In this document: piece by piece, positions 1-64,000 of the stretch | How positions within the stretch are numbered: position 1 is the stretch's first letter | How the letters are laid out: every line of letters starts with the position of its first letter | From: Ochrobactrum sp. Marseille-Q0166 | Lineage (GTDB): Bacteria; Pseudomonadota; Alphaproteobacteria; Rhizobiales; Rhizobiaceae | Length of the DNA stretch: 64,000 bases | Direction of reading: 5' to 3' | NCBI RefSeq assembly: GCF_014397025.1 | Contig: NZ_JACJUO010000003.1 | Span: 462,501-526,500 of the forward strand | Notes under the pieces: generated by a model | The model's input: the letters and a program-made list of their open reading frames with translations, nothing else | The model's database searches: none | What the model was told of the DNA's origin: nothing | Made by a program: the position numbers and the translations under genes

Positions 1-672
<672 letters not shown>

Positions 673-873
673 CACTCCCATTTACAATATCCATCGAACG
701 AAGTTCGATGTCTCTTTTGTCCTTGCGAAGTAAACTTCGAAGATGACAATAAGCATACGACTGTATGCCGCCGAATGTTCGGCGCGCCCGCGCAGCCATT
801 CACAAAGTGAATGTGGCGTGAGCGAAAATAACAGCACGAAAGACAACAGCTTCTCATATTTGTGTTCTTCGCC
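673..873 (+). other. 23S-5S internal transcribed spacer with three small hairpins
   Basis: The spacer between 23S and 5S rRNA has no tRNA. It holds three short perfect inverted repeats: CATCGAAC/GTTCGATG (692-710), CGAAG/CTTCG near 726-740, and CATTCAC/GTGAATG (797-813). They are plausible RNA-processing stems of the rrn precursor; the processing role is an inference from position. Confidence 0.6.
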
Positions 874-990
874 GACCTGGTGGTTATGGCGGAGCGGCTG
901 CACCCGATCCCATTCCGAACTCGGCCGTGAAACGCTCCAGCGCCAATGGTACTTTGTCTTAAGACACGGGAGAGTAGGTCGCTGCCAGGT
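874..990 (+). rRNA. rrf: 5S ribosomal RNA
   Basis: The 5S rRNA is recognised by its complementary ends (GACCTGG at the 5' end, CCAGGT at the 3' end) and conserved core CCGATCCCATTCCGAACTCG. Its length of about 117 nt is normal. It follows the 23S gene and precedes the initiator tRNA, as in Rhizobiales rrn operons. Confidence 0.95.
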
Positions 991-1092
991 CTGCTAAGCA
1001 CACAAATCAATCCATCTTCTCATAATTACAAAACAGTCACAAAACGCGTAGTTCGCCAAAAATAACAAACCGGTTCATAATAAAAACCCTGG

Positions 1093-2847
<1,755 letters not shown>

Positions 2848-2859
2848 GAGACGGTCCCC

Positions 2860-3054
2860 CTATTTGCGGAGGCGTTCGCGGGCGGCGCGCTCCTGTTCGG
2901 CTTCAACGAATTTGCGGGCAGCCTGCCGGGCGAGCATTCGGACGAAATCGCAAAGGCGCGGATCAGGCTTCGACGGATCGTAGGTCGGCATGGTGTCGGA
3001 CGGCACGAGGACCACCCGCACGCTTTTCGCCGTTGTCCCTTTCCGTTTTGCCAC
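2860..3054 (-). CDS. Small basic protein upstream of the integrase
   Basis: A 64-aa basic protein (MAKRKGTTAKS...) whose C-terminal half, from DPRLCDFVRMLARQAARKF onward, is strongly charged and helical. It ends 12 nt before the recombinase start and is on the same strand, so the two are probably co-transcribed. A GGGGGA stretch between them can serve as ribosome binding site for the recombinase. I do not recognise a named family; the position suggests a recombination directionality or accessory factor, which is inference only. Confidence 0.6.
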   Translation of the reverse strand: MAKRKGTTAKSVRVVLVPSDTMPTYDPSKPDPRLCDFVRMLARQAARKFVEAEQERAARERLRK

Positions 3055-3187
3055 GACACGATCCTTGTTCCTGGGCGGACTATTCCGCTCCGGACAAAGA
3101 CTGGGCTGGAAACCGGCAGATGTGAATGCGAAATCGCGGGCATTCTAGCGACCTCCTTCATAAAGCGTCTATGCTTAACGTACTAGG

Positions 3188-3293
3188 TCGTAGCTTGCCG
3201 GCTACGAGTCCGGTGTGAAAGTTAGGTATCCGGGGGGATGGTATCAGAAATTTTAGTCGAGCGAATCCCCCATTCTGCCGCTGTATAACTTTC
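3188..3293. promoter_or_regulatory. Nested inverted repeats upstream of the integrase operon
   Basis: Three inverted repeats lie in the 275-bp gap upstream of the integrase operon. TCGTAGC (3188-3194) pairs with GCTACGA (3201-3207). GAAAGTTA (3217-3224) pairs with TAACTTTC (3286-3293), enclosing GGGGGAT (3233-3239) and ATCCCCC (3265-3271). The nested symmetry could be an operator or recombinase-binding region. No gene is seen here. Confidence 0.45.
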
Positions 3294-3329
3294 GCGGGAT
3301 AAATCGGCCCGAGATTCTTGTCATTGGTC

Positions 3330-4097
3330 TTAGGAATTCTGCACCAGCATATGGGATATCAGCCGAACATTTTCGGCTACTGCACTGCTGTGGCGTTCTG
3401 ACAATCTATTGGCTAACGACGCTCCAAAATCTCTCCACTGCATCTGGATTTTCTGGGGTTCAATGCCGGAGATCAACCAGTCTGCGCCGACTCTGCAGTC
3501 TGAGGGAGTGGAACCTTCCTGCAACATGATCCAGTCCATAAGCGCGATTAATTCGGAATTCTGCCAAGCCGGAACTGCGAGCGCGAAATAAAGAAGTCCG
3601 AGGCCGAGAAACGCAAGTTCGGCACCATCGAAGTCCTCTCGCGCTCGGAGTAGCCAAATCAGAAGATCTGCGGCTTCCTCATCTGCTGGGAGGCCGCTTT
3701 TCTCCAGACTCTCGATCAGATGAATGACTGTACTTTCGTTGCTGCCCTCGTCGTTCTCGGAATCACCAGCCACAACAAGTAAAACGGTGCAGCAGAACGC
3801 CTGTTGCCAGCATACCTGGATGATTGTCTCGCCTGATGCTTCCGGCTTTGGGCGATGCCACCGTCCGAGACGCAGAACTTCCATCGGGTGCCAGGGCAAG
3901 GGTGACGGCACAACGGATTGGTCCACTATTTGCCTGAGCCCCGTTAAATGCTTTCCGGCGTCGCGCCCGTAATCAAGTCTTGCGATGTTGTGAAGATCAT
4001 CCTCGTTGAGCTCCGCACTCAGCAGCTTAAGCAGACCGAAAGGGGCGCCGCTGCGAGAAATGGGCAACCCGGCATTGTTTTTGCGAGGCGTTGGCAT
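3330..4097 (-). CDS. Hypothetical protein, mostly alpha-helical
   Basis: A soluble protein of about 255 aa, taking the ATG that gives MPTPRKNNAGL; an upstream TTG would add eight residues. Neither start has a good ribosome binding site. It has no signal peptide or clear membrane span, and several amphipathic helices (for example AADLLIWLLRAREDF and LAFLGLGLLYFALAVP). I recognise no family. It is the first gene after the integrase region and codes toward it. Base composition is lower in GC than the conjugation backbone, consistent with cargo. Confidence 0.6.
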   Translation of the reverse strand: MPTPRKNNAGLPISRSGAPFGLLKLLSAELNEDDLHNIARLDYGRDAGKHLTGLRQIVDQSVVPSPLPWHPMEVLRLGRWHRPKPEASGETIIQVCWQQAFCCTVLLVVAGDSENDEGSNESTVIHLIESLEKSGLPADEEAADLLIWLLRAREDFDGAELAFLGLGLLYFALAVPAWQNSELIALMDWIMLQEGSTPSDCRVGADWLISGIEPQKIQMQWRDFGASLANRLSERHSSAVAENVRLISHMLVQNS

Positions 4098-4245
4098 TTC
4101 GAATAGTGATATCCAAATCAAGTATAGTGTTTCGACGTTTGGGCGCTAACAACCGTTCAGCGATATCGCGAGGATAAGAAACCATGATCGTCAGAGGAAA
4201 TAAAGTGAGGACGTCCATCGTCGCGGCCGGGGCGGGTACACTGTG

Positions 4246-4650
4246 ATGACCGGTGACAGCAATCGGCTGCGTATCGTTATCGGCTTTCTTCTTGCCCCGC
4301 TTGCATCCGGTTTGCTGCAGCTCCTCATCCTGGGGGCAGCGGGATTTCCTGTTGTAATTTTCAGCTATCCCGTTGCACTCATTCTGGGGATACCCGTCTA
4401 TATCGCCGCGAGAAAACTGGGGTGGCTCAGCCTGAAAGCGACACTTCTCGGGGGTGCAGCCCTCGGCGGCCTGACGGGTCTGGTGATCATCACGGTCGGA
4501 GGAGGGATGCACAGCAGCGCTGTTTCATTTCTATTCGGCTTCGCTCTTCTTGCTGCTCATGGCGGGATCGTCGCAGCGGCCTTCTGGTTCATAGCGTTGT
4601 GGCGCAACGGTTTATCTTGTGAGCAAGAAGCCGATTTCAGGAATCAGTAG
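4246..4650 (+). CDS. Small integral membrane protein
   Basis: A 134-aa protein with four hydrophobic segments, at about residues 9-30, 32-50, 64-86 and 92-116, separated by short loops. The N-terminus is in the form MTGDSNRLRIVIGFLLAPLA. No enzymatic motif is visible and no family is recognised. A GTG directly before the ATG is an alternative start. It is an isolated plus-strand gene between two minus-strand genes of unknown function. Confidence 0.55.
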   Translation: MTGDSNRLRIVIGFLLAPLASGLLQLLILGAAGFPVVIFSYPVALILGIPVYIAARKLGWLSLKATLLGGAALGGLTGLVIITVGGGMHSSAVSFLFGFALLAAHGGIVAAAFWFIALWRNGLSCEQEADFRNQ

Positions 4651-4713
4651 ATGAATTCGAATATCCCGTAGTCGTGTTTGGCTCGGGTGAGCGGTAACCA
4701 TCACATCGCGCCC

Positions 4714-5181
4714 TCACGGGTTTGCCGGTTCCAGAAAACAATATTTTCTCGCCCTGAACTGCATCGCTACATACGGACAATTATCCCAGTGCTCTGTCAG
4801 GCAAGCATGTTCCGGTTCGGCCATTTCGGGGAGCGTACACCGTTCCTCCTTGCACTCCTTGGCATAAATCGTTCCGGTCGGATAATGGCCGACGGCGATG
4901 AGTGTTCTGTCTTCCGGAAGAGGAAGCGCTTCAAAGGCATCGAGCAACTTTTGTTGCTGCGAGAGCGTGCCCGAAGGGGGGATTCTGCCAATTGTCATTT
5001 CCCCGGCCATCGCCATGTTTTTCACATATTCCTGGTATTGCGCATTCGAGCAGGAAAGCTCCCCAGTCGCTGAAACAAGTGTCGTTTCCTGTTTCCCTGC
5101 GCGAGAGACAGAAAAAAGTCCTGACCCGAGAGCCAGCAAAAGAAGTATTCCCGGCAGAATGTAGCGTCTATCTATCTTCAT
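4714..5181 (-). CDS. Exported or membrane-anchored small protein
   Basis: A 155-aa protein with an N-terminal hydrophobic segment (YILPGILLLLALGSGLFSV, about residues 7-25), which is either a signal peptide or an anchor. The remainder is periplasmic in character, with several cysteines (LSCSN, KECKEERC, HACL, NCPYV, KYCFL) that could form disulfides. I recognise no family. It belongs to a cluster of small envelope proteins. Confidence 0.6.
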   Translation of the reverse strand: MKIDRRYILPGILLLLALGSGLFSVSRAGKQETTLVSATGELSCSNAQYQEYVKNMAMAGEMTIGRIPPSGTLSQQQKLLDAFEALPLPEDRTLIAVGHYPTGTIYAKECKEERCTLPEMAEPEHACLTEHWDNCPYVAMQFRARKYCFLEPANP

Positions 5182-5312
5182 ATTTCCTGACCACCTGACA
5201 GGATTTTGTTTTGCAGTAGTGCGATATTTAGGTGGCCCTTCTATTCATTGCCTTTGGAACCGACATCCGGCAGACACAGGAAATCGTGCCAAGCGATGCA
5301 GGATACTCCGGT

Positions 5313-5693
5313 CTATAGCGGGGGAGCACAGCTTATCCGTAAGCGAGGCTCTTCGCCTTTTATCAAGCCTGGTTCTGTAGAGAGCACAAATATCTTTCGG
5401 CCTCCAGACTTCAGGTCGATCAGCCCTTCCTGGAGTAACTGCGAGGCTCCGTTGATATAAACGGTGCTTTGGTAACTGGCCAGAGACGAAAAGCAGCCGC
5501 ACGCGCCAATCGGTTCGCGCAGCGTGATGTCAGCTTCTGCTGTCAACAGGCCGGAACTGCTGGATATGTCAGCACGACTTGCAGATAAGCATTTGGAAAG
5601 ATGGTTTTGAATCACAACATGAGGCTGTTCCGCAGCGCTAACCGGTTGAGCTGCCCCAAAGAGGCATGTAACTGTTAAAATCAAATATCTCAC
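5313..5693 (-). CDS. Periplasmic DUF2195-like protein
   Basis: A secreted protein of about 126 aa. I start it at a GTG because GGAG lies seven bases upstream and the product then begins with a clean signal peptide (RYLILTVTCLFGAAQPVSA, cleavage before AEQ). An upstream ATG would add 21 residues. The mature part, with LTAEADITLREPIGACGC and ISC near the end, resembles the DUF2195 family of small periplasmic proteins of unknown function, by recollection rather than search. Confidence 0.6.
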   Translation of the reverse strand: MRYLILTVTCLFGAAQPVSAAEQPHVVIQNHLSKCLSASRADISSSSGLLTAEADITLREPIGACGCFSSLASYQSTVYINGASQLLQEGLIDLKSGGRKIFVLSTEPGLIKGEEPRLRISCAPPL

Positions 5694-5787
5694 GGGGATA
5701 CTCCGATTATTCGTGTCCACTGATGCCCGGTTGTCGCGAGGGCGAGAAAACTGCAAAATAATCAGAACTGCAATGATGGAAGTTCAA

Positions 5788-6057
5788 ATGTCCCTTTATA
5801 TCAAAGCCTGGCTTTTTACGATCTGGGCGTGTCTGTTTGCCATAGTCGTTATTTCGTTGTTTCCTTCGCACGCAAAATGGGCGATCGGTTTTCTCATCAT
5901 TTGGCTTGCTCACGGCATTTTTGCGCTTTTCTTCATAACTTGTCCCGAATGCGGCCTGTCCCTCTTCCGTGGAGGTTCCGGCTTGATCGCGACAAATCAG
6001 CCCTGGCCGCGCAGGTATTGTGGAAATTGCGGCAGAGACCACAACCGCATAACCTGA
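5788..6057 (+). CDS. Small membrane protein with a zinc-ribbon tail
   Basis: An 89-aa protein with two transmembrane helices in the first 50 residues (AWLFTIWACLFAIVVISLF and WAIGFLIIWLAHGIFALFF). A cytoplasmic CPECG...CGNCG pair follows, the four-cysteine pattern of a zinc ribbon. The ATG at 5788 is chosen because GGAAG stands about five bases before it; upstream ATGs at 5773 and 5776 are in frame. Unknown function. Confidence 0.6.
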   Translation: MSLYIKAWLFTIWACLFAIVVISLFPSHAKWAIGFLIIWLAHGIFALFFITCPECGLSLFRGGSGLIATNQPWPRRYCGNCGRDHNRIT

Positions 6058-6111
6058 CCGCCGCGTATCATCAGGACAGTAGCATTCCGCAGCGCTGGCC
6101 GGGAGTATTTT

Positions 6112-6768
6112 ATGCAGTTCATCGCGCATCTGGTGTATCAGCTCAATCAGTGGAAAATTGTCGTCCTTCTGGTTCTGAGTTTCGGATCGGTTTTGCTTCC
6201 GGTTGCGTTGATTTCGTTAAACCGCGATCCGACCAGGGAAGCGCGGCTCATCGCATGGGGACTTGGCTGCACTTTCGGTATCGGATTTCCGCTCATTTTT
6301 GGGTTCGCCTTTCTGGGCAGCACCATTGCAACCAATCTCGTCTACCAGTATGGCGTAGATGGAGAAGGCGTCATTACAGGCCGCTTTGAAACCGCCGCCA
6401 TGTATAATGAAGAACCGGTTCAGGGCTACCGGGTCCTTCTCCGGACCGCCATGGAGCGGACCATCGAGACGAGTTTCCAGTCCGACAGCTTCAATGTCTA
6501 TCCACCCAAGAACGAGGTTGTTTATCCGTCACGCGGTATGCGTTTTACCGCGCGTTATTTGCCTGACTACCCAGAAGATTTCATCATCATCGCCAATGAC
6601 GATTCCCCTTGGGCGTACAGCCTGCGCTGCTCGAAAATTGAAGATCGGGTGCGGGAGTTGACAGCGATGCTTCAATTTTCCGGCACAGAGCCGGCCTATC
6701 GCCATGAACATGATGAAGCTGTCGCTACCGCCCGTGCCGCCCGCTGCAGTGCGACGTCAACAAAATGA
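6112..6768 (+). CDS. Membrane protein with a DUF3592-like extramembrane domain
   Basis: A 218-aa protein with two N-terminal transmembrane helices (about residues 15-36 and 46-72). A beta-rich domain follows, beginning GVDGEGVITGRFE and continuing through GYRVLLRTAMERTIET and RGMRFTARYLPDYPEDF. The pattern of two helices plus a small beta domain with GxGxVxG recalls DUF3592-type proteins, but this is a weak assignment. It follows the zinc-ribbon membrane protein on the same strand after 54 nt. Confidence 0.6.
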   Translation: MQFIAHLVYQLNQWKIVVLLVLSFGSVLLPVALISLNRDPTREARLIAWGLGCTFGIGFPLIFGFAFLGSTIATNLVYQYGVDGEGVITGRFETAAMYNEEPVQGYRVLLRTAMERTIETSFQSDSFNVYPPKNEVVYPSRGMRFTARYLPDYPEDFIIIANDDSPWAYSLRCSKIEDRVRELTAMLQFSGTEPAYRHEHDEAVATARAARCSATSTK

Positions 6769-6801
6769 AGGCATACTCCAGATACAGTTGAGTTGGTTGT
6801 G

Positions 6802-7243
6802 CTAGCGGTTTTCTTGGCGAAGAGGATTCCGCAATTCAACCCAACGCTGACATTCATAGCTGCGGCATTCATTGGACCGGGGCACTGGCTGGAAGGTACA
6901 ACCTAATCCACCACGGCTATTCCCCTTTTCGAAACGCAGGGCGAAGTCGTACTGGGCTGGAATGACTATTTTTCCGCATTCGTCAAAATAGCCGTATTTG
7001 CGATCTTTGATGTAGCGTGCGAGGCCATTCGCTGAATGGATCGGGACCATTATCGAAGATCGTCGGCTGCAATAGCATCCCACCCCTGCGGCTTATGATA
7101 CGTGTGCATTTTTTCGTCAGGACAGCGGCTATTCCGCAGGTATTGAAGTGCTCCGCGGCCATCAGCGTTGCCTCGACCCCGATGGTTCCATCGCAATTTC
7201 GATAGCCGTAAGCCTGTTTTTGTTCGTCGAAGAAGGGGCACAA
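6802..7243 (-). pseudogene. WG-repeat protein, frameshifted remnant
   Basis: Two overlapping minus-strand frames together read as WG (beta-propeller-like) repeats. The first contains YGYRNCDGTIGVEATLMAA and DNGPDPFSE; the second contains GLARYIKDRKYGYFDECGKI and VIPAQYDFALRFEKG. The canonical join FSE-GLARY needs removal of one base, most simply the A at 7027. The gene is also short at its N-terminus compared with WG-repeat proteins, so it is probably truncated as well. Either a recent frameshift or a sequencing error would explain it. Confidence 0.65.
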
Positions 7244-7357
7244 AGCAATAACGAGGATGCGGTGACGGCGGCTAGAAAAGACAAATTACCCTAATTGATG
7301 CCGGTATCCGTCAACAGACCATAAGCGTAGCAAGATTCTTCGTTGTCAGCCTTTTGT

Positions 7358-7783
7358 TCACTCTCGCGGCGGTTCCTTGAGCCAGAACACAGCCACGATG
7401 GTGCCAATGGGGGGCATCACCCACAAGACAAGCTGAAGCCAGCCGCTCCTGTTCGTATCGTGCAGCCGACGTGCCGCCACGGACAAAAATGGTATCAAGG
7501 TGCCGAGAAGGAATATCGTAATCAGCATGTCGGGAACCTGCAGGAAACCTAATAACAGACCGGTTGCGACATAGAAAAGCATCGCGTACCAGAATTCTGT
7601 TTGGCTGGCTCTGCCTTTGAAATCGAAACAATTCGAAAAAAATCGCCGCACGGCAGAGGGAAAGTCCACAGGCGAAGCTCCAGGCCCAAAACGGTTCGGA
7701 CCCTGTGATGGTTTATTCAGAAAGAAAAGCGCGGACACCGCCAAGAGTAAGGCCACTATCGAGATTACCAATATCGATAGCAT
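7358..7783 (-). CDS. DUF805 family inner-membrane protein
   Basis: A protein of about 141 aa with an N-terminal helix (LSILVISIVALLLAVSALFFL). The DUF805 core follows: FFSNCFDFKGRASQTEFWYAMLF, then hydrophobic helices and RRLHDTNRSGWLQL, the diagnostic R-LHD-GRSGW-type motif. ATG at 7783 is chosen; an ATG at 7831 with a GGCGGA stretch upstream is a good alternative that adds 16 residues. Function of the family is unknown. Confidence 0.8.
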   Translation of the reverse strand: MLSILVISIVALLLAVSALFFLNKPSQGPNRFGPGASPVDFPSAVRRFFSNCFDFKGRASQTEFWYAMLFYVATGLLLGFLQVPDMLITIFLLGTLIPFLSVAARRLHDTNRSGWLQLVLWVMPPIGTIVAVFWLKEPPRE

Positions 7784-7994
7784 CGATTCAGATATCCTTT
7801 CCGGCAGATCACTCTGTAAGGTTGATACCATTTTTCCGCCTGCACGAAAAGTCGCAATGATCGGAGGAGTTGGAGGCCGAACTTTGGATGGCGTTTCCTC
7901 AACGTCCCAAGAGAAGCATACGCAACAATTTTTCGGCGTCATGGTCTTTCGCTGCTATTCTTGCGCAAATCAAATATTAGCTTATGGTCCCTTG

Positions 7995-8756
7995 ATGAAT
8001 CACGATACTTCAGTAGGATTACTCTCGTTTCCGAAACCATTCCATTCGGAAGCCGGCAGGCTCTGGCATTACCAGCCGGTAAATATTCCCGGTGTTATTG
8101 AGACCGGATGTTGGTATGGCGCCGGCTCCCATGGTCTGAAACCTCATTTCCATGACGAGGCGCAACTCACACTGGTGACGTCCGGCTTCCGCGAATTTCG
8201 GATCGATGACACGACCGTCTGTGTCACAGCGGGGCAGGGAATACTGATCCCGGCGGGAATGGTGCATACGCCGCTGGCAACGACGGATACGGAGACGAGT
8301 TGCACCAATCTCTATGTCTCGACCGACCGCGTTGCCGCGTCGTTCAAGGTCTTCGATATATCGCGCGATCCAGTCAGCGCACACGGTGCCTTTTCCGATA
8401 ATATTTTATGCTTCTTGAGCAACGTTCTGTCCGAGGCGTCTGTCCGACCGCCGTGGAACGCCATCAGCATCGCCCTTAGGACTGCCTTGACCAGCAGCGA
8501 CAAGCGGATCGGAGAGATCGCCGCGGGCTTCGATCGCAGTCGAGCAGGTTTCAGTCGCCAAGTGACGCGCGAGCTAGGCCTTGCCCCTCATGCTTTCCGG
8601 CTGCTTTCACGACTAAACCATGCACGACAGTTACTCCGGGAAGGCCAGTCGATCGCAGCAGTGGCAACTGAGGCGGGATTTTCAGATCAAAGCCACATGA
8701 CACGTTTGTTTCGCGGAACCTTCGGCACCACGCCCGGGCTCTACCGGCGCACCTGA
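7995..8756 (+). CDS. AraC family transcriptional regulator
   Basis: A 253-aa regulator. The N-terminal half is a cupin-type sensor domain (LKPHFHDEAQLTLVTSG, GILIPAGMVHTP). The C-terminal 100 residues form two helix-turn-helix units, the second with the AraC signature IAAVATEAGFSDQSHMTRLFRGTFGTTPGLYRR. It ends 68 nt before the TauE/SafE exporter gene on the same strand and is the obvious candidate to control it, as AraC-exporter pairs commonly do. The start at 7995 matches the normal length of cupin-AraC proteins. Confidence 0.9.
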   Translation: MNHDTSVGLLSFPKPFHSEAGRLWHYQPVNIPGVIETGCWYGAGSHGLKPHFHDEAQLTLVTSGFREFRIDDTTVCVTAGQGILIPAGMVHTPLATTDTETSCTNLYVSTDRVAASFKVFDISRDPVSAHGAFSDNILCFLSNVLSEASVRPPWNAISIALRTALTSSDKRIGEIAAGFDRSRAGFSRQVTRELGLAPHAFRLLSRLNHARQLLREGQSIAAVATEAGFSDQSHMTRLFRGTFGTTPGLYRRT

Positions 8757-8824
8757 GTGCGGTCACAAACGTTCCAGACAAGCCTGGGCGCCCGTACTAT
8801 CCTTCACCTTCTGAGGGGTGAAGC

Positions 8825-9583
8825 ATGGATTTCAATATTGTAATTTTGTTGTTTGCGGCCGGCATCGCGGGCGGCCTTATCAACGCCCTAGCCGGTGGCG
8901 CCACACTCATCACATTTCCGGCGATGTTGGCGGCGGGTCTGTCACCAATTGCCGCCAATGCCTCGAACGCGGTTGCCATTTCCCCGGGGCACCTTATCGC
9001 CGCTCTTGCGGATCGTGAAAAGTTGCCCGTCCTCAACAGACGGACGACATTATTCATCGCCGTTGCTGTCTTTGGAGGCGCGATCGGGGCTGTGCTGCTA
9101 TTGGTCATCCCTGAGCGTCTTTTTATCCTTCCCGTACCGGGGCTGATTGCATTCGCAACCCTGCTGTTTGCTTTGGCACCACGTATTCAGAAGTGGGCTT
9201 CCAGTTCTTATGGAGATTTGCTTTCTACAGGATTGAACTCCACAGTCCTCGGGATGGCATGCATCTACGGCGGGTTCTTCGGCGCGGGCCTGGGCGTCAT
9301 ATTGTCGGCAGTCCTGTCAATTACGGAGCCGAACGACATTCGCGCGATGAAAGCCCTGAAGAATCTGCTTGCGACCTGCGTCGCGCTTGTAGCAACCGCT
9401 ATTTTCATTTTTCAGGGCGCTGTACGCTGGCCGGAAACAATCATCATGCTCTTGGGCGCGATTCTCGGCGGATACGGCGGCGGTTATCTGATCCGTATTC
9501 TACCGGCGCGTTACGTCAGACTGTTCGTTATTGTAGTGGGCATCGCAATGACCATAATCTATGCCAACAAATATTGGCTTTGA
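8825..9583 (+). CDS. TauE/SafE family exporter (TSUP)
   Basis: A 252-aa integral membrane protein with about eight helices. It carries the TSUP hallmarks AAGIAGGLINALAGGATLITFP at the N-terminus and MACIYGGFFGAGLGVIL in the repeat half. Proteins of this family export or import small organic anions such as sulfite, sulfoacetate or related compounds. The ATG is preceded by GAGGGG. It is probably controlled by the AraC regulator just upstream. The substrate cannot be told from sequence. Confidence 0.9.
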   Translation: MDFNIVILLFAAGIAGGLINALAGGATLITFPAMLAAGLSPIAANASNAVAISPGHLIAALADREKLPVLNRRTTLFIAVAVFGGAIGAVLLLVIPERLFILPVPGLIAFATLLFALAPRIQKWASSSYGDLLSTGLNSTVLGMACIYGGFFGAGLGVILSAVLSITEPNDIRAMKALKNLLATCVALVATAIFIFQGAVRWPETIIMLLGAILGGYGGGYLIRILPARYVRLFVIVVGIAMTIIYANKYWL

Positions 9584-9636
9584 GACGCAGGATTGGAGAC
9601 CTGGTCCGCCGATCATCCGTTGCCTTCCTGCCGTTT

Positions 9637-10206
9637 TCAGTCTCTGATCAACCGTGCTACCGCCTCGCCTGCGCTCGTCATATAGCTTGCGTCCCGGTGG
9701 AGAAGCACGACGGCGAACGCCCCGTCAAGCAGCAGAATGATTTGGCGTGCGAGGCGACGTGCGGCTTCAGGTGATCGCACCTGTTCCAGTTCGAAGCACA
9801 GCCAGTCCTCTACACGCTTCTTGTGTGCACGTCCGGCGAGAATTGCCGGATGCCCGGGCAGATGAATGAGTTCTACAGATGTGCGAAGGAAGCCGCAGCC
9901 CTTCCATCTCGGATGGCTCGCAGACATGGCAAGTTTGTAGAAAATACCTTGCATCTTGTCTGCGATGTCACCCGGTGTTTCTGCAAACCACCGCTGGAAA
10001 AGCGTAAGGTTTGGCTGATCGCGTGTTTCCAGATAGGCCGCAATCAGATCGTCCTTGCTCCGGAAATGATAGTAGAGCGTCCTCTTGGTCAGTCCCGCCT
10101 TTGCTGCAACGGCGTCGACACTGACAGCGCGGATACCATCGGCGTGGAACAGCTTCCCCGCTGCATCGATAATTCGCTCCCGCGTCGGAATATCGTTTCT
10201 GCTCAT
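9637..10206 (-). CDS. TetR/AcrR family repressor
   Basis: A 189-aa TetR regulator, taking the ATG giving MSRNDIPTRERIIDAAGKLF; upstream in-frame codons would add eleven implausible residues. The DNA-binding helix-turn-helix is VDAVAAKAGLTKRTLYYHFRSKDDL. It is divergent from the alpha/beta hydrolase and glutathione transferase genes, with a palindrome in the 61-bp gap, so it most likely represses both itself and those enzymes. Confidence 0.9.
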   Translation of the reverse strand: MSRNDIPTRERIIDAAGKLFHADGIRAVSVDAVAAKAGLTKRTLYYHFRSKDDLIAAYLETRDQPNLTLFQRWFAETPGDIADKMQGIFYKLAMSASHPRWKGCGFLRTSVELIHLPGHPAILAGRAHKKRVEDWLCFELEQVRSPEAARRLARQIILLLDGAFAVVLLHRDASYMTSAGEAVARLIRD

Positions 10207-10214
10207 GAGCAAAA

Positions 10215-10238
10215 TGTATACTAACCAGTGAATATACA
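10215..10238. promoter_or_regulatory. Candidate TetR operator
   Basis: TGTATA (10215-10220) and TATACA (10233-10238) form a perfect inverted repeat separated by 12 bases, centred between the divergent TetR gene and the hydrolase gene. Size, symmetry and position fit a TetR-family operator. Confidence 0.6.
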
Positions 10239-10267
10239 CAATTGCCTTTTGGGAATAGCTTTCCGGT

Positions 10268-11188
10268 ATGCGTGATACTCAAACTCACAAGAAGATCTCC
10301 GTGCGCCCGGTCGAGATTTCCGCTGGGGATGGCATACTGCTCGGCGGTCATCTGTGGCGCGATTGCGAGCGCGAAACGGTGGGAATTGTCATCATCAATT
10401 CCGCCACCGGGGTGCAGGCGCGCTACTACCATCGTTATGCCCGCTTCCTCGCAGGTTATGGCTTCACCGTGCTGACTTATGATTACCGCGGCATAGGTCT
10501 CTCGCGTCCAGAGCAGATGAGAGGATGCGCGTATCGTTGGCGGGATTGGGGTGAACTGGATTTCGAGGCCGCGATACAGTTTGTAAGGCGCGAGATCGGG
10601 GCGGACAGATTGTTTGTGGTCGGTCATAGCATCGGCGGTTTCCTGCCCGGTCTCGCCCCGAGTGGTCACCATATCAGCCGCATGCTGACGGTGGGAGCCC
10701 AATATGCCTGGTGGGGTGACTATGCGGCGGGTCAACGTCTGCGGCTGTTCTTCAAATGGCATGTGGTAATGCCAGTGCTGACATTAGCGTGCGGCTATTT
10801 TCCCGGTCGACGAATGGGTTGGTTAGAAGATCTTCCGGCGGGTGTTGCACATGAATGGAGCTTTCGAAGGTCCAGCTTCGAACGCAATCACCCGGTGGCT
10901 GAACGCGAGAGGGCGCTGGAGCGCATGGCGGCCATGACGGCGTCCATACTTGCCGTTACGATCTCCGATGACGAGTTGGGGACGCCCGCTGCCATCCGCC
11001 GCACACTTGATTATTACACCCATGCCGAGCGAACAGCGGTTTTGCTTCGGCCATCGGATTACGGCCGCGATGCGATCGGTCATTTCGGCCTGTTTCACGA
11101 TAGCCATGCCGCCGGCTTCTGGCTCGATACGCTCATTTGGTTGCGCGACGGCCGTAATCCCTGGCCGGCCTTTATTATTGATTTATGA
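10268..11188 (+). CDS. Alpha/beta hydrolase
   Basis: A 306-aa serine hydrolase with no signal peptide. The nucleophile elbow is VVGHSIGG (serine about residue 121). Early strands include VIINSATGVQARYYHRYARFL and LTYDYRGIGLS, and the histidine is probably in GHFGLFHDSH near the C-terminus. The sequence recalls predicted lipase/esterase proteins of the YheT-like group. It starts the operon with the glutathione transferase gene and is divergent from TetR. Substrate unknown. Confidence 0.88.
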   Translation: MRDTQTHKKISVRPVEISAGDGILLGGHLWRDCERETVGIVIINSATGVQARYYHRYARFLAGYGFTVLTYDYRGIGLSRPEQMRGCAYRWRDWGELDFEAAIQFVRREIGADRLFVVGHSIGGFLPGLAPSGHHISRMLTVGAQYAWWGDYAAGQRLRLFFKWHVVMPVLTLACGYFPGRRMGWLEDLPAGVAHEWSFRRSSFERNHPVAERERALERMAAMTASILAVTISDDELGTPAAIRRTLDYYTHAERTAVLLRPSDYGRDAIGHFGLFHDSHAAGFWLDTLIWLRDGRNPWPAFIIDL

Positions 11189-11201
11189 TCGGAGGTCCTT
11201 C

Positions 11202-11855
11202 ATGCATCGTCTCTATTATTCACCAGGAGCCTGCTCGCTTGCCGTTCACATCATCCTGCAGGAAATAGGCGAACCCTATGAGGCCGAAGTCCGTTCGGCG
11301 AGGAATGGGGAGGGGACAACCACGGCGGACTATCTGGCCCTCAATCCCAAGGGACGCGTTCCGGCCCTCACCGGTGTTGCGGGTGGTTCAGGCGGCGCAC
11401 CCAACCTTCTGACGGAAGCAATCGCTATCCTTCTCTTTCTCGCTCGCAGCCATCCCGAGGCGAAACTGCTACCTGCCGATCCGGATGGCGAGGCGCGGTG
11501 TGTGGAATGGCTAAGCTGGATTTCTGTTGATCTCCATGGGATCGGCTATGGACAATTCTGGCGGCCGCACCGGTTCGTGCGAGATCCGGCGCTTCATGAG
11601 GCGGTCAGGGATAAGGGGCTGCAGAATATCCGCTCTGCCTATGATCATATCGATCTCATCTTGTCCGATAGACGCGACTGGGCCGTGCCTGGACAATACA
11701 CGATAGTCGACGCGTATCTTCTTGTATTCTGGCTATGGGGCTATCGGATCGGCCTGGCCATGGACGCCGACTGGCCGGAATGGGCGCGTCTAATGTCAAA
11801 GGTTCTGGAACGCCCAGCGGTGAAACAGGCGCTCACTCAGGAGGGGCTTTCTTAA
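11202..11855 (+). CDS. Glutathione S-transferase
   Basis: A 217-aa GST. The N-terminal thioredoxin-like domain has LYYSPGACSLAVHIILQE (catalytic SPGACS region), NPKGRVPAL (cis-proline loop) and LTEAIAILLFLA, all typical of beta/theta-class bacterial GSTs. The C-terminal helical domain includes YTIVDAYLLVFW. A perfect GGAGG lies seven bases before the ATG and the gap to the hydrolase stop is only 13 nt. Together with the hydrolase and TetR this looks like a small detoxification operon. Confidence 0.92.
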   Translation: MHRLYYSPGACSLAVHIILQEIGEPYEAEVRSARNGEGTTTADYLALNPKGRVPALTGVAGGSGGAPNLLTEAIAILLFLARSHPEAKLLPADPDGEARCVEWLSWISVDLHGIGYGQFWRPHRFVRDPALHEAVRDKGLQNIRSAYDHIDLILSDRRDWAVPGQYTIVDAYLLVFWLWGYRIGLAMDADWPEWARLMSKVLERPAVKQALTQEGLS

Positions 11856-11938
11856 GAAGATCCGTCCTCATGCCTGACGATGGTGCGCGGGTTGATCCCG
11901 TGAGTATCGGGGAAATCATACTTTACGGCGGTAACGCG

Positions 11939-12014
11939 CCCTCGTTCGTGAGCTTGGCCAAGACGGATACGAGAAATCTGGTGCTAATCTGGTCGCGTTG
12001 CAGCACGTCCAACT
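11939..12014 (+). pseudogene. 3' remnant of a DUF736 gene
   Basis: The stretch reads PSF, then a deletion, then SLAKTDTRNLVLIWSRCSTSN. It matches the end of the intact DUF736 protein at 19397-19714 (PSF...YASLVEADNEELALIWSRRRATN). The stop codon is changed. It marks where the conserved mobile-element backbone resumes after the 3.3-11.9 kb cargo. A hairpin follows, GGCCACCC (12027-12034) with GGGTGGCC (12040-12047), in the same relative place as the hairpin after the intact copy. Confidence 0.7.
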
Positions 12015-12090
12015 ACGAAAGCCCACGGCCACCCAATGAGGGTGGCCTCGCCTTACTTCTGCCCGCCACGATCTGAAACGCGGAGCGCTT

Positions 12091-12381
12091 CGCGCGCTTT
12101 GTCGTGATCGGCTGCGGCTGAAGCCTTGCCGATCCTTTAGGGGAAGCCAAGGAGCGTTGCCCCTTTCTCCCCTCAAACGCCGCCTGCACATGGCAGGGCC
12201 GCCCGCTTCTCAGGACGGCCCACATCTCTCACCGCCATCATATTCCGATTCCGTCCCGCTCGCCGCGCAGCCCGGCCATGCTCGCCGGCATTTGTCCCCT
12301 CCCATCCCCAGGGCTCGCGCCCCCCCGGGAGGCATGTCGGGGACATGCCTCCGGCATTTACGAGAGATAAGGATTGGAACA
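12091..12381 (+). promoter_or_regulatory. Conserved ~290-nt leader, copy A (before the ParB-like gene)
   Basis: This untranslated leader is closely similar over its whole length to 19796-20088. Shared structures include GATCGGC (12106-12112) with GCCGATC (12128-12134), an AGGGGA...TCCCCT pair, the block CCCGCTTCTCAGGACGG, and GGCATGTC (12331-12338) with GACATGCC (12342-12349) just upstream of the ribosome binding site. The following genes are unrelated, so the conservation points to a cis-acting role, or to a recent duplication. Confidence 0.7.
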
Positions 12382-14859
12382 ATGGCAAGGACTGCGAAGA
12401 AGACGAAGGCCGTCACTGTTGCGACGGCGGAAAATGCAGCGAAGGATGCGGAAATCCGCAGCGTCAGGGATGTGGCGGCGGAGGTGGTGGCGGCATTGCC
12501 CGCGCCGGAACCGGAACCCGCTATGACCGAACAAGCCGAAACCGTGGCGGCGGAACCCGCGAACGCCCCGGAACCGGAAACCATCGCGGAAGCCGCGACC
12601 GGCACGGAAATCTTCATTCCCCTCAACAAACTCAAGAAGTCGCCGCGCAATGCGCGGAAGACCCCGCACAGCCAAGAGCATATTGAAGCCCTTGCGGCCA
12701 GTATTGCCGCCAAAGGGCTTTTCCAGAACCTTGTGGTGGAACCGGAAGTCAATGAGGCTGGCGAAGCAACCGGCTTCTATTTCGTGACCATAGGAGAAGG
12801 CCGCAGGCTGGCGCAGCTTTTGCGCGTCAAGAGCAAGGAAATCAGAAAGACGGAACCTATCCGTTGCGTTCTGGACACCGCTAACGACCCGCAGGAAATC
12901 AGCCTTGACGAGAACGTGACGCGGGCGAACATGCACCCCGCCGACGAGTTCGAAGCCTTCCGCGAGCTTGCGGACAATCGTGGATGGGGAGCGGAGGAAA
13001 TTGCCGCCCGTTTCGGCATTTCCGCCCATGTTGTGAAGCGGCGGCTTCGCCTTGGCGCTGTCAGCCCCAAGTTGATGCAGGTTTACCGCGAAGGCGATTT
13101 GACGCTAGATCAGCTTATGGCCTTCGCTATCACCGATGACCATGCACGGCAGGAGCAGGTATTCGAGAACCTGCATTATAACAAAGACCCGTCGATTATC
13201 CGCCGCGACCTGATCCGGACCCATGTGCAGGCAAACGACCGCAAGGCCGTCTTTGTCGGACTCGAAGCCTATACGGAAGCGGGTGGCACGATCATTCGCG
13301 ACCTGTTTAGCGAAGATCGCGGCGGCTATTATGACGATCCCGCGCTTCTGGACCAGCTTGTTCTTGCCAAGCTGGAAGGCATCGCCACCGACATTCAGGC
13401 GGAAGGCTGGAAATGGGCGGAAGCCTCTATTGATTTCCCCCATGCGCACGGCATGAGCCGTTTCTATCCGCATGCGCTCGAATTGTCGGAAGAAGACGAA
13501 GCCGCCTATGCCACCTTGCAGGAGGAATACGACGAGCTTGCATCGGAGCATGACGGCGCGGACGAGCTTCCCCCTGATGTGGCCGAGCGGTTTCAAGCGC
13601 TGGCGGATTCCATCGCCAGCATTGATGCACGGCGTCACGGCTATGACCACGATGAAGTGAAGCGCGGCGGCATGTTCGTCACGCTGAACCATGACGGAAC
13701 CGCCCGCATCGAACGCGGTTTCATCCGGCCCGAGGATGAAGCACCGGAGCCGGAACCGGAGGAAGACGAGAACGCGAGCGGCGAAACCGTCATCGACGGC
13801 GTTCGCGTCAATGCGGACGGCGAAGTTCTCGAGGATGGTTCCAGCCCGGACCCCGATAGCGACGGCGACGAGGAACCGGAAGGAGACGCGGGCCAGCCGG
13901 TTTCCGATATTCTCACCCGCGACCTGACAGCCCACCGGACGCTTGGCCTTCGCCTTGCGCTTGGAGAGCAGCCGGAGATAGCCTTGATCGCCGTCACCCA
14001 TGCGCTTGCCGCGCAGACGTTCTATCTTGGAGCGAACGCTCATACTCTCGAAATCCGCCCGACCAAAGCTCACCTTGGCGACCACGCGGCGGGCATCGAG
14101 GATACGGCGGCGGCGAAGATGCTGGCGGATCGCCATGCGGGGTGGGCTTGCGACATGCCGCAGAACGTGGCGGACCTTTGGGACTTCATCGCCGGTCTGG
14201 ACCATGCAAGCGTCATGGCACTGTTTGCGCATTGCGCATCGTTGACCGTCAATGCCCTGAAACTGCCTTGGGAGCATAAGCGCCGCGCTTATGAAACCGC
14301 CGACAAGCTGACAACCGCGCTTGCGCTGGACATGAGCCAGTATTGGACGCCGACCGTCAGTTCCTATCTTGGCCGCGTCACCAAGGCCCATATCCTTGAG
14401 GCTGTCGTGGACGGGGTAGGCTACGGAGCCGCCGAGCGCATCAAGGACAAGAAGAAGCAGGAAATGGCGGAAAACGCCGAGCAGCTTCTGGCCGGAAGTG
14501 GATGGCTCCCGCCGCTTCTGCGCACCGAGCGGCCCTCATGGCAGGACGAACCGCAGCAGGCAGAGGCGGAGGCGGAAGCCGAAACCGTTGCGGACGCACC
14601 CGAAACCATAGAGTCGGAAGACCCGGAAGACATTGCGGCGGATGCGGCGGAACCTGCCATGCCGGAACCGGAAGCATCGGAGCCTGCCGGACCCGATGCG
14701 GAGGAAGTCACGGAAACCGACGCGGCAGGGTACGCCGAGCCGGAGGAAGCGCCCACCTTGGATGACGTGCCGGACCCTGATGTGCCGGAACCGGAGGAAA
14801 CTGCCCCGGATATGGAAGACGTCGAAGACGGCGCGGCCTTCTATGAAGCCGCCGAGTGA
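12382..14859 (+). CDS. ParB/Srx-domain plasmid-type protein
   Basis: An 825-aa protein. After an Ala/Glu/Pro-rich N-terminus, residues about 75-260 form a ParB-type domain: IFIPLNKLKKSPRNARKT, GLFQNLVVEP, TIGEGRRLAQLL and the helix-turn-helix IAARFGISAHVVKRRLRLG. The middle and C-terminal parts contain Glu/Asp/Pro-rich linkers. Large ParB-like proteins of this kind are standard in alphaproteobacterial plasmids and ICEs and are assumed to act in partition or gene control. The ATG is chosen for the AAGGA upstream. It is preceded by the conserved leader. Confidence 0.88.
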   Translation: MARTAKKTKAVTVATAENAAKDAEIRSVRDVAAEVVAALPAPEPEPAMTEQAETVAAEPANAPEPETIAEAATGTEIFIPLNKLKKSPRNARKTPHSQEHIEALAASIAAKGLFQNLVVEPEVNEAGEATGFYFVTIGEGRRLAQLLRVKSKEIRKTEPIRCVLDTANDPQEISLDENVTRANMHPADEFEAFRELADNRGWGAEEIAARFGISAHVVKRRLRLGAVSPKLMQVYREGDLTLDQLMAFAITDDHARQEQVFENLHYNKDPSIIRRDLIRTHVQANDRKAVFVGLEAYTEAGGTIIRDLFSEDRGGYYDDPALLDQLVLAKLEGIATDIQAEGWKWAEASIDFPHAHGMSRFYPHALELSEEDEAAYATLQEEYDELASEHDGADELPPDVAERFQALADSIASIDARRHGYDHDEVKRGGMFVTLNHDGTARIERGFIRPEDEAPEPEPEEDENASGETVIDGVRVNADGEVLEDGSSPDPDSDGDEEPEGDAGQPVSDILTRDLTAHRTLGLRLALGEQPEIALIAVTHALAAQTFYLGANAHTLEIRPTKAHLGDHAAGIEDTAAAKMLADRHAGWACDMPQNVADLWDFIAGLDHASVMALFAHCASLTVNALKLPWEHKRRAYETADKLTTALALDMSQYWTPTVSSYLGRVTKAHILEAVVDGVGYGAAERIKDKKKQEMAENAEQLLAGSGWLPPLLRTERPSWQDEPQQAEAEAEAETVADAPETIESEDPEDIAADAAEPAMPEPEASEPAGPDAEEVTETDAAGYAEPEEAPTLDDVPDPDVPEPEETAPDMEDVEDGAAFYEAAE

Positions 14860-14863
14860 ACCG

Positions 14864-14949
14864 CATGGCCGGAGCCGTACACGCGGTTCCGGCCTCTTCC
14901 CCCATTGCTCCGAGGGTAGTTCCGGCCGCGCCGCAATCGGCGCGGCCGG
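14864..14949 (+). other. Two strong GC-rich hairpins after the ParB-like gene
   Basis: GGCCGGA near 14864 pairs with TCCGGCC near 14885. Then CCGGCCGCGCCG (14922-14933) pairs perfectly with CGGCGCGGCCGG (14938-14949) around a CAAT loop. No T-run follows, so these are not classical terminators; they may set transcript stability or attenuate read-through to the next gene. Confidence 0.6.
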
Positions 14950-14979
14950 GAACCTCGACGGATCGCAGGAACCACGACA

Positions 14980-15336
14980 ATGAATATCTATGCCGAGCAG
15001 CGGGCAATGCTGGCCCGCATGGTCAGAACGCGGGAGGAAACCCACCGCCATATCGAAATCATCAGGCGGCAGATCGAGAAGCGCGCCGAGCGCATGACCA
15101 TCACTGCCCGCCTCAAGACCCGCCAGTATGGCCGCATGAAATCCACATGGACCCGCGCCGACGAACGTGACTATCGGGAGAATGCCGCGCAACTCCGTTT
15201 CCAGCGGCGCGGCGAAATCGACGCGCTCACCCGCAAGCTGGAACGGCAGGACGCGGCTATCGCCGTCTTCCGTGACCGTTACCGGCTTAACGAGAATGCA
15301 GCGCGATGGGCAGTACCGGAGGAAATGGCGTCATGA
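14980..15336 (+). CDS. Small coiled-coil protein of the element backbone
   Basis: A 118-aa, very basic, helical protein. The first 45 residues (ARMVRTREETHRHIEIIRRQIEKRAER) and residues 68-97 (QLRFQRRGEIDALTRKLERQDA) are predicted coiled coil. No family is recognised. Its stop overlaps the start of the DUF2958 gene (ATGA), implying translational coupling. Such small basic proteins are common next to ParB-like genes in alphaproteobacterial ICEs. Confidence 0.65.
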   Translation: MNIYAEQRAMLARMVRTREETHRHIEIIRRQIEKRAERMTITARLKTRQYGRMKSTWTRADERDYRENAAQLRFQRRGEIDALTRKLERQDAAIAVFRDRYRLNENAARWAVPEEMAS

Positions 15337-15709
15337 CACGGCGATTTCCCCGAACTGAAACCCTGCTCCCTGACGATCTGCGCACCGCGCTGATCGCCAA
15401 TGGTCTCGCCAGCGAGAAACGGGAGGATTTCGACCCGCGCCCTGTCGTGAAGCTGTTCACCCCGGACGGTTCCGCGACATGGCTGATAAGCGAGGCATAC
15501 GAGGAAACGGACGGCGATTTGCGGCTATTCGGCTTGTGTGACCTTGGCTTTGGCAGTCCCGAACTTGGCTATGTCATGCTGTCTGACACATCGAAGACGT
15601 GCGCGGCGGGCTTGGCCTGCCGGTCGAGCGCGACCTGTATTTCAGGGCCGAATATCGCCTCAGCCGATACGCCGAAATCGCAAACCACGCGGGAAGGATT
15701 GTCGCCTGA
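15333..15709 (+). pseudogene. DUF2958 protein gene, frameshifted
   Basis: The first 85 codons encode a typical DUF2958 start (LLPDDLRTALIANG, DFDPRPVVKLFTPDGSATWL, LFGLCDLGFGSPELGYVML). At SD the frame breaks; the family sequence continues two bases out of phase as IEDVRGGLGLPVERDLYF and RAEYRLSRYAEIANHAGRIV, ending at TGA 15707-15709. The cause is most simply an extra AC in the ACAC at 15586-15589. If translated as it stands, the product has an unrelated tail. Confidence 0.8.
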
Positions 15710-15780
15710 AACACGTTCCGGCGCGTCAGACACTGATGCGCCGGTACGGCCAATCGAATGAACCGCATGGGAGACTGGAA

Positions 15781-16200
15781 TTGATCGTGCTGATTACATT
15801 ATCCGTCGTGCTGATTTGCGCCATGTGTTCGCTCGCCTATATGCTGGCAACCTATGCCGTGCCGTTCCTGTTCGCCGTCATAGCAACCCGCTTCGCCTTC
15901 GCCACCGGAGCCGGTTATATCGGCGCTGGCATCGTTGGTCTGTTCGCGGGCGTAGGCGCTTACGGCTTTCTTGTCTATCTTTATGCCACGCTGCGCTCAC
16001 CGGGACTGCGTCTCGCCATTGCACTGTTATTCGCGTTTCCTGCTGCCATTGCAGGTTTCGCCCTGGTGCATGGCATCGCCCGCGAGGCGATTCCGTCCGA
16101 AGTCTGGCGGAAAATCTTTTCTCTCATCGGTGGCGGGTTCGTTGGCCTGTCGGCGCTGGCTCGGCTCGCCGGTACTACCATGTTTCTGGATAAGGAATAG
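15781..16200 (+). CDS. Small membrane protein, four helices
   Basis: A protein of about 139 aa read from a TTG codon with GGGAG seven bases before it. The region upstream in the same frame is the wrong frame of the DUF2958 gene. It has hydrophobic segments at about residues 3-25, 40-62, 70-90 and 110-130. No family is recognised. It follows the DUF2958 gene after 71 nt, in backbone orientation. Confidence 0.6.
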   Translation: MIVLITLSVVLICAMCSLAYMLATYAVPFLFAVIATRFAFATGAGYIGAGIVGLFAGVGAYGFLVYLYATLRSPGLRLAIALLFAFPAAIAGFALVHGIAREAIPSEVWRKIFSLIGGGFVGLSALARLAGTTMFLDKE

Positions 16201-16281
16201 CTGGAAACGGGCGGCGACATGCCAACCGCATCTCCCCGTGTTCTGACGGGTTGGAACTGTAAACTACAGCATCCCAACTGG

Positions 16282-16869
16282 TCATCTCAGGACGTTAAGC
16301 GCTGGCGCAATCAAGGCTTTCAGTTCATCCCGCGTTGCACCATCCCTTGCCTGAAATGAAATCATCTGCATAACGCCGTGGATGAAGGCAGCGCGTTGCG
16401 GAATGTCGCAATCAAGGGGCAGTTCTCCAGCAACATGCGCATGTTCGAGGCGGGTGTGTATGAGTTCGCGCGTCTTGGTGCGCGCGGCTTTGAGATGTGT
16501 CCGTGCAGGTTCGTTCTCCGGCAGACAGTTCACGACGCCAAGAACTAGCAGACAGCCACCGGGGCATGTGGATAGGGCAACATCAATACTGGCGTGAAGC
16601 ATACGCTCCACCCCTTCGTGCAGGGTCGCGGCATCGTCCAACTCCTGCATTGGTCTTGCGCCGACCGTTGCAATGTAGTGGTCCACTGCCTCACAAAAAG
16701 CCGCTTCCTTGGAGCCGAAGGCTGCGTAAAAGCTGGGTGGTGCGATCCCTGCCGCCGCTGTGAGATCGACCAATTGCGCGCCCTCATAGCCGCGCGCCCA
16801 GAACACTTCCATCATCGCATGAAGGGCAGCATCCCGGTCGAAACCGCGTGGGCGACCGCGTTGAGCCAT
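16282..16869 (-). CDS. TetR/AcrR family regulator
   Basis: A 195-aa TetR regulator starting MAQRGRPRGFDRDAALHAMMEVF, with helix-turn-helix LVDLTAAAGIAPPSFYAAFGSKEAAF. The C-terminal part (TCPGGCLLVLGVVNC) matches the TetR_C group seen in regulators of small-molecule detoxification genes. It is divergent from the SnoaL-like gene across a 101-bp gap that holds TCACTACA twice (16891-16898 and 16948-16955), candidate operator halves. Confidence 0.9.
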   Translation of the reverse strand: MAQRGRPRGFDRDAALHAMMEVFWARGYEGAQLVDLTAAAGIAPPSFYAAFGSKEAAFCEAVDHYIATVGARPMQELDDAATLHEGVERMLHASIDVALSTCPGGCLLVLGVVNCLPENEPARTHLKAARTKTRELIHTRLEHAHVAGELPLDCDIPQRAAFIHGVMQMISFQARDGATRDELKALIAPALNVLR

Positions 16870-16970
16870 GATTTATCCATTCTTTCATTTTCACTACAAT
16901 ATTCTATTGACCGGCTGCGGTGAGAGCAATAGTCATTTATTGAAATCTCACTACAGAAAAGGATAGGACC

Positions 16971-17372
16971 ATGACCACTTCTCCCCGCGCCGTTATCGAA
17001 GAGTTTTTCCGCCGTGCCGGTTCGGGCGAACCCGTCGAAAGAATCGCGGAGTTGGTCAGCGAGCAGGTCGATTGGTTTGTAGCGGGCGACACGAGCGTCG
17101 TGCCTTGGATTGGGCGCAAAATTGGACGGAAAGGCGCAGCGGAGTTCTACGCGCAGATCAGGGAGCAGATTGCATCCGAGGCTTTTGCGGTGTGGGAAAT
17201 CCTATCGCAAGGCAATCGAGTTGTAGCAATCGGTGAGCTTGCGTCTCGCGTTCTGCGGACGGGTAAGCTGATCGAGTCAGAATTTTGCTTTGATTTCATC
17301 GTGGAGAATGGCGAAATCACTCGCTTCCGTTTGTTCGAGGATAGTTTCGCTGTGGCAAAAGCCGCCGTATGA
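16971..17372 (+). CDS. SnoaL-like / NTF2-fold protein
   Basis: A 133-aa protein of the NTF2 fold, with AVIEEFFRRAGSGEPVERIAELVSE at the N-terminus, then VDWFVAGDT, WIGRKIGRKGAAEFY and RFRLFEDSFAVAKA at the end, typical of SnoaL/ketosteroid-isomerase-like proteins. AAAGGA precedes the ATG. Divergent from the TetR gene, it forms a two-gene cargo module. Its biochemical role is unknown. Confidence 0.85.
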   Translation: MTTSPRAVIEEFFRRAGSGEPVERIAELVSEQVDWFVAGDTSVVPWIGRKIGRKGAAEFYAQIREQIASEAFAVWEILSQGNRVVAIGELASRVLRTGKLIESEFCFDFIVENGEITRFRLFEDSFAVAKAAV

Positions 17373-17526
17373 TTTTCTTTGGTGTGAGCAGCTAACATCA
17401 ATGGCAATTTGGAATTGGTGGAGCCTGTATTCCGATATAGAGCGTTTCCCTATCTGAATGAATCGGATGGCTTTGCAAATCAGCTCGTTTCTGATTCAAA
17501 CTATCTGCCGATGGAGGTCGGCAGAT

Positions 17527-17889
17527 ATGTCAAAGGCCCTTTCTGTTGATCTTCGTACCCGTGTTGTTGCTGCCGTGTCGGCTGGTGCATCGCATCGAGA
17601 GGCTGCAGAGCGGTTTGGCGTTGGTGTGGCGAGCGTCAGCCGTTGGCGCACCTTGCAAATTCAAAAAGGGAATGTTCGTCCCGGTCCCCTCGGAGGTGAC
17701 CGCAATTCCCGCAAGACGGAAGCTTACGCTGATCTGATTATGGCTTGGCTCGGCGAGCATCGCGACGGCACCTTGTTCGAGTTGCGTGATGCTCTGTCTG
17801 CGCAAGGTGTCGTCATCAGCAAGTCGGCGTTACACCGTTTCCTTGTCCGGCACGACCAAACACGCAAAAAAAGACTGGCCATGCGGTAG
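17527..17889 (+). CDS. IS630 transposase, first ORF (DNA-binding part)
   Basis: A 120-aa ORF starting MSKALSVDLRTRVVAAVSAG, with helix-turn-helix HREAAERFGVGVASVSRWR, typical of the IS630 N-terminal domain. GGAGG lies upstream of the ATG. Near its end is AAAAAAA (17866-17872), where a -1 slip moves ribosomes into the second frame. Without a slip the product ends at TAG shortly after. Confidence 0.9.
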   Translation: MSKALSVDLRTRVVAAVSAGASHREAAERFGVGVASVSRWRTLQIQKGNVRPGPLGGDRNSRKTEAYADLIMAWLGEHRDGTLFELRDALSAQGVVISKSALHRFLVRHDQTRKKRLAMR

Positions 17890-17909
17890 AGCAAAGCCGT
17901 CCGGATCTT

Positions 17910-18473
17910 TTGGAAATGCGTCAGTCCTGGTTTGACAAACAGCTCGATCTCGATCCTGCACGGCTGGTTTTTATCGACGAGACATGGACCGCAACCAATA
18001 TGGCCCGCACGCACGGACGCTGTCTCAAGGGCGAGCGGCTGCGAATGGGCTTCCCACACGGTCATCGCAAGACAACGACACTTGTTGCCGGATTGCGAAA
18101 CACAGGAATGGTCGCACCCCTTGTCATTGACGGACCGATCAATGGTGAATGGTTCGAGGCTTATGTCGGTCAGGTTCTCGTTCCGACATTGAAGCCAGGC
18201 GATATCGTCATTCTCGACAATCTTTCCAGTCACAAACGACCGGCAGCACGTGAGATAATCGAAGCCGTGGGTGCGAGGCTGATGTTCCTGCCGCCATACA
18301 GCCCAGACTTCAATCCCATAGAAAAGGCGTTCTCCAAGTTGAAAGCCCTCCTGCGAAAAGCCGCAGAGCGAACCGTCAGCGACCTTTGGGACAGGATTGG
18401 AAAAATCGTCGAACTCATTGATCCGCAGGAAGCGCAAAACTACTTCGCATCTTGCGGATACGATCCACTATGA
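17910..18473 (+). CDS. IS630 transposase, second ORF (DDE catalytic part)
   Basis: A DDE-superfamily catalytic domain of 187 aa if started at 17910. The acidic residues are visible in FIDETW, ILDNLSSHK and NPIEKAFSKLK. Read back in the same frame to the A7 run, the peptide KTGHAVEQSRPDLLEMRQSW is continuous, so the natural product is a frameshift fusion with the first ORF of about 315 aa. The element appears intact and possibly active. Confidence 0.9.
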   Translation: MEMRQSWFDKQLDLDPARLVFIDETWTATNMARTHGRCLKGERLRMGFPHGHRKTTTLVAGLRNTGMVAPLVIDGPINGEWFEAYVGQVLVPTLKPGDIVILDNLSSHKRPAAREIIEAVGARLMFLPPYSPDFNPIEKAFSKLKALLRKAAERTVSDLWDRIGKIVELIDPQEAQNYFASCGYDPL

Positions 18474-18730
18474 TAGGGAAACGCTCTAAAATCGAACGGG
18501 GAGCAGGATTGGAGACGTGTCTGGTTTGAGAAATCGAAATGAACGGGCAGCTTGGGCGTCTCTCTGGCAGAGAGATATGGGCGTTGCCCTGCGGGCCGGG
18601 CTGTCGGCTTCGCTGAAGCCCGCTAAAGCAGTCTTCACCCTTCGGGCTTCCATCCCTAACGCAAGGGATGGCGGCGGCGGGCATTCGCCCGGAGAGGCCC
18701 CTCTTCCGCAAGGCCGGACCAATGGCCTGT

Positions 18731-19072
18731 TCAGTCGATGACACAGCAACACGACCAGATCAGGACCATATCCTCGCTATCCGCCCCGGCCATGCTCGCA
18801 TGGAGGCGAACGAAGCGCAAAACAAGGAATCATCCAGCTTCACCGAGAGGCAGGGATTGCCCCGCGCTGGACAGGCAGCTCCTTCCATGCCGCTCCGAAC
18901 TCGGTGGCTCCAGCAAACAGCATGGGCGGAAGTCCGGCCCGTTTTCGGTTTCGCCTCATGACAGCCGAGAGGGAACTTCACCGACTTGACGTTGAGATTG
19001 AGGGGCATGCCTGCGAGGGAGCCAGCGAAACCGTTGTCGGTGCGGAAGAAAGCGCTGACCGATAGCAGCCAT
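18731..19072 (-). pseudogene. DUF736 gene, inverted degenerate copy
   Basis: The minus strand starts ATGGCTGCTATCGG and reads DNGFAGSLAGMPLNLNVK exactly as in the intact gene at 19397-19714, but small insertions near the start and after VKF shift the frame. Later fragments (KTGRTSAHAV, LSVKLDD) appear in different frames. It faces away from the intact copy, so the two are head to head around a 324-bp gap. It is inactive as a gene but shows that DUF736 was duplicated by inversion. Confidence 0.8.
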
Positions 19073-19396
19073 GACATGATTTCCTTTTTCCGCCGACCGG
19101 ACCACGCCCACCGCGATCTCGATTGATCTGGTCTGACCGAAGACCGGCGACGCAAGCGCCGCCTCGATCTCAATCCTGCAACGTCCGGCGACAACTTTTT
19201 TCCGCCGCCCAACCACCCCATGCGGCGAGCCGCATGGGGACCCCGGCTTGGCTTTGCATCGCGAAACAAAAAAGCTGCCGCCGGCCGCCCTCCATTTCAT
19301 TCCGGCCCCAAGGGGTGCAGGCCGATCGTCCCCGGTCCATCGACCATCATCGAGACCGCGATGGGCGCGGCCCGATCAGCAGAAGGAAATCATGTC
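19073..19396. other. Gap between head-to-head DUF736 copies
   Basis: No gene is seen in this stretch. It contains a perfect palindrome (19216-19239), two copies of TTTTTCCGCCG (near 19084 and 19197) and repeated CTCGATCTC-type words. Divergent promoters for both DUF736 copies should lie here, but I cannot pick convincing -35/-10 boxes. Confidence 0.5.
19216..19239. promoter_or_regulatory. Perfect 24-bp palindrome
   Basis: CCCCATGCGGC (19216-19226) and GCCGCATGGGG (19229-19239) are perfect complements around GA. No T-run follows. Located midway between divergent DUF736 copies, it is a candidate operator or ParB-type binding site, or a stable RNA hairpin in the leader. Confidence 0.6.
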
Positions 19397-19714
19397 ATGG
19401 CTACTATCGGCACTTTCTCCCGCACCGACAACGGCTTCGCTGGCTCCCTCGCAGGCATGCCCCTCAATCTCAACGTCAAGTCGGTGAAGTTCTTGCCCGC
19501 CGAAGGCGAAACCGAAAACGGGCCGGACTTCCGCGTGTTCGCCGGAGCCACCGAGTTCGGAGCAGCATGGAAGAAGCAGTCCGTGCAGGGCAATTCCTAC
19601 CTCTCGGTGAAACTGGACGATCCCTCGTTCCCCTCTCCGATCTATGCGAGCCTGGTCGAGGCGGACAACGAGGAACTGGCCCTGATCTGGTCGCGCCGCC
19701 GCGCCACCAACTGA
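19397..19714 (+). CDS. DUF736 family protein (intact copy 1)
   Basis: A 105-aa DUF736 protein: IGTFSRTDNGFAGSLAGM at the start, then KFLPAEGETENGPDFRVFAG, EFGAAWKK, LSVKLDDPSFPSPI and ALIWSRRR. DUF736 proteins are small, soluble and nearly universal on alphaproteobacterial plasmids and ICEs; their function is unknown. AAGGAAAT precedes the start. It is followed by a GAAA-capped hairpin and then the leader of the DUF932 gene. Confidence 0.9.
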   Translation: MATIGTFSRTDNGFAGSLAGMPLNLNVKSVKFLPAEGETENGPDFRVFAGATEFGAAWKKQSVQGNSYLSVKLDDPSFPSPIYASLVEADNEELALIWSRRRATN

Positions 19715-19730
19715 ACAGGCCACCGGCCCG

Positions 19731-19748
19731 GCCCCGCGAAAGCGGGGC
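19731..19748 (+). terminator. GAAA-capped hairpin after DUF736
   Basis: GCCCCGC (19731-19737) pairs with GCGGGGC (19742-19748) around GAAA. Only TT follows, so termination would be weak; it may instead stabilise the DUF736 transcript. Confidence 0.5.
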
Positions 19749-19795
19749 TTCGCCATGCTCATGCCCGCCGCCGCCATCATCAATACGGAGTGCTA

Positions 19796-20088
19796 CGCGC
19801 GCTTTGTCCTGATCGGCTGCGGCTGAAGCCTTGCCGATCATGAGGGGAAACCAAGGGGCCTTAACCCCTTTCTCCCCTCAAGTTCCGCCTGCGCATGGCA
19901 GTGTCGCCCGCTTCTCAGGACGGTTCACTGTTTTCATGGTCTTCGTTTTCCAATCCGTCCCGCTTGCGCGCAACCCGACCATGCTCGCCGGCACTTGTCC
20001 CCTTCCATCCCCGCGCGCTCTCGCGCCCCCGGAAGGCATGTCGAGGGATATGCCTTCGGCAATTAAGGGAAAAAGAGGAGTAAGGACC
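19796..20088 (+). promoter_or_regulatory. Conserved ~290-nt leader, copy B (before the DUF932 gene)
   Basis: The second copy of the leader found at 12091-12381. It keeps GATCGGC (19811-19817) with GCCGATC (19833-19839), the CCCCTTTCTCCCCTCAA block, CCCGCTTCTCAGGACGG, and a weaker GGCAT...ATGCC hairpin (20035-20054) before the ribosome binding site. As with copy A it follows a DUF736 3' end, so the duplicated unit is DUF736 end plus leader. Confidence 0.7.
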
Positions 20089-21285
20089 ATGAATGTCATC
20101 ACCAGCAGCCACAACAGCCAGCCAATCAACAAGGGTTTTCGCGTGGACATTTCGCGCGGCGTGAACATCGACCGCGTTTCGTCGGAATGGTTTTCGCGGC
20201 CGGACGACGAGCGTTTTCTTTCGCTGACCGCGCTTTACAACGCCGTGAAGATGCGGGCGGATCGCGCCACGGCCCGCACCGTCGAAAGCCGCGCCGTGCG
20301 CGTAGACGCCAGCCGCGACAATGCGGAGAGGCTTTCGCTTATCGTCCCCGGACAGGAAGAACCGATTGCCCCGACGCATTGGAGTTTCGGCCAGCTTTGC
20401 AGCCTTGTCGGCACACCGGCCAGTTACATGCGCCAGCTTCCCGCGCCGCTGGCGGGCATCAACCTACAGCACGGCTTGCTTTCGCATCGCGCCGAACTGG
20501 TCAAGACGCTGGAAACGGAGGACGGCCGCAATGAATTGCGCGCCGTGACCGGCCCGGATTATGGCCGAATCTGGGATCATGAGCTTGTCGCCGCCGTGAT
20601 GAAGATCGCGGGCAACGGCGTCGGCGATACCATGTGGAAGGTGCCGGGCGTTCTGGATTGGGCGACCATGACACACAATCCTTTCGTCGACGTGACCAAG
20701 GACACGACCACGCTTTACGCTTCGGATCGTGACGTCTTCCTGTTTCTGGTGGACGATACGCACCCCATTGAAGCCGGACGCCTGCCGAATGGCGAGCCGG
20801 ACCTTTATTTCCGCGGCTTCTATTGCTGGAATAGCGAAGTCGGCAGCAAGACGCTCGGCATCGCCTCATTCTACCTGCGTGCGGTTTGCATGAATCGGAA
20901 TTTGTGGGGCGTCGAAAATTTCGAGGAAATCACCATCCGCCACAGCAAGTTCGCGGCACAGCGTTTCGCCCATGAAGCTGCGCCCGCGCTTCGCAGCTTC
21001 GCCAATTCCAGCCCCGCGCCCTTCATTGCCGGGATCAAGGCTGCAAGGGAAAGGATCGTCGCCCATAACGACGAAGACCGCGAAAGCTTCCTTCGCCGTC
21101 GCGGGTTTGGCAAGGCCGAAACCGGCAAGATCATTGAGACCGTCTTGCAGGAGGAAGGCCGGCCCCCGGAGAGTATCTTTGACTTTGTGCAGGGTATGAC
21201 CGCCCATGCCCGCACCAAGACCAATCAGGATACTCGCCTTGAACTGGAGGGAAAGGCGAAGGCCTTGCTTGAACGGGCATCCTGA
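20089..21285 (+). CDS. DUF932 family protein
   Basis: A 398-aa protein of the DUF932 (phage/plasmid-like TIGR03299-related) family, with FSRPDDERFLSLTALYNAV, WSFGQLCSLVGTPASYMRQLPA, LRAVTGPDYGRIWDHELV, LYASDRDVFLFLVDD, YFRGFYCWNSEVGSKTLG and RNLWGVENF. Such proteins are widespread on plasmids and ICEs and are of unknown function, sometimes grouped with early-transfer genes. GAGGAGTAAGG gives a strong ribosome binding site at this ATG. It has the conserved leader. Confidence 0.9.
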   Translation: MNVITSSHNSQPINKGFRVDISRGVNIDRVSSEWFSRPDDERFLSLTALYNAVKMRADRATARTVESRAVRVDASRDNAERLSLIVPGQEEPIAPTHWSFGQLCSLVGTPASYMRQLPAPLAGINLQHGLLSHRAELVKTLETEDGRNELRAVTGPDYGRIWDHELVAAVMKIAGNGVGDTMWKVPGVLDWATMTHNPFVDVTKDTTTLYASDRDVFLFLVDDTHPIEAGRLPNGEPDLYFRGFYCWNSEVGSKTLGIASFYLRAVCMNRNLWGVENFEEITIRHSKFAAQRFAHEAAPALRSFANSSPAPFIAGIKAARERIVAHNDEDRESFLRRRGFGKAETGKIIETVLQEEGRPPESIFDFVQGMTAHARTKTNQDTRLELEGKAKALLERAS

Positions 21286-21295
21286 CCGCCCATGC

Positions 21296-21321
21296 CCGCG
21301 CCGTCAGAAATGGCGGCGCGG
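21296..21321 (+). terminator. GAAA-capped hairpin after DUF932
   Basis: CCGCGCCGTCA (21296-21306) pairs with TGGCGGCGCGG (21311-21321), one mismatch, around GAAA. No T-run. It resembles the hairpins after the DUF736 and ParB-like genes, so each early-region transcript seems to end in a strong hairpin. Confidence 0.45.
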
Positions 21322-21494
21322 TCTTGCCGCAGATTGCGCCGATCCTTTCCGCAAAGCCCGGTTTCAGTCACCGTCAAACCGGATCGGCGGCGTCCGCGCC
21401 TGGATGGCACAGACGCCGCTCGCCGGTCTGCGACCGGCTCGCTAAATCACGCACAGGTTTTTCGACGAGCCACTTTTCCTTTCCCGGAATAACT

Positions 21495-21523
21495 AGTATA
21501 TTGGGTGGAAGTATATTAGGTAG
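21495..21523. promoter_or_regulatory. Tandem repeats before the XRE regulator
   Basis: AGTATATTGGGTGG (21495-21508) and AGTATATTAGGTAG (21510-21523) are direct repeats with a 15-bp period, 18 bp before the XRE start. They look like operator half-sites for autoregulation, possibly overlapping the promoter. Confidence 0.5.
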
Positions 21524-21540
21524 TCGGTGACAGCTTTCCC

Positions 21541-21753
21541 ATGAGCTTACGGGAAAGAGTCGCCAAGAACCTGCGTCGGTTGAGACATGAGCGATCCATG
21601 TCACAGGAAGAACTCGCCCATCGTGCCAAGATCAACCGTAACTATGTCGGTATGCTTGAGCGGGAAGAATACGCAGTTTCCGTCGACACGCTCGAAAAGC
21701 TCGGCGCAGCCCTCGGCGTTGATCCGATCGAATTCTTCCGCGAATATCCCTGA
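21541..21753 (+). CDS. XRE family helix-turn-helix regulator
   Basis: A 70-aa protein that is almost entirely an XRE/Cro-type helix-turn-helix: LRERVAKNLRRLRHERSMSQEELAHRA, NRNYVGMLER and VDTLEKLGAALGVDPIEFF. Single-domain XRE repressors of this length commonly keep conjugation or excision genes off in ICEs. Tandem repeats directly upstream suggest autoregulation. It stands at the left border of the replication and transfer genes. Confidence 0.9.
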   Translation: MSLRERVAKNLRRLRHERSMSQEELAHRAKINRNYVGMLEREEYAVSVDTLEKLGAALGVDPIEFFREYP

Positions 21754-21905
21754 GAGACGCGCCAAGGCAGACCGATACTTTTTGCTGAGACGTTTCAGCG
21801 ATAAGGTTATTCCGCAATTGCGGATATTGCCGTCATGAACCTGTCACCCTGCGAACGGATAAAATACTGGTCCGTTTCTAGCGTAGCTTTCGGCGAAGAG
21901 GTCCC

Positions 21906-22169
21906 ATGAACAAGCCTTTGAGGGATGACGGCCCGCCCTTGACCGACAGGGTGAACGCCTACGACGAAACCCATCTGGCCACCTATCTGCGTCTTCTGGA
22001 CGCCGATGAGGAGGGCGCGGACTGGCGCGATGCCATAAGGATCATCTTCGGCATTGACGTCGAAGCCGATCCGGAACGCGCCAGACGCATCCACGAAACA
22101 CACCTTGCACGCGCCCGCTGGATGACAGAAATCGGCTATCTCCATCTTCTCCAACCGCGCATGCAATAG
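21906..22169 (+). CDS. Small DUF2285-like protein
   Basis: An 87-aa protein: LTDRVNAYDETHLATYLRLLDADEEGADWRDAIRI followed by DVEADPERARRIHETHLARARWMTEIGYLHLL. This is the compact form of the DUF2285-type domain found on alphaproteobacterial ICEs beside a replication initiator. AGAGG precedes the ATG. The domain is thought to be DNA-binding, but that rests on family annotation as I recall it. Confidence 0.8.
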   Translation: MNKPLRDDGPPLTDRVNAYDETHLATYLRLLDADEEGADWRDAIRIIFGIDVEADPERARRIHETHLARARWMTEIGYLHLLQPRMQ

Positions 22170-22285
22170 CTGGTTCCGTTCCTTCAGCGCAGTACAAGGC
22201 CCTATTCCAATTTTCTGTATTCCGGCTTCGGAAACTTCCCCAATACTCGCTTCATCCCAAGGTTGAGTTTCCCAAGGGGAGTGGC

Positions 22286-23098
22286 ATGGAAGCATTGCAG
22301 GACTGGACTTCGCCACGGTTTGAAGAAGAACTGGCCATCTTGAGCGCGGTGGCGCAACTTTCGAATTTCTTCGCCGCAACAAACGATATCAGAGCGATTA
22401 CAGGCAAATTGTCGAAGGCGCTGCTTCCGGCTCCGCGGAACAGGATGAAGCCAAGAAACAATTGTCTCAACGTTGGGGCGTCACGTTTCCCGGCTGATCC
22501 GTTTTATTCAGCCCCGGTATCACAACTGCTGTGGCGACCAGAGATATTTCCCGCAATCGTCGTCATTGAACCCGCACGGGCAGGCTATAAGGGCTGCCCA
22601 TTGCTCGACCCGTTTGCTTCGGCCTTTGTAGGGCACGTGACGGCGGACGGATTTCATGCCGTCGTCAGGGACAAATACGGCGATCATTATGTCTGGCTTC
22701 CATGCGGACGCCAGATAATCAATGCCGTCATGTGGGTTCCACCTGACAACTATTATAATGAGCGCGAGCAGTGCGTGAAGCGGTTCGTCTGCTGGTTGGC
22801 CGGAAAGCCGTCCGGCCCACAGCCTTCCTGGCTACGCTTTTCCCGCTACCAGATTCACAGGTTGAGCCTGATGCTGCGCGTATGGGACGGCGTGCAGGCA
22901 GGCGCATCGCGTCAGGAAATCGCCAGCGTCCTGTTCAACTCCGACCTTGGCAAGCTACGTTCCATCGATTGGAAAAACACGCCTGAACGCAGGCGTATCG
23001 CTCGACTTTTGGGCGCTGCGCAAGAATTGATCGACGGCGGCTATCCGCGCCTGCTTTGCCCGTTCCAGAAATTTCCCGACAATCCGCGCGATGGCTGA
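22286..23098 (+). CDS. DUF2285-type regulator with two compensating frameshifts
   Basis: A 270-aa open frame. Residues 70-270 match the regulator family (FPADPFYSAPVSQLLWRPE near the start, SWLRFSRYQIHRLSLMLRVWDG, GASRQEIASVLFNSDL, AAQELIDGGYPRLL). Residues about 17-69, however, read in the wrong phase: the alternative frame gives HLERGGATFEFLRRNKRYQ and SDYRQIVEGAASG...QLSQRWGVTFP, the expected conserved segment. A one-base deletion near 22334 and an extra G near 22492 explain it. The frame stays open, but the product probably lacks a working N-terminal domain. Confidence 0.75.
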   Translation: MEALQDWTSPRFEEELAILSAVAQLSNFFAATNDIRAITGKLSKALLPAPRNRMKPRNNCLNVGASRFPADPFYSAPVSQLLWRPEIFPAIVVIEPARAGYKGCPLLDPFASAFVGHVTADGFHAVVRDKYGDHYVWLPCGRQIINAVMWVPPDNYYNEREQCVKRFVCWLAGKPSGPQPSWLRFSRYQIHRLSLMLRVWDGVQAGASRQEIASVLFNSDLGKLRSIDWKNTPERRRIARLLGAAQELIDGGYPRLLCPFQKFPDNPRDG

Positions 23099-23255
23099 CC
23101 GCAGTCGCTGACCTCTGCCGTTCGTCGGCTTTGGTGTGACCGGCATGGGGGGACATTTACGCAGGCGATTATTTTGTCACTCCGCCGGGCCGCATATTTT
23201 TCGCCATCCTCGCAACAGAACCGCCGTTCTGGTGGCAACTGCGATGGAGGTCCAC

Positions 23256-23537
23256 ATGCAGCAGAAGATCGAAGAGAATTGGCCGCGCTTCGTGCGCACC
23301 GTGGAAGCTGCTCACCTTCTCGGCCTCTCTCCCCGGACGCTGGAAAAGCACCGTTGTGACGGAACCGGTCCGATCTATCGCAAACTCGGCGGTCGTGTCG
23401 TCTATACCGTCACCGATCTTCAGACATGGATTCATGCCGCAGCCCGTCTATCGACGTCCGAAGCCGCACCACCCCGACTGTTGCAGGTGCTGGACACCGA
23501 CGCAGACACTGACCTTGCCGCTGACGCCGCGTGCTGA
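23256..23537 (+). CDS. AlpA/excisionase-like helix-turn-helix protein
   Basis: A 93-aa protein with a MerR-like winged helix: RFVRTVEAAHLLGLSPRTLEKHRCDGTGP, then YRKLGGRVVYTVTDLQTWI, the standard HTH_17/AlpA pattern. GGAGG six bases before the ATG sets the start. It stands 12 nt before the replication initiator gene and is probably co-transcribed with it. In ICEs such proteins act as excisionases or activators; which one here is not visible. Confidence 0.88.
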   Translation: MQQKIEENWPRFVRTVEAAHLLGLSPRTLEKHRCDGTGPIYRKLGGRVVYTVTDLQTWIHAAARLSTSEAAPPRLLQVLDTDADTDLAADAAC

Positions 23538-23549
23538 CCGGACGCCGCC

Positions 23550-24422
23550 ATGTCCTCGCACCGGATATATCAGGGTCAGCAGCTTGAACTGTTCAGGCCA
23601 TGCGGCGGCGACATCGCCGCCCGCGATGCGCAGGATCTCATGTCGTGGCCATTCTTCTCGCTCGCCAAGTCCCGCCGCGTGACGCCGATCGACTTCCGCA
23701 TGGGGGACATATCGATCCGCGTCGAGGCGACGGCCGAACACGGCATGGCGACGATCTGGGACGCCGATATTCTCATCTGGGCGGCGTCGCAGATCGTTCA
23801 AGCTCGCGACAATGGCTTGCAGACTTCGCGTTTCATGTTCGCCACGCCTTACGAAATCCTCTCCTTCATCGACCGTGACGATTCCGCCCGCAGCTATGAA
23901 CGGCTGAAGGCGGCGCTTGACCGGCTGCAATCCACTACGGTCGTGACGTCGATCCGCCAGCCGTCGGAGCGGCGTCGGCATCGCTTCTCATGGATCGCGG
24001 AATGGAAAGAACAACTGGATGCAGATGGCCGGCCGCTCGGCATGGAACTCATCCTGGCGGACTGGTTTTATGCCGGCGTCATTGACGATGCCCTCATCCT
24101 CACCATCGACCGCGCCTATTTCGATCTGACCGGCGGCCTCGAGCGCTGGCTTTACCGTCTCGTGCGCAAGCACGGCGGCCGCCAGACATGGGGCTGGAGC
24201 TTCGATCTCGAACACCTGCATCTCAAGTCCGGTTCGCTCTCACCGCTCAAGCATTTTGCCTACGACCTGCGCGCGATCGTCCAGCGCCAGCCGCTTCCTG
24301 GCTACCGGCTGGAGCTTGTCACCGATCCGGACGGCCGTATCCGGCTGACCTTTCAACCCACGCCAACCGATCCAATGAAGGCTGCGCTGCGCCTGCCGCG
24401 CCGCCGCCCGATCAGATTGTGA
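23550..24422 (+). CDS. repA: Replication initiator protein A (RepA-type)
   Basis: A 290-aa initiator of the replication initiator protein A family found on alphaproteobacterial plasmids and ICEs. Recognisable blocks are MSWPFFSLAKSRRVTPIDF, WDADILIWAASQI, FATPYEILSFI, YERLKAALDRLQSTTVVTSI, RLVRKHGGRQTWGWSFDLEHL and LSPLKHFAYDLRAIV. It probably binds the iteron array that begins 17 nt after its stop codon, giving the excised element an autonomous or transient replication mode. Confidence 0.9.
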   Translation: MSSHRIYQGQQLELFRPCGGDIAARDAQDLMSWPFFSLAKSRRVTPIDFRMGDISIRVEATAEHGMATIWDADILIWAASQIVQARDNGLQTSRFMFATPYEILSFIDRDDSARSYERLKAALDRLQSTTVVTSIRQPSERRRHRFSWIAEWKEQLDADGRPLGMELILADWFYAGVIDDALILTIDRAYFDLTGGLERWLYRLVRKHGGRQTWGWSFDLEHLHLKSGSLSPLKHFAYDLRAIVQRQPLPGYRLELVTDPDGRIRLTFQPTPTDPMKAALRLPRRRPIRL

Positions 24423-24438
24423 GCAACCTGTGGACAGA

Positions 24439-24504
24439 CCCGTACTATCAGGGACCGCAATGCCCGTACTATCGGGGACCGGAAACCCGTACTATCAGGG
24501 ACCA
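24439..24504. repeat. Iteron array, candidate replication origin
   Basis: Three direct repeats of CCCGTACTATC(A/G)GGGACC lie at 24439, 24463 and 24486, a spacing of 24 and 23 bp. Each carries a partial internal symmetry CCC...GGG. About two helical turns between repeats immediately downstream of a RepA gene is the usual arrangement of iterons in a plasmid origin. A moderately AT-richer stretch follows (24510-24590). Confidence 0.75.
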
Positions 24505-24653
24505 AAACCGGTTTTAACCATCCGGATTCACTCGCCAATCCGCGCTCCTAACATTGGTAACTCAGAATCCTTCGGATTCTTCCTAACGCGACCCGCCGAA
24601 AATCGCGGTTGTGGGGGGACAATCGCGCAGGCTTTCGGCCGGAGGATCGGCCG

Positions 24654-25151
24654 ATGAAGGCAGGCGCTTTTTCTCCGCGAACGCTGGTCCATCTGACATG
24701 GATTGAGAACCGCATCGAGCAGCGTATTCATTTCGGGCGGATTGACGAGGAACAGCGCATCGATCGTCATCGCCGTGTCGTCAGCTTCGATCCCGGTGCG
24801 ATCTTCGCCTTCGTCAGATGGGCCGCGAATGATTTCGGCACGGCCGTTTCCCGCATCGACATTCTGCGCGCCGTCGCGCCGGGCGAAAACTACCAGACCG
24901 TGCCGCTGGTCGATCCCGGCGGCGAAATCCTTCTCCGCACCCACGGCTGGCCGAAGGTCGAAAAGGTGCTGCACGTCATCGACGCGATCGAGCGAAACGG
25001 CATCGACCCGGACGACGTCGCGCCGGATCACTGGCGGCACATCCACAACCGTCTCACCGTCAACGAGCCATTCGGCACCTACACCCGCCAGCAGCATCGC
25101 GCCTGGCTGATGCGCCGCGAGATTTCCGCACAACAGGGAGACAGGCTATGA
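24654..25151 (+). CDS. DUF2840 protein
   Basis: A 165-aa DUF2840 protein: LVHLTWIENRIEQRIHFGR, FDPGAIFAFVRWAANDFGT, ILRAVAPGENYQTVPLVDPGGE, WPKVEKVLHVIDAIE and WRHIHNRLTVNEPFG. The family is confined to mobile elements and its role is unknown. GGAGG stands upstream of this ATG. Its stop overlaps the start of the TraF-like gene (ATGA). In related elements as I remember them a ParA gene stands between RepA and DUF2840; none is present here. Confidence 0.88.
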   Translation: MKAGAFSPRTLVHLTWIENRIEQRIHFGRIDEEQRIDRHRRVVSFDPGAIFAFVRWAANDFGTAVSRIDILRAVAPGENYQTVPLVDPGGEILLRTHGWPKVEKVLHVIDAIERNGIDPDDVAPDHWRHIHNRLTVNEPFGTYTRQQHRAWLMRREISAQQGDRL

Positions 25152-25705
25152 CGCGCTTCGCATGGGTGATGGTGACGTATTTCTCTGCGCTCGCCACCAC
25201 GGTTTCCATCTTTATCGATCCGGCCAAGAAACTGATCTGGAACGCATCTGCCAGCGTGCCGGTCGGCCTCTACCGGATCGTTCGCGCCGACCGTCTGGAC
25301 GTCACCGACCTAGCGGTCGTGATGCCGCCCGACGATCTGGCCGGGTTCCTTGATGAGCGCCGCTATTTGCCGCGCGGCCTTCCGCTCCTCAAGCGCGTGC
25401 TGGCGCTTACCGGAACGACCGTCTGCCGCAATGGCGCGGAGATCACCGCCTACGGCATGACCTACGGGCAGACCCGCGAGCGCGACGGCCAAGGCCGTCC
25501 GCTGCCTGTATGGCAGGGCTGCCGGAAGGTTGCCGAAGGCGAAGCCTTCTTCATGAACTGGGATGCCGCCGACAGCTTCGACAGCCGTTATTTCGGGCCG
25601 CTTCCGCTTTCAACCGTTGTCGGCCGGGCAATTCCGCTCTGGACCGTCGACGATCCCGATCCGGTCGCGGAAGCGTTCCGCGTGCCGGTTTCCGACGAGC
25701 CGTGA
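25148..25705 (+). CDS. traF: TraF-like S26 family signal peptidase
   Basis: A 185-aa membrane-anchored serine peptidase. The N-terminal helix is FAWVMVTYFSALATTVSIFI. The catalytic serine is in NASASVPVGLYRI and the lysine in LLKRVLALTG; FMNWDAADSFDSRYFGPLP is the typical box near the end. TraF peptidases process or circularise the conjugative pilin, acting in the periplasm. Yet the pilin gene (trbC) is not in the window. Confidence 0.9.
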   Translation: MTRFAWVMVTYFSALATTVSIFIDPAKKLIWNASASVPVGLYRIVRADRLDVTDLAVVMPPDDLAGFLDERRYLPRGLPLLKRVLALTGTTVCRNGAEITAYGMTYGQTRERDGQGRPLPVWQGCRKVAEGEAFFMNWDAADSFDSRYFGPLPLSTVVGRAIPLWTVDDPDPVAEAFRVPVSDEP

Positions 25706-25741
25706 ACGGCTCGTTTCTCCAACCGAATGAGGTTTACCGCT

Positions 25742-26068
25742 ATGGCCCAGATAGGCACCTTCACCCGCAACAACGACGGCTTCTTCGGCCGCGTCCGCAC
25801 GCTTACCCTCGACGCCGAAGTGACTATCCTTCCCATCGATGAGACGGACGCCGAGAATGCGCCGAACCATCGTATCTTCGCCGATGGCCTCGAAGTCGGC
25901 GCGGCGTGGGACCAAACCGGCGAGCGCGCTGGCGTGTATCTCTCCGTCACCATCGACGATCCTTCCTTTGTTGAACCGATCCGCGCCCGCATGTTCGAGT
26001 CAGACACCAAGAAGGATGTCTGGAATCTTCACTGGACCCGCAAGACGCGGCGCGACGAACAGGCGTGA
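25742..26068 (+). CDS. DUF736 family protein (intact copy 2)
   Basis: A 108-aa DUF736 protein (IGTFTRNNDGFFGRVRTLTLDA, NAPNHRIFADGLEVGAAWDQ, LSVTIDDPSFVEPIRARMF, WNLHWTR). It is clearly diverged from the 19397-19714 copy and lies in the conserved position for this family, between traF and the lytic transglycosylase, so it is the ancestral backbone copy. Stop codon and start of the next gene overlap. Confidence 0.92.
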   Translation: MAQIGTFTRNNDGFFGRVRTLTLDAEVTILPIDETDAENAPNHRIFADGLEVGAAWDQTGERAGVYLSVTIDDPSFVEPIRARMFESDTKKDVWNLHWTRKTRRDEQA

Positions 26069-27081
26069 CCGTCATGCGCTGCCATCCTTCTCGCGAACTT
26101 TCAGGCTCACTCCCCTTGATCGATCGAGCGCCGATCACTCCCCTCGACCCGATCGCCTATCGGGCGGCCGTCGCGCGCAGCGGCGGTCAGGGGCGACGGC
26201 CTGTTTTCTGGAGAACGGACACGTCTTCCGACGATGCCCGTCCGGAAAATGTTGGCCGGCGGCGAAGCCTTGCCCTTGACCAGAGCGAGCACGATGGCAG
26301 GCTGATGGGCAATCGGGACGGCGGACTTTGCGCTGCCGTCCCTGCGATCATGGCGCTGCTGATGGCAGCGACCATGATCGTCACGCTGCCATGCGTGGCA
26401 ATGGCCGATCCGCTGGCAAACGAAACGCAGACGACGCGCATGGCTACCGCCGTCGCATCGTCCGATCCGTTGGCAGATCATATCGCGGAAGCGGCCAAGC
26501 GCTTCGCCATGCCCGAACGCTGGATACGCGCCGTCATGCAGGCCGAGAGCGATCATGATCCGCACGCCATCTCGCCAAAGGGCGCGATGGGCTTGATGCA
26601 GATCATGCCCGCCACATGGACGGAGCTGCGCGCCCGATACGGCCTTGGCGACGATCCCCATGATCCCCGCGATAACATTCTGGCGGGCGCTGCCTATCTC
26701 GCGGAACTGCATGATCTTTACGGTTTGCCGGGCTTCCTCGCCGCCTATAATGCCGGTCCCGGCCGCTACGAAAAGCATCTTGTCACCGGCGATCCGTTGC
26801 CCGCCGAGACGGTCGCCTACATGGCGAAGATCGTCCCGCAGATCGACGCGGACGCCGCCGTTGCTTATCGCACGGCGGATCGTCCGGCACGCTCCAAATG
26901 GTCCGTCGCGCCGCTCTTCATCGCTCGCGCAGCGGTTCCCGCTGGCGGCGACGTGACGGCGGCCGATCATCCTTCCGGTCGCTCATCCAGCGCCAGCACG
27001 ATCACCGATCTTTCGGCGCTTGCACCGCCGTCCGATGGTCTGTTCGTGCGCCGGTCCGAAAAGCAGGAGGAACAGCCATGA
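26065..27081 (+). CDS. Lytic transglycosylase (conjugation-associated)
   Basis: A transglycosylase SLT-domain protein of 338 aa from the GTG overlapping the previous stop; ATG at 26074, or an internal ATG at 26305 giving a conventional signal peptide (AIMALLMAATMIVTLPCVAMA), are alternatives. The catalytic domain is about residues 130-260, with RWIRAVMQAESDHDPHAIS (catalytic glutamate in QAES), GAMGLMQIMPATW and FLAAYNAGPGRYEK. It cuts peptidoglycan to let the transfer channel pass. The N-terminal 80 residues before the signal-like segment are unusual. Confidence 0.9.
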   Translation: MTVMRCHPSRELSGSLPLIDRAPITPLDPIAYRAAVARSGGQGRRPVFWRTDTSSDDARPENVGRRRSLALDQSEHDGRLMGNRDGGLCAAVPAIMALLMAATMIVTLPCVAMADPLANETQTTRMATAVASSDPLADHIAEAAKRFAMPERWIRAVMQAESDHDPHAISPKGAMGLMQIMPATWTELRARYGLGDDPHDPRDNILAGAAYLAELHDLYGLPGFLAAYNAGPGRYEKHLVTGDPLPAETVAYMAKIVPQIDADAAVAYRTADRPARSKWSVAPLFIARAAVPAGGDVTAADHPSGRSSSASTITDLSALAPPSDGLFVRRSEKQEEQP

Positions 27082-27326
27082 ATTTCGTGGTGCCGGGTGG
27101 TCTAACGCGCGTCATCGTAGCTCATGCGGGATGGCGGGGAGGGGCGGCGGCAACGTCCGATGTAAGGCAAGATAAAAGGCCGCACATCGCGGCTTGGACG
27201 GTCGGTTGTTTTGATTGGCTTTTTCCCGGCTTTCCGCACATCGCGGGCCATAAGTGCGATGTGCGCACCCTGAATTTACTGAATATTTTCAACGAAACCT
27301 GCACCTCGCAGCGAGTAACCCCATGA
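27078..27326 (+). CDS. Small ORF overlapping both neighbours at ATGA
   Basis: An 82-aa frame (MNFVVPGGLTRVIVAHAGWRG...) whose ATG overlaps the transglycosylase stop and whose TGA overlaps the relaxase start, four bases at each end. A ribosome binding site (AGGAGGAA) precedes it. The peptide itself has no recognised family, and the DNA contains candidate oriT repeats. It may be a coupling ORF whose passage delivers ribosomes to the relaxase, or the exact overlaps may be coincidence. Confidence 0.4.
   Translation: MNFVVPGGLTRVIVAHAGWRGGAAATSDVRQDKRPHIAAWTVGCFDWLFPGFPHIAGHKCDVRTLNLLNIFNETCTSQRVTP
27181..27265. other. Candidate oriT region
   Basis: The decamer CGCACATCGC occurs at 27181-27190 and 27235-27244, and its reverse complement GCGATGTGCG at 27256-27265, forming one direct and one close inverted repeat. 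The region is immediately upstream of the relaxase gene, the usual place for an origin of transfer in this type of element. A nick site cannot be pinpointed. Confidence 0.45.
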
Positions 27327-29092
27327 GCCGGGACGACGATTTCCGCGTGCGGCCTGGCCGCATCCGCTCCAGCAAGGCCCAGCGGGCAAGGCCGTTTGTC
27401 GCGCAGGCGCTTGCCGCCGCGCAGAAGGCCGGCGGGTATGTCTCCCGTTCCGGCAAGATCACGTCCGGTAAGGGTCGTGGACCGAGCTTCGCTCGCGGCC
27501 GCGTGGCAAGCGCGCGCGCCAATCGTCTCATCACTAACCGCACCCGTTTCTGCACGGTAAAGGCGCGCATTGTCCGCAACAAGGGCGACCGTGGCCCGCT
27601 TGCCCGTCACCTCAACTATCTTCGCCGTGATGGCGTCACCCGCGCCGCGAACGAAGTGAGCAATGGGGAGCAACACGAAAAAGCCCGCATGTTCGGTCCC
27701 GAAACCGACAATGCCGACGCAAAGGAATTTGCCGATCAGTGCAAGGACGATCGGCATCATTTCCGGTTCATCGTCTCGCCGGAAGATGCCGCCGATATGG
27801 AAGACCTGAAGCGGTTCACCCGCGAGCTGATGGCGCAGGCGGAAAAGGATCTCGGCACGAAACTCGAATGGGTGGGCGTCGATCACTGGAACACCGACAA
27901 TCCCCATGTGCATGTCATCGTGCGCGGCCGCGCCGACGACGGGCAAGACCTCGTGATAGACCGCGATTATATCAAGAGCGGATTGCGCGACCGGGCGCAG
28001 GATCTCGTGACGCTGGAATTGGGACCGCGCACCGAATTGGACATACGCCGTTCGTTGGAACGACAGATAGAGGCCGACCGCTGGACACAGCTTGATCGTC
28101 AGCTTCTCCGTGACGCCAACGAGCAGGGCATCATCGACGTTGCTCCGTCTCCGGATAAGCAGCCCGACGAATATTCCATCCAGAAGATCGGCCGGCTTCG
28201 TCACCTCGAACATCTCGGCCTGGCTGAAAACGTCGGTCCCGGCCAATGGGTCGTATCCGGCGAGGCCGAAGCCACCTTGCGCGAGCTTGGGCTACGCGGC
28301 GACATCATCAAGCGGATGCACCGCGCCTTGACGGAGCAGGGCATCGAGCGCGGCGCTGCCGATTACGTGCTGTCCGGCGAGGCGCATGGCGAGCCGGTCA
28401 TTGGCCGGCTGGTCGAGCGTGGCTTGGACGACGAGTTGCGCGGCACGGCCTTCGCGGTGGTCGACGGCGTGGACGGCCACATTCACCATATCCGCCTTCC
28501 CGATATTGAAGCCGCCGGGGACAGCGCGCCGGGTTCCATTGTCGAACTGCGCTCTTTCGAGGATGCCCGTGGCGAGCGCCGCGTCGCGCTGGCCGTTCGT
28601 TCCGATCTCTCCCTTGAGGCGCAAGCCACGGCCGACGGCGCCACATGGCTCGACCGCCAGCTTGTCGCCCGCGTTTCCGTCGATCTCGGCGGCGGCTTCG
28701 GACTGGAGGTGAGCCAGGCGATGGAGGCGAGGGCCGAACATCTGATCGAAGAGAGGCTGGCACGGCGCGAGGGCGAGCGGGTTATCTTCGCCCGCAATCT
28801 TCTCGGCACGCTCCGCGAACGTGAACTGGACGCACTCGGCGAAAAGCTCTCTCAAGAAATGAACATGCCGTTCCGCGAAGCGGCCGCCGGGGAATATGTC
28901 GCCGGCACCTACAGCCGGCGTTTCACCCTGGCATCCGGCCGCTTCGCGATGGTCGATGATGGTCTCGGCTTCAGCCTCGTGCCGTGGACGCCTTCCGTGG
29001 AGAAGCATATCGGCCAGCACATATCCGGCGTGGGCCGCGCCGACGGCGGCGTTGACTGGAGCTTTGGCCGCAAGCGTGGGCTTGGCTTGTGA
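27323..29092 (+). CDS. Relaxase with DUF3363 domain (VirD2/TraA-like)
   Basis: A 589-aa mobilisation relaxase. The N-terminus is basic; the nuclease domain spans about residues 75-215, with LARHLNYLRRDG, DRHHFRFIVSPEDA, GVDHWNTDNPHVHVIVRG (metal-binding His 195 and 197 of the HxH motif) and DYIKSGLRDRAQDLVTLELGPRT. The C-terminal half is DUF3363, standard for relaxases of alphaproteobacterial ICEs. It nicks oriT and leads the DNA through the TraG channel. The start is the ATG overlapping the preceding small ORF. Confidence 0.92.
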   Translation: MSRDDDFRVRPGRIRSSKAQRARPFVAQALAAAQKAGGYVSRSGKITSGKGRGPSFARGRVASARANRLITNRTRFCTVKARIVRNKGDRGPLARHLNYLRRDGVTRAANEVSNGEQHEKARMFGPETDNADAKEFADQCKDDRHHFRFIVSPEDAADMEDLKRFTRELMAQAEKDLGTKLEWVGVDHWNTDNPHVHVIVRGRADDGQDLVIDRDYIKSGLRDRAQDLVTLELGPRTELDIRRSLERQIEADRWTQLDRQLLRDANEQGIIDVAPSPDKQPDEYSIQKIGRLRHLEHLGLAENVGPGQWVVSGEAEATLRELGLRGDIIKRMHRALTEQGIERGAADYVLSGEAHGEPVIGRLVERGLDDELRGTAFAVVDGVDGHIHHIRLPDIEAAGDSAPGSIVELRSFEDARGERRVALAVRSDLSLEAQATADGATWLDRQLVARVSVDLGGGFGLEVSQAMEARAEHLIEERLARREGERVIFARNLLGTLRERELDALGEKLSQEMNMPFREAAAGEYVAGTYSRRFTLASGRFAMVDDGLGFSLVPWTPSVEKHIGQHISGVGRADGGVDWSFGRKRGLGL

Positions 29093-29182
29093 CGCACATT
29101 CAGCCGCCGGATTATGCGTGCGGTTTGGTGTCGCCTCTGGAAATGATGTATTCAGGGCCGAGCCGTCAGACGGAGGTGGCCG

Positions 29183-29497
29183 ATGAAAACCACAATGCTT
29201 TCCAGCGCTGAATTGCGCCGTAACATTGCGAAGGCGAAGAAGGCTGCCGTGAATGGCCCGATCATTGTCACGGACCGGGGCAAGCCGTCCCATGTGCTCC
29301 TGACCTATGATGAGTTCGAGAAATTGACGGGTGAACGCCGCAGCCTTGCGGTGGCTCTCGCCATGCCCGGTTTGTCGGACATTGAATTTGATCCGCCGCG
29401 GTTTGCCGATCTACTCCTGGCCTTTCCGGGCGAACCGGGAGACATTCCCGAACGGCGGCGCAAGCCGGCCCGCGCACTGGGTAAAAACGGCCTTTGA
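29183..29497 (+). CDS. Phd/YefM-type antitoxin, apparently orphan
   Basis: A 104-aa antitoxin: MKTTMLSSAELRRNIAKAKKAAVNGPIIVTDRGKPSHVLLTYDEF is the classic Phd/YefM N-terminal DNA-binding fold. Residues 70-104 are an extended toxin-binding tail with DIEFDPPR. GGAGGTGG precedes the ATG. Such antitoxins normally pair with a PIN-domain toxin immediately downstream, but the next 135 bases contain no recognisable toxin and then an unrelated gene begins. Confidence 0.85.
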   Translation: MKTTMLSSAELRRNIAKAKKAAVNGPIIVTDRGKPSHVLLTYDEFEKLTGERRSLAVALAMPGLSDIEFDPPRFADLLLAFPGEPGDIPERRRKPARALGKNGL

Positions 29498-29632
29498 ACT
29501 ATCGTGACTGTTTTGGCCTTGCGTGCTGTTCGCCCGCTTCGCGTCCCAAATCGATGGTCAGTTGCAAATCCCACCATTCACACCATATGGCATTATCGCG
29601 AGGCCGCTTTCGCAACTCTCGAAGGAACTATT

Positions 29633-30688
29633 ATGAAACTTGATTCCTTAAAGCGTTTATTGCCGGGGGATGTAGCTCCACCATTGATGCTTTCCAGTAA
29701 CTTGATGAAGAATGAGCGGGCTTCCGCGATTGAGTTCAACGAAATCAGCCTCGTTGTGTTGTGGAATGCGGGATGCAGCGGCTGCCTGCCAGCGATTGCT
29801 AAGTATTCGAAAGGGGCAAAGGGATTTGGAGTTTCAACTTACGGGGTGGCTATCATGGTGCGCGACCTCCAAAGAACAATGGAGATGGCTGGGCAGACAC
29901 CGACTGACGCTATTCTTGTCCATGAGAAAATCGATTCAGGTCAAAAAGGATTGCACAGGGGGCAAGTGACGCGCGATTGGTTCGAGGCGAGCGGACAAAG
30001 CAGCGTACCAGCTTCATTTGTCGTCGATTCGGAAGGCAAAATCCTATGGATGGGGCCTCTGGATGACACTATCATGGATGTTTTGAAAGGTGTTTTCGAA
30101 GGATCGTGGGACGTTAATGCAGCTCGGCAGCGCTGGACAGAAGAGGTTTCGGAAAGCGACGTTGCCCATTTGATTATCCGCCGAAAGATCACTGATGCCC
30201 TGGTCGAAAACAATCTAGAGCGGGCGAAAATATTGATTTGCGAAGCTGAACGCGAGCGGCCGGAATTGGTGAACGATAAGGAGTTTATTCAAAATAAGTT
30301 GATTCTCCTCGCATCAATCCCCGAAGAAATCGACGTTGCCGTCGAATACTATAAAAGCTGCGTTACCAGATTCTCTGACGATCCATTGCACATTCTAAGT
30401 CTTACCGACTATGTTTTAGCGAAAGAGGTTCCAGTCAGCGGGATTTCGGACTTCATTAACATGGCTCTGGAGAGAATAGAGGCGCAATTGAAGTTTTCCG
30501 AAATTAGCCCCTTTTTCCCGATACGCTTCCATTTCACACGGGCTCGATTTTTTGATCGTGTTGGCGATCGAAATGGCTTTCAGAGGGAGCTGGAATCCCT
30601 TCAATCCCTGGCTGCGGACGGAAGTCGCTCCAGAGAACTCAACATGATGATCGAAAAAGAGATTGAGAATTTGCGTGCTGGGCGCTGA
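29633..30688 (+). CDS. Thioredoxin-fold protein with helical C-terminal domain
   Basis: A 351-aa protein. The N-terminal 170 residues are a TlpA-like thioredoxin fold: GDVAPPLML, VVLWNAGCSGCLPAIAKY (redox CSGC, Cys 48 and 51), SVPASFVVDSEGKILWMGP. The remainder is helical and TPR-like (ALVENNLERAKILICEAERE, INMALERIEAQL). No signal peptide, so it is cytoplasmic, unlike usual TlpA proteins. Lower GC than the neighbours marks it as cargo inserted between antitoxin and coupling protein genes. Confidence 0.75.
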   Translation: MKLDSLKRLLPGDVAPPLMLSSNLMKNERASAIEFNEISLVVLWNAGCSGCLPAIAKYSKGAKGFGVSTYGVAIMVRDLQRTMEMAGQTPTDAILVHEKIDSGQKGLHRGQVTRDWFEASGQSSVPASFVVDSEGKILWMGPLDDTIMDVLKGVFEGSWDVNAARQRWTEEVSESDVAHLIIRRKITDALVENNLERAKILICEAERERPELVNDKEFIQNKLILLASIPEEIDVAVEYYKSCVTRFSDDPLHILSLTDYVLAKEVPVSGISDFINMALERIEAQLKFSEISPFFPIRFHFTRARFFDRVGDRNGFQRELESLQSLAADGSRSRELNMMIEKEIENLRAGR

Positions 30689-30981
30689 ACGAGAGAAGCT
30701 ATTGCGCCCACTCGTTACCATAATGCACGCTCCTCCTCTCTTGAAATGCGTGTATCCTGCTGACAGACCCACCATCGTTGGCCCGTGAAGGCTATGGGCT
30801 TTAGAGCGTCATTCCGCCCCCCCAGCTGAAACCGACTTCATCCAAATGGCACGCCGCAACGTGCAAGTATTTTTTCTACGGCTTTCGCCAGCCTACGATA
30901 CACGCGATCAATGGCGTTGAAATCATTTTGGAAATTCCTTTTCCCTGAACATCAAACCATGTTCGGAAGGGAGTTTCCGTC

Positions 30982-32988
30982 TTGTCGGCTACTCGTGTGC
31001 TTTGGGGGCAAATCACCGTTGTTCTGCTGATCGTGTTCATTGCGACCTGGAGCGCAACACAATGGACGGCATGGCGGCTTGGCTTTCAGCCGGAGCTTGG
31101 CTCGCCCTGGTTCGAGCTTGCAGGCCAGCCCATCTATCCACCGCCTGCCCTGTTCTGGTGGTGGTATTTCTACGATGCCTATGCGCCGACCGTCTTTCTC
31201 GAAGGCGGAGCCATAGCCGCATCGGGCGGCCTGATCGCGATTGCTGTCGCCATCTTCATGTCGATCTGGCGGGCGCGGGAGGCCAAGGACGTCAAGACAT
31301 TCGGCTCTGCCCGCTGGGCCGAGCGTGAGGAAGTCGAAAAGGCTGGCCTGCTTGGTGCCGACGGCGTGCTGCTTGGCCGTTACGGGAGCGAATATCTCCG
31401 GCATGATGGTGCGGAGCATACACTTTGCTTTGCCCCCACCCGATCCGGCAAGGGGATTGGTCTTGTTGTGCCCACGTTGTTGACATGGCCGGGATCGGCC
31501 ATTGTCCATGACATCAAGGGCGAGAATTGGGAACTGACGTCCGGCTTCCGGGCAAGGCATGGCCGCGTGCTGCTGTTCGATCCCACCAATTCGGCTTCTT
31601 CCGCCTACAATCCTCTGCTGGAGGTGCGCAAGGGAGAATGGGAAGTCAGGGACGTTCAGAATGTCGCGGATGTGCTCGTTGATCCGGAAGGCTCGCTGGA
31701 AAAGCGGAACCATTGGGAAAAGACCAGCCATTCGCTTCTTGTCGGCGCGATCCTGCACGTTCTCTATGCCGAGCAGGATAAGACGCTGGCGGGCGTCGCT
31801 GCCTTCCTCTCCGATCCGCGCCGCCCGATCGAATCTACGCTGTCCGCCATGATGACCAAGCCGCACCTTGGCGAGAAGGGACCGCACCCGGTTGTCGCCA
31901 GCGCCGCCCGCGAGCTGCTGAACAAATCCGACAACGAGCGCTCCGGCGTCTTGAGCACCGCTATGAGCTTTCTTGGGCTGTATCGAGATCCGGTCGTCGC
32001 GACAGTAACCAGCCGCTGCGCCTGGCGCATTGCCGATCTTGTCAGCGAGGAGCGGCCGACAACGCTCTATCTGGTCGTGCCGCCGTCCGACATTTCCCGC
32101 ACCAAGCCGCTCGTGCGCCTTGTCCTCAACCAGATCGGTCGACGCTTGACGGAAGACCTGCATGCGAAGGATCGTCGCCACCGGCTGCTGATGATGCTCG
32201 ATGAGTTTCCGGCGCTCGGCAGGCTCGACTTCTTCGAGAGTGCGCTTGCCTTCATGGCCGGTTATCAGATCAAGGCGTTCCTGATCGCGCAATCACTGAA
32301 CCAGATCGAGAAGGCTTATGGCGCGAACAATTCCATCCTCGACAATTGCCATGTCAGGGTAAGCTTCGCCACGAATGACGAACGTACTGCCAAGCGCGTA
32401 TCGGACTCGCTCGGCACAGCGACCGAAATGCGCGCCATGCAGAACTATGCCGGACACCGCCTTGCGCCTTGGCTCTCGCACCTGATGGTTTCGCGATCCG
32501 AGACTGCACGGCCGTTGCTCACGCCGGGCGAGATCATGCAGCTTCCGCCCGATGACGAGATTGTCATGGTCGCGGGCATACCGCCAATCCGCACGAAGAA
32601 GGCGCGATATTTTAACGATGTCCGGTTGATGGAACGCGTGCTTCCAGTCCCAACCAGCCCGAACGCCGGATATGTGCCGAAGGCAAATGACTGGTCGGCA
32701 TTGAAGCCGATCCCGACGCCGTCGATTGGCACGGCCAAGGACAAACCGGCAAAAGAGAAGGCGGACAAGCGGGACGACGATGATGCTAATGCCGGCCTGC
32801 GTCGTGAACCCGGCCTTGAGCCGCACAAGGACATAGCGTCGGAGCCGGAAAAGCCCTCTTTCAACGAGTTCGATCCCGACATGGATGTGCCGGAACGTGA
32901 TGCCGTCACCAATCGGGCACTTGCCCGCAATATGCGTCAGGTTGCACGGCAGATTTCGATGGACCCCGGCGACGGAATGGATTTGTGA
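30982..32988 (+). CDS. traG: Type IV coupling protein TraG/VirD4
   Basis: A 668-aa coupling ATPase that brings the relaxase-DNA complex to the mating channel. Two N-terminal membrane helices (about residues 8-25 and 76-95) are followed by KTFGSARWA, Walker A APTRSGKGIGLVVP (about 151-164), AIVHDIKGENWELT, Walker B RLLMMLDEFPALG and the arginine-rich FATNDERTAKRVSDSLG. A TTG start with GGAAGGGA upstream is used. The last 110 residues are a charged tail. The 293-bp gap before it has no other gene. Confidence 0.95.
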   Translation: MSATRVLWGQITVVLLIVFIATWSATQWTAWRLGFQPELGSPWFELAGQPIYPPPALFWWWYFYDAYAPTVFLEGGAIAASGGLIAIAVAIFMSIWRAREAKDVKTFGSARWAEREEVEKAGLLGADGVLLGRYGSEYLRHDGAEHTLCFAPTRSGKGIGLVVPTLLTWPGSAIVHDIKGENWELTSGFRARHGRVLLFDPTNSASSAYNPLLEVRKGEWEVRDVQNVADVLVDPEGSLEKRNHWEKTSHSLLVGAILHVLYAEQDKTLAGVAAFLSDPRRPIESTLSAMMTKPHLGEKGPHPVVASAARELLNKSDNERSGVLSTAMSFLGLYRDPVVATVTSRCAWRIADLVSEERPTTLYLVVPPSDISRTKPLVRLVLNQIGRRLTEDLHAKDRRHRLLMMLDEFPALGRLDFFESALAFMAGYQIKAFLIAQSLNQIEKAYGANNSILDNCHVRVSFATNDERTAKRVSDSLGTATEMRAMQNYAGHRLAPWLSHLMVSRSETARPLLTPGEIMQLPPDDEIVMVAGIPPIRTKKARYFNDVRLMERVLPVPTSPNAGYVPKANDWSALKPIPTPSIGTAKDKPAKEKADKRDDDDANAGLRREPGLEPHKDIASEPEKPSFNEFDPDMDVPERDAVTNRALARNMRQVARQISMDPGDGMDL

Positions 32989-32991
32989 ACC

Positions 32992-33411
32992 ATGCCATCG
33001 CGTCCTGAAAAGAAGCAGCGCCTTTCCGTCTATCTCGATCCAGGTCTGAAGCGCCGTCTTACGGATTTCGCGGAGCGGCGGGGGCAATCGGATTCCTTGA
33101 TTGCCGAAGCGGCCATTGCGTCGTTTCTGTCTCCCGATGCTGATGAACGGAAGGAGGCAGCCATCGGCAAACGGCTTGACCGGATCGACCGCAGCATTCA
33201 GCGGCTCGAACGGGACGTTGGTATCGTCAACGAAGCTTTTGCCCTGTTCATTCGCTTCTGGCTGACTTCAACGGCATCGCTTCCGGATACGGTCCAAGCC
33301 GCAGCCCGTGCCAAGGGTGGTGAGCGCTATGATAAATTCCTTGTAGCGCTCGGTCGCAGACTCGCCAACGGGCCGAGGCTTAGGCAGGAAGTGCCGGAAG
33401 AAAGAAGTTGA
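32992..33411 (+). CDS. Ribbon-helix-helix (CopG-like) protein
   Basis: A 139-aa protein with an N-terminal ribbon-helix-helix (KKQRLSVYLDPGLKRRLTDFAERRGQSDSLIAEAAIASFL) and a helical C-terminal part. It begins 3 nt after traG and is probably translationally coupled. In related ICEs this CopG-like gene lies between traG and trbB and may regulate the trb operon. Here no trb gene follows. Confidence 0.9.
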   Translation: MPSRPEKKQRLSVYLDPGLKRRLTDFAERRGQSDSLIAEAAIASFLSPDADERKEAAIGKRLDRIDRSIQRLERDVGIVNEAFALFIRFWLTSTASLPDTVQAAARAKGGERYDKFLVALGRRLANGPRLRQEVPEERS

Positions 33412-34028
33412 TCGTGGGTGCAGGCCGTGCTGAGCGCTTTTGTCAACCATTCAGACAGTGCCTAGCGGTAGCCGTGGCATATGGATATGAGAGCAATTCG
33501 AGCGGTTCAGTTTGACTCGTAGCCGCGCGAATTGCTTGCTTGTATTGTTGAACGCCGAATCTCCCAAGAAGGTCTAAGCATCGCGGTCGGCGGAAACATG
33601 CATACAGAATGTGACATCCAATGTGCGGCCCTTTGGTTTGTGACCCTATCATACGTCTATGTGGTTTCCTGCCGCCGATCACACCGCGATTCATGAGATT
33701 CTGAAATCATTATTGACCTCAACGATAGTTGAGGAACTATACAGTCGCGAGGAGCAGCTCGCTCTTTTTCTGAAGCGTCCGCAGGGCATGATCAAAAGGA
33801 CATGGATGGCCTTTCCCGGCCTCAGAACATCGAAAAAAATTTGCGACGTGATCGCATATCCGGCAACACCGGAACTGATTGAACGAATCACTCAAAAGGG
33901 GCGCAACCACAGCAGTTTCTAGGAAATGATTATGTTGTGGAACCTTACACTTCCTTAAGATGCTGAAGTTCAATGCTTCTTCTTCGTCGAATGTGCCATT
34001 GCCCCAACGAGATAGAGAGACGGTGAGA
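33412..34028. other. Gap after the transfer genes, one weak small ORF
   Basis: This 617-bp stretch marks the end of the conjugation block. The only frame of note is 33659-33922 (87 aa, plus; IHEILKSLLTSTIVEELYS...RTWMAFPGLRTSKKICDVI), with no clear ribosome binding site and no recognised family. No trb homology, insertion-sequence end or tRNA fragment is visible. Confidence 0.5.
33659..33922 (+). CDS. Possible small hypothetical protein
   Basis: An 87-aa frame with a mildly protein-like composition (EELYSREEQLALFLKRPQG, RTWMAFPGLRTSKKICDVIAYP). The start at 33659 lacks a Shine-Dalgarno sequence and no family is recognised. It is listed because it is the only plausible frame in this gap. Confidence 0.3.
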   Translation: MWFPAADHTAIHEILKSLLTSTIVEELYSREEQLALFLKRPQGMIKRTWMAFPGLRTSKKICDVIAYPATPELIERITQKGRNHSSF

Positions 34029-34649
34029 ATGGCTGAAGATCGTAGCATTACTATAACCTATGCGCCGAACGTGGATCAGATACCGGACTATGTTCTGGGC
34101 TTTGAACATCAGGCCTATCAAAATTACCGGATGATGTTCGACCGGTCGTGGGATCGGCATTTCTGGTGGATCAGAACGAACCTTTCCTTTTGGTCCGCGG
34201 TTGTTGCCGGCCTCATTTGTTCTGTAACGTTGGCATTTATTCCCGGGGCACGGGCCAGCCTTGATTATTGGATTCTAGCGCCTGCGCCTCTTGTCGCAAT
34301 TGCTGTATGGCTTGTCCTGTGGATCGGCTCGAAAAAGTCAAATCGCGAATATAGTGAAACCATAGCGCACTGGAATATCGAACAGGAGCTTGCCTTCTCT
34401 CCTCACTTCCATGTCAAAATTGGACCAACGGGCTTCAGACAGGCCACACGAATCTATACGATCGAACTGAGTTGGGCGATGTATCATCATGCAATCTTGC
34501 AGTCAGACAATCTGATCCTGGTTTTTCAAGGCACTGTCGCAGTAATTCCAAACAAAGCGCTACCGACAGCTCCCCAGGATATTGTCAATCATATCCATTT
34601 ATGGTCGTCGGCCCAGCAAAACGAAATAAGGCCGTTAGCGTCTCTATGA
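34029..34649 (+). CDS. YcxB-like membrane protein
   Basis: A 206-aa protein starting MAEDRSITITYAPNVD. It has a short soluble part, two transmembrane helices (FWSAVVAGLICSVTLAFIPG and YWILAPAPLVAIAVWLVLWIG), then a beta domain (HVKIGPTGFRQATRIYTIELSWAMYHHAI, NLILVFQGTVAVIPNKALP). The order matches YcxB-like proteins, of unknown function. Upstream starts would add a Ser-rich leader and are less likely. Confidence 0.7.
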   Translation: MAEDRSITITYAPNVDQIPDYVLGFEHQAYQNYRMMFDRSWDRHFWWIRTNLSFWSAVVAGLICSVTLAFIPGARASLDYWILAPAPLVAIAVWLVLWIGSKKSNREYSETIAHWNIEQELAFSPHFHVKIGPTGFRQATRIYTIELSWAMYHHAILQSDNLILVFQGTVAVIPNKALPTAPQDIVNHIHLWSSAQQNEIRPLASL

Positions 34650-34929
34650 GAGTGGTCCTCGACTACGATTGTGACGTACTATCCTAAAGATGGACAAAAG
34701 GTCCATCAACCAGAAAAACGGTCTCCGACGTTCCTGATCGCAAATAACAGTTCCGTAAGTCTGGCCACGTCGGAATACAACGGCGTCGATCCCTATGGTC
34801 GTGAACTCATCGTTTTGATCTACAATGCCGCGGCCTCGGTGTGTCGTTGCTTACCATGGTCTCGCGGAGTTTTTTCGTTAGTTCATGTAAATGATTGAAA
34901 GTCGGGCGGTTCCTCTCAAAAGAAATCGA

Positions 34930-35622
34930 TCAACTGGGGAAAATCTCTTTCGGTCGGTCGGATTTCGCGGCGGTCAGCGACATGTTTGAGATCACCGATG
35001 CAATTTCCTGCACGCTTTGCTGTGTCAGTTGCACGCCTTGGATCCGCGTCAAAAAAGTTTGTTGAGCGACGATAAACGACAAAACCTGTCCGATTAGGGC
35101 GTGAGTTTTAATGATCGTTACCGGATCATCAGCTTGAGTATTATTCAATCGGGCAACCGTGGCGCTGATTGTCGTGTGTAATGGTTCGATGAACCCTTTG
35201 AAAAGTGTATTGAAATTCTCTGTCGGCTTGAGCTGCTCCCTGACAATCAGGGCGGTGCGGTCAATGGCACGGCCTGGCGACAAAATTATAAGAGTAAAGG
35301 CATGGATCAGGGATCGTAAGCTATTCTCGCATTCTTCTTCAGTCGTGTTACTGATTTCATTCGGCGACGACATCAATAGTCCAGTCTGCGCCAACCCTTC
35401 CGCAATTTCCCTGGTGATTTCATCAATCACAGCTCGATACACGCCTTCCTTGCCGCCAAAATGATAGGGTATGGCAGATTGATTGACACCGGCCGTTTCC
35501 GCCAGAACGCGTGTGCGCACACCCTCGACGCCAAACTCGGCAAACAAATGCAGCCCAGCCTCGATCAATCGCGCACGCGTGGCTTCAGAGGAGTTGGATG
35601 GAACCGTGTCGGATTTGTTCAT
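34930..35622 (-). CDS. TetR/AcrR family regulator
   Basis: A 230-aa regulator starting MNKSDTVPSNSSEATRARLIEAG. The helix-turn-helix is TRVLAETAGVNQSAIPYHFGGKEGVYRAV, and the C-terminal domain is of the CerR-like DUF1956 type. It lies downstream of the M24 peptidase-like gene on the same strand; a 29-bp palindrome 24 bp upstream of its start suggests autorepression. Confidence 0.88.
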   Translation of the reverse strand: MNKSDTVPSNSSEATRARLIEAGLHLFAEFGVEGVRTRVLAETAGVNQSAIPYHFGGKEGVYRAVIDEITREIAEGLAQTGLLMSSPNEISNTTEEECENSLRSLIHAFTLIILSPGRAIDRTALIVREQLKPTENFNTLFKGFIEPLHTTISATVARLNNTQADDPVTIIKTHALIGQVLSFIVAQQTFLTRIQGVQLTQQSVQEIASVISNMSLTAAKSDRPKEIFPS

Positions 35623-35646
35623 GGATAGTGATTTCAAGAGATTAAG

Positions 35647-35675
35647 GGCAGATAGTCGTAATACGACTATCTGCC
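35647..35675. promoter_or_regulatory. 29-bp perfect palindrome, candidate TetR operator
   Basis: GGCAGATAGTCGTA (35647-35660) and TACGACTATCTGCC (35662-35675) are exact complements around one A. On the minus strand a TTGACA (35683-35688) stands 17 bp before CGTATT inside the palindrome, so it would cover the -10 region of a promoter for the TetR gene. A terminator for the upstream peptidase gene is less likely because no T-run follows. Confidence 0.7.
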
Positions 35676-35684
35676 AGTGGTGTG

Positions 35685-37046
35685 TCAACCTGCTCTCATT
35701 ACATTGGTCGAATTCTGGTTGAGCTCGATACCGCCATCTTTGCCTACAAGTACCGTACCGCCCAGGTTCGCTAAATGTCTGCCAAATGCGCAATTGGTCT
35801 CGAAAGCGAAAGACATTCCTTCTTGTAACGGCAGGTCTCGCCATGTTGTCGGAAGGCGCCCTATAGACCCGTAGGCTGCAGCTTCTGGGAGTGACTCCGG
35901 ACCGGGTGCGGAACCAAAACCGATCGGCCCGTAAGGGTTGATGCTGTGGATGAGCGGATGAACGTGCCATCCGCCTGATGCAAGCAGGGGCGCTTCCATA
36001 ATGTCCACAACCTCTCCGAATGTCCGCCCCGGGCGCAATGATTTCAGTCCTTCTTCATAACAGGCTCTGGCAACGGCGGCGGCGCGCTCAAAGTCGGGAT
36101 GTGCCTTGCCGACAGTAATCGCGGGCTGGTGCTGCGTTTCATACATTCCATAGAACGCGAAAACCTCAGCAAGTACCACGTCCCCTTCTTCAATAATTCT
36201 TGGTGGTTGAGCCCTATAGGTCCAGGCAGCGGGTCCCCATCCTATGAATTCCCGGCCGGATCCAAAGAGTATTTCGGCGGTGAAACCTGCATTACGCAAA
36301 CATTCTGCAGTTGTTGCTGCCACAATATCCGCTTCATTTACACCGGGCCGGGTCGCAACTCTCATCGCTTCACACATCTTCTCCCCAATCCCGGCAGCAT
36401 GGCGAATAAGGGACAGTTCCTCTTGGCTGTGTGCTGCTGTAAGCATGAAATATTCGCGGTATACCGGCTTAAACTCTGCCTTGGGAAACGCCTCCTTTAC
36501 TGCGCTCCAGATGCCGTACGGAATTGCACCGTCGAAATAAAAGGGCGGGTATGGCTCGAGGCCGATCACTCCAATCTTCCCGGTCAGCCCGATGCGGTTA
36601 AGAATTGAGACGAGATGGGCGCCGTTTTTGCCCACATAAATCTGTTCAGGTTCAAGCCACTGCTGATCACCTCGAAGCCGGGCCTGCATATGGTCCGAGA
36701 CGGCCATCGGTGCGAAGGCAAGCACTATTGGCGGCTCATCGCCCTTGAATATGACGATAGAGCCCAATCGGTCATTGGTGAAATAGCTATCGGGAGAGAA
36801 AGGTGCCGGCGCGGAGGATTCCCGATCGCCGTAAACGATGAGGCCATCGACGCCAGCCACATTCATAATCTTGCGAGCGATGTTCCAGCGTCTGTCGCGT
36901 TCGGAAAGCGAAAGACGTGGTGCACCTTGAAGGTAGGAAGGTAATGAATTTTCTGGTGAAGGCGACGAATGAGAAGTTGCGTTCGCGGTTTGCAAACCGC
37001 TTAACGCAGCTGCTGCAGACATTCCTAAGAGATCACGGCGGTTCAT
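35685..37046 (-). CDS. M24 family (Xaa-Pro peptidase-like) exported protein
   Basis: A 453-aa protein. The N-terminus MNRRDLLGMSAAAALSGLQTANA resembles a Tat signal. A creatinase-like N-terminal domain (RWNIARKIMNVAGVDGLIVYGD) is followed by a pita-bread domain (about 220-440: SQEELSLIRHAAGIGEKMCEAM, DIVAATTAECLRNAGF, HVHPLIHSINPYGP, FAFETNCAFG). The two metal-binding aspartates of M24 peptidases are not obvious: the usual D-x(10)-D region reads EVFAFYGMYETQHQPAITVG. It may be a non-metallo or non-peptidase member. Confidence 0.8.
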   Translation of the reverse strand: MNRRDLLGMSAAAALSGLQTANATSHSSPSPENSLPSYLQGAPRLSLSERDRRWNIARKIMNVAGVDGLIVYGDRESSAPAPFSPDSYFTNDRLGSIVIFKGDEPPIVLAFAPMAVSDHMQARLRGDQQWLEPEQIYVGKNGAHLVSILNRIGLTGKIGVIGLEPYPPFYFDGAIPYGIWSAVKEAFPKAEFKPVYREYFMLTAAHSQEELSLIRHAAGIGEKMCEAMRVATRPGVNEADIVAATTAECLRNAGFTAEILFGSGREFIGWGPAAWTYRAQPPRIIEEGDVVLAEVFAFYGMYETQHQPAITVGKAHPDFERAAAVARACYEEGLKSLRPGRTFGEVVDIMEAPLLASGGWHVHPLIHSINPYGPIGFGSAPGPESLPEAAAYGSIGRLPTTWRDLPLQEGMSFAFETNCAFGRHLANLGGTVLVGKDGGIELNQNSTNVMRAG

Positions 37047-37361
37047 GGGTTCCTCGTGGAATAAAGATTGACGTGGTTCCATTAATTCATTTGAATGAAT
37101 TAATCAACAATGAAGGTGAAAAGGCCCTTGCGGTAATGCGAACGTGAGGCTGTTATCTGAAAGTGGAAATGCGTGGATCAGTTCGGCGGTAGCATTGCCA
37201 CATCTGTTGGGATGGCCGTTGAGAAAAATTTGGTCGATGATACTAAAATTCTTTATGTAGAATATCGTATTTTAGGTAGAATTCTGAATAGCGTCGGCGT
37301 TCGATCAATGTTGTTCGGGTTGTGAACGTCAAATATCTATCTCGTCTTCAAGGTTCTCACC
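37047..37361. promoter_or_regulatory. Divergent gap between M24 and IclR genes
   Basis: The 315-bp gap holds a palindrome ATTAATTCAT (37081-37090) with ATGAATTAAT (37095-37104) close upstream of the M24 gene, and an AT-rich block (37245-37290) with GTAGAATAT and GGTAGAATTC that recalls the block before the carbamoylase gene. Promoters for both genes must lie here. Confidence 0.5.
37081..37104. promoter_or_regulatory. 24-bp AT-rich palindrome before the M24 gene
   Basis: Ten-base arms ATTAATTCAT and ATGAATTAAT surround TTGA, 35 bp upstream of the M24 start. Candidate operator for the IclR regulator or another repressor. Confidence 0.6.
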
Positions 37362-38264
37362 ATGACACCTTCGCGATCACCTTTGGCCACTGGACCAGGT
37401 TCTCCTTCGCAGGCGCCTGAAGAGCTCAGCCACGACGGTAGCCACTGGATAGTCACAGCCAATCCCGGTGGAAGGCGCAAGCTGGGCCTCGGTCTGGTGC
37501 CGGCTCTGGATAAGGCTATCGCGGTCATAGAATATTTGAACTGGCAGCCGGGCGAGCAGACAACACTTGCCAATATCTCCTCTGCGTTGGAGATTACCAA
37601 GAGCCATTGCCATTCGATCCTGAAGACTCTTCAGCACCATGGCTGGCTGCGGTTTGATGAGCGCGCAAAGACGTATACCTTGCATCCTGGGCTTCTCGGC
37701 AGCGTGTCGAAGCTGCTGGCAGTTTCAACGATCGAGATCATCCGGACCGAAATTTCTGCTTTGGTGTCTGCCTTTCACCTTCCCTGTGTGGTTTCGCAAC
37801 CCATGCCGGACCATACATTTATGCTCGTTGACAAGATTCATGATCCGATGCGTATGGAGGTCTCTCTACCGATCGGATTTCGATATCCGCGAGATGCCTC
37901 TGCACAGATGCGTGCCTATCTGGCCTGGATGCCGGAGGAAAAGATCCGGGACTGGTTCAAAGATTGGGTACCGGTCCAGTACACTACTTCATCGTTGATG
38001 ACGGAAATTGACGTCTTTGCTGAACTGCAAGCGACGCGCCTGCGGGGGTATGCAAGAAGCTGCTCTGAGTTTACGGACGGACTGATGGCGCTTGCGTTAC
38101 CAATTTTCGGCAAGAATGGCGATGTGGAGTTTATAATCAACTGCCCGGCACCAATGGAAGTTATGAGTGCGCTTGAGGATGACGTGGCAGCTGCGATGAG
38201 GCGGGCTGTGCAGCATATCCATCAACAGACTCTGGCTCGTCTGCCGAGCGATTTTGTCAGGTAA
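37362..38264 (+). CDS. IclR family transcriptional regulator
   Basis: A 300-aa regulator. After a 40-residue leader the winged helix-turn-helix reads LDKAIAVIEYLNWQPGEQTTLANISSALEITKSHCHSILKTLQHHGWL. The effector domain follows from about residue 115 (LVDKIHDPMRMEVSLPIGFRYP, GYARSCSEFTDGLMALALPIFG). IclR proteins usually control catabolic genes next to them. It stands between the divergent M24 gene and the downstream carbamoylase gene and is a candidate regulator of both. Confidence 0.9.
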   Translation: MTPSRSPLATGPGSPSQAPEELSHDGSHWIVTANPGGRRKLGLGLVPALDKAIAVIEYLNWQPGEQTTLANISSALEITKSHCHSILKTLQHHGWLRFDERAKTYTLHPGLLGSVSKLLAVSTIEIIRTEISALVSAFHLPCVVSQPMPDHTFMLVDKIHDPMRMEVSLPIGFRYPRDASAQMRAYLAWMPEEKIRDWFKDWVPVQYTTSSLMTEIDVFAELQATRLRGYARSCSEFTDGLMALALPIFGKNGDVEFIINCPAPMEVMSALEDDVAAAMRRAVQHIHQQTLARLPSDFVR

Positions 38265-38670
38265 ACAAGCGACATTCCAAAGTCACGTCGGCTGGACATT
38301 ATATAAGTGCCGCAATCTCATCGGGCATGCGCCAGCATTTTTGTATTCGCGCTCCGGCATCGCCAAGGCATGGGGTGGTCCAGTAATGCATGCGAGGTGT
38401 GAAAAGTGCTCCAATGTGACATTTCGGCTGATGAGCTTTGTTTGTAATCGTCATCGATGTTGAAAACGAAAATTCTCTTGACAGGAAAACATCAGAAGAT
38501 TCTATTATTTCTCATACAGAATATAATTCTATATAGAGAACAAGAGAAGATTGAAAAGCGGCGGGCACAGGTGATGTGCGGAGCGATCTCTCCGGTCGCA
38601 CAGAAACCCATGAGCTTCGAATAGCAGATAATTCAAGTCACGATCATAGCCCTACAACGGAGCAAGTAGA
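38265..38670. promoter_or_regulatory. Gap with candidate promoter of the carbamoylase gene
   Basis: No gene is supported in this 406-bp gap. It holds TTGACA (38478-38483) and TCTATTAT (38501-38508), a reasonable -35/-10 pair, followed by an AT-rich block with ACAGAATAT and AATTCTATATAGAG (38516-38537). The latter resembles the block upstream of iclR, so both may carry binding sites of the same regulator. Confidence 0.5.
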
Positions 38671-39651
38671 ATGACGCGTGTCCTTAGGATTGCAGCAGCA
38701 CAAATGGGCCCGGTCAATTCCGGCGAGCCCCAGACTGAAACAGTTGGTCGGTTATTGGCTCTCCTTGATCAGGCGGCGGATAAAGGGTGCGATATAGCGG
38801 TCTTTCCGGAACTGGCACTGTCGACCTTTTTTCCCAGATCGTATCTTCTCAATATTTCCGACGCGGACGGTTTTTACGAGCACATCATGCCGAGCACGGA
38901 TGTGCAGCCATTGTTTGATCATGCCAAACGTCGCCGCATTGGCTTCAGCCTTGGTTATGCAGAGATTGCGAATGAGGGTGAGAATACGCATCGTTACAAC
39001 ACCCAGATCCTTGTCGACAGGGATGGCCGAATTGTATCCAAGTATCGAAAAGTGCATCTGCCGGGGCATACCGATCATCGACCCGACGACCCGTTCCAGA
39101 ATCTCGAAAAATACTATTTCGAGGTCGGCAATCTAGGCTTCCCAGTGGTAGATGCCTTCGGCGGTCGGATAGGCATGTGCATTTGCAATGACCGTAGGTG
39201 GCCCGAAACCTATCGCATGATGGGCCTGCAAGGAGTTGAGCTGATCACGCTGGGATATACGACACCAATTTATAATCCACGAGCAAAGCAATCCCCCGAA
39301 CTGCGCATGTTTCAGAGTAGGCTGTGTATGCAGGCAGGCGCTTACCAAAACTCTACGTTCGTCGTGGGTGTCGCCAAAGCCGGCAAGGAAGATGGTGTCG
39401 ACCTGATGGGGGGATCATGCATCATACATCCGGATGGTCGCGTTATCGCCGAGACAACCGGGCTGGATGATGAGATAGCGTTCGCGGATTGCGATTTGGA
39501 CGATTGTGTTAATGGCAAGATGGAGGAGTTTAATTTCGAGCGCAACCGGCGGCCTGAACTATATGATGGCCTGCTCACACCTCACGAGAGCATTCCGTCA
39601 CCGGCAGATATCTTGAAGGCTTCGCGACCATATCGGTCAACCAATCGGTGA
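38671..39651 (+). CDS. N-carbamoyl-D-amino-acid hydrolase-like nitrilase
   Basis: A 326-aa nitrilase-superfamily amidohydrolase. The catalytic triad is visible: Glu 47 (VFPELALSTFFPR), Lys 127 (SKYRKVHLPGH) and Cys 172 (GMCICNDRRWPETYRMMGL). The surrounding sequence matches D-carbamoylase of Agrobacterium as I remember it, including LGYAE, PFQNLEKYYFE and YQN. These enzymes cleave N-carbamoyl-D-amino acids to the D-amino acid, ammonia and CO2. No hydantoinase is nearby, so the natural substrate could be another carbamoyl or amide compound. Confidence 0.87.
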   Translation: MTRVLRIAAAQMGPVNSGEPQTETVGRLLALLDQAADKGCDIAVFPELALSTFFPRSYLLNISDADGFYEHIMPSTDVQPLFDHAKRRRIGFSLGYAEIANEGENTHRYNTQILVDRDGRIVSKYRKVHLPGHTDHRPDDPFQNLEKYYFEVGNLGFPVVDAFGGRIGMCICNDRRWPETYRMMGLQGVELITLGYTTPIYNPRAKQSPELRMFQSRLCMQAGAYQNSTFVVGVAKAGKEDGVDLMGGSCIIHPDGRVIAETTGLDDEIAFADCDLDDCVNGKMEEFNFERNRRPELYDGLLTPHESIPSPADILKASRPYRSTNR

Positions 39652-39795
39652 GGAGGCAAGCTCATGAAGGGCACAGCCCGCGCTGAGTGGTCAGGGAACA
39701 TTGCTCGATACTGCCGTGAATCTCAGAGGCTTTCGAGCTCGTCGTAACTTAGCGACATTGATGGTTGGTTTGAGTGATCCAAGCGACAGGACGTG

Positions 39796-40296
39796 CTATG
39801 GACTTTCCGAAACCGAAATGAACTTTGATCTGCCGCTGGAATTTCCTCCAGAACGGAAAGTCCGCCCACTGGTGACGGTATCATCGGCTTCCTCAACCCC
39901 TGCCAATTCGCGGCGTCCGTCCGGGTGTTCCTTGATAAGCAAGCGCTCGGGGGTATCGTCCTCGCTGTAGCAGCTCTCTCGGCCGGCGGCCATATGGGCG
40001 CGAGCGGCGCGTTTTGGACTGAAGGGCATATACTCCGACGATGCCAGGAGTCGTCCGTCGTCCCGATGACGGGCGACAAAATGTAGCTCACGCCTCTCTT
40101 CAATCGCGGGAAGCCAAGAGCGCCATGCATCGGCGCAACCTCTTCGGGTGGTGGTGGTTCCCAAGCCATAAACCGGGTGATTTCTGGAGAGATGCAAGCG
40201 AAAACCTCGCTTGCATCTTCTGGTTTGAAAGGACGGATGGTTGTTCGAGTCGTCGATAATCAATGTCTCGTATAAGGGGGCCTTGTGAGTTGTCAC
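39796..40296 (-). CDS. Hypothetical protein
   Basis: A 166-aa minus-strand frame. The central part (ERRELHFVARHRDDGRLL, SSEYMPFSPKRAARAHM, DTPERLLIKEHPDGRREL) has protein-like codon use with GC-rich third positions; the first 50 and last 20 residues look less natural. No family is recognised. A second minus frame overlaps it, so a frameshift within a once longer gene is possible. Confidence 0.4.
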   Translation of the reverse strand: MTTHKAPLYETLIIDDSNNHPSFQTRRCKRGFRLHLSRNHPVYGLGTTTTRRGCADAWRSWLPAIEERRELHFVARHRDDGRLLASSEYMPFSPKRAARAHMAAGRESCYSEDDTPERLLIKEHPDGRRELAGVEEADDTVTSGRTFRSGGNSSGRSKFISVSESP

Positions 40297-40326
40297 AAAA
40301 CTCTCAAAACTTCACAGTAACAGGCA

Positions 40327-41487
40327 TTAGGGCTTCTGCGAATCCATGATGTGTCTGTCTGCGATGGTCAAAATCACCGCAATAGCCAAGGTGACGCCAA
40401 ACACCAGCATAGTTCGGGCCGATCCTGCGATTTCAAGCTGCATCGCCGCGACGGGCAGAACCGCGAGAATAGTCAGATTATTGAGGCTTTCCGAAACCGC
40501 CAGCACCTGACCTTTGTCGTCTTCGCTTCGAGTGGCGAGCATTGAAGTGCTGGTCGGTGCGGCAAGTCCGAGCGCAAAGCCCCAAACGGTAAGGCACGCC
40601 AGTCCACCCTCCAGCGGCAATGGCGCGATCATGAACGTGCCAATCGCCATGATCAGGAATAGCAACGCGGCCATGAGCGTTCGTTCGTCTCCTCGAAAGA
40701 GGCGGACAGCCCGTCCGACCCCGAGATTGCCGAGCAGAAGTCCTAGGCCAAATGCGGAGACTGAGATGCCAACGATTCCGACGCTGAGGCCATGACGCTG
40801 TCGTAGCACCTCGCCGGCGAGCAGGAAGCCTGCGACGGCCGTGCCGTTCCAAAGTCCTTTAGCGACTAAAGGGCGTGTAATGCTTCCCTCTGCGATCCAG
40901 CCAAGTTGCCGCCTGTTTGTTTCGGAATGGTGGGCTTTGCTTTTCGGGATTGCACGCCGGGCAACGGCGAATGTCGTCAAGCACCCGGCAGCAGTCGTAA
41001 GGAAGGGTGCGCGCCAATCGAACGCTTCCGTCAGGATGCCTGCAATCACGGGGCCAGCCACAATTCCGGTCGTCATCCCGACCATGACCGCGCCCATGGC
41101 TGCGGATTGCCGACGCGCGTGGATAATGTCGGCCACCAACGCAAAGGCTGTGGGGATGAGCGCCGCCGATGCCAAGCCGCCGAATATCCGCAACGCGATT
41201 GCAGCGCCGAAACTGGGTGCTACCGTTAATGCGAGCCCATCGATCGTGAACAGAACAAGCGAGACCAGCAGGAGGCGGCGGCGGTCGATACGATCAGACA
41301 GAAAGCCGAAGATCGGCGCCGCAACGGCATAGGAGAGGGCGTAGCTGGACACGAGCCAGGAGGCGTGTGCCGGTGTCGTATCGAAGGCGGTTGCCAAAGG
41401 CGAAAGCATTGTCGAAAGCATGAATTCGGTTGCTCCGACAAAGAAGACCGTGAGAGCAAGGGCAGGTAAAAGGAATCGTGAGGGCAC
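40327..41487 (-). CDS. MFS transporter, DHA1-like
   Basis: A 386-aa major facilitator with twelve predicted helices. A GTG start is used because AAGGAGG stands six bases upstream; the product begins PSRFLLPALALTVFFVGATEFML. The motif between helices 2 and 3 is GFLSDRIDRRRLLL, and helix 5 carries GIVAGPVIAG, the antiporter motif C pattern (GxxxGPxxGG) of drug efflux MFS proteins. Substrate unknown. No regulator is immediately adjacent. Confidence 0.88.
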   Translation of the reverse strand: MPSRFLLPALALTVFFVGATEFMLSTMLSPLATAFDTTPAHASWLVSSYALSYAVAAPIFGFLSDRIDRRRLLLVSLVLFTIDGLALTVAPSFGAAIALRIFGGLASAALIPTAFALVADIIHARRQSAAMGAVMVGMTTGIVAGPVIAGILTEAFDWRAPFLTTAAGCLTTFAVARRAIPKSKAHHSETNRRQLGWIAEGSITRPLVAKGLWNGTAVAGFLLAGEVLRQRHGLSVGIVGISVSAFGLGLLLGNLGVGRAVRLFRGDERTLMAALLFLIMAIGTFMIAPLPLEGGLACLTVWGFALGLAAPTSTSMLATRSEDDKGQVLAVSESLNNLTILAVLPVAAMQLEIAGSARTMLVFGVTLAIAVILTIADRHIMDSQKP

Positions 41488-42245
41488 GATTGTCCTCCTT
41501 GAGTAATAAAGCTGGAAGAAAACCGGCGCACGATATTCGCGAGCGGATTCGTGGCACCGGAGCAAAATGGATTGGGAAGTTTAGGAACGTCTTCTAGCGA
41601 CGCGGAAGCAATGCAGGTCCATGGTGGGGCATTGCGATGCGAGTCTGGTAATCAAACTCGCTAGGACCATATAAGTCCAGATATTCAATAGCAGGATGCA
41701 GAAAAATCTCAATGCAGTTTTGCTCTGTCTTTCGATAAAACGGTTGAAACTAGAAGAGTATTGCGGCGGATTTTCCTAAAATTCCGGGACAAATAACGGC
41801 GATTGAGTGGAGCGTGATCGCAAGCCGGACCGCATTTGGACTGCCGGGTTGACGGACGAACTGGTTATCGTAAACTTCATAATGGCGTCCTCGATTGGGG
41901 AGAGACCACCCGTTGCGCCAACCACATCGTTCTTCTCGGCAGACTAGACGCAATGAAGGCGTAGATCGGCTAGCGTCGGCCTGTTTCCTACGGCGGCAAC
42001 TCATCGGTCATGGTCGACGACACTTCCGCCTGGCAGTTCAATGTCGATGCACCGGACAGGGCATCTGTGGCAGACATCACCTACAGTGGGCCGCGCCCCA
42101 ATCAGGAAACCATGAGCGTCCCAGCGAGAGCATTTTGCCTGAGGCAATGCCGGCTCAATTCCTCGGGTCTTATGATAACACAGTTAGAACCTGAAGAAAT
42201 CGATAAGAATGCGTTTGCTTCACTGGGAAATCTGGGCCGGAGCAT
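41488..42245. other. Gene-poor stretch, possible decayed gene
   Basis: No convincing gene in 758 bp. Around 41900-42240 several short frames on the plus strand (for example DDTSAWQFNVDAPDRASVAD and SGPRPNQETMSVPARAF) and one on the minus strand (HYEVYDNQFVRQPGSPNAVR, 41750-42004) have protein-like fragments broken by stops. It looks like relics of genes, but I cannot assign them. Confidence 0.4.
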
Positions 42246-42473
42246 TCATTCTACATCTGTCCGTTTGCTGAGCTGAAGTGCCCTTATGAGTAGAAGGATC
42301 AACACGAGGAAGCCCGATATCCCCTGCAACAATTCTGGCCAGCCGGGACCGAGACTGCTTGAAGCTGCGAGCTTTTGCCAAAGGGCGCCACCGATAACCA
42401 CGTTAATGAGTAGGACGATCAGAAGTGTTAAGAAAACTGGATCGGAGATTATGCGCTTGTTATTCTGCGTCAT
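42246..42473 (-). CDS. Small membrane protein, two helices
   Basis: A 75-aa protein with two helices (VFLTLLIVLLINVVIGGALW and LLQGISGFLVLILLLIRAL) and a charged C-terminus QLSKRTDVE. No family is recognised. It is a plausible independent gene, separated from the MFS gene upstream on the same strand by 189 nt. Confidence 0.5.
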   Translation of the reverse strand: MTQNNKRIISDPVFLTLLIVLLINVVIGGALWQKLAASSSLGPGWPELLQGISGFLVLILLLIRALQLSKRTDVE

Positions 42474-42662
42474 CGGTCTTCATTCCTATTGGGTTTGAGC
42501 ATTGAAATAAATCGAATTTTACAACAAAAACCAATAATTAACGCCCGGTCTGGCTAGAGATGAGGCTGCTGTTGCGAGCGGGCGTCCAGATTGTCAGACG
42601 GGGTGTGATTTCATGACAATAGCCCTCCGCCGGACGGAAACCACCGGCGAAGGGCACAAGGT

Positions 42663-44075
42663 TTACCGCCTTGTTGCGATACCGGCTGTGAGGATGCCAG
42701 TCAGGGTAAGGAGTGCGATTCCCAGGATAACATAACGAGCAGCGTCGATAACGTTTTCGCCCCCAGCGGCCATCAGCGTTCCAGAAAGAGCCGAAGTAAT
42801 AGAGAACGCAATGAGCTGAGTAGTGGTAATAGCCGCTGCCGCTTTTGCTCCTTCCGCGGGATCATCTGTAGCGCTCATGGCAGCGACGCCGAGCAGTGGC
42901 CATGCCAGTCCGATGCCCGCGCCGGCGATGGTCAGAACGGCAGCCCAGATCGCGACCATGGCAATATCGGTTCCGGGGACCTGCAGTAGCCCGTAGGCAA
43001 TGAGGCCGCCCGTCAGGAGGAGTGGACCCAGACGGATGGCACGCCGCTTGCCGGCATCCGACGAAATAGAAACGACGAACAATTGCGCGATGACCCAGGC
43101 GAGAGAAAGGACGGCGCCGAGAAGACCGGCCACAAGGGGCGTAAGGCTGGCGATCTTCTGTGCGAACAGCGGAATGAAAGTTTCGACCATCACACCGGCA
43201 CTGAGTGTGGCAACCGTGATGTAGACCCATTTTAGCGAATTGCCGCGTCGATAGGTGATGTGTGGCAGGATCGTCTCGCGGGAGCGTCGCTCAACGATGA
43301 CGAACAGCGTGAGAAGAACCAAACCTGCTCCTATCATAGTGAAAGTAGGCCATCCAATCGGAACGATTGAACTGAGACTGATAGAGACGATTGCCAGGAT
43401 GAGGGGAACAAGTGAAGCAACGGGCACAGCCGTACGATGCCCGGAACCTTGCATGCCGCCGAAGGAACGCTGAGCGAGTATCGCGAAGGCAAGCGCCGCA
43501 AACGCAAGAGCGCCATAAGCCCAGCGCCATAAACCAAACTCGGCAAAAACGCCGCCCAGTGCCGGACCGAACAGCGTACCGAGGCCCCACATCGCCGACA
43601 CAGCACCGGTTGCGCGTGCCCAGTGACGCTCGGGCAGCGCCGACCGGATGACCGCGTAACCGAGGCCTGCCAGCAGACCGCCGCCCAAGCCCTGTACGAC
43701 ACGACCGAGGATCAATAGTTCCATGCCAGGGCTAGCGGCGTTTCCTGCGGCTCCCACGGCAAATGTAATAAAGCCCAGAACATAGGCCGTTCCTGCCCCC
43801 TTCCAGTCGAGGAGACGGCTTACGAAGAGCGAAGCGACGATAGCGGCGACGACGAAAGATGTTGTTACCCAGGCATAATAATGCTGACCGCCAATATCTG
43901 CCACGATCGACGGCATCAGCGCTGCCGTAAAATAGAGGTTCATAGCGTAAAGGAGAACGCCGCTGGCAAGAACCGTGAGGATGGCAAGATTGCGTCCGGA
44001 AAGAAGGTCAGCCCATGTACTGTTATCAGATCCTGCATTTCCATTGGCGCCTGCAGGTGTTGCTGGTCGTGTCAT
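42663..44075 (-). CDS. MFS transporter, DHA2-like (14 helices)
   Basis: A 470-aa transporter with about 14 hydrophobic segments after a polar N-terminus. Typical motifs are SRLLDWKGAGTAYVLGF (loop 2-3), LGRVVQGLGGGLLAGLGYAVIRSALPERHWARATGAVSAMWGLGTLFGPALGG (motif C and flanks of DHA2 drug antiporters). It lies 23 nt after the DoxX gene on the same strand, and the divergent TetR gene beyond probably represses this two-gene operon. Confidence 0.88.
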   Translation of the reverse strand: MTRPATPAGANGNAGSDNSTWADLLSGRNLAILTVLASGVLLYAMNLYFTAALMPSIVADIGGQHYYAWVTTSFVVAAIVASLFVSRLLDWKGAGTAYVLGFITFAVGAAGNAASPGMELLILGRVVQGLGGGLLAGLGYAVIRSALPERHWARATGAVSAMWGLGTLFGPALGGVFAEFGLWRWAYGALAFAALAFAILAQRSFGGMQGSGHRTAVPVASLVPLILAIVSISLSSIVPIGWPTFTMIGAGLVLLTLFVIVERRSRETILPHITYRRGNSLKWVYITVATLSAGVMVETFIPLFAQKIASLTPLVAGLLGAVLSLAWVIAQLFVVSISSDAGKRRAIRLGPLLLTGGLIAYGLLQVPGTDIAMVAIWAAVLTIAGAGIGLAWPLLGVAAMSATDDPAEGAKAAAAITTTQLIAFSITSALSGTLMAAGGENVIDAARYVILGIALLTLTGILTAGIATRR

Positions 44076-44098
44076 ATCGTAGCTCCGAGAGTAAAGGT

Positions 44099-44461
44099 TC
44101 AGGCGGTCTTGTCGCGCGCGGGCATGTTGAGAACGGTCACGAGGAGAGAAATAGCAAATACAATGATAGGTGCCGCGGAATGGTCGTAGTCACCATGGAT
44201 GAGTGTGGTCAGGGTTGCCGCGGCCATTACAATGGCACCGAGAGCTGCGCCGTAAAGGCGGGTCCTGTATCCGACCAGAAGCAACGCCGCGCAAAGCTCC
44301 AGAAGGGCGGTCAGATAATGGAACCAGTCCGGATAGCCCCAACGGGCATAGGCAGCGGCATTATCGGGTGAAAGGAAGGTGTTGCCGTAGGCGCCGAACA
44401 GGAAAAAGGCAGCAAGTAACCATGCCACGACAGCTTTGAGCGACAGGATGGTTTTATTCAT
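44099..44461 (-). CDS. DoxX family membrane protein
   Basis: A 120-aa protein with four helices: VVAWLLAAFFLFGAYGNTF, WFHYLTALLELCAALLLV, AALGAIVMAAATLTTLI and PIIVFAISLLVTVLNM. The pattern (PDWFHYLTALLELCAALLL) is that of DoxX/DoxX-like proteins. First gene of an operon with the MFS transporter; divergent from the TetR gene. Confidence 0.85.
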   Translation of the reverse strand: MNKTILSLKAVVAWLLAAFFLFGAYGNTFLSPDNAAAYARWGYPDWFHYLTALLELCAALLLVGYRTRLYGAALGAIVMAAATLTTLIHGDYDHSAAPIIVFAISLLVTVLNMPARDKTA

Positions 44462-44533
44462 AATACCCCACTTTCAGCGGAAGCGACCGCGCCGGTTTGA
44501 TCCATCTGGACGAGCGGCGTCTTCCATAATAGA

Positions 44534-44599
44534 TTGAATGACCATTCTAGTTATTTGAAAACCCAACTGATCGTCAAGATAGATCGAACGATCATTCTA
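44534..44599. promoter_or_regulatory. Two related operator candidates between DoxX and TetR genes
   Basis: TTGAATGACCATTCTA (44534-44549) and TCGAACGATCATTCTA (44584-44599) are two copies of an imperfect palindrome GAA(T/C)GA(C/T)CATTC, 50 bp apart in the divergent promoter region. The second abuts the TetR ribosome binding site AAGGAGG. They fit repression of both directions by the TetR protein. Confidence 0.65.
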
Positions 44600-44613
44600 T
44601 TTAAGGAGGCAAC

Positions 44614-45222
44614 ATGGCGCGCGCGCGCATACCCGAGCAACATGAGGGCAAAAGGAAGGAGATTCTGGAAGCTGCCCATCGCTGCTTCCTGAAGCACGGG
44701 CTGCAGGGGGCCTCAATCTCAATGATCTGCAAGGAAGCAGGCATGAGCGCGGGGCATCTCTATCACTACTTTCCGAGCAAGGATGCCATCATTGAACAGA
44801 TGGCCAATGAGTACCTCTCAACCCTTCATACTTATTTCGAACGCCGACAGGATAGCAAAGACGTTGCGGCTATACTGCTGTCCGAAATCTGGAGCATGAC
44901 AAGCTGGGACGACACGGCGCATTGCCGTATTCTGTTTGAACTTCTGGCTGAGGCCGGGCGTAATGATCGGGTGCGCGATATCCTTGCAGATAATACCAAA
45001 TCCGTACGGCAGTTGCTGGCGCAGACACTGAAATCTGGTCAGGAGGGTGGAAAGGTCGATCCAGATCTCAATCCCGATGATACCGCGGCCATGTTGATCG
45101 CTATAGTGGATGCTGCCCCGATGCTGCCCTTGATGGTTCCCGGCATTAGTTTCGAGGAGAGCAGAAAACTCATCACTACGATGGTCAGGAGATTTCTCAG
45201 TCCCGATGTCTCGGAAACGTAA
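44614..45222 (+). CDS. TetR/AcrR family regulator
   Basis: A 202-aa regulator: KRKEILEAAHRCFLKHGLQGASISMICKEAGMSAGHLYHYFPSKDAIIEQM is the full TetR DNA-binding domain. The C-terminal domain contains LNPDDTAAMLIAIVDAAPML. AAGGAGG precedes the ATG. Divergent from the DoxX-MFS operon, with two matching palindromes between, so it is the likely repressor of that efflux operon. Confidence 0.92.
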   Translation: MARARIPEQHEGKRKEILEAAHRCFLKHGLQGASISMICKEAGMSAGHLYHYFPSKDAIIEQMANEYLSTLHTYFERRQDSKDVAAILLSEIWSMTSWDDTAHCRILFELLAEAGRNDRVRDILADNTKSVRQLLAQTLKSGQEGGKVDPDLNPDDTAAMLIAIVDAAPMLPLMVPGISFEESRKLITTMVRRFLSPDVSET

Positions 45223-45240
45223 ATTCAGGCAAGAGACGAC

Positions 45241-45645
45241 ATGAAATCTTTCTTTCTAACTCTTGTCGAGACTGTCGTTGATGGCTTTGCTGGTGTGGGC
45301 CAAGCGGAAACGCGCCATGAAAAAAGGCTGCATCGGATGCTTGTTTTTGTTGTTATCTTTTTTCTGATCGGCCTGATTGTCGTCGATCATTTTTATGGCA
45401 CGGAGGATGCGGCTGGTCGATTCTGCGAGAAAAACCAGTCCACATATGAATCAGTCAGCGATTGCATGATCCGTCATGAAAAGATTGCAGGTGCTTTGAG
45501 AACGATCGGAGAACTGGATCAAAGCAGCGTCAAGGCATGTTCGCATGAGCATGGTGATGATCTTTATTCTGTTTGGAATTGCGCTTTACTTAAGGATGGA
45601 ACGAGAGTTTCCGAGCGGTACCGCATGCCTGGCGAGGGTGATTGA
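45241..45645 (+). CDS. Small membrane-anchored protein
   Basis: A 134-aa protein with one helix (MLVFVVIFFLIGLIVVDHF, about residues 33-51), a cytoplasmic N-terminus and a polar domain with cysteines (RFCEKN, VSDCMIRH, VKACSHEH, WNCALL). It begins 18 nt after the TetR gene on the same strand and may be co-transcribed. No family is recognised. Confidence 0.6.
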   Translation: MKSFFLTLVETVVDGFAGVGQAETRHEKRLHRMLVFVVIFFLIGLIVVDHFYGTEDAAGRFCEKNQSTYESVSDCMIRHEKIAGALRTIGELDQSSVKACSHEHGDDLYSVWNCALLKDGTRVSERYRMPGEGD

Positions 45646-45732
45646 TGCATCGCGATGATAAATCGCAGATGGTCTGCTCTAAGCACATTGCAAAATCCGG
45701 ATTTCACCGCTGTTACTGGGGCTGATTTAGAA

Positions 45733-46425
45733 ATGGCATCATTCGTTCTTATCCATGGAGCATGGCACGGCGGCTGGTGTTGGCAACGGCTTGTTGACAG
45801 GCTTCGATCGGAGGGGCACACCGCCGTTGCACCAACCTTGTCGGGACTTGCTGAGCGTGCCGATCTCCTGTCAGCGCAGATCGATCTGACGACTCACACA
45901 GAGGATATAGTTTCGCAAGTCCGCGCAAGCGGTTGTCGCGATGTTACTCTGGTGGCGCACAGCTATGGCGGTTTCCCAGCGGTGGCTGCCGTGGGGCGCC
46001 TTGGAGAACTGGTCTCACATCTCGTGCTTCTGGATGCTTTCTTGCCGGAGGACGGTGAAAAATTGCTGGATCACGCGCCGTCCCTGATCGACATCTATGC
46101 CGCCAAGGTTTCTGAAGACGGGAACTGGCATATTCCACCACTTCGCTCCGCCGAGTTCGGCGTGACGGAAGCTGATCAGGCATGGGTTGACGGGAAGCTG
46201 ACGCCACATCCGGTGGCAAGCTATTTCGAACCGGTGACGCTCAACCCGCTTATGGTCCCTCACAAAACATATATTCGCTGTCGTGAGGCAGACGGAACAT
46301 TTCTGGCTCGCTCAATATCACGGGCGATAAGCGGCGGTTGGCATTATGTTGAGATTGACGCTCCGCATGACGCCATGATCTCACATCCGGATATTGTTGC
46401 TTCGGTATTGATAGAAACGAGATGA
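45733..46425 (+). CDS. Alpha/beta hydrolase (esterase/hydroxynitrile lyase-like)
   Basis: A 230-aa hydrolase, starting at the ATG of MASFVLIHGAWHGGWCWQRL, the oxyanion region typical of the methyl-esterase/hydroxynitrile-lyase branch. Nucleophile Ser 77 is in VAHSYGG, the acid is probably in VLLDAFLPED and the histidine in IDAPHDAMISHP. An in-frame upstream start would add 26 residues. It is convergent with the LysR gene. Substrate unknown. Confidence 0.88.
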   Translation: MASFVLIHGAWHGGWCWQRLVDRLRSEGHTAVAPTLSGLAERADLLSAQIDLTTHTEDIVSQVRASGCRDVTLVAHSYGGFPAVAAVGRLGELVSHLVLLDAFLPEDGEKLLDHAPSLIDIYAAKVSEDGNWHIPPLRSAEFGVTEADQAWVDGKLTPHPVASYFEPVTLNPLMVPHKTYIRCREADGTFLARSISRAISGGWHYVEIDAPHDAMISHPDIVASVLIETR

Positions 46426-46470
46426 TCGGAAGTCCAGGACATTTCCACGAGGCTCAGATGTGGCGGTATA

Positions 46471-47328
46471 TTAGCCGCTTCGTGATGTTGTGCGAATAGC
46501 GGCGCCAAGGGTACGTAGAGCGGTCCGGGCTGTGTCGTCGGCGAGATTCGAATAGAGAATAACATCCCTCGTGGGGAGTTCAGGCAGTCCGAGCGGCAGC
46601 GTGAGGTCGAGAGTTCCTAATGGCGCGACGCGCCGTACCATGGCTGCGACTGCAACCCCTGCCGCGACCGCAGCGCCGATCGTTGCAACGCCTCCTCCAA
46701 CAAAAACTGTTTGCCAGGGAATACGGCTTTGTTCGAGTGCAGCAATTGCCATGGCCCTTACGCTGCAAGGTTCCGGCTGGGTTGCAAGTCGCAGGGGCTC
46801 CTTGGGTCCCGTCTTGTATTCCGGGGATGCCATCCAGCCAAATTCTTCGGAATGAATTATCTCGCCACCGCGGCGGCCATTGCCATGCTGAAGGATGATT
46901 GCTGCATCGAGCGCACCGTTATCGAACTCCTCAAGGGTTTTGCGTGAGGATGACAAGTGCAACTCCAGGATAATTCCGGGTTGCGCGGTACTGAGGCGTT
47001 TCAATAAAAGCGGTAAGTCACTTCCAACAAGATGATGGCTTATCCCAACGACGAGGCGGCGGCTAGCGCTGCCAAAGCAACTCACCGCCTCCTCATGCTT
47101 GCAAAGAAGCGCGCGGGCATGTGGAAGAAAAGCCTCTCCGTCCATCGATAGTGCGACACGACGAGGTGTACGGTCAAGCAATCTGCGACCTAGAGTGTCT
47201 TCGATCCGCCTGATTTTCAGGCTGACTGCCGCTTGCGTGGTATCGAGCGCTTCCGCAGCTCGTGTAAAGCTCTTCATTTCTGCTGCGAGCACAAAGGCTT
47301 GTAGAGCATCTATATCCAGCGATTTCAT
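46471..47328 (-). CDS. LysR family transcriptional regulator
   Basis: A 285-aa LysR regulator: MKSLDIDALQAFVLAAEMKSFTRAAEALDTTQAAVSLKIRRIEDTLGRRLLDR is the helix-turn-helix domain, and the periplasmic-binding-like effector domain starts near residue 90 (RLVVGISHHLVG). Its closest divergent neighbour is a 48-aa membrane ORF at 47444-47590. Confidence 0.92.
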   Translation of the reverse strand: MKSLDIDALQAFVLAAEMKSFTRAAEALDTTQAAVSLKIRRIEDTLGRRLLDRTPRRVALSMDGEAFLPHARALLCKHEEAVSCFGSASRRLVVGISHHLVGSDLPLLLKRLSTAQPGIILELHLSSSRKTLEEFDNGALDAAIILQHGNGRRGGEIIHSEEFGWMASPEYKTGPKEPLRLATQPEPCSVRAMAIAALEQSRIPWQTVFVGGGVATIGAAVAAGVAVAAMVRRVAPLGTLDLTLPLGLPELPTRDVILYSNLADDTARTALRTLGAAIRTTSRSG

Positions 47329-47443
47329 GTCGAAAGATAACGTTTTCTTATCATTGAAACAATAGTGTCCGTCTTTCTCATATCATGGACCGGCGTTTAT
47401 TCTCACGTTCGTAGAACTGTCTACGAAATCGGAGTGACACTGG

Positions 47444-47590
47444 ATGAAAAAACTGTTCGATCCCCTTGCTGACAAGCTCACCCCCTTGGGCGCGCTTATT
47501 GCACATTTTACAGGGATTCTCATCACTTCGACGTTTGTTCTTTTGCTTTCTTTTATGCTGGCTCGGTTGTTGGTGGCTTTAATGAAGTAA
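47444..47590 (+). CDS. 48-aa membrane peptide
   Basis: A short plus-strand gene encoding MKKLFDPLADKLTPLGALI, then a hydrophobic helix (ITSTFVLLLSFMLARLLVALMK) to the stop. GGAG lies nine bases before the ATG. It fills the gap between the divergent LysR gene and the LysE-type gene and is well formed for a small membrane protein. It was not matched to any family. Confidence 0.5.
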   Translation: MKKLFDPLADKLTPLGALIAHFTGILITSTFVLLLSFMLARLLVALMK

Positions 47591-47615
47591 AACGGCTTCA
47601 ATGCGATCTGAAATA

Positions 47616-48254
47616 TCAGGACCTGACCACAATCGGATAAAGAGACGCTACCAAAAGCGTGGCCATCGAGATGTTGAAGAGCTTCAGCTGGGCGGGTTTG
47701 GTCAGGAAAGATCGAAGACCGACTCCGAAGCTCGCCCATATTCCAACGCATGGGGCATTGAGCAAAGCCATAAGTGTTGCCATAGCCAGAACCGATACCA
47801 CAGAAGGGTGTGGCGGCAGATAGGCGGCAACGGCGCCGAGAGCCATCACCCAAGCCTTCGGGTTAACCCATTGGAAGGCTGCGGCTCCCAGAAAGCCCAA
47901 CGGTTTGCCCGCTTTGCTGTCGGAATTATCCGGCGTGCCTGATCGGGCTATCTTGTAAGCCAGATAGACCAGATATGCTGCACCAACCCAGCGTAACAAA
48001 GCGTTCAGCATGGGATAGAGATCGAAGACTGCGCCCAAACCCATTCCCACGACCATAACCATCGCAGCGAATCCCAGGCTGATTCCCAGGACGTGTGGCA
48101 CTGTTCGCCGGATCCCGAAATTCACACCGGAAGCCAGCACCATCATATTGTTCGGTCCCGGTGTGATCGATGTGACGATAGTATAAATGCTCAGCGCAAC
48201 AACAGTCTGTATCAGCCCAAGGTCGGAATTGATCGCGTCCGGGAAATTATACAT
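47616..48254 (-). CDS. LysE/RhtB family amino-acid exporter
   Basis: A 212-aa translocator starting MYNFPDAINSDLGLIQTVVALSIYTIVTSITPGPNNMMVLASGVNFG; the SITPGPNNMM motif and the later GFLGAAAFQWVNPKAWVMALGA are LysE-family signatures. Six helices are predicted. It exports amino acids or small metabolites. Divergent from the MocR-type regulator across 93 bp with an inverted repeat, so it is probably under its control. Confidence 0.9.
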   Translation of the reverse strand: MYNFPDAINSDLGLIQTVVALSIYTIVTSITPGPNNMMVLASGVNFGIRRTVPHVLGISLGFAAMVMVVGMGLGAVFDLYPMLNALLRWVGAAYLVYLAYKIARSGTPDNSDSKAGKPLGFLGAAAFQWVNPKAWVMALGAVAAYLPPHPSVVSVLAMATLMALLNAPCVGIWASFGVGLRSFLTKPAQLKLFNISMATLLVASLYPIVVRS

Positions 48255-48288
48255 TTGCCGTATCCTTCTTCTGACGCGATATATAGAA

Positions 48289-48325
48289 CGTGACACACTT
48301 TCAAAAATAGCATTAAAGTGTCACG
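48289..48325. promoter_or_regulatory. Inverted repeat between LysE and MocR genes
   Basis: CGTGACAC (48289-48296) and GTGTCACG (48318-48325) are perfect complements separated by 21 bases, with extended ACTTT/AAAGT similarity. Position in the divergent gap and the spacing fit a MocR/GntR operator. Confidence 0.6.
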
Positions 48326-48347
48326 ATACACTATTGAGGTGGTACGG

Positions 48348-49736
48348 ATGCGTAAACGGTCCCCCTGGCAGCCACGATTGGCCGACGGTACGGCGAATGC
48401 CGCTGAGCGTTTGATGCAGGCAATGAGCGAAGATATTTTTGAGGGACGCTTGACGAGCGGCGACCGGCTGCCTGCTCATCGGGATCTGGCTTGGAAACTG
48501 GGTATCGGCGTCGGTACGGTCACGAAAGCTTATGCCATGCTGGGGAGGCAGGGGCTCACGCGTAGCGTCAAGGGGCGCGGCACCTTTGTCGCGACCAGAG
48601 CGGCGCGTTCCGGCCCTCGCATCGATCTATCGATCAATACGCCGCCCGCAATGATCGGAGAGCGGCTCCTGGCACGCACGCTCACGACGATCGCTCACAA
48701 GATCGATACCGCTCACCTCAACCTCTACGCACCGCTGGCGGGTCACGAGGAACATCGACGGTTGCTGGCCCGTTGGCTAGAGACTTTTTCACTTGCCGTC
48801 GATCCGAGACAGGTCATCCCGACAGCCGGTGCACAACAGGCAATTTCGTTGGCGTTCGATTTCGCATGCGGGCTCGATGGTGTCATTCTCACCGAACGGC
48901 TGACCTATCCCGGAGCCATTGCGCTGGCCCGCCATAGAGGCTATCGGTTGCGTGGAATAGAACTTGACGAAGAAGGCATGATGCCGGACGCGTTGGCCGC
49001 GACCCTGGACGAAGAGGCGTCTGTTCCCTACCGGGCCGTCTATGTCACGCCGACCCTGCACAATCCAACCACCGCCACAATGGGTGGCGCCCGCCGGCAG
49101 GCCATCGTCGAAATCTGCCGGCGGCGGAACACCGTCATTATCGAGGACGGTGTATACGCAACGGACTTCGACTCCGGATTGCTTCCTCTTGCCGCTCTTT
49201 CGCCGGAACACGTTGTTCACGTCGCCAGCCTTTCCAAGACGCTCGGTCCGGGATTGCGGATCGGCGCACTAACTTTGCCGCCTGGAATGGAAGAAAGGGC
49301 AGAGGCTTTCTTGAGGGCGCTGCCAATAGGGCCGTCGCCGCTATCCATGTCGGTGATGGAGGACTGGCTTGTGAACGGTGTTGTCGCATCGGTCAGACAG
49401 GCGATCGGCATCGAGACCCGCCGTCGCACAGCGCTCGCCGCGTCGCTGCTTGGACAGGAGACTTGCCACGTTCACCCTGCGGCGCTTCACGCCTGGCTGC
49501 CGATGTCTCGCAGCAAGGCGGAGCAGTTTGCGCTAACAGCCTCGGCCCTCGGCGTGATGGTGACTGCGCCGGACAGCGTCGTCGTCGATCCTGATGATCA
49601 AGCGACCGGGATTCGCTTATGCTTGGGCGGCCCTTCACCGGACGATCTGAAAAGGGCGCTTGTCGTGCTCGCCGATCTGATCGTCTCGTCGGAATCCATA
49701 TCGTCTCTCTCCGCAGTTCGGACGCCGCAGCGCTGA
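48348..49736 (+). CDS. MocR-type regulator (GntR winged helix fused to aminotransferase)
   Basis: A 462-aa PLP-dependent regulator. The GntR winged helix is at about residues 18-82 (DRLPAHRDLAWKLGIGVGTVTKAYAML, SVKGRGTFVA). A class I aminotransferase fold follows, with IPTAGAQQAI, YVTPTLHNPTTATM, IIEDGVYATDF and SLSKTLGPGLRIG, the PLP lysine being Lys 297. MocR proteins sense PLP or amino acids. GAGGTGG precedes the ATG. It probably controls the divergent LysE-type exporter, a frequent pairing. Confidence 0.93.
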   Translation: MRKRSPWQPRLADGTANAAERLMQAMSEDIFEGRLTSGDRLPAHRDLAWKLGIGVGTVTKAYAMLGRQGLTRSVKGRGTFVATRAARSGPRIDLSINTPPAMIGERLLARTLTTIAHKIDTAHLNLYAPLAGHEEHRRLLARWLETFSLAVDPRQVIPTAGAQQAISLAFDFACGLDGVILTERLTYPGAIALARHRGYRLRGIELDEEGMMPDALAATLDEEASVPYRAVYVTPTLHNPTTATMGGARRQAIVEICRRRNTVIIEDGVYATDFDSGLLPLAALSPEHVVHVASLSKTLGPGLRIGALTLPPGMEERAEAFLRALPIGPSPLSMSVMEDWLVNGVVASVRQAIGIETRRRTALAASLLGQETCHVHPAALHAWLPMSRSKAEQFALTASALGVMVTAPDSVVVDPDDQATGIRLCLGGPSPDDLKRALVVLADLIVSSESISSLSAVRTPQR

Positions 49737-49798
49737 CGGAAGCGCTGCATCTTCTAAACCAGGTGTCCACAAATATTGATGCTGGTGACGTAGGGATT

Positions 49799-50425
49799 TC
49801 AGGTCACCGGCGTGGTTGTGACAGACGGCTTCTCCCGGTATTGCAGAATGCGGTCGATTAGTCCCCATTCAAGTGCTTCTTCTGCCGTCATGAAACGATC
49901 GCGGTCCATGGCGCGTTCGAACTCTTCGTAGCTGCGTCCGCTATGTTCGGCATATAACCGGGTCATGCGTTGTTTGATTTTCAGGATTTCCTCGGCGTGG
50001 ATGAGCATGTCCGATGCCTGCCCCTGAAAGCCGCCAGAGGGCTGATGGACGAGTATGCTGGCATTGGGCAACGCAGCGCGGTGTCCCGGTTCGCCCGCCA
50101 TCAGCAGGAACGATCCCATGGAGCGCGCCGTTCCCATGCACAGCGTATGCACAGGCGCGCGGATGTAGCGCATGGTGTCATACATGGCGAGGCCGGAGGT
50201 CACTACTCCGCCTGGCGAGTTGATGTAAAGATTGATCGGCTTGTTAGGGTTTTCCGCTTCAAGGAACAGCAATTGGGCACAGACCAGAGCTGAAACGGCA
50301 TCGTTTACCTCGCCGTTGAGGAAAATGATCCGCTCTCGGAGAAGACGGGAGTAAATGTCGAAAGACCGCTCCCCTCTGCTGGATTGTTCTATGACCATAG
50401 GGACGAGTTGCATTGCTTCGCGCAT
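49799..50425 (-). CDS. clpP: ClpP-like serine protease subunit (paralogue)
   Basis: A 208-aa ClpP protein with the catalytic triad Ser 102 ([14 protein letters not shown]), His 127 ([13 protein letters not shown]) and Asp 176 ([12 protein letters not shown]). The oxyanion motif is [10 protein letters not shown]. It is a divergent paralogue, not the housekeeping type: GTARSMGS replaces the usual GQAASMGS. It is last in an ArsR-SRPBCC-ClpP run, 45 nt after the SRPBCC gene. No Clp ATPase gene is in the window, so it must use a chromosomal one or act alone. Confidence 0.9.
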
Positions 50426-50470
50426 CGGCGAACTCCAATCTTCAAGAATTTGTGAGGAAACCTCGCCGTG

Positions 50471-50830
50471 TCAGGCGGCGAGCAAGAAGGGACCGCTGTT
50501 ATTGTTGGCAGCAGCCTTAGTCGTCTGGTCGAATTTCACATCCGTCCGTTCGTGGATGACCTGCAAGGTTGTTCCGCCGACCGCATTCGGAGCGATCCTG
50601 AACGTCACCGTGCTTTCAAAAAATGGCGGGGTGTTGTCGCGCATCCTGTAGCGGACTTCCTCACCGGGCGTAACGGAGGCCGCCTCGGGATCGGCCAGCG
50701 CCTCCTTCGGCAGCCATTGTTCCCGGAACTCCGGAATGCTGATCGCCCGCCAGACCTTTTGCGGCGGCTCGCTGAGTTCATACTCGAGTTCGATGCCGTT
50801 TCTCTGCTCTTCGGTCTTTGTTTCGTTCAT
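50471..50830 (-). CDS. SRPBCC / AHSA1-like protein
   Basis: A 119-aa START-fold protein: LEYELSEPPQKVWRAISIPEFREQWL, GEEVRYRMRD, STVTFRIAPNAVGGTTLQVIHE. It belongs to the Aha1/SRPBCC group that often accompanies an ArsR regulator. Its start overlaps the end of the ArsR gene (ATGA-type), so both are translated together. Ligand unknown. Confidence 0.88.
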   Translation of the reverse strand: MNETKTEEQRNGIELEYELSEPPQKVWRAISIPEFREQWLPKEALADPEAASVTPGEEVRYRMRDNTPPFFESTVTFRIAPNAVGGTTLQVIHERTDVKFDQTTKAAANNNSGPFLLAA

Positions 50831-51141
50831 TGGTCCATATCCTTCAGCAAGACCTTGAGAGCTTCAATGCGCTGAGGCCAGTAGGCGTGATATTTCGCCA
50901 GCCATTGCGCGATAAGAGCGAGCCCTTCCGGGTCGACCTCATAATTCACGAAACGCCCGTGACGCTGTTCCCGCACAAGCTTGGCGCCTCGCAGAACCGC
51001 CAGATGTTGAGACATCGCCGGCTGGCTGATCTCCATGCCCTCACGCAAGGCGCTGGCATTCATGCAGCCAGCCGCCAGCTTCTCGTAGATCGCGCGGCGG
51101 GTAGGGTCGGCCAAGGCTCGGAATATATCGTTCTCATTCAT
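50827..51141 (-). CDS. ArsR family regulator
   Basis: A 104-aa ArsR winged helix: IFRALADPTRRAIYEKLAAG, ISQPAMSQHLAVLRGAKLVREQRHGRFVNYEVDPEGL. There is no canonical ELCVCDL metal motif; the single cysteine (GCMNASALREG) makes metal sensing doubtful, as in the ArsR proteins paired with SRPBCC proteins. First gene of a three-gene operon; an inverted repeat overlaps its promoter. Confidence 0.92.
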   Translation of the reverse strand: MNENDIFRALADPTRRAIYEKLAAGCMNASALREGMEISQPAMSQHLAVLRGAKLVREQRHGRFVNYEVDPEGLALIAQWLAKYHAYWPQRIEALKVLLKDMDQ

Positions 51142-51148
51142 GCTGATA

Positions 51149-51166
51149 CATAAGCATGCACTTATG
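51149..51166. promoter_or_regulatory. ArsR-type operator
   Basis: CATAAG (51149-51154) and CTTATG (51161-51166) are perfect complements around CATGCA, eight bases upstream of the ArsR start. Length and AT-rich arms are typical of ArsR-family operators, implying autoregulation of the ArsR-SRPBCC-ClpP operon. Confidence 0.7.
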
Positions 51167-51424
51167 CGATTCGCAATACTATTCCCGGGCAGGGAGGGCT
51201 AGTTTTTTGATTCGGTGATTAGTCCGGTCTTCGCGCGTTTTGCGATAAGGCGAAAGGTTGGACCCGAAAATTCATCGTTCGCCTGGCGCCATCGCGAAAC
51301 TTGACTTTTACACCCTTCTTTGTAGTTTTCGGGTGCGACCGTTTCGGTAGTAGTGATCTTTCATTCTTCTAATCGGCCGAAACTTGGTATTTCGACGATT
51401 AAAAGGCGGCATAGTTCGGATTTC

Positions 51425-51949
51425 ATGACAACGTACACGACCGACAACCGCGACGATCTTATGTCGGTTTATCTCCGGCATTGGAAGGTATTGCGAGGTC
51501 TCCTCAAAAAGCGCTTCGGTTCGCATGAGCTTGCGGAAGACGCGTTGCAAGAGACCTGGCTTCGTCTCGCCGGCATGAAATCCGAGCCGCATGTCCAGGA
51601 CAGGCAGGCATTTATTCTTCGTGTTGCGGGTAATATCGCGATTGACCTTGTCCGCAGGGAAGGCCGTCATAGCTCACGTTGCGTCAGCGATGAGGCTTTG
51701 CTTAAGGCCATCGCGGATAATTATCCTTCGCCCGAGACTTTCGCGGTTGACCGGGATCAACTCCGCTTTCTGGCCGTCGCTTTGGCCCAGTTGACGACTA
51801 AAGCGCGGACCGTGCTTCTCTTAAGCCGCTGTGATGGACTGTCCCACCGCGAAATTGGTCGGCGCCTCAATATTTCGGAAAGCATGGTGGCAAGATATCT
51901 CGCGCAAGCTTTGCGGCATTGTCGAGATCATTTCCGTGCGTCCTCATGA
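51425..51949 (+). CDS. fecI: FecI-like ECF sigma factor
   Basis: A 174-aa ECF sigma factor starting MTTYTTDNRDDLMSVYLRHW. Region 2 is LRGLLKKRFGSHELAEDALQETWLRLAG and region 4 is LTTKARTVLLLSRCDGLSHREIGRRLNISESMVARYLAQAL. This is the iron-starvation FecI subgroup, which is held by a FecR anti-sigma factor and released by a loaded TonB-dependent receptor. FecR and receptor genes follow in order. Confidence 0.92.
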   Translation: MTTYTTDNRDDLMSVYLRHWKVLRGLLKKRFGSHELAEDALQETWLRLAGMKSEPHVQDRQAFILRVAGNIAIDLVRREGRHSSRCVSDEALLKAIADNYPSPETFAVDRDQLRFLAVALAQLTTKARTVLLLSRCDGLSHREIGRRLNISESMVARYLAQALRHCRDHFRASS

Positions 51950-52061
51950 TTTTTATCGCCATTTCGGTATATCATCGGCTTACTTGTATCGTCCTAGATA
52001 ACGAGAGCACATTTTTGCAGGCGGATATGCCGGCGCAGATTCTATAAGTGAAGACCCACCG

Positions 52062-53015
52062 ATGACTTCACACAGTAAACAGAAACAGGCGGATGTCGCC
52101 TTGAGCGATGAGGCGATTGATTGGCTCGTCATACTCAGTTCTGGTCGGGCCACACAAGAAGATCATGCAGCTTTCAATGAATGGCGCCAGACAAGTCCGG
52201 CGCATGAATTGGCCGCGCGCGAAGCAGAGACCATCTGGCATGGGCTGGGTATTGTTGGCGATGAAGCCCGTCACGAGGAAAAAAAGGCCAGGCAAGCCAG
52301 GATACCGCGCCGGGCCTTCCTTGGTGCCGCTGGGCTGGCCATGTTTGGTATCGTCGGGGAACGGCTGGGAATGTTCGCAACTGGCGGATTCGCTGACTAT
52401 TCCACAGGTGTTGGAGAACAGCGTACAATCGCGTTGTCCGATGGTTCATCGGTCCAGTTGAATGCAAATACAGCTCTTTCGGTTGACTTCACAGAACAAG
52501 CACGGACGCTGAGCCTCTATGAAGGACAGGCAACATTTACAGTTGCGCGTGATCATAATCGGCCTTTCATTGTCGAAGCCAGAGGTGGAAATACCCGAGC
52601 GGTTGGAACGGTTTTCGATATAGATATTCAGTCCGAAGCGGTCGTCGTAACTGTCGTGGAGGGAACCGTCGCGGTCAGGTCTGACGCCGATTCTGAAAAG
52701 AGTGTGACGGCGAGCGCAGACCATCGGGTTCGCTATTCGTCCGATTTTCTGACCGAGGCCGAAGCCGTCGATTCCGGCCTCCAAACAGCATGGCAACGCG
52801 GCAAGCTTATTTTTGACAGGAAGCCGTTGGGCGAAGTTGTCGCGGAAATAAGGCGCTACCGCGCCGGGCAAATAGTCGTTGTGAACGACCGGCTTCGCTC
52901 GCTCTCCGTTACCGGCGTGTTCGATCTGTCTGATCCCGATATGATCCTGCGCACCATCGAGGAAACCCTTCCGGTCCGTGTGACGCGGCTGCCGCTTGTC
53001 ACGATCCTGCGATGA
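52062..53015 (+). CDS. fecR: FecR-like anti-sigma regulator
   Basis: A 317-aa FecR protein. The cytoplasmic DUF4880 part (EAIDWLVILSSGRATQEDHAAFNEWRQTSPAHELAAREAE) is followed by an inner-membrane segment (RRAFLGAAGLAMFGIVGERLGMFA, about 84-107). The periplasmic FecR domain comprises STGVGEQRTIALSDGSSVQLNANTALSV, RPFIVEARGGNTRAVGTVFDI and a C-terminal DUF4974-like part (RRYRAGQIVVVNDRLRSLSVTGVFDL). It transmits the receptor signal to FecI. Separated from fecI by 112 bp. Confidence 0.92.
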   Translation: MTSHSKQKQADVALSDEAIDWLVILSSGRATQEDHAAFNEWRQTSPAHELAAREAETIWHGLGIVGDEARHEEKKARQARIPRRAFLGAAGLAMFGIVGERLGMFATGGFADYSTGVGEQRTIALSDGSSVQLNANTALSVDFTEQARTLSLYEGQATFTVARDHNRPFIVEARGGNTRAVGTVFDIDIQSEAVVVTVVEGTVAVRSDADSEKSVTASADHRVRYSSDFLTEAEAVDSGLQTAWQRGKLIFDRKPLGEVVAEIRRYRAGQIVVVNDRLRSLSVTGVFDLSDPDMILRTIEETLPVRVTRLPLVTILR

Positions 53016-53224
53016 GGTCCCCAACGTTCGAAAAACGCAGCAAGCGGTGGCGATAATTCGGACGAAAACGGTAACCTGAGCCGAGACGTCAACTTTTTTC
53101 TCGTTCCATAGTGCAAGATCGCTTTTTTCATTTCGTCCTTGAAATCAGAGGCTGTTGAGAACGCGACTTTTCGTGGTCGTCGGCATCCTGCAGAACGAAA
53201 AATGAGAAGGGCGGATAGCATCCG

Positions 53225-55696
53225 ATGGGCGACGTGAGGAATCAGAAACAAAGCAGATGCGGTTTCAGGCATCCTGGAAATGCAATATTGAAGCGATCTG
53301 CGGCAATTTTCGTGGCAACAGGATTGACTGGAGGGCCGGTCGGTCCGGTTTACGGCCAAGAGCCCACAATTCAGCGGGCTGCCACGGACATTAAGTTCAA
53401 CATACGAGCACAGGCGCTCGGCTCGGCACTCACCACCTATGCTGACAGGGCTGGCCTCAGACTGTTGCTTCCGTCAAGTGTTGTTGAAGGAAAAAGAAGT
53501 CCTGGTCTCAATGGAAACTATACGAGAGAGCAGGCGCTGGCTCGCCTTCTCGCGGGAACAGGTTTGAATTACCGTTTCACAAACGGGAATACCGTGACGA
53601 TTGTTGAGCCGCAATCTACCGGTGTCCTTTCTAGTAATGATTCTACTGTTCTTGAAACGATTGTGGTGCAGGGACAGGGTCCCACGACCGAGGGGACAGG
53701 TTCATATACAACGACGCAGATGAGCACGGCTACAGGGTTGCCGCTTTCGATTAAGGAAACGCCACAGTCGGTAAGCGTTGTGACACGTCAGAGGATGGAT
53801 GACCAGATACTGAATTCCACTGCTGATATATTGAAGACAACGACCGGTATTCAGGTACAGGAATGGGACAGTCAGCGCACCGAGCCATTCTCCCGAGGCT
53901 TTTATCTGGATAGCTTTCAGTATGACGGTGTGGCATTGAACAATCTGGACGCGATGTATGGCGAACATCGCTCCGATACGCTGCAATATGACCGGGTGGA
54001 GGTTCTTCGCGGCGCAAACGGTCTGATAACAGGCTCTGGGAATCCGTCCGGAGCCGTCAACTTTGTGCGCAAGCATGCCGACAGCAAAGTCTTGACCGGC
54101 GAGATAAGCTCGACCGTTGGTTCCTGGAAAGATTTTCGCGAAACTCTTGATGTAACCACTCCGCTGAACGCGGATGGGTCGGTTCGAGGCCGAGTCATTG
54201 TTTCGAGAAATGATAAGGATTCATTCATTGATCGGCAATCAACCCAATCCGGGCTATTTTACGGGATATTGGACGCTGACCTAGGCCCGGACACAAAGTT
54301 GTCTTTAGGGGCTGAATACCAACATCGAGATATAGACAGCGCGATTTGGTCCGGTTTGCCAATATTTTTCAGTGACGGAACGCGCACTCATTTCAGGCGT
54401 AGCCTGAACACCGCGCCAGACTGGGCTTATTGGGATACGGAAAACACTAACATTTTTGGCAGTTTCGAACATCGTTTTGAAAACGACTGGACCCTGAAAC
54501 TGGACGCAATTCATGTTCATAAGAAAGGCGAAGCAAAACTTCTTTACACCTGGGGGCAACCGGATCCTGTAACCGGTCTGGGCCTCGATCCATCACCTTC
54601 TTACTATTGGCATGATGCGACACAGACAGTGTTGAGCGCCAAGCTTAATGGTTCCTACGAACTGTTCGGGCGGCAGCACGAATTCTTCTCTGGTGCAACA
54701 GCCGATTGGATGGATGAAGATTATGCCTATTATCTGCCGGTGAACGCCGCACCGTTCGGGAGCATCTTTGAATCTGATGGAAGTTACCCAGAGCCGGGCT
54801 GGGGGAGCGAGCGCCTGCGCGTTTCGAAAATCGATCAGTTCGGCGCATATGCCGCCACCCGTCTGAACATCACCGATGAACTGAAGTTCATTGGCGGTGC
54901 GCGTTTTTCGCATATCGAGACCGAAACGGTGCGTAAGTGGACTGGCGCGAGTACGGCTCAGACCGAAGATGAAGTAACACCATACTTCGGCGTCACATAT
55001 GACCTGACGTCCAACCTCAGTGTATATGCGAGCTATGCTGACGTTTTTCGTGTCCAGACGGAACGAGACATTAACGATCAATATCTAGATCCCGTAACCG
55101 GCAGCAACATCGAGGCAGGCATTAAAGGAACCTGGTTTGACGATCGCCTGAATGGCTCGATAGCGATATTCCGCGCTATGGAAGACAACGTGGCGGTTGC
55201 AACAGGAGAGTACATCCCCGGCACGACGACACTTGCTTACCGTACTGCACAAGGCGTGGAAACCAAAGGGATCGAAGGCGAACTATCAGGAGAGCTGACA
55301 CCCGGTTGGAATCTCACTCTTGGAGCCACCGTGCTTGAAAGCAAGGACGGAGAGGGAAATGAGGTCAATACCACCCTTCCGCGCGAAATGGTTCGATTGT
55401 TCACGACTTACACTCTTCCCGGTGAATGGAATAAGCTGACCATCGGTGGTGGAGTGAATTGGCAGGGCAAGACTTATCTGCCAATCAGTACAACCACGGG
55501 AACAGTACGCTACACGCAAGCACCCTATGCAACTGTGAGCCTGATGGCGAGGTACGACTTCAACGAAACGGTTTCCGCTCAATTCAATGTCGAAAACCTG
55601 TTCGACAAGAGATACGTCCAGATACTGGAGGGCGACGAGCAAATTTCCTTTGGAGCGCCGCGAAGAGCATTCCTACGGCTCTCCGCGAAATTCTGA
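53225..55696 (+). CDS. TonB-dependent siderophore receptor with signalling (STN) domain
   Basis: An 823-aa outer-membrane receptor. A signal peptide leads to YGQEP; the STN signalling domain (about 55-120) is IRAQALGSALTTYADRAGLRLLLPSS, GNYTREQALARLLAGTGLNYRF. The TonB box ETIVV is near residue 142. The plug includes IKETPQSVSVVTRQRMDDQ and RVEVLRGANGLITGSGNPSG; the barrel ends FNVENLFDKRYV...FGAPRRAFLRLSAKF with a C-terminal Phe. The STN domain indicates that it transduces signal to FecR, and the plug motifs are those of hydroxamate siderophore receptors. Confidence 0.95.
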   Translation: MGDVRNQKQSRCGFRHPGNAILKRSAAIFVATGLTGGPVGPVYGQEPTIQRAATDIKFNIRAQALGSALTTYADRAGLRLLLPSSVVEGKRSPGLNGNYTREQALARLLAGTGLNYRFTNGNTVTIVEPQSTGVLSSNDSTVLETIVVQGQGPTTEGTGSYTTTQMSTATGLPLSIKETPQSVSVVTRQRMDDQILNSTADILKTTTGIQVQEWDSQRTEPFSRGFYLDSFQYDGVALNNLDAMYGEHRSDTLQYDRVEVLRGANGLITGSGNPSGAVNFVRKHADSKVLTGEISSTVGSWKDFRETLDVTTPLNADGSVRGRVIVSRNDKDSFIDRQSTQSGLFYGILDADLGPDTKLSLGAEYQHRDIDSAIWSGLPIFFSDGTRTHFRRSLNTAPDWAYWDTENTNIFGSFEHRFENDWTLKLDAIHVHKKGEAKLLYTWGQPDPVTGLGLDPSPSYYWHDATQTVLSAKLNGSYELFGRQHEFFSGATADWMDEDYAYYLPVNAAPFGSIFESDGSYPEPGWGSERLRVSKIDQFGAYAATRLNITDELKFIGGARFSHIETETVRKWTGASTAQTEDEVTPYFGVTYDLTSNLSVYASYADVFRVQTERDINDQYLDPVTGSNIEAGIKGTWFDDRLNGSIAIFRAMEDNVAVATGEYIPGTTTLAYRTAQGVETKGIEGELSGELTPGWNLTLGATVLESKDGEGNEVNTTLPREMVRLFTTYTLPGEWNKLTIGGGVNWQGKTYLPISTTTGTVRYTQAPYATVSLMARYDFNETVSAQFNVENLFDKRYVQILEGDEQISFGAPRRAFLRLSAKF

Positions 55697-55704
55697 GCGA
55701 GAAC

Positions 55705-56724
55705 ATGAAACATCGCCGTCTAATTCGCAAACAGAAAGGGCAATCGTCTCCTACAAACATGGGGCGGCGGCGTGTGCTCTTCGGCATGACGGCGATGTCG
55801 CTTGTCACCGTTGCGGACAAGGTTCATGGAGATACACCTTTTCCCGCCACCATCAGACACGCATTTGGCGTAACAAATGTTAGTCGTGAACCAGTGCGAG
55901 TTGTAACACTTGGCTGGGGTGGTGAGGATGCTGTCATAGCACTCGGAAAAGTTCCGATTGCAATGACTCGCTATCCTTATTGGCAAAGTGGTATTGCGGA
56001 TTGGAACATGGCGGGCATCGGTGCTTCCAAGCCGGTATTGTTGGGCAATAGTCTCGATTTCGAAATGATCGCGCTCTTGAAGCCGGATCTAATTCTGGCG
56101 GTCTTTTCCGGCATTGACGCTCTTGCTTACAAGCGATTGTCGCGAATTGCTCCGGTGGTGACATTTGAAAAGGCTCCTTGGTCGGCTGACTGGAAAGCGC
56201 AGATGCGTCTTGCCGGTCGGGCGTTGGGACGCGTATCAGCGGCACAGAACCTGATCAACAATACAGAAGAGAAACTGGATTTTCTTTGCCGAAAATATCC
56301 AAACCTTCAAAACAAAACCGCGGCATTGGTTGCGCATTTCCCGATGCAAGCCGGGATTGATGTTTACCTTGATGGAGATACGCGTTTCGATCTGTTGAAA
56401 TCTCTTGGTCTTGTAACGCCGAACACCATCGCCGGTTTGGGCAGAGCCGATAGGGGACGATATTCTGTGTCGATCGGACTTGAACGTGTAGATATCATTG
56501 ACGCAGATGTCATCGTCGGCTGGTTTGGACACGGGCTTCACGCTGCAATAAAGGCCCAGCCGATCCTTGCTACAGTGCCAGCAATCAAGAATGGACAGGT
56601 TGTTACGCTGGATTCGCCTGATGAAATCTGGTCCGTTCTGTCGCCGACGGCACCCTCCATTCTTCAAGGCTACCCACAACTCGTCAAGCGCATATCCGAA
56701 GTACTGGCAAGGACATTTCTGTGA
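55705..56724 (+). CDS. Periplasmic ferric-siderophore binding protein
   Basis: A 339-aa FecB/FhuD-type binding protein, with a Tat-like start (MGRRRVLFGMTAMSLVTVADKVHG; residues 19-45) after an extra 18 residues. The helical-backbone fold is shown by EPVRVVTLGWGGEDAVIALGKVPIAM, DLILAVFSGIDALAYKRLSRIAPVV and VTLDSPDEIWSVLSPTAPSIL. It hands the ferric siderophore to the permease pair. It starts 8 nt after the receptor stop, and its own stop overlaps the next gene. Confidence 0.92.
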   Translation: MKHRRLIRKQKGQSSPTNMGRRRVLFGMTAMSLVTVADKVHGDTPFPATIRHAFGVTNVSREPVRVVTLGWGGEDAVIALGKVPIAMTRYPYWQSGIADWNMAGIGASKPVLLGNSLDFEMIALLKPDLILAVFSGIDALAYKRLSRIAPVVTFEKAPWSADWKAQMRLAGRALGRVSAAQNLINNTEEKLDFLCRKYPNLQNKTAALVAHFPMQAGIDVYLDGDTRFDLLKSLGLVTPNTIAGLGRADRGRYSVSIGLERVDIIDADVIVGWFGHGLHAAIKAQPILATVPAIKNGQVVTLDSPDEIWSVLSPTAPSILQGYPQLVKRISEVLARTFL

Positions 56725-57572
56725 CAAACCTTAAGCATTCTCGACTTAACCGGCCTGCTCGCAACGACAATAGGAAAAGAGATTATTGTGAGCCTTACGT
56801 CGAGGATTACTTTTTTGGCGAAGCGATCATAGTCGAGAGATTGTCGCCATCGTTGATCCGGGTTGTTCTAAAGGTTGAAGACGGCGAACGGTTGGTACCA
56901 AGTGGTCACCCCGATGAATGGGTGCGGCTGGCATTGAAGCCGGACGCTCAGACGCCCGTAACGTTGCCTGTAAAAATGGAGAACGGCAAATGGGGCAGAC
57001 CTGACGGTTCGCAGCATTGCCCAAACCGTCCTTATACAATCCGCCGCTGGAACCCCGCCACATGCGAGATCACTATAGATATAGTTGTCCATGAAGATGG
57101 TGTCGCTGCTTCATGGGCCATGAATGCAAAAATCGGCGATGTGGTTGGCATCTGCAATCCGGAAGGCCGCTTCTGGATTCCCAGGGGCAGTCAGTGGCTT
57201 CTGATGCTGACCGACATTACCGGTATTCCGGCTGTTGGTCGTGTTCTGGAAGAACTGCCGGAAGGGTTTCGAGCCATTGTACATGTGGAAGTTCCATCGG
57301 AGGATGATCGGCAGGTCATAGCCACCAAGGCTGATGCTTTGGTTACCTGGCACGCCTGTCATGGTTTGAAGCCAGAACGGCCTGGATATACGGAGTTGCC
57401 GCGTATTGCGCGCACGATCACGGAGCTGCCAGAGGGTTCCGGCTATATTTACATCGCCGGTGAAGCGCGGGCGGTTTCTGATTGCCGCAAGCATTTCCGC
57501 GATGTGCTTGGCTTCGACAAGAACCGTATTGACGCCATAGGCTACTGGATCGAAGGGCAGGCGCGAGTTTGA
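56721..57572 (+). CDS. Siderophore-interacting protein (ferric reductase)
   Basis: A 283-aa FAD-binding protein of the SIP/ViuB family. GTG start overlaps the preceding stop. Motifs: VLKVEDGERLVPSGHPDEWVRLALKP, RPYTIRRWNPATCEITIDIVVHEDGVAASWA (FAD-binding RxYTxR), WLLMLTDITGIPAVGRVLEELP and YIYIAGEARAVSDCRKHF. Such enzymes release iron from ferric siderophores in the cytoplasm using NAD(P)H. Part of a run of overlapping genes with the importer. Confidence 0.93.
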   Translation: MTNLKHSRLNRPARNDNRKRDYCEPYVEDYFFGEAIIVERLSPSLIRVVLKVEDGERLVPSGHPDEWVRLALKPDAQTPVTLPVKMENGKWGRPDGSQHCPNRPYTIRRWNPATCEITIDIVVHEDGVAASWAMNAKIGDVVGICNPEGRFWIPRGSQWLLMLTDITGIPAVGRVLEELPEGFRAIVHVEVPSEDDRQVIATKADALVTWHACHGLKPERPGYTELPRIARTITELPEGSGYIYIAGEARAVSDCRKHFRDVLGFDKNRIDAIGYWIEGQARV

Positions 57573-58621
57573 GTGTTGTTGTTTCGCCTCACGACGATAA
57601 GGAAGGAACGGGATTTGTTATCGGCAACACCAAGCGGCTGACCGGCCTGCTGCTTGGTCTTGCTATGCTCGTAGCTATTTCGCTCACAAGCCTCCTGTTC
57701 GGTGCGCGACCAATTTCAGTATGGACGGCGCTCGGTGCGTTGTTCTCGCCCGATATGCAGTTGATTGATCACATAGTGGTTCGTGACTATCGCCTGCCGC
57801 GCACCTTGCTCGGCCTGCTTTGCGGCGCGGCTTTCGGCGTGTCGGGCGCGCTGATACAGGCCGCGACGCGCAATCCTTTGGCCGATCCGGGCATTCTCGG
57901 CGTCAATGCAGGAGCCGCCTTTTTCGTGACGCTGGCGGTTGGGCTATTCGGCTTTCATTCCATTGACGCCTATCTCTGGTTCGCCTTTCTCGGCGCGATC
58001 CTTGTCACTCTTGCAGTTTACGTGCTCGGGGCAGCGGGCCGTGACGGTGCAACGCCGGTTCGGCTTGTGCTGGCCGGCGTCGCGCTGTCGGCCGTGCTTG
58101 GTGGGATTGGATCTGCGATCACTTTGCTTGATCCGCAAGCCTTCGATTCCATGCGCTTCTGGTCCATTGGCTCGGTTGCCGGAAGGAATATGGAGATTGT
58201 GGCAACGGTCGCTCCGTTCATAGGGATTGGGCTGGTGATTGCTTTGATTGCCGCCCGTTCTCTCAACGCCGTGGCGCTCGGTGACGATCTGGCTCGTTCG
58301 CTGGGTGCCAACATTCTACGCGCCCGGATACTGACCCTCATCGCCGTAACCCTTCTGGCTGGAGCCGGCACCGCCGCTTCCGGTCCGATCGGCTTCGTGG
58401 GCCTGATGGTCCCGCATGTGGTGCGGTGGTGTACCGGCCCGGATCAACGCTGGATCATCCCCATGACTATGATCTATGCGCCGGTGCTGCTGCTGGCTGC
58501 CGATATTGGCGGACGCCTGGTCCTGTTTCCGGGCGAACTGGAGGCCGGCATCGTCACCGCCTTCATTGGCGCTCCGGTGCTTATCCTGCTTGCACGTCGG
58601 AAGAAAGCGAGTGGGTTATGA
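57569..58621 (+). CDS. FecCD-type iron-siderophore permease 1
   Basis: A 350-aa inner-membrane permease with about nine or ten helices, starting at a TTG that overlaps the reductase stop. Family motifs: RDYRLPRTLLGLLCGAAFGVSGALIQAATRNPLADPGILGVNAGAAFFVTLA, RLVLAGVALSAVLGGI and AASGPIGFVGLMVPHVVRW. It forms a heterodimer with the next gene's product; its ATPase is the third gene on. Confidence 0.93.
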   Translation: MSVVVSPHDDKEGTGFVIGNTKRLTGLLLGLAMLVAISLTSLLFGARPISVWTALGALFSPDMQLIDHIVVRDYRLPRTLLGLLCGAAFGVSGALIQAATRNPLADPGILGVNAGAAFFVTLAVGLFGFHSIDAYLWFAFLGAILVTLAVYVLGAAGRDGATPVRLVLAGVALSAVLGGIGSAITLLDPQAFDSMRFWSIGSVAGRNMEIVATVAPFIGIGLVIALIAARSLNAVALGDDLARSLGANILRARILTLIAVTLLAGAGTAASGPIGFVGLMVPHVVRWCTGPDQRWIIPMTMIYAPVLLLAADIGGRLVLFPGELEAGIVTAFIGAPVLILLARRKKASGL

Positions 58622-59679
58622 TAGCCGCCGTATCATCCCATCTCGATTTCGGCCGTTCCGTATACGTCCTGCGAAGTGTTGGTGGTCGTCTGTCGGCCCG
58701 GTTCGACAAGTTATCGATATTCACCGGTTTTGTGCTTGCTGTTATCGCACTCGGTATTGCCGGTCTTTCGCTGGCAAGCGGCAAGTATCCGGTCGCGTTG
58801 GCTGACGTGCTTGCCGCGCTCGCCGGTCGTGGCGACGACATGGTGCGAATGATCGTGGTGGAATGGCGTCTGCCGCGCGTGGCGCTGGCCTTCCTGCTCG
58901 GCGGCGCGCTCGCCATGAGCGGAGCGATCTTCCAGAGTCTCACCCGCAATCCGCTTGGTTCACCCGACATTATCGGCTTCTCGGCCGGCTCCTATACCGG
59001 CGCACTGGTGGTCATCCTGCTTCTGTCCGGCGGCTATTACGAGACGGCGGCTGGCGCGCTGATCGGCGGCATCGTCACGGCGATGGCCGTTTATCTTCTG
59101 GCCTATTGGCGCGGCGTGCAGGGTTTCCGCCTGATCGTCGTCGGCATCGGTGTGGCGGCGATGCTGTCGGCCTTCAACGCATGGATGATCCGCGAGGCAG
59201 ATCTTCAGGTAGCCATGTCTGCTGCCATATGGGGCGCAGGCTCGCTCAACGGCCTCGGTTTCGAACAGCTGGCGCCGGTTGTGGGGGCCCTTGCCGTTAT
59301 TACTCCGCTGACCCTCTTGCTTTCACGCCCGATGCGTCAGCTCGAAATGGGCGACGATGTGGCAAGAGCATCCGGTGTCAACGCCAACCGCACGCGGCTT
59401 GCCCTGATGGTTCTCGGCGTGGCGTTGACGGCAATCGTCACCGCCGCTGCCGGTCCGATCTCCTTCATCGCACTCGCCGCACCCCAGATCGCAAGGCGGC
59501 TGACCCGAGCCGCCGGTGTCGCTCTCATTCCATCCGCGCTGACGGGCGGTCTTCTGTTGCTTGCCGCCGACTGGGCCGCACAGCATGCTTTCGGCGTTCA
59601 GCTCCCCGTCGGCGTCATGACGGTCAGCATCGGCGGTCTCTACTTCATCTGGCTATTGATACGGGAGGGCCGTAAATGA
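58618..59679 (+). CDS. FecCD-type iron-siderophore permease 2
   Basis: A 353-aa permease, the partner of the preceding one: EWRLPRVALAFLLGGALAMSGAIFQSLTRNPLGSPDIIGFSAGSYTGAL, RLIVVGIGVAAMLSAFNAW and AAAGPISFIALAAPQIARRL. ATGA overlap with the upstream gene and four-base overlap with the ATPase gene show strict translational coupling. Confidence 0.93.
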   Translation: MIAAVSSHLDFGRSVYVLRSVGGRLSARFDKLSIFTGFVLAVIALGIAGLSLASGKYPVALADVLAALAGRGDDMVRMIVVEWRLPRVALAFLLGGALAMSGAIFQSLTRNPLGSPDIIGFSAGSYTGALVVILLLSGGYYETAAGALIGGIVTAMAVYLLAYWRGVQGFRLIVVGIGVAAMLSAFNAWMIREADLQVAMSAAIWGAGSLNGLGFEQLAPVVGALAVITPLTLLLSRPMRQLEMGDDVARASGVNANRTRLALMVLGVALTAIVTAAAGPISFIALAAPQIARRLTRAAGVALIPSALTGGLLLLAADWAAQHAFGVQLPVGVMTVSIGGLYFIWLLIREGRK

Positions 59680-60611
59680 CCAATTCTCAATTCCGGTCTG
59701 GTCGCCTTCACGTCGACAACGTAACCCTGCGCTATGACGAGCGGACGATTTCCAGAGGCCTGTCCGTCTCGATCCCGGATGGTTCCTTCACCGTGATCGT
59801 CGGGCCGAACGCCTGCGGCAAGTCCACGCTGCTCAGGGCATTGTCCCGGCTGCTCGTGCCTTCCGCCGGACAGGTGATCCTCGACGGGAGCAGCATTTCC
59901 GATCTTGCCGCGAAAGAGGTTGCCCGCCGTCTCGGTCTGCTGCCACAGTCATCAATCGCACCGGACGGCATTACGGTCGCCGATCTGGTGGCGCGCGGCC
60001 GCTATCCGCATCAGTCCTTCTTCCGGCAATGGTCAAAGGGTGATGAGGAAGCCGTCATCGCCGCGATGGAGGCAACCCGCGTCACGGATCTTTCCGGCCG
60101 ACAGATGGATGAACTGTCAGGAGGCCAGCGCCAGCGTGTCTGGATCGCAATGGTGCTGGCACAGGAAACGCCCATCCTGTTGCTCGACGAGCCGACTACC
60201 TTTCTCGATATCGCCCATCAGATCGAACTCATGGACCTGCTGGCCGATCTCAACCGTCAGGGTCGCACCATCGTCGCCGTGCTGCATGATCTCAACCATG
60301 CCTGCCGTTATGCCTCGCACCTGATCGCCATGAAGGACGGCATGATCGTCGCAGAAGGCAGGCCTTCAACCATCGTCACAGAACGGTTGGTTGAAGACGT
60401 GTTTGGCCTGCCATCCATCGTCATTCCCGATCCGATGTCAAATACCCCGCTGATCGTTCCGAAGGGGCGTGAAGTCCTGACTGGTTATCAGGCGATGGAG
60501 CGCTCCAAATCAGACTCCGGCGATTTTCGTTATGATCAGGGTGCAAGAAGTACCACACGAATTCGTCTTGATAGTAGAGCCTCTAACGGTCGGTGGAACC
60601 ACCGTGATTGA
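59676..60611 (+). CDS. Siderophore ABC importer ATPase
   Basis: A 311-aa ATPase of the FepC/FhuC type. Walker A GPNACGKSTLLRAL (about residues 43-56), signature LSGGQRQRVWIAMVLAQE, Walker B ILLLDEPTTFLD, and H-loop VLHDLNHACRY. The last 45 residues (SDSGDFRYDQGARSTTRIRLDSRA) extend beyond family length and look like read-through into noncoding sequence. Last of the importer run; a 60-bp gap precedes the exporter gene. Confidence 0.93.
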   Translation: MTNSQFRSGRLHVDNVTLRYDERTISRGLSVSIPDGSFTVIVGPNACGKSTLLRALSRLLVPSAGQVILDGSSISDLAAKEVARRLGLLPQSSIAPDGITVADLVARGRYPHQSFFRQWSKGDEEAVIAAMEATRVTDLSGRQMDELSGGQRQRVWIAMVLAQETPILLLDEPTTFLDIAHQIELMDLLADLNRQGRTIVAVLHDLNHACRYASHLIAMKDGMIVAEGRPSTIVTERLVEDVFGLPSIVIPDPMSNTPLIVPKGREVLTGYQAMERSKSDSGDFRYDQGARSTTRIRLDSRASNGRWNHRD

Positions 60612-60671
60612 ACTGTCTGAGCAATCCGCACCGTTGGAATCGAGGAAGGGCTAAATGAAAGGAGCAGCAGC

Positions 60672-62453
60672 GTGACTGATCTGCTGAAGCGCTTCGCCGC
60701 CTATTATCGTCCGCATCGCGGCCTGTTCGCACTGGACTTCTCCTCGGCCGTTGCGGCTGGCCTCCTGGAACTGGCCTTTCCCGTCGCCGTGACGCTGTTC
60801 ATCGACCGGCTCCTGCCAACGGGCCAGCTTGGTTTGATCGCGCTGGCTTCTGTTGGCCTGCTGCTCATCTATCTGGTCAATGCCGGCCTTCAGGTCATCG
60901 TCACCTATTGGGGCCATATGCTTGGTCTCAAGATCGAGACCGAGATGCGGCGGAAAGCCTTCGACCATCTGCAAAAGCTCTCCTTCGGCTTCTTCGACAA
61001 CCAGAAGACCGGCCATCTGGTCGCGAGGCTGACCAAGGACCTCGAAGAGATTGGAGAAGTCGCCCATCACGGCCCGGAAGACCTGTTCATCGCCATCATG
61101 ACGCTGATCGGCGCGTTCATCCTGATGATGTGGGTGCACGTACCGCTGGCGCTGATCACCGCGATCATCGTTCCGATCACGGCAATCGTCACCACGCTTT
61201 ACGGCAAGCGGATGATGGCAAACTCCCATGCGCTGTTCGGCCGGATCGGCGAGTTCAATGCCCGCATCGAGGAGAATGTCGGCGGCATCCGCGTGGTGCA
61301 GGCTTTCACCAACGAGGATCATGAACGGGCACTGTTCGCGGAGAACAATCGCAATTATCTCACAACCAAGCTGGAGTTCTACAGGACGATGGCGGCATCC
61401 ATGTCGCTGTCCTACCTGTCCATGCGTTTCGTGCAGGTGATTGTGATGCTGGCGGGCGCATGGTTCGTCGTGCGCGGCGAGCTGACCGCTGGCGGCTTCG
61501 TTGGGTTCCTGCTGCTGGTCGGCGTGTTCTTCCGTCCGATTGACAAGATCAACTCGATCATAGAGAGCTATCCGAAGGGCATCGCCGGCTTCCAGCGCTA
61601 CACGCGGTTCCTCGATACAAGGCCGGACATTGCCGACCGACCGGACGCACGTTCCGTCGAGCGGCTGAACGGTGATATCGACTATCACGATGTTCGGTTC
61701 GGCTACAGCCTGGACAAGCCGGTATTCGAGGGCCTGCACCTTTCCATCAAGGCAGGAGAAACGATTGCCTTTGTCGGCCCGTCCGGTGCGGGCAAGACCA
61801 CGATATGCTCGTTGCTGCCGCGTTTCTACGAGGTGACGGGCGGCGCGATCTTGATCGACGGCATCGACATCCGCGACATGACCTTGAAGTCGCTGCGCTC
61901 CAATATCGGCATCGTCCAGCAGGATGTCTTCCTGTTCGCTGGCACCATAAGAGAGAACATCGCTTATGGCCGGCTCGACGCTTCGGAAGCGGAGATTGCC
62001 GAAGCCGCCCGCCGCGCAAGGCTGGATGGTGTAATCGCATCGCTGCCTGCCGGTCTCGATACGATCATTGGCGAACGCGGCGTCAAGCTTTCAGGCGGGC
62101 AGAAGCAGCGTCTTGCCATAGCCCGGATATTCCTAAAGAACCCGCCGATCCTGATCCTTGATGAGGCGACTTCCGCACTCGATACCGAAACGGAGCGCGC
62201 CATCCAGCAGTCGCTTGCCGAACTGTCGCAGGGCCGCACCACATTGGTCATCGCGCACAGGCTTGCGACCATCGCCAATGCAGACCGGATCGTCGTGGTC
62301 GAGGACGGCCGGATTGCCGAAGAAGGAAGCCACGCGGAACTGATCGTCCGTAAGGACGGCCGCTACCGCCAGCTTCATGCCGCGCAGGGCAGCGACCGTT
62401 TCGCTGTCGCCAACGACCGGAATCCGTCCGTCGTGCCGCTTGCCGGCGAATGA
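60672..62453 (+). CDS. ABC exporter-type half transporter
   Basis: A 593-aa membrane-ATPase fusion; GTG start with GGAG upstream. Six helices in residues 1-310 (LDFSSAVAAGLLELAFPVAVTLFI onward), then ATPase with Walker A GPSGAGKTTICSLLPRFYE, signature LSGGQKQRLAIARIFL, Walker B ILILDEATSALDTETE and VIAHRLATI. A homodimer is likely. Placed in a siderophore uptake island it could import iron-siderophore like the mycobacterial IrtAB type, or export a siderophore; the sequence alone does not decide. Confidence 0.9.
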   Translation: MTDLLKRFAAYYRPHRGLFALDFSSAVAAGLLELAFPVAVTLFIDRLLPTGQLGLIALASVGLLLIYLVNAGLQVIVTYWGHMLGLKIETEMRRKAFDHLQKLSFGFFDNQKTGHLVARLTKDLEEIGEVAHHGPEDLFIAIMTLIGAFILMMWVHVPLALITAIIVPITAIVTTLYGKRMMANSHALFGRIGEFNARIEENVGGIRVVQAFTNEDHERALFAENNRNYLTTKLEFYRTMAASMSLSYLSMRFVQVIVMLAGAWFVVRGELTAGGFVGFLLLVGVFFRPIDKINSIIESYPKGIAGFQRYTRFLDTRPDIADRPDARSVERLNGDIDYHDVRFGYSLDKPVFEGLHLSIKAGETIAFVGPSGAGKTTICSLLPRFYEVTGGAILIDGIDIRDMTLKSLRSNIGIVQQDVFLFAGTIRENIAYGRLDASEAEIAEAARRARLDGVIASLPAGLDTIIGERGVKLSGGQKQRLAIARIFLKNPPILILDEATSALDTETERAIQQSLAELSQGRTTLVIAHRLATIANADRIVVVEDGRIAEEGSHAELIVRKDGRYRQLHAAQGSDRFAVANDRNPSVVPLAGE

Positions 62454-62469
62454 AAAGGGAGGAAGATGA

Positions 62470-63027
62470 ATGCGCCTGACCCGACAGTCGGAAATAGCCA
62501 TCGATATTCTGGTCGCCTGTGCCCAGTCGCTGGACAGGGTAATTCTGACCGCCGATGCAGCACGCTCGGCACATACATCGAAGGATCATGCTGCTCATAT
62601 TGTGAGGCTGCTTCTGCAATCCGGGTTTCTGTTCGCCGAGCGGGGCCGCTACGGCGGTATCGGTCTTGCAATTCCTGCAGAGGAAATTCTTCTTGGCGAT
62701 GTGCTGCGTCACGTTCAGCCTGATCTCGTGCGTCATGCCCAGAATCGAGACAGCGATAACGGACGGCAGACGGGTGACGTTAATCCGGTGTTTGTCGCAA
62801 TCGCGACTGTCGCCGAGACGACATTCCTCGACATAATGAACCGTTACAGCGTCGCTGATCTTGCTGCCAACAGAAAATCGAAGTCCTCAGCGAAGAAGAA
62901 CAACAAAGCTGTTTCGCTCCCCTGCAACGTTTGTGAATTGATGCACAGGGCAGTGCATATGCCGCAGCATGGAACACAGACCGAGGCCTATGACAGTGGA
63001 AAGGCAATGGTTTCTACCCATGGGTGA
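62470..63027 (+). CDS. Rrf2 family regulator without the usual cysteine cluster
   Basis: A 185-aa Rrf2 winged helix: MRLTRQSEIAIDILVACAQ, LTADAARSAHTSKDHAAHIVRLLLQSGFLFAERGRYGGIGLAIPAEEILLGDVLRHVQ. Iron-sulfur Rrf2 proteins (RirA, NsrR, IscR) have three cysteines near residues 90-105; here that region (HAQNRDSDNGRQTGDVNP) has none, and the only pair is LPCNVCELMHR near residue 156. Iron control of this island is the likely role, but sensing must differ. Confidence 0.85.
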   Translation: MRLTRQSEIAIDILVACAQSLDRVILTADAARSAHTSKDHAAHIVRLLLQSGFLFAERGRYGGIGLAIPAEEILLGDVLRHVQPDLVRHAQNRDSDNGRQTGDVNPVFVAIATVAETTFLDIMNRYSVADLAANRKSKSSAKKNNKAVSLPCNVCELMHRAVHMPQHGTQTEAYDSGKAMVSTHG

Positions 63028-63997
63028 TCGCCAGCCGGAAATAGAAGCAACAGCCGAAATGGTTGAGCGTCCTGGTGTTCGGCCTGTTTCCGAAGAATTG
63101 ATGCCGGTTATGTTCTCCCGTTCTGAAGTCGTGCTCTGGTTAATAGCCGGTCTTGCCGTCTTTCTCGCTCATGGAGGCATATGGCTGTGGCTGACGCGCG
63201 AACCGCCGATCGAGATGGCTGACAATGCCCCGCCGCCTGCAATCATGATCGAGCTTGCGCCAGAGCCTGAGGCCATAGAAACCGAGACGAATGAAATCAC
63301 CGAGCAGGCCGAGAACGCACTCGAAGCCAAAAGCGAGGCAAAGGAACCGGTCGAGGAGCCACAGGAGGAAGCGCAACAGCCCGTGCCGGAAGATGCCCAG
63401 CCGGAAGAACCGAAGGAGGAAATAGCGGAAACCGAGCCTGAAATCACACCGGAGCCGGAAATCGATCCGGTCGAGCAGGAGATCGTCACGCAACTGGAAA
63501 ACGTCGAGGTTCCGATTCCGGTCTTTCGACCAAAACCGACTGAAAAAGAAAAGCCGGTTGAGAAACCAAAGCCGAAAAAACAGGATATGGTGCAAAAGCC
63601 AAAACGAGAGAAGCCTGCGCCGAAATCAAAGGCATCCACACAGGCCTCCGCACAGGTCACACAATCGAACCGCAACGCGGCAAACCAGAGCACGGCGGCG
63701 ATGGGCTTCGGTTCTGTGTCGCCGGCAAAATGGCAATCGCGGCTGATGGCACATCTGGAGCGGCGCAAGCGCTACCCTTCAGGGGCGCAGTCGAGAAGAG
63801 AGGAGGGAACGGCCTATGTCCGGTTCCGCATTGATGACGCTGGGAATGTGCTGTCGGCGTCACTGGCACGATCATCGGGCTTCCCGGAACTCGACAATGC
63901 TGTGGTTGATCTCGTGCGCCGTGCCTCGCCGGTGCCAGCGCCGCCTCCAGGTGTCAACAAGACCATTACAGCCCCGGTGCGCTTTACCGTCAGGTGA
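62969..63997 (+). CDS. tonB: TonB family energy-transducing protein
   Basis: A TonB of 342 aa from the first ATG. Two further in-frame ATGs (62990 and 63020) are possible; the last, overlapping the Rrf2 stop by eight bases, gives MGDRQPEIEATAEMVERP. One membrane helix (VVLWLIAGLAVFLAHGGIWLWL) is followed by a long Glu/Pro/Lys-rich periplasmic spacer and the TonB C-terminal domain (WQSRLMAHLERRKRYPSGAQ, GTAYVRFRIDDAGNVLSASLARSSGFPELDNAVVDLVRRASPVPAPPPG). It energises the receptor above. ExbB and ExbD are not in the window and may follow. Confidence 0.93.
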   Translation: MEHRPRPMTVERQWFLPMGDRQPEIEATAEMVERPGVRPVSEELMPVMFSRSEVVLWLIAGLAVFLAHGGIWLWLTREPPIEMADNAPPPAIMIELAPEPEAIETETNEITEQAENALEAKSEAKEPVEEPQEEAQQPVPEDAQPEEPKEEIAETEPEITPEPEIDPVEQEIVTQLENVEVPIPVFRPKPTEKEKPVEKPKPKKQDMVQKPKREKPAPKSKASTQASAQVTQSNRNAANQSTAAMGFGSVSPAKWQSRLMAHLERRKRYPSGAQSRREEGTAYVRFRIDDAGNVLSASLARSSGFPELDNAVVDLVRRASPVPAPPPGVNKTITAPVRFTVR

Positions 63998-64000
63998 GCG

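Follow-up and report, generated by a model that had tools for sequence, protein, structure and literature searches.

A repeated leader before ParB-like and DUF932-type genes of an Ochrobactrum conjugative element is a candidate single-stranded-DNA control element

Introduction

The leading region of the F plasmid contains ParB-like and DUF932 genes, and two copies of Frpo lie upstream of their operons. Deletion of Frpo1 or Frpo2 is described as abolishing the early expression of the tested genes behind them, and the same source reports early expression from incoming single-stranded DNA for F, proposes it for enterobacterial IncI plasmids, and states that ColIb-P9 sequences are homologous to Frpo (PMC9849209). 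In IncI-type plasmids, the sites ssi1-ssi3 are described as several copies before leading-region operons, the genes of which include SSB, the partly ParB-like YfhA, PsiB-PsiA and ArdA (PMC10104558).

Here, we analyze a window of 64,000 nucleotides from Ochrobactrum sp. Marseille-Q0166 (contig NZ_JACJUO010000003.1, positions 462,501 to 526,500), to which all coordinates below refer. Its element shares with the ICEMlSymR7A-like elements of Mesorhizobium the gene order rdfS, traF, transglycosylase and rlxS, as well as DUF736 genes, often duplicated, and an oriT upstream of rlxS (PMC11963761, PMC8627217), the location stated for ICEMlSymR7A itself (PMC11963761). Neither paper mentions DUF932 or ParB in its main text, and that of PMC8627217 does not contain the word "leading".

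Results

The first-pass annotation of this DNA had proposed that a leader of about 290 nt, present at 12091-12381 and 19796-20088, precedes two genes with unrelated coding sequences. Alignment of the two stretches bears this out (80.8% identity over 323 columns, E 7e-78), and the proteins behind them, ParB-like and DUF932-type, do belong to different families. The repeat is, however, longer than proposed and can be traced over 11950-12360 versus 19648-20065 (77.8%, 424 columns, E 5.5e-81), its 5' end entering the tail of a DUF736 gene that is intact before leader 2 and is a remnant, read by eye, before leader 1. The features noticed initially, a GATCGGC/GCCGATC stem, C-rich blocks and a hairpin adjoining the ribosome-binding site, occur in both copies. 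Since other elements also have such a pair before a ParB-like and a DUF932-type gene, the repeat is more than a chance likeness. The features of the locus are collected in Table 1.

Table 1. Features of the leader-bearing region (window coordinates; arms of stems are joined by x)
Feature	Position	Strand	Basis or remark
Leader 1, class A	12044..12381	+	upstream of ParB-like gene
Leader 1, 5' stem GATCGGC/GCCGATC	12106..12134 (12106-12112 x 12128-12134)	-	predicted DNA fold
Leader 1, hairpin A	12139..12173 (12139-12155 x 12159-12173)	-	predicted DNA fold; covariation
Leader 1, long interrupted stem	12174..12294 (12174-12205 x 12264-12294; 12211-12218 x 12251-12258)	-	predicted fold; helices P1, P2, P3 by covariation
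Leader 1, small hairpin E (12311-12322) and 3' hairpin F (12323-12356)	12311..12356	-	predicted DNA fold; covariation
ParB-like gene, 825 aa	12382..14859	+	Pfam HTH_ParB; homologue of F leading-region ParB-like protein
DUF736 gene before leader 2	19397..19714	+	Pfam DUF736; start codon picked by eye; tail within repeat
Leader 2, class A	19746..20088	+	upstream of long DUF932-type gene
Leader 2, 5' stem	19810..19840 (19810-19817 x 19833-19840)	-	predicted DNA fold
Leader 2, hairpin A	19843..19878 (19843-19859 x 19864-19878)	-	predicted DNA fold; covariation
Leader 2, long interrupted stem	19879..19997 (19879-19911 x 19966-19997; 19916-19923 x 19955-19962)	-	predicted DNA fold; covariation
Leader 2, small hairpin E (20013-20026) and 3' hairpin F (20027-20061)	20013..20061	-	predicted DNA fold; covariation
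Long DUF932-type gene, 398 aa	20089..21285	+	alignment to DUF932-annotated Mesorhizobium ciceri protein
P-type nic pattern TATCTTG/CC	27166..27174	-	expected cut (slash) between 27167 and 27168; strand transferred would extend leftwards from it
Relaxase gene, rlxS type	27323..29092	+	Pfam DUF3363 and Relaxase

The ParB-like protein is 28% identical to its F plasmid counterpart over 690 aa (E 4e-55). The long DUF932-type protein is 89% identical in alignment to the Mesorhizobium ciceri protein; it has no Pfam match at E 0.001, and BLASTP gives no similarity to the DUF932 protein of F. A short DUF932 protein does resemble the latter (48% over 277 aa) and has matches in 2 of 385 genomes searched across the class, the host being one of them, while a family-wide search with the long protein matched 67 of 346 genomes.

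Of 20 elements, 16 have the P-type nic pattern on the minus strand, among them that of the window, none has it on the plus strand, and 4 lack it; because three of the elements (L071 to L073) are alike, the independent cases number fewer than 16. A plus-strand motif directly upstream of rlxS was also considered as nic and rejected, the pattern conserved in relatives being that of the minus strand. If this pattern marks the actual nic, as seems probable, its orientation would make the transferred strand the template for the leader-bearing genes of the leading region.

The leader recurs across Alphaproteobacteria, again ahead of ParB-like and DUF932-type genes, and falls into two sequence classes: A, to which the window copies belong, and B. 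Of the genes behind its 192 matches, 87 are ParB-like, 93 are DUF932-type and 3 are ArdA antirestriction genes, so that 183 matches lie directly before a gene of one of these kinds; the three ArdA-associated copies are of class B, and the two whose genes were tested were confirmed by Pfam. At the family level, 25 of 29 DUF932 loci (L109 to L137) have neither leader class and 4 have a class A leader, and the leader is therefore no fixed companion of DUF932. The upstream stretches of the 25 leaderless loci fall into other similarity groups, and the minus strand folds better in 3 of 6 of them. Concerted evolution of the two copies within an element was considered at first and rejected on distances: the within-element leader distance lies below each of the two same-gene medians in 2 of 11 class A elements (the window and L029) and in 18 of 22 class B elements. 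Compared with the distance to the nearest same-gene copy, it is smaller in none of the 11 class A elements and in 1 of the 22 class B elements.

Compensatory changes had been suggested as a check on the leader, and covariation is indeed present, with helices in both classes. These share a layout of a 5' hairpin, a long interrupted stem, a small hairpin and a hairpin before the ribosome-binding site. Hairpin A of class A and most helices of class B escaped RNAalifold on MAFFT alignments; we then identified helices by Watson-Crick-only covariation, which favors neither strand. The share of Watson-Crick pairs is 0.88 in class A and 0.87 in class B, and when one arm is slid it does not exceed 0.35 and 0.42, respectively. 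Two or more Watson-Crick types occur at 10 of the 12 pairs of class A hairpin A; the 5' stem of leader 1 is seen by eye in only part of 35 aligned class A copies. Stem positions in hairpins E and F of leader 1 shift slightly between two DNA folds.

Folded as DNA, the minus strand is the more stable one in all 36 class A leaders sampled (z -4.51 vs -3.51, p 4e-5). For class B there is no difference in z (-2.81 vs -2.74, minus lower in 20 of 36, p 0.41). The transferred strand of Frpo is more stable in 16 of 16 copies (z -9.58 vs -7.67, p 0.018), and the sense strand of RNase P in 12 of 12, where the z difference is not significant (p 0.23). The two window leaders have z values of -3.16 and -5.00 on the minus strand and of -0.59 and -2.82 on the plus strand, and for both copies none of 200 shuffles was as stable as the minus-strand fold. 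The plus strand also forms the long stem, in leader 1 as DNA and in leader 2 as RNA. Together with the stem changes described next, these folds provide moderately strong evidence that class A favors the minus strand, like Frpo and unlike RNase P RNA; class B does so weakly or not at all.

Changes within the stems to A:C or to G:T bear on the same matter. Class A stems have 67.5 changes to A:C versus 27.6 to G:T, compared with 181 versus 225 in unpaired columns (p 7e-6), and the excess also holds against slid pairs (OR 1.9, p 0.008), among which the control shifted by +1 gives an A:C/G:T ratio of 2.20, near the real 2.44. Hairpin F of class A runs in the opposite direction (1.5 vs 4.0). The class B counts are 54.4 versus 34.7, with p 0.03 against unpaired columns, 0.08 and 0.07 with rule-chosen helices and 0.13 against slid pairs, and helix P3 is reversed (3.0 vs 7.0). 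In the same pipeline, RNase P RNA gives 18.7 versus 101.9, which differs from both leader classes (class A p 1e-16, class B p 2e-11). On the 22 Frpo copies, which are similar to one another, the test is flat (12.0 vs 11.1; 8.0 vs 6.9 in a second run, p 0.79), and for this reason it is not validated on a known case. A cobalamin riboswitch was dropped as RNA control in favor of RNase P (19 of 30 sequences recognized, 11 pairs, A:C 4.0 vs G:T 2.0), and an unrestricted hairpin count (A:C 26, 60 and 28 vs G:T 9, 17 and 18) was discarded for including loose outer extensions.

A scan of both strands of each leader region with the E. coli consensus, on linear sequence, gave no sigma-70-like promoter; other promoter types may have escaped it. 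At the gathering score, Rfam matched only rRNA and tRNA in the whole window; between 9000 and 26000, matches up to E 5 comprised four weak ones, none within the leaders.

Discussion

We show that the two leaders have several properties in common with Frpo1 and Frpo2 of F. They lie in a leading region in which, by the nic pattern, the transferred strand serves as template; there are two copies per element, before operons with ParB-like and DUF932 genes; and nested long-range helices, such as those in the covariation map of Frpo, are combined with better folding of the transferred strand. Despite these analogies, there is no sequence similarity between them, the best match of 22 Frpo copies to 168 leaders being 25 nt at E 0.056, compared with the BLAST E of 1e-6 used for Frpo homology in PMC11541004. 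The relaxases also differ, with MOBF in F and MOBP1 stated for RlxS (PMC8627217). In addition, the leader directly precedes ParB-like and DUF932-type genes, whereas F has other genes such as ssb first, and Frpo is described with -35 and -10 boxes, none of which is recognizable in the leader. The ssi sites resemble the leader in their multiple copies before leading-region operons and, as regards class B, in having ArdA downstream (PMC10104558); they differ in host group and companion genes, and the likeness is one of description rather than of direct sequence comparison.

We favor, with moderate confidence, the interpretation that the leader is a Frpo-like single-stranded-DNA control element of an ICE leading region, acting in early expression in the recipient. 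The relaxase would nick the minus strand at about 27167, and the nicked strand would enter the recipient 5' end first, bringing in the region leftwards of nic. On the entering strand, both leaders could fold into hairpins, above all the long interrupted stem, and this fold may recruit the recipient RNA polymerase and perhaps allow priming as well. Transcription would thus presumably start from the leader, and the DUF932-type and ParB-like genes would be transcribed from the transferred strand before second-strand synthesis; conversion to double-stranded DNA would then switch leader-driven expression off. Such early, transient expression may help the element to become established.

A single-stranded-DNA promoter was one of three options initially raised, next to an RNA regulator and a common operator, and it is the one favored by the leading-region position, the transferred-strand template, the gene kinds shared with F and the minus-strand fold of class A. 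An RNA regulator on the sense strand, riboswitch-like or protein-binding, with the hairpin next to the ribosome-binding site as its means of controlling translation, could account for a covarying structure that stops just before that site, and the sense RNA of leader 2 does beat its shuffles (z -3.33) with the long stem formed. We nevertheless regard it as improbable, given that G:U is no more readily accepted by the stems than A:C, the reverse of RNase P for both classes, that the sense RNA of leader 1 reaches a z of only -0.48, and that neither the gathering nor the relaxed Rfam threshold yields a match in the leaders. An antisense RNA made from the minus strand and controlling both genes would produce the same strand preference as an entering strand; the minus strand of the leader regions has no promoter-like site, and the gene kinds in common with Frpo operons would be left unexplained, which makes this reading very improbable.

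The common operator ranks among the rivals. A double-stranded promoter-operator, to which a single regulator of the element would bind and so control the two genes jointly, agrees with the presence of the same leader before unrelated genes and with the conservation of blocks beyond the strongest helices, the C-rich stretch for instance. However, compensatory changes in helices with arms about 100 nt apart would be unexpected and argue against an operator as the whole explanation; a cruciform would have no preferred strand, yet class A has one, and a promoter-like site was not found. We consider this explanation rather unlikely overall, and stronger for class B because the strand preference is small there. 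The leader could also be solely a single-strand initiation site, with transferred-strand hairpins that prime the second strand and a position before genes that is secondary. This agrees with the strand, the leading-region location and the failure to find promoter boxes. Against it, nearly all matches directly precede a ParB-like, DUF932-type or ArdA gene, and the leader stops at the ribosome-binding site, even though priming alone could use any position; we view it as unlikely, if worth keeping in mind.

Beyond this locus, we tentatively propose, at a likelihood just short of even, that alphaproteobacterial conjugative elements, relatives of symbiosis islands among them, possess a class of single-stranded-DNA promoters of their own. 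These would have no sequence relationship to Frpo and no classical -35 and -10 boxes, and would express ParB-like, DUF932 and ArdA genes from the incoming strand. The system of F and that of Alphaproteobacteria would then have either diverged beyond recognition or converged upon a single design centered on the same genes. The comparison of G:T with A:C in stems offers a cheap probe of the folding strand, to be validated on a known single-stranded promoter. If the proposal is true, a single-stranded promoter need not have the E. coli boxes that serve as the search criterion for new candidates in PMC11541004, and ParB-like, DUF932 and ArdA would form a testable list of establishment genes. Moreover, if it holds for alphaproteobacterial elements including symbiosis islands, expression from the incoming strand would be a broader rule of conjugation.

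Results

The first-pass annotation had claimed that the same leader occurs twice, before a ParB-like gene and a DUF932 gene, and our alignment bears this out: the two stretches are 80.8% identical over ~320 bases (E 7e-78). The repeat extends 5' (11950-12360 against 19648-20065, 77.8% identity) and takes in the end of a DUF736 gene. This gene is complete before leader 2; before leader 1, read by eye, just a remnant of its end is left, as if a unit of DUF736 and leader had been copied into that flank or had recombined there. Two IS630-like transposase frames lie between the leaders, and short inverted, broken pieces of DUF736 and leader flank adjoin the insertion sequence.

Positions of features in the window and in the F plasmid
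Feature	Position	Strand	Remark
tRNA-Met gene and large serine recombinase gene	1093-2847	minus (recombinase)	recombinase gene directly after the tRNA gene
DUF736 tail remnant	11949-12010		in leader 1 flank, by eye
ParB-like gene	12382-14859		directly downstream of leader 1
Two IS630-like transposase frames	17458-18473
Broken DUF736/leader-flank pieces	18667-18797, ~18950-19300		inverted; second by eye
Long DUF932-type gene	20089-21285		directly downstream of leader 2
Putative nic pattern	27166-27174	minus	7.1 kb from DUF932 start, 14.8 kb from ParB start
F plasmid Frpo copy	58199-58642		before ssb
F plasmid Frpo copy	63588-64011		before a small gene, then DUF932

The downstream genes encode a DUF2285-type protein (Pfam RovC_DNA-bd), a helix-turn-helix protein, RepA, DUF2840, a signal peptidase, DUF736, a transglycosylase, a DUF3363 relaxase and TraG, an order like that described for ICEMlSymR7A-like elements in PMC8627217 and PMC11963761. 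The large serine recombinase (Resolvase and Recombinase domains) is perhaps the integrase at one element end. Upstream of the relaxase gene, 16 of 20 elements have TATC[C/T]TG[C/T], which we take to be the P-type nic pattern, on the minus strand, and none of the 20 has it on the plus strand; the other four (L004, L042, L050, L100) lack it there. Given this orientation, the minus strand should enter a recipient first, leftwards, and serve as template for both the ParB-like and the DUF932 gene.

A DNA search of the host genome (4.44 Mb, 3 contigs) with leader 2 returned only the two window copies and one 54-base minus-strand stretch. Profiles distinguished two leader classes among relatives, class A (the window's) and class B; a class B copy lies near the end of host contig C2 (~1555013-1555879, loci L214/L177) ahead of a short DUF932 reading frame that contains a single stop codon, which we read as a second element or its remains. 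Named genomes were scanned with a ParB-like alignment and the best 80 of at least 575 confirmed loci taken; in this ParB-picked set, a sample with some near-duplicates rather than a census, leader matches at E 1e-3 occur in 73 loci, 12 of them with class A and 61 with class B (L059 among the latter with just a 54-base fragment), and the profile search found neither class at that threshold in the remaining 7. Counting some short, partial matches, the window leader was matched in 16 of 347 order-level genomes and a class B leader in 41 of 397 (E 1e-3); a class A leader was also matched in 24 of 119 genomes of the genus of genome G309. The long DUF932 protein was matched in 67 of 346 genomes of the host's family. 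At 29 of its family-level loci examined, class A is present at 4 and neither class at 25, so the leader belongs to one set of elements and not to every DUF932 gene. Upstream stretches at those 25 loci (L113-L137) are alike within other groups, such as L129-L137, except for L128, which is like none; additional leader classes may lie in them. Mesorhizobium sp. WSM4311 has a third class A copy, a partial one (L043:5401-5524). Outside Alphaproteobacteria, class B pairs lie on contigs named Pseudoxanthomonas (L047) and Modicisalibacter (L057), which we read as transfer or mixed assembly.

The leader matches number 192, of which 73 belong to class A and 119 to class B, with some sites present under two locus numbers. 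A ParB-like gene follows in 87 of them, a long DUF932 gene in 49, a short DUF932 gene in 44 and another gene in 9; 3 run off the fetched stretch. In three of the nine, a class B leader is directly followed by an ArdA antirestriction gene: L184:1705-2229 and L190:984-1508, both confirmed by Pfam (E 4e-41 and 5e-41), and L210, where the gene is cut by the stretch end. The 3' hairpin of these leaders is altered yet still paired, by eye. Five others are class A leaders before short frames, four of which look by eye like decayed ParB starts, and the last is a class B leader before a gene of no recognised kind (by eye). DUF736 lies upstream in 60 of the 84 DUF932-type copies that have at least 800 bases of sequence before them, as against 0 of 80 ParB copies. 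On an A. vitis plasmid, a leader 78% identical to leader 2 precedes the short and not the long DUF932 type, which indicates that leader and gene are exchangeable.

Helices were sought with Watson-Crick pairs only, in 55 distinct class A and 113 distinct class B copies. The compensatory changes that the first-pass annotation had proposed looking for are present. Class A yields a 5' hairpin (A, with at least two pair types at 10 of 12 pairs), a long interrupted stem of nested helices P1, P2 and P3 (arms ~33 to 121 columns apart), a small hairpin E, and hairpin F before the ribosome-binding site; class B has a 5' hairpin, a nested set with the class A layout, a 3' hairpin, and a small hairpin added by eye and then checked. 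The Watson-Crick share of helix cells is 0.88 in class A and 0.87 in class B, and falls to 0.27-0.35 and 0.28-0.42, respectively, when one arm is slid by 1-4 columns. Since the classes do not clearly resemble each other in sequence (best E 0.002, over 17 bases close to the start codon), their common layout is a structural resemblance; they may share an origin.

A stem of sense RNA should tolerate G:U, whereas one formed by the minus strand should leave A:C on the plus strand (G:T on the minus). Changes were averaged across random Fitch reconstructions, and the corresponding substitutions in unpaired columns served as baseline. In class A, Watson-Crick pairs changed to A:C 67.5 times versus 27.6 to G:T, compared with 181 and 225 in unpaired columns (p 7e-6, a guide, as are all p values of this test, whose events are not fully independent). 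By starting pair, A:C/G:T was 38.3/16.2 for GC, 13.2/3.6 for CG, 7.6/0 for TA and 8.3/7.8 for AT; apart from AT, which shows no excess, the signal covers several pairs and thus does not stem from one arm alone. Hairpin F runs in the opposite direction (1.5/4.0). Class B gave 54.4 versus 34.7 (p 0.03; 0.08 and 0.07 with rule-chosen helices), with its helix P3 opposite (3.0/7.0). Slid pairs in class A carry an A:C/G:T excess of their own, 0.77 to 2.20 by shift; relative to summed slid pairs, the real excess has an odds ratio of 1.9 in class A (p 0.008) and 1.45 in class B (p 0.13). RNase P RNA, the sense-RNA control (30 genomes, same pipeline), gave 18.7 A:C versus 101.9 G:T (p 3e-10), 11.0 versus 78.3 in its best covarying helices and 308.2 versus 297.5 in its slid pairs. 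The leader pattern is the opposite, so the leaders differ from this sense RNA in behaviour. Frpo (22 copies) was flat, at 12.0 versus 11.1 and 8.0 versus 6.9.

Folding energies were computed with DNA parameters and, per strand, 25 shuffles for leaders, 20 for RNase P and 12 for Frpo. The minus strand was the more stable in all 36 sampled of 55 class A copies (mean z -4.51 versus -3.51 for plus; lower in 28/36, p 4e-5). In class B (36 of 113 sampled), energy favoured it in 31/36 and z in just 20/36 (p 0.41). For RNase P (12 of 30 sampled), the sense strand was the more stable in 12/12 (z -3.15 versus -2.44, p 0.23), and for Frpo (16 of 22 sampled), the transferred strand in 16/16 (z -9.58 versus -7.67; lower in 11/16, p 0.018). 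As minus DNA, plus DNA and plus RNA, z was -3.16, -0.59 and -0.48 for leader 1 and -5.00, -2.82 and -3.33 for leader 2. By eye, the minimum-energy minus-strand DNA folds of both leaders contain the long stem; the plus strand forms it as DNA but not as RNA in leader 1, and as RNA but not as DNA in leader 2.

Discussion

Frpo1 and Frpo2 are the single-stranded-DNA promoters of the F plasmid leading region, whose genes include ssb, psiB and those for a ParB-like and a DUF932 protein. The ParB-like protein of F can be aligned with that of the window (28% over 690 aa, E 4e-55); its DUF932 protein matches the short DUF932 type found in sister elements (48% over 277 aa, E 3e-94) and not the window's long type. 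According to PMC9849209, leading proteins are made early and transiently, and the fusions tested show no significant increase once Frpo1 or Frpo2 is deleted. Thousands of Frpo homologues and candidates, collected by BLAST and -35/-10 boxes, are reported in PMC11541004, whose main text does not mention Alphaproteobacteria, Agrobacterium or DUF932. As weak evidence of absence, we found no open-access literature joining Frpo, leading region and Alphaproteobacteria; ICEMlSymR7A and DUF932; or integrative and conjugative element, Mesorhizobium and leading region.

The leader resembles Frpo of F in where it lies, in strand, in the genes it accompanies, in copy number and in fold; by sequence it is not an Frpo, and the promoter boxes were looked for and not found. 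Two observations slightly lower our confidence in a role in early expression: the plus strand, too, is able to form the long stem, and class A and B leaders are absent from 25 of the 29 DUF932 loci examined in the host's family. We give somewhat better than even chances to what we regard as its most likely role, namely that it would drive early expression from the transferred strand.
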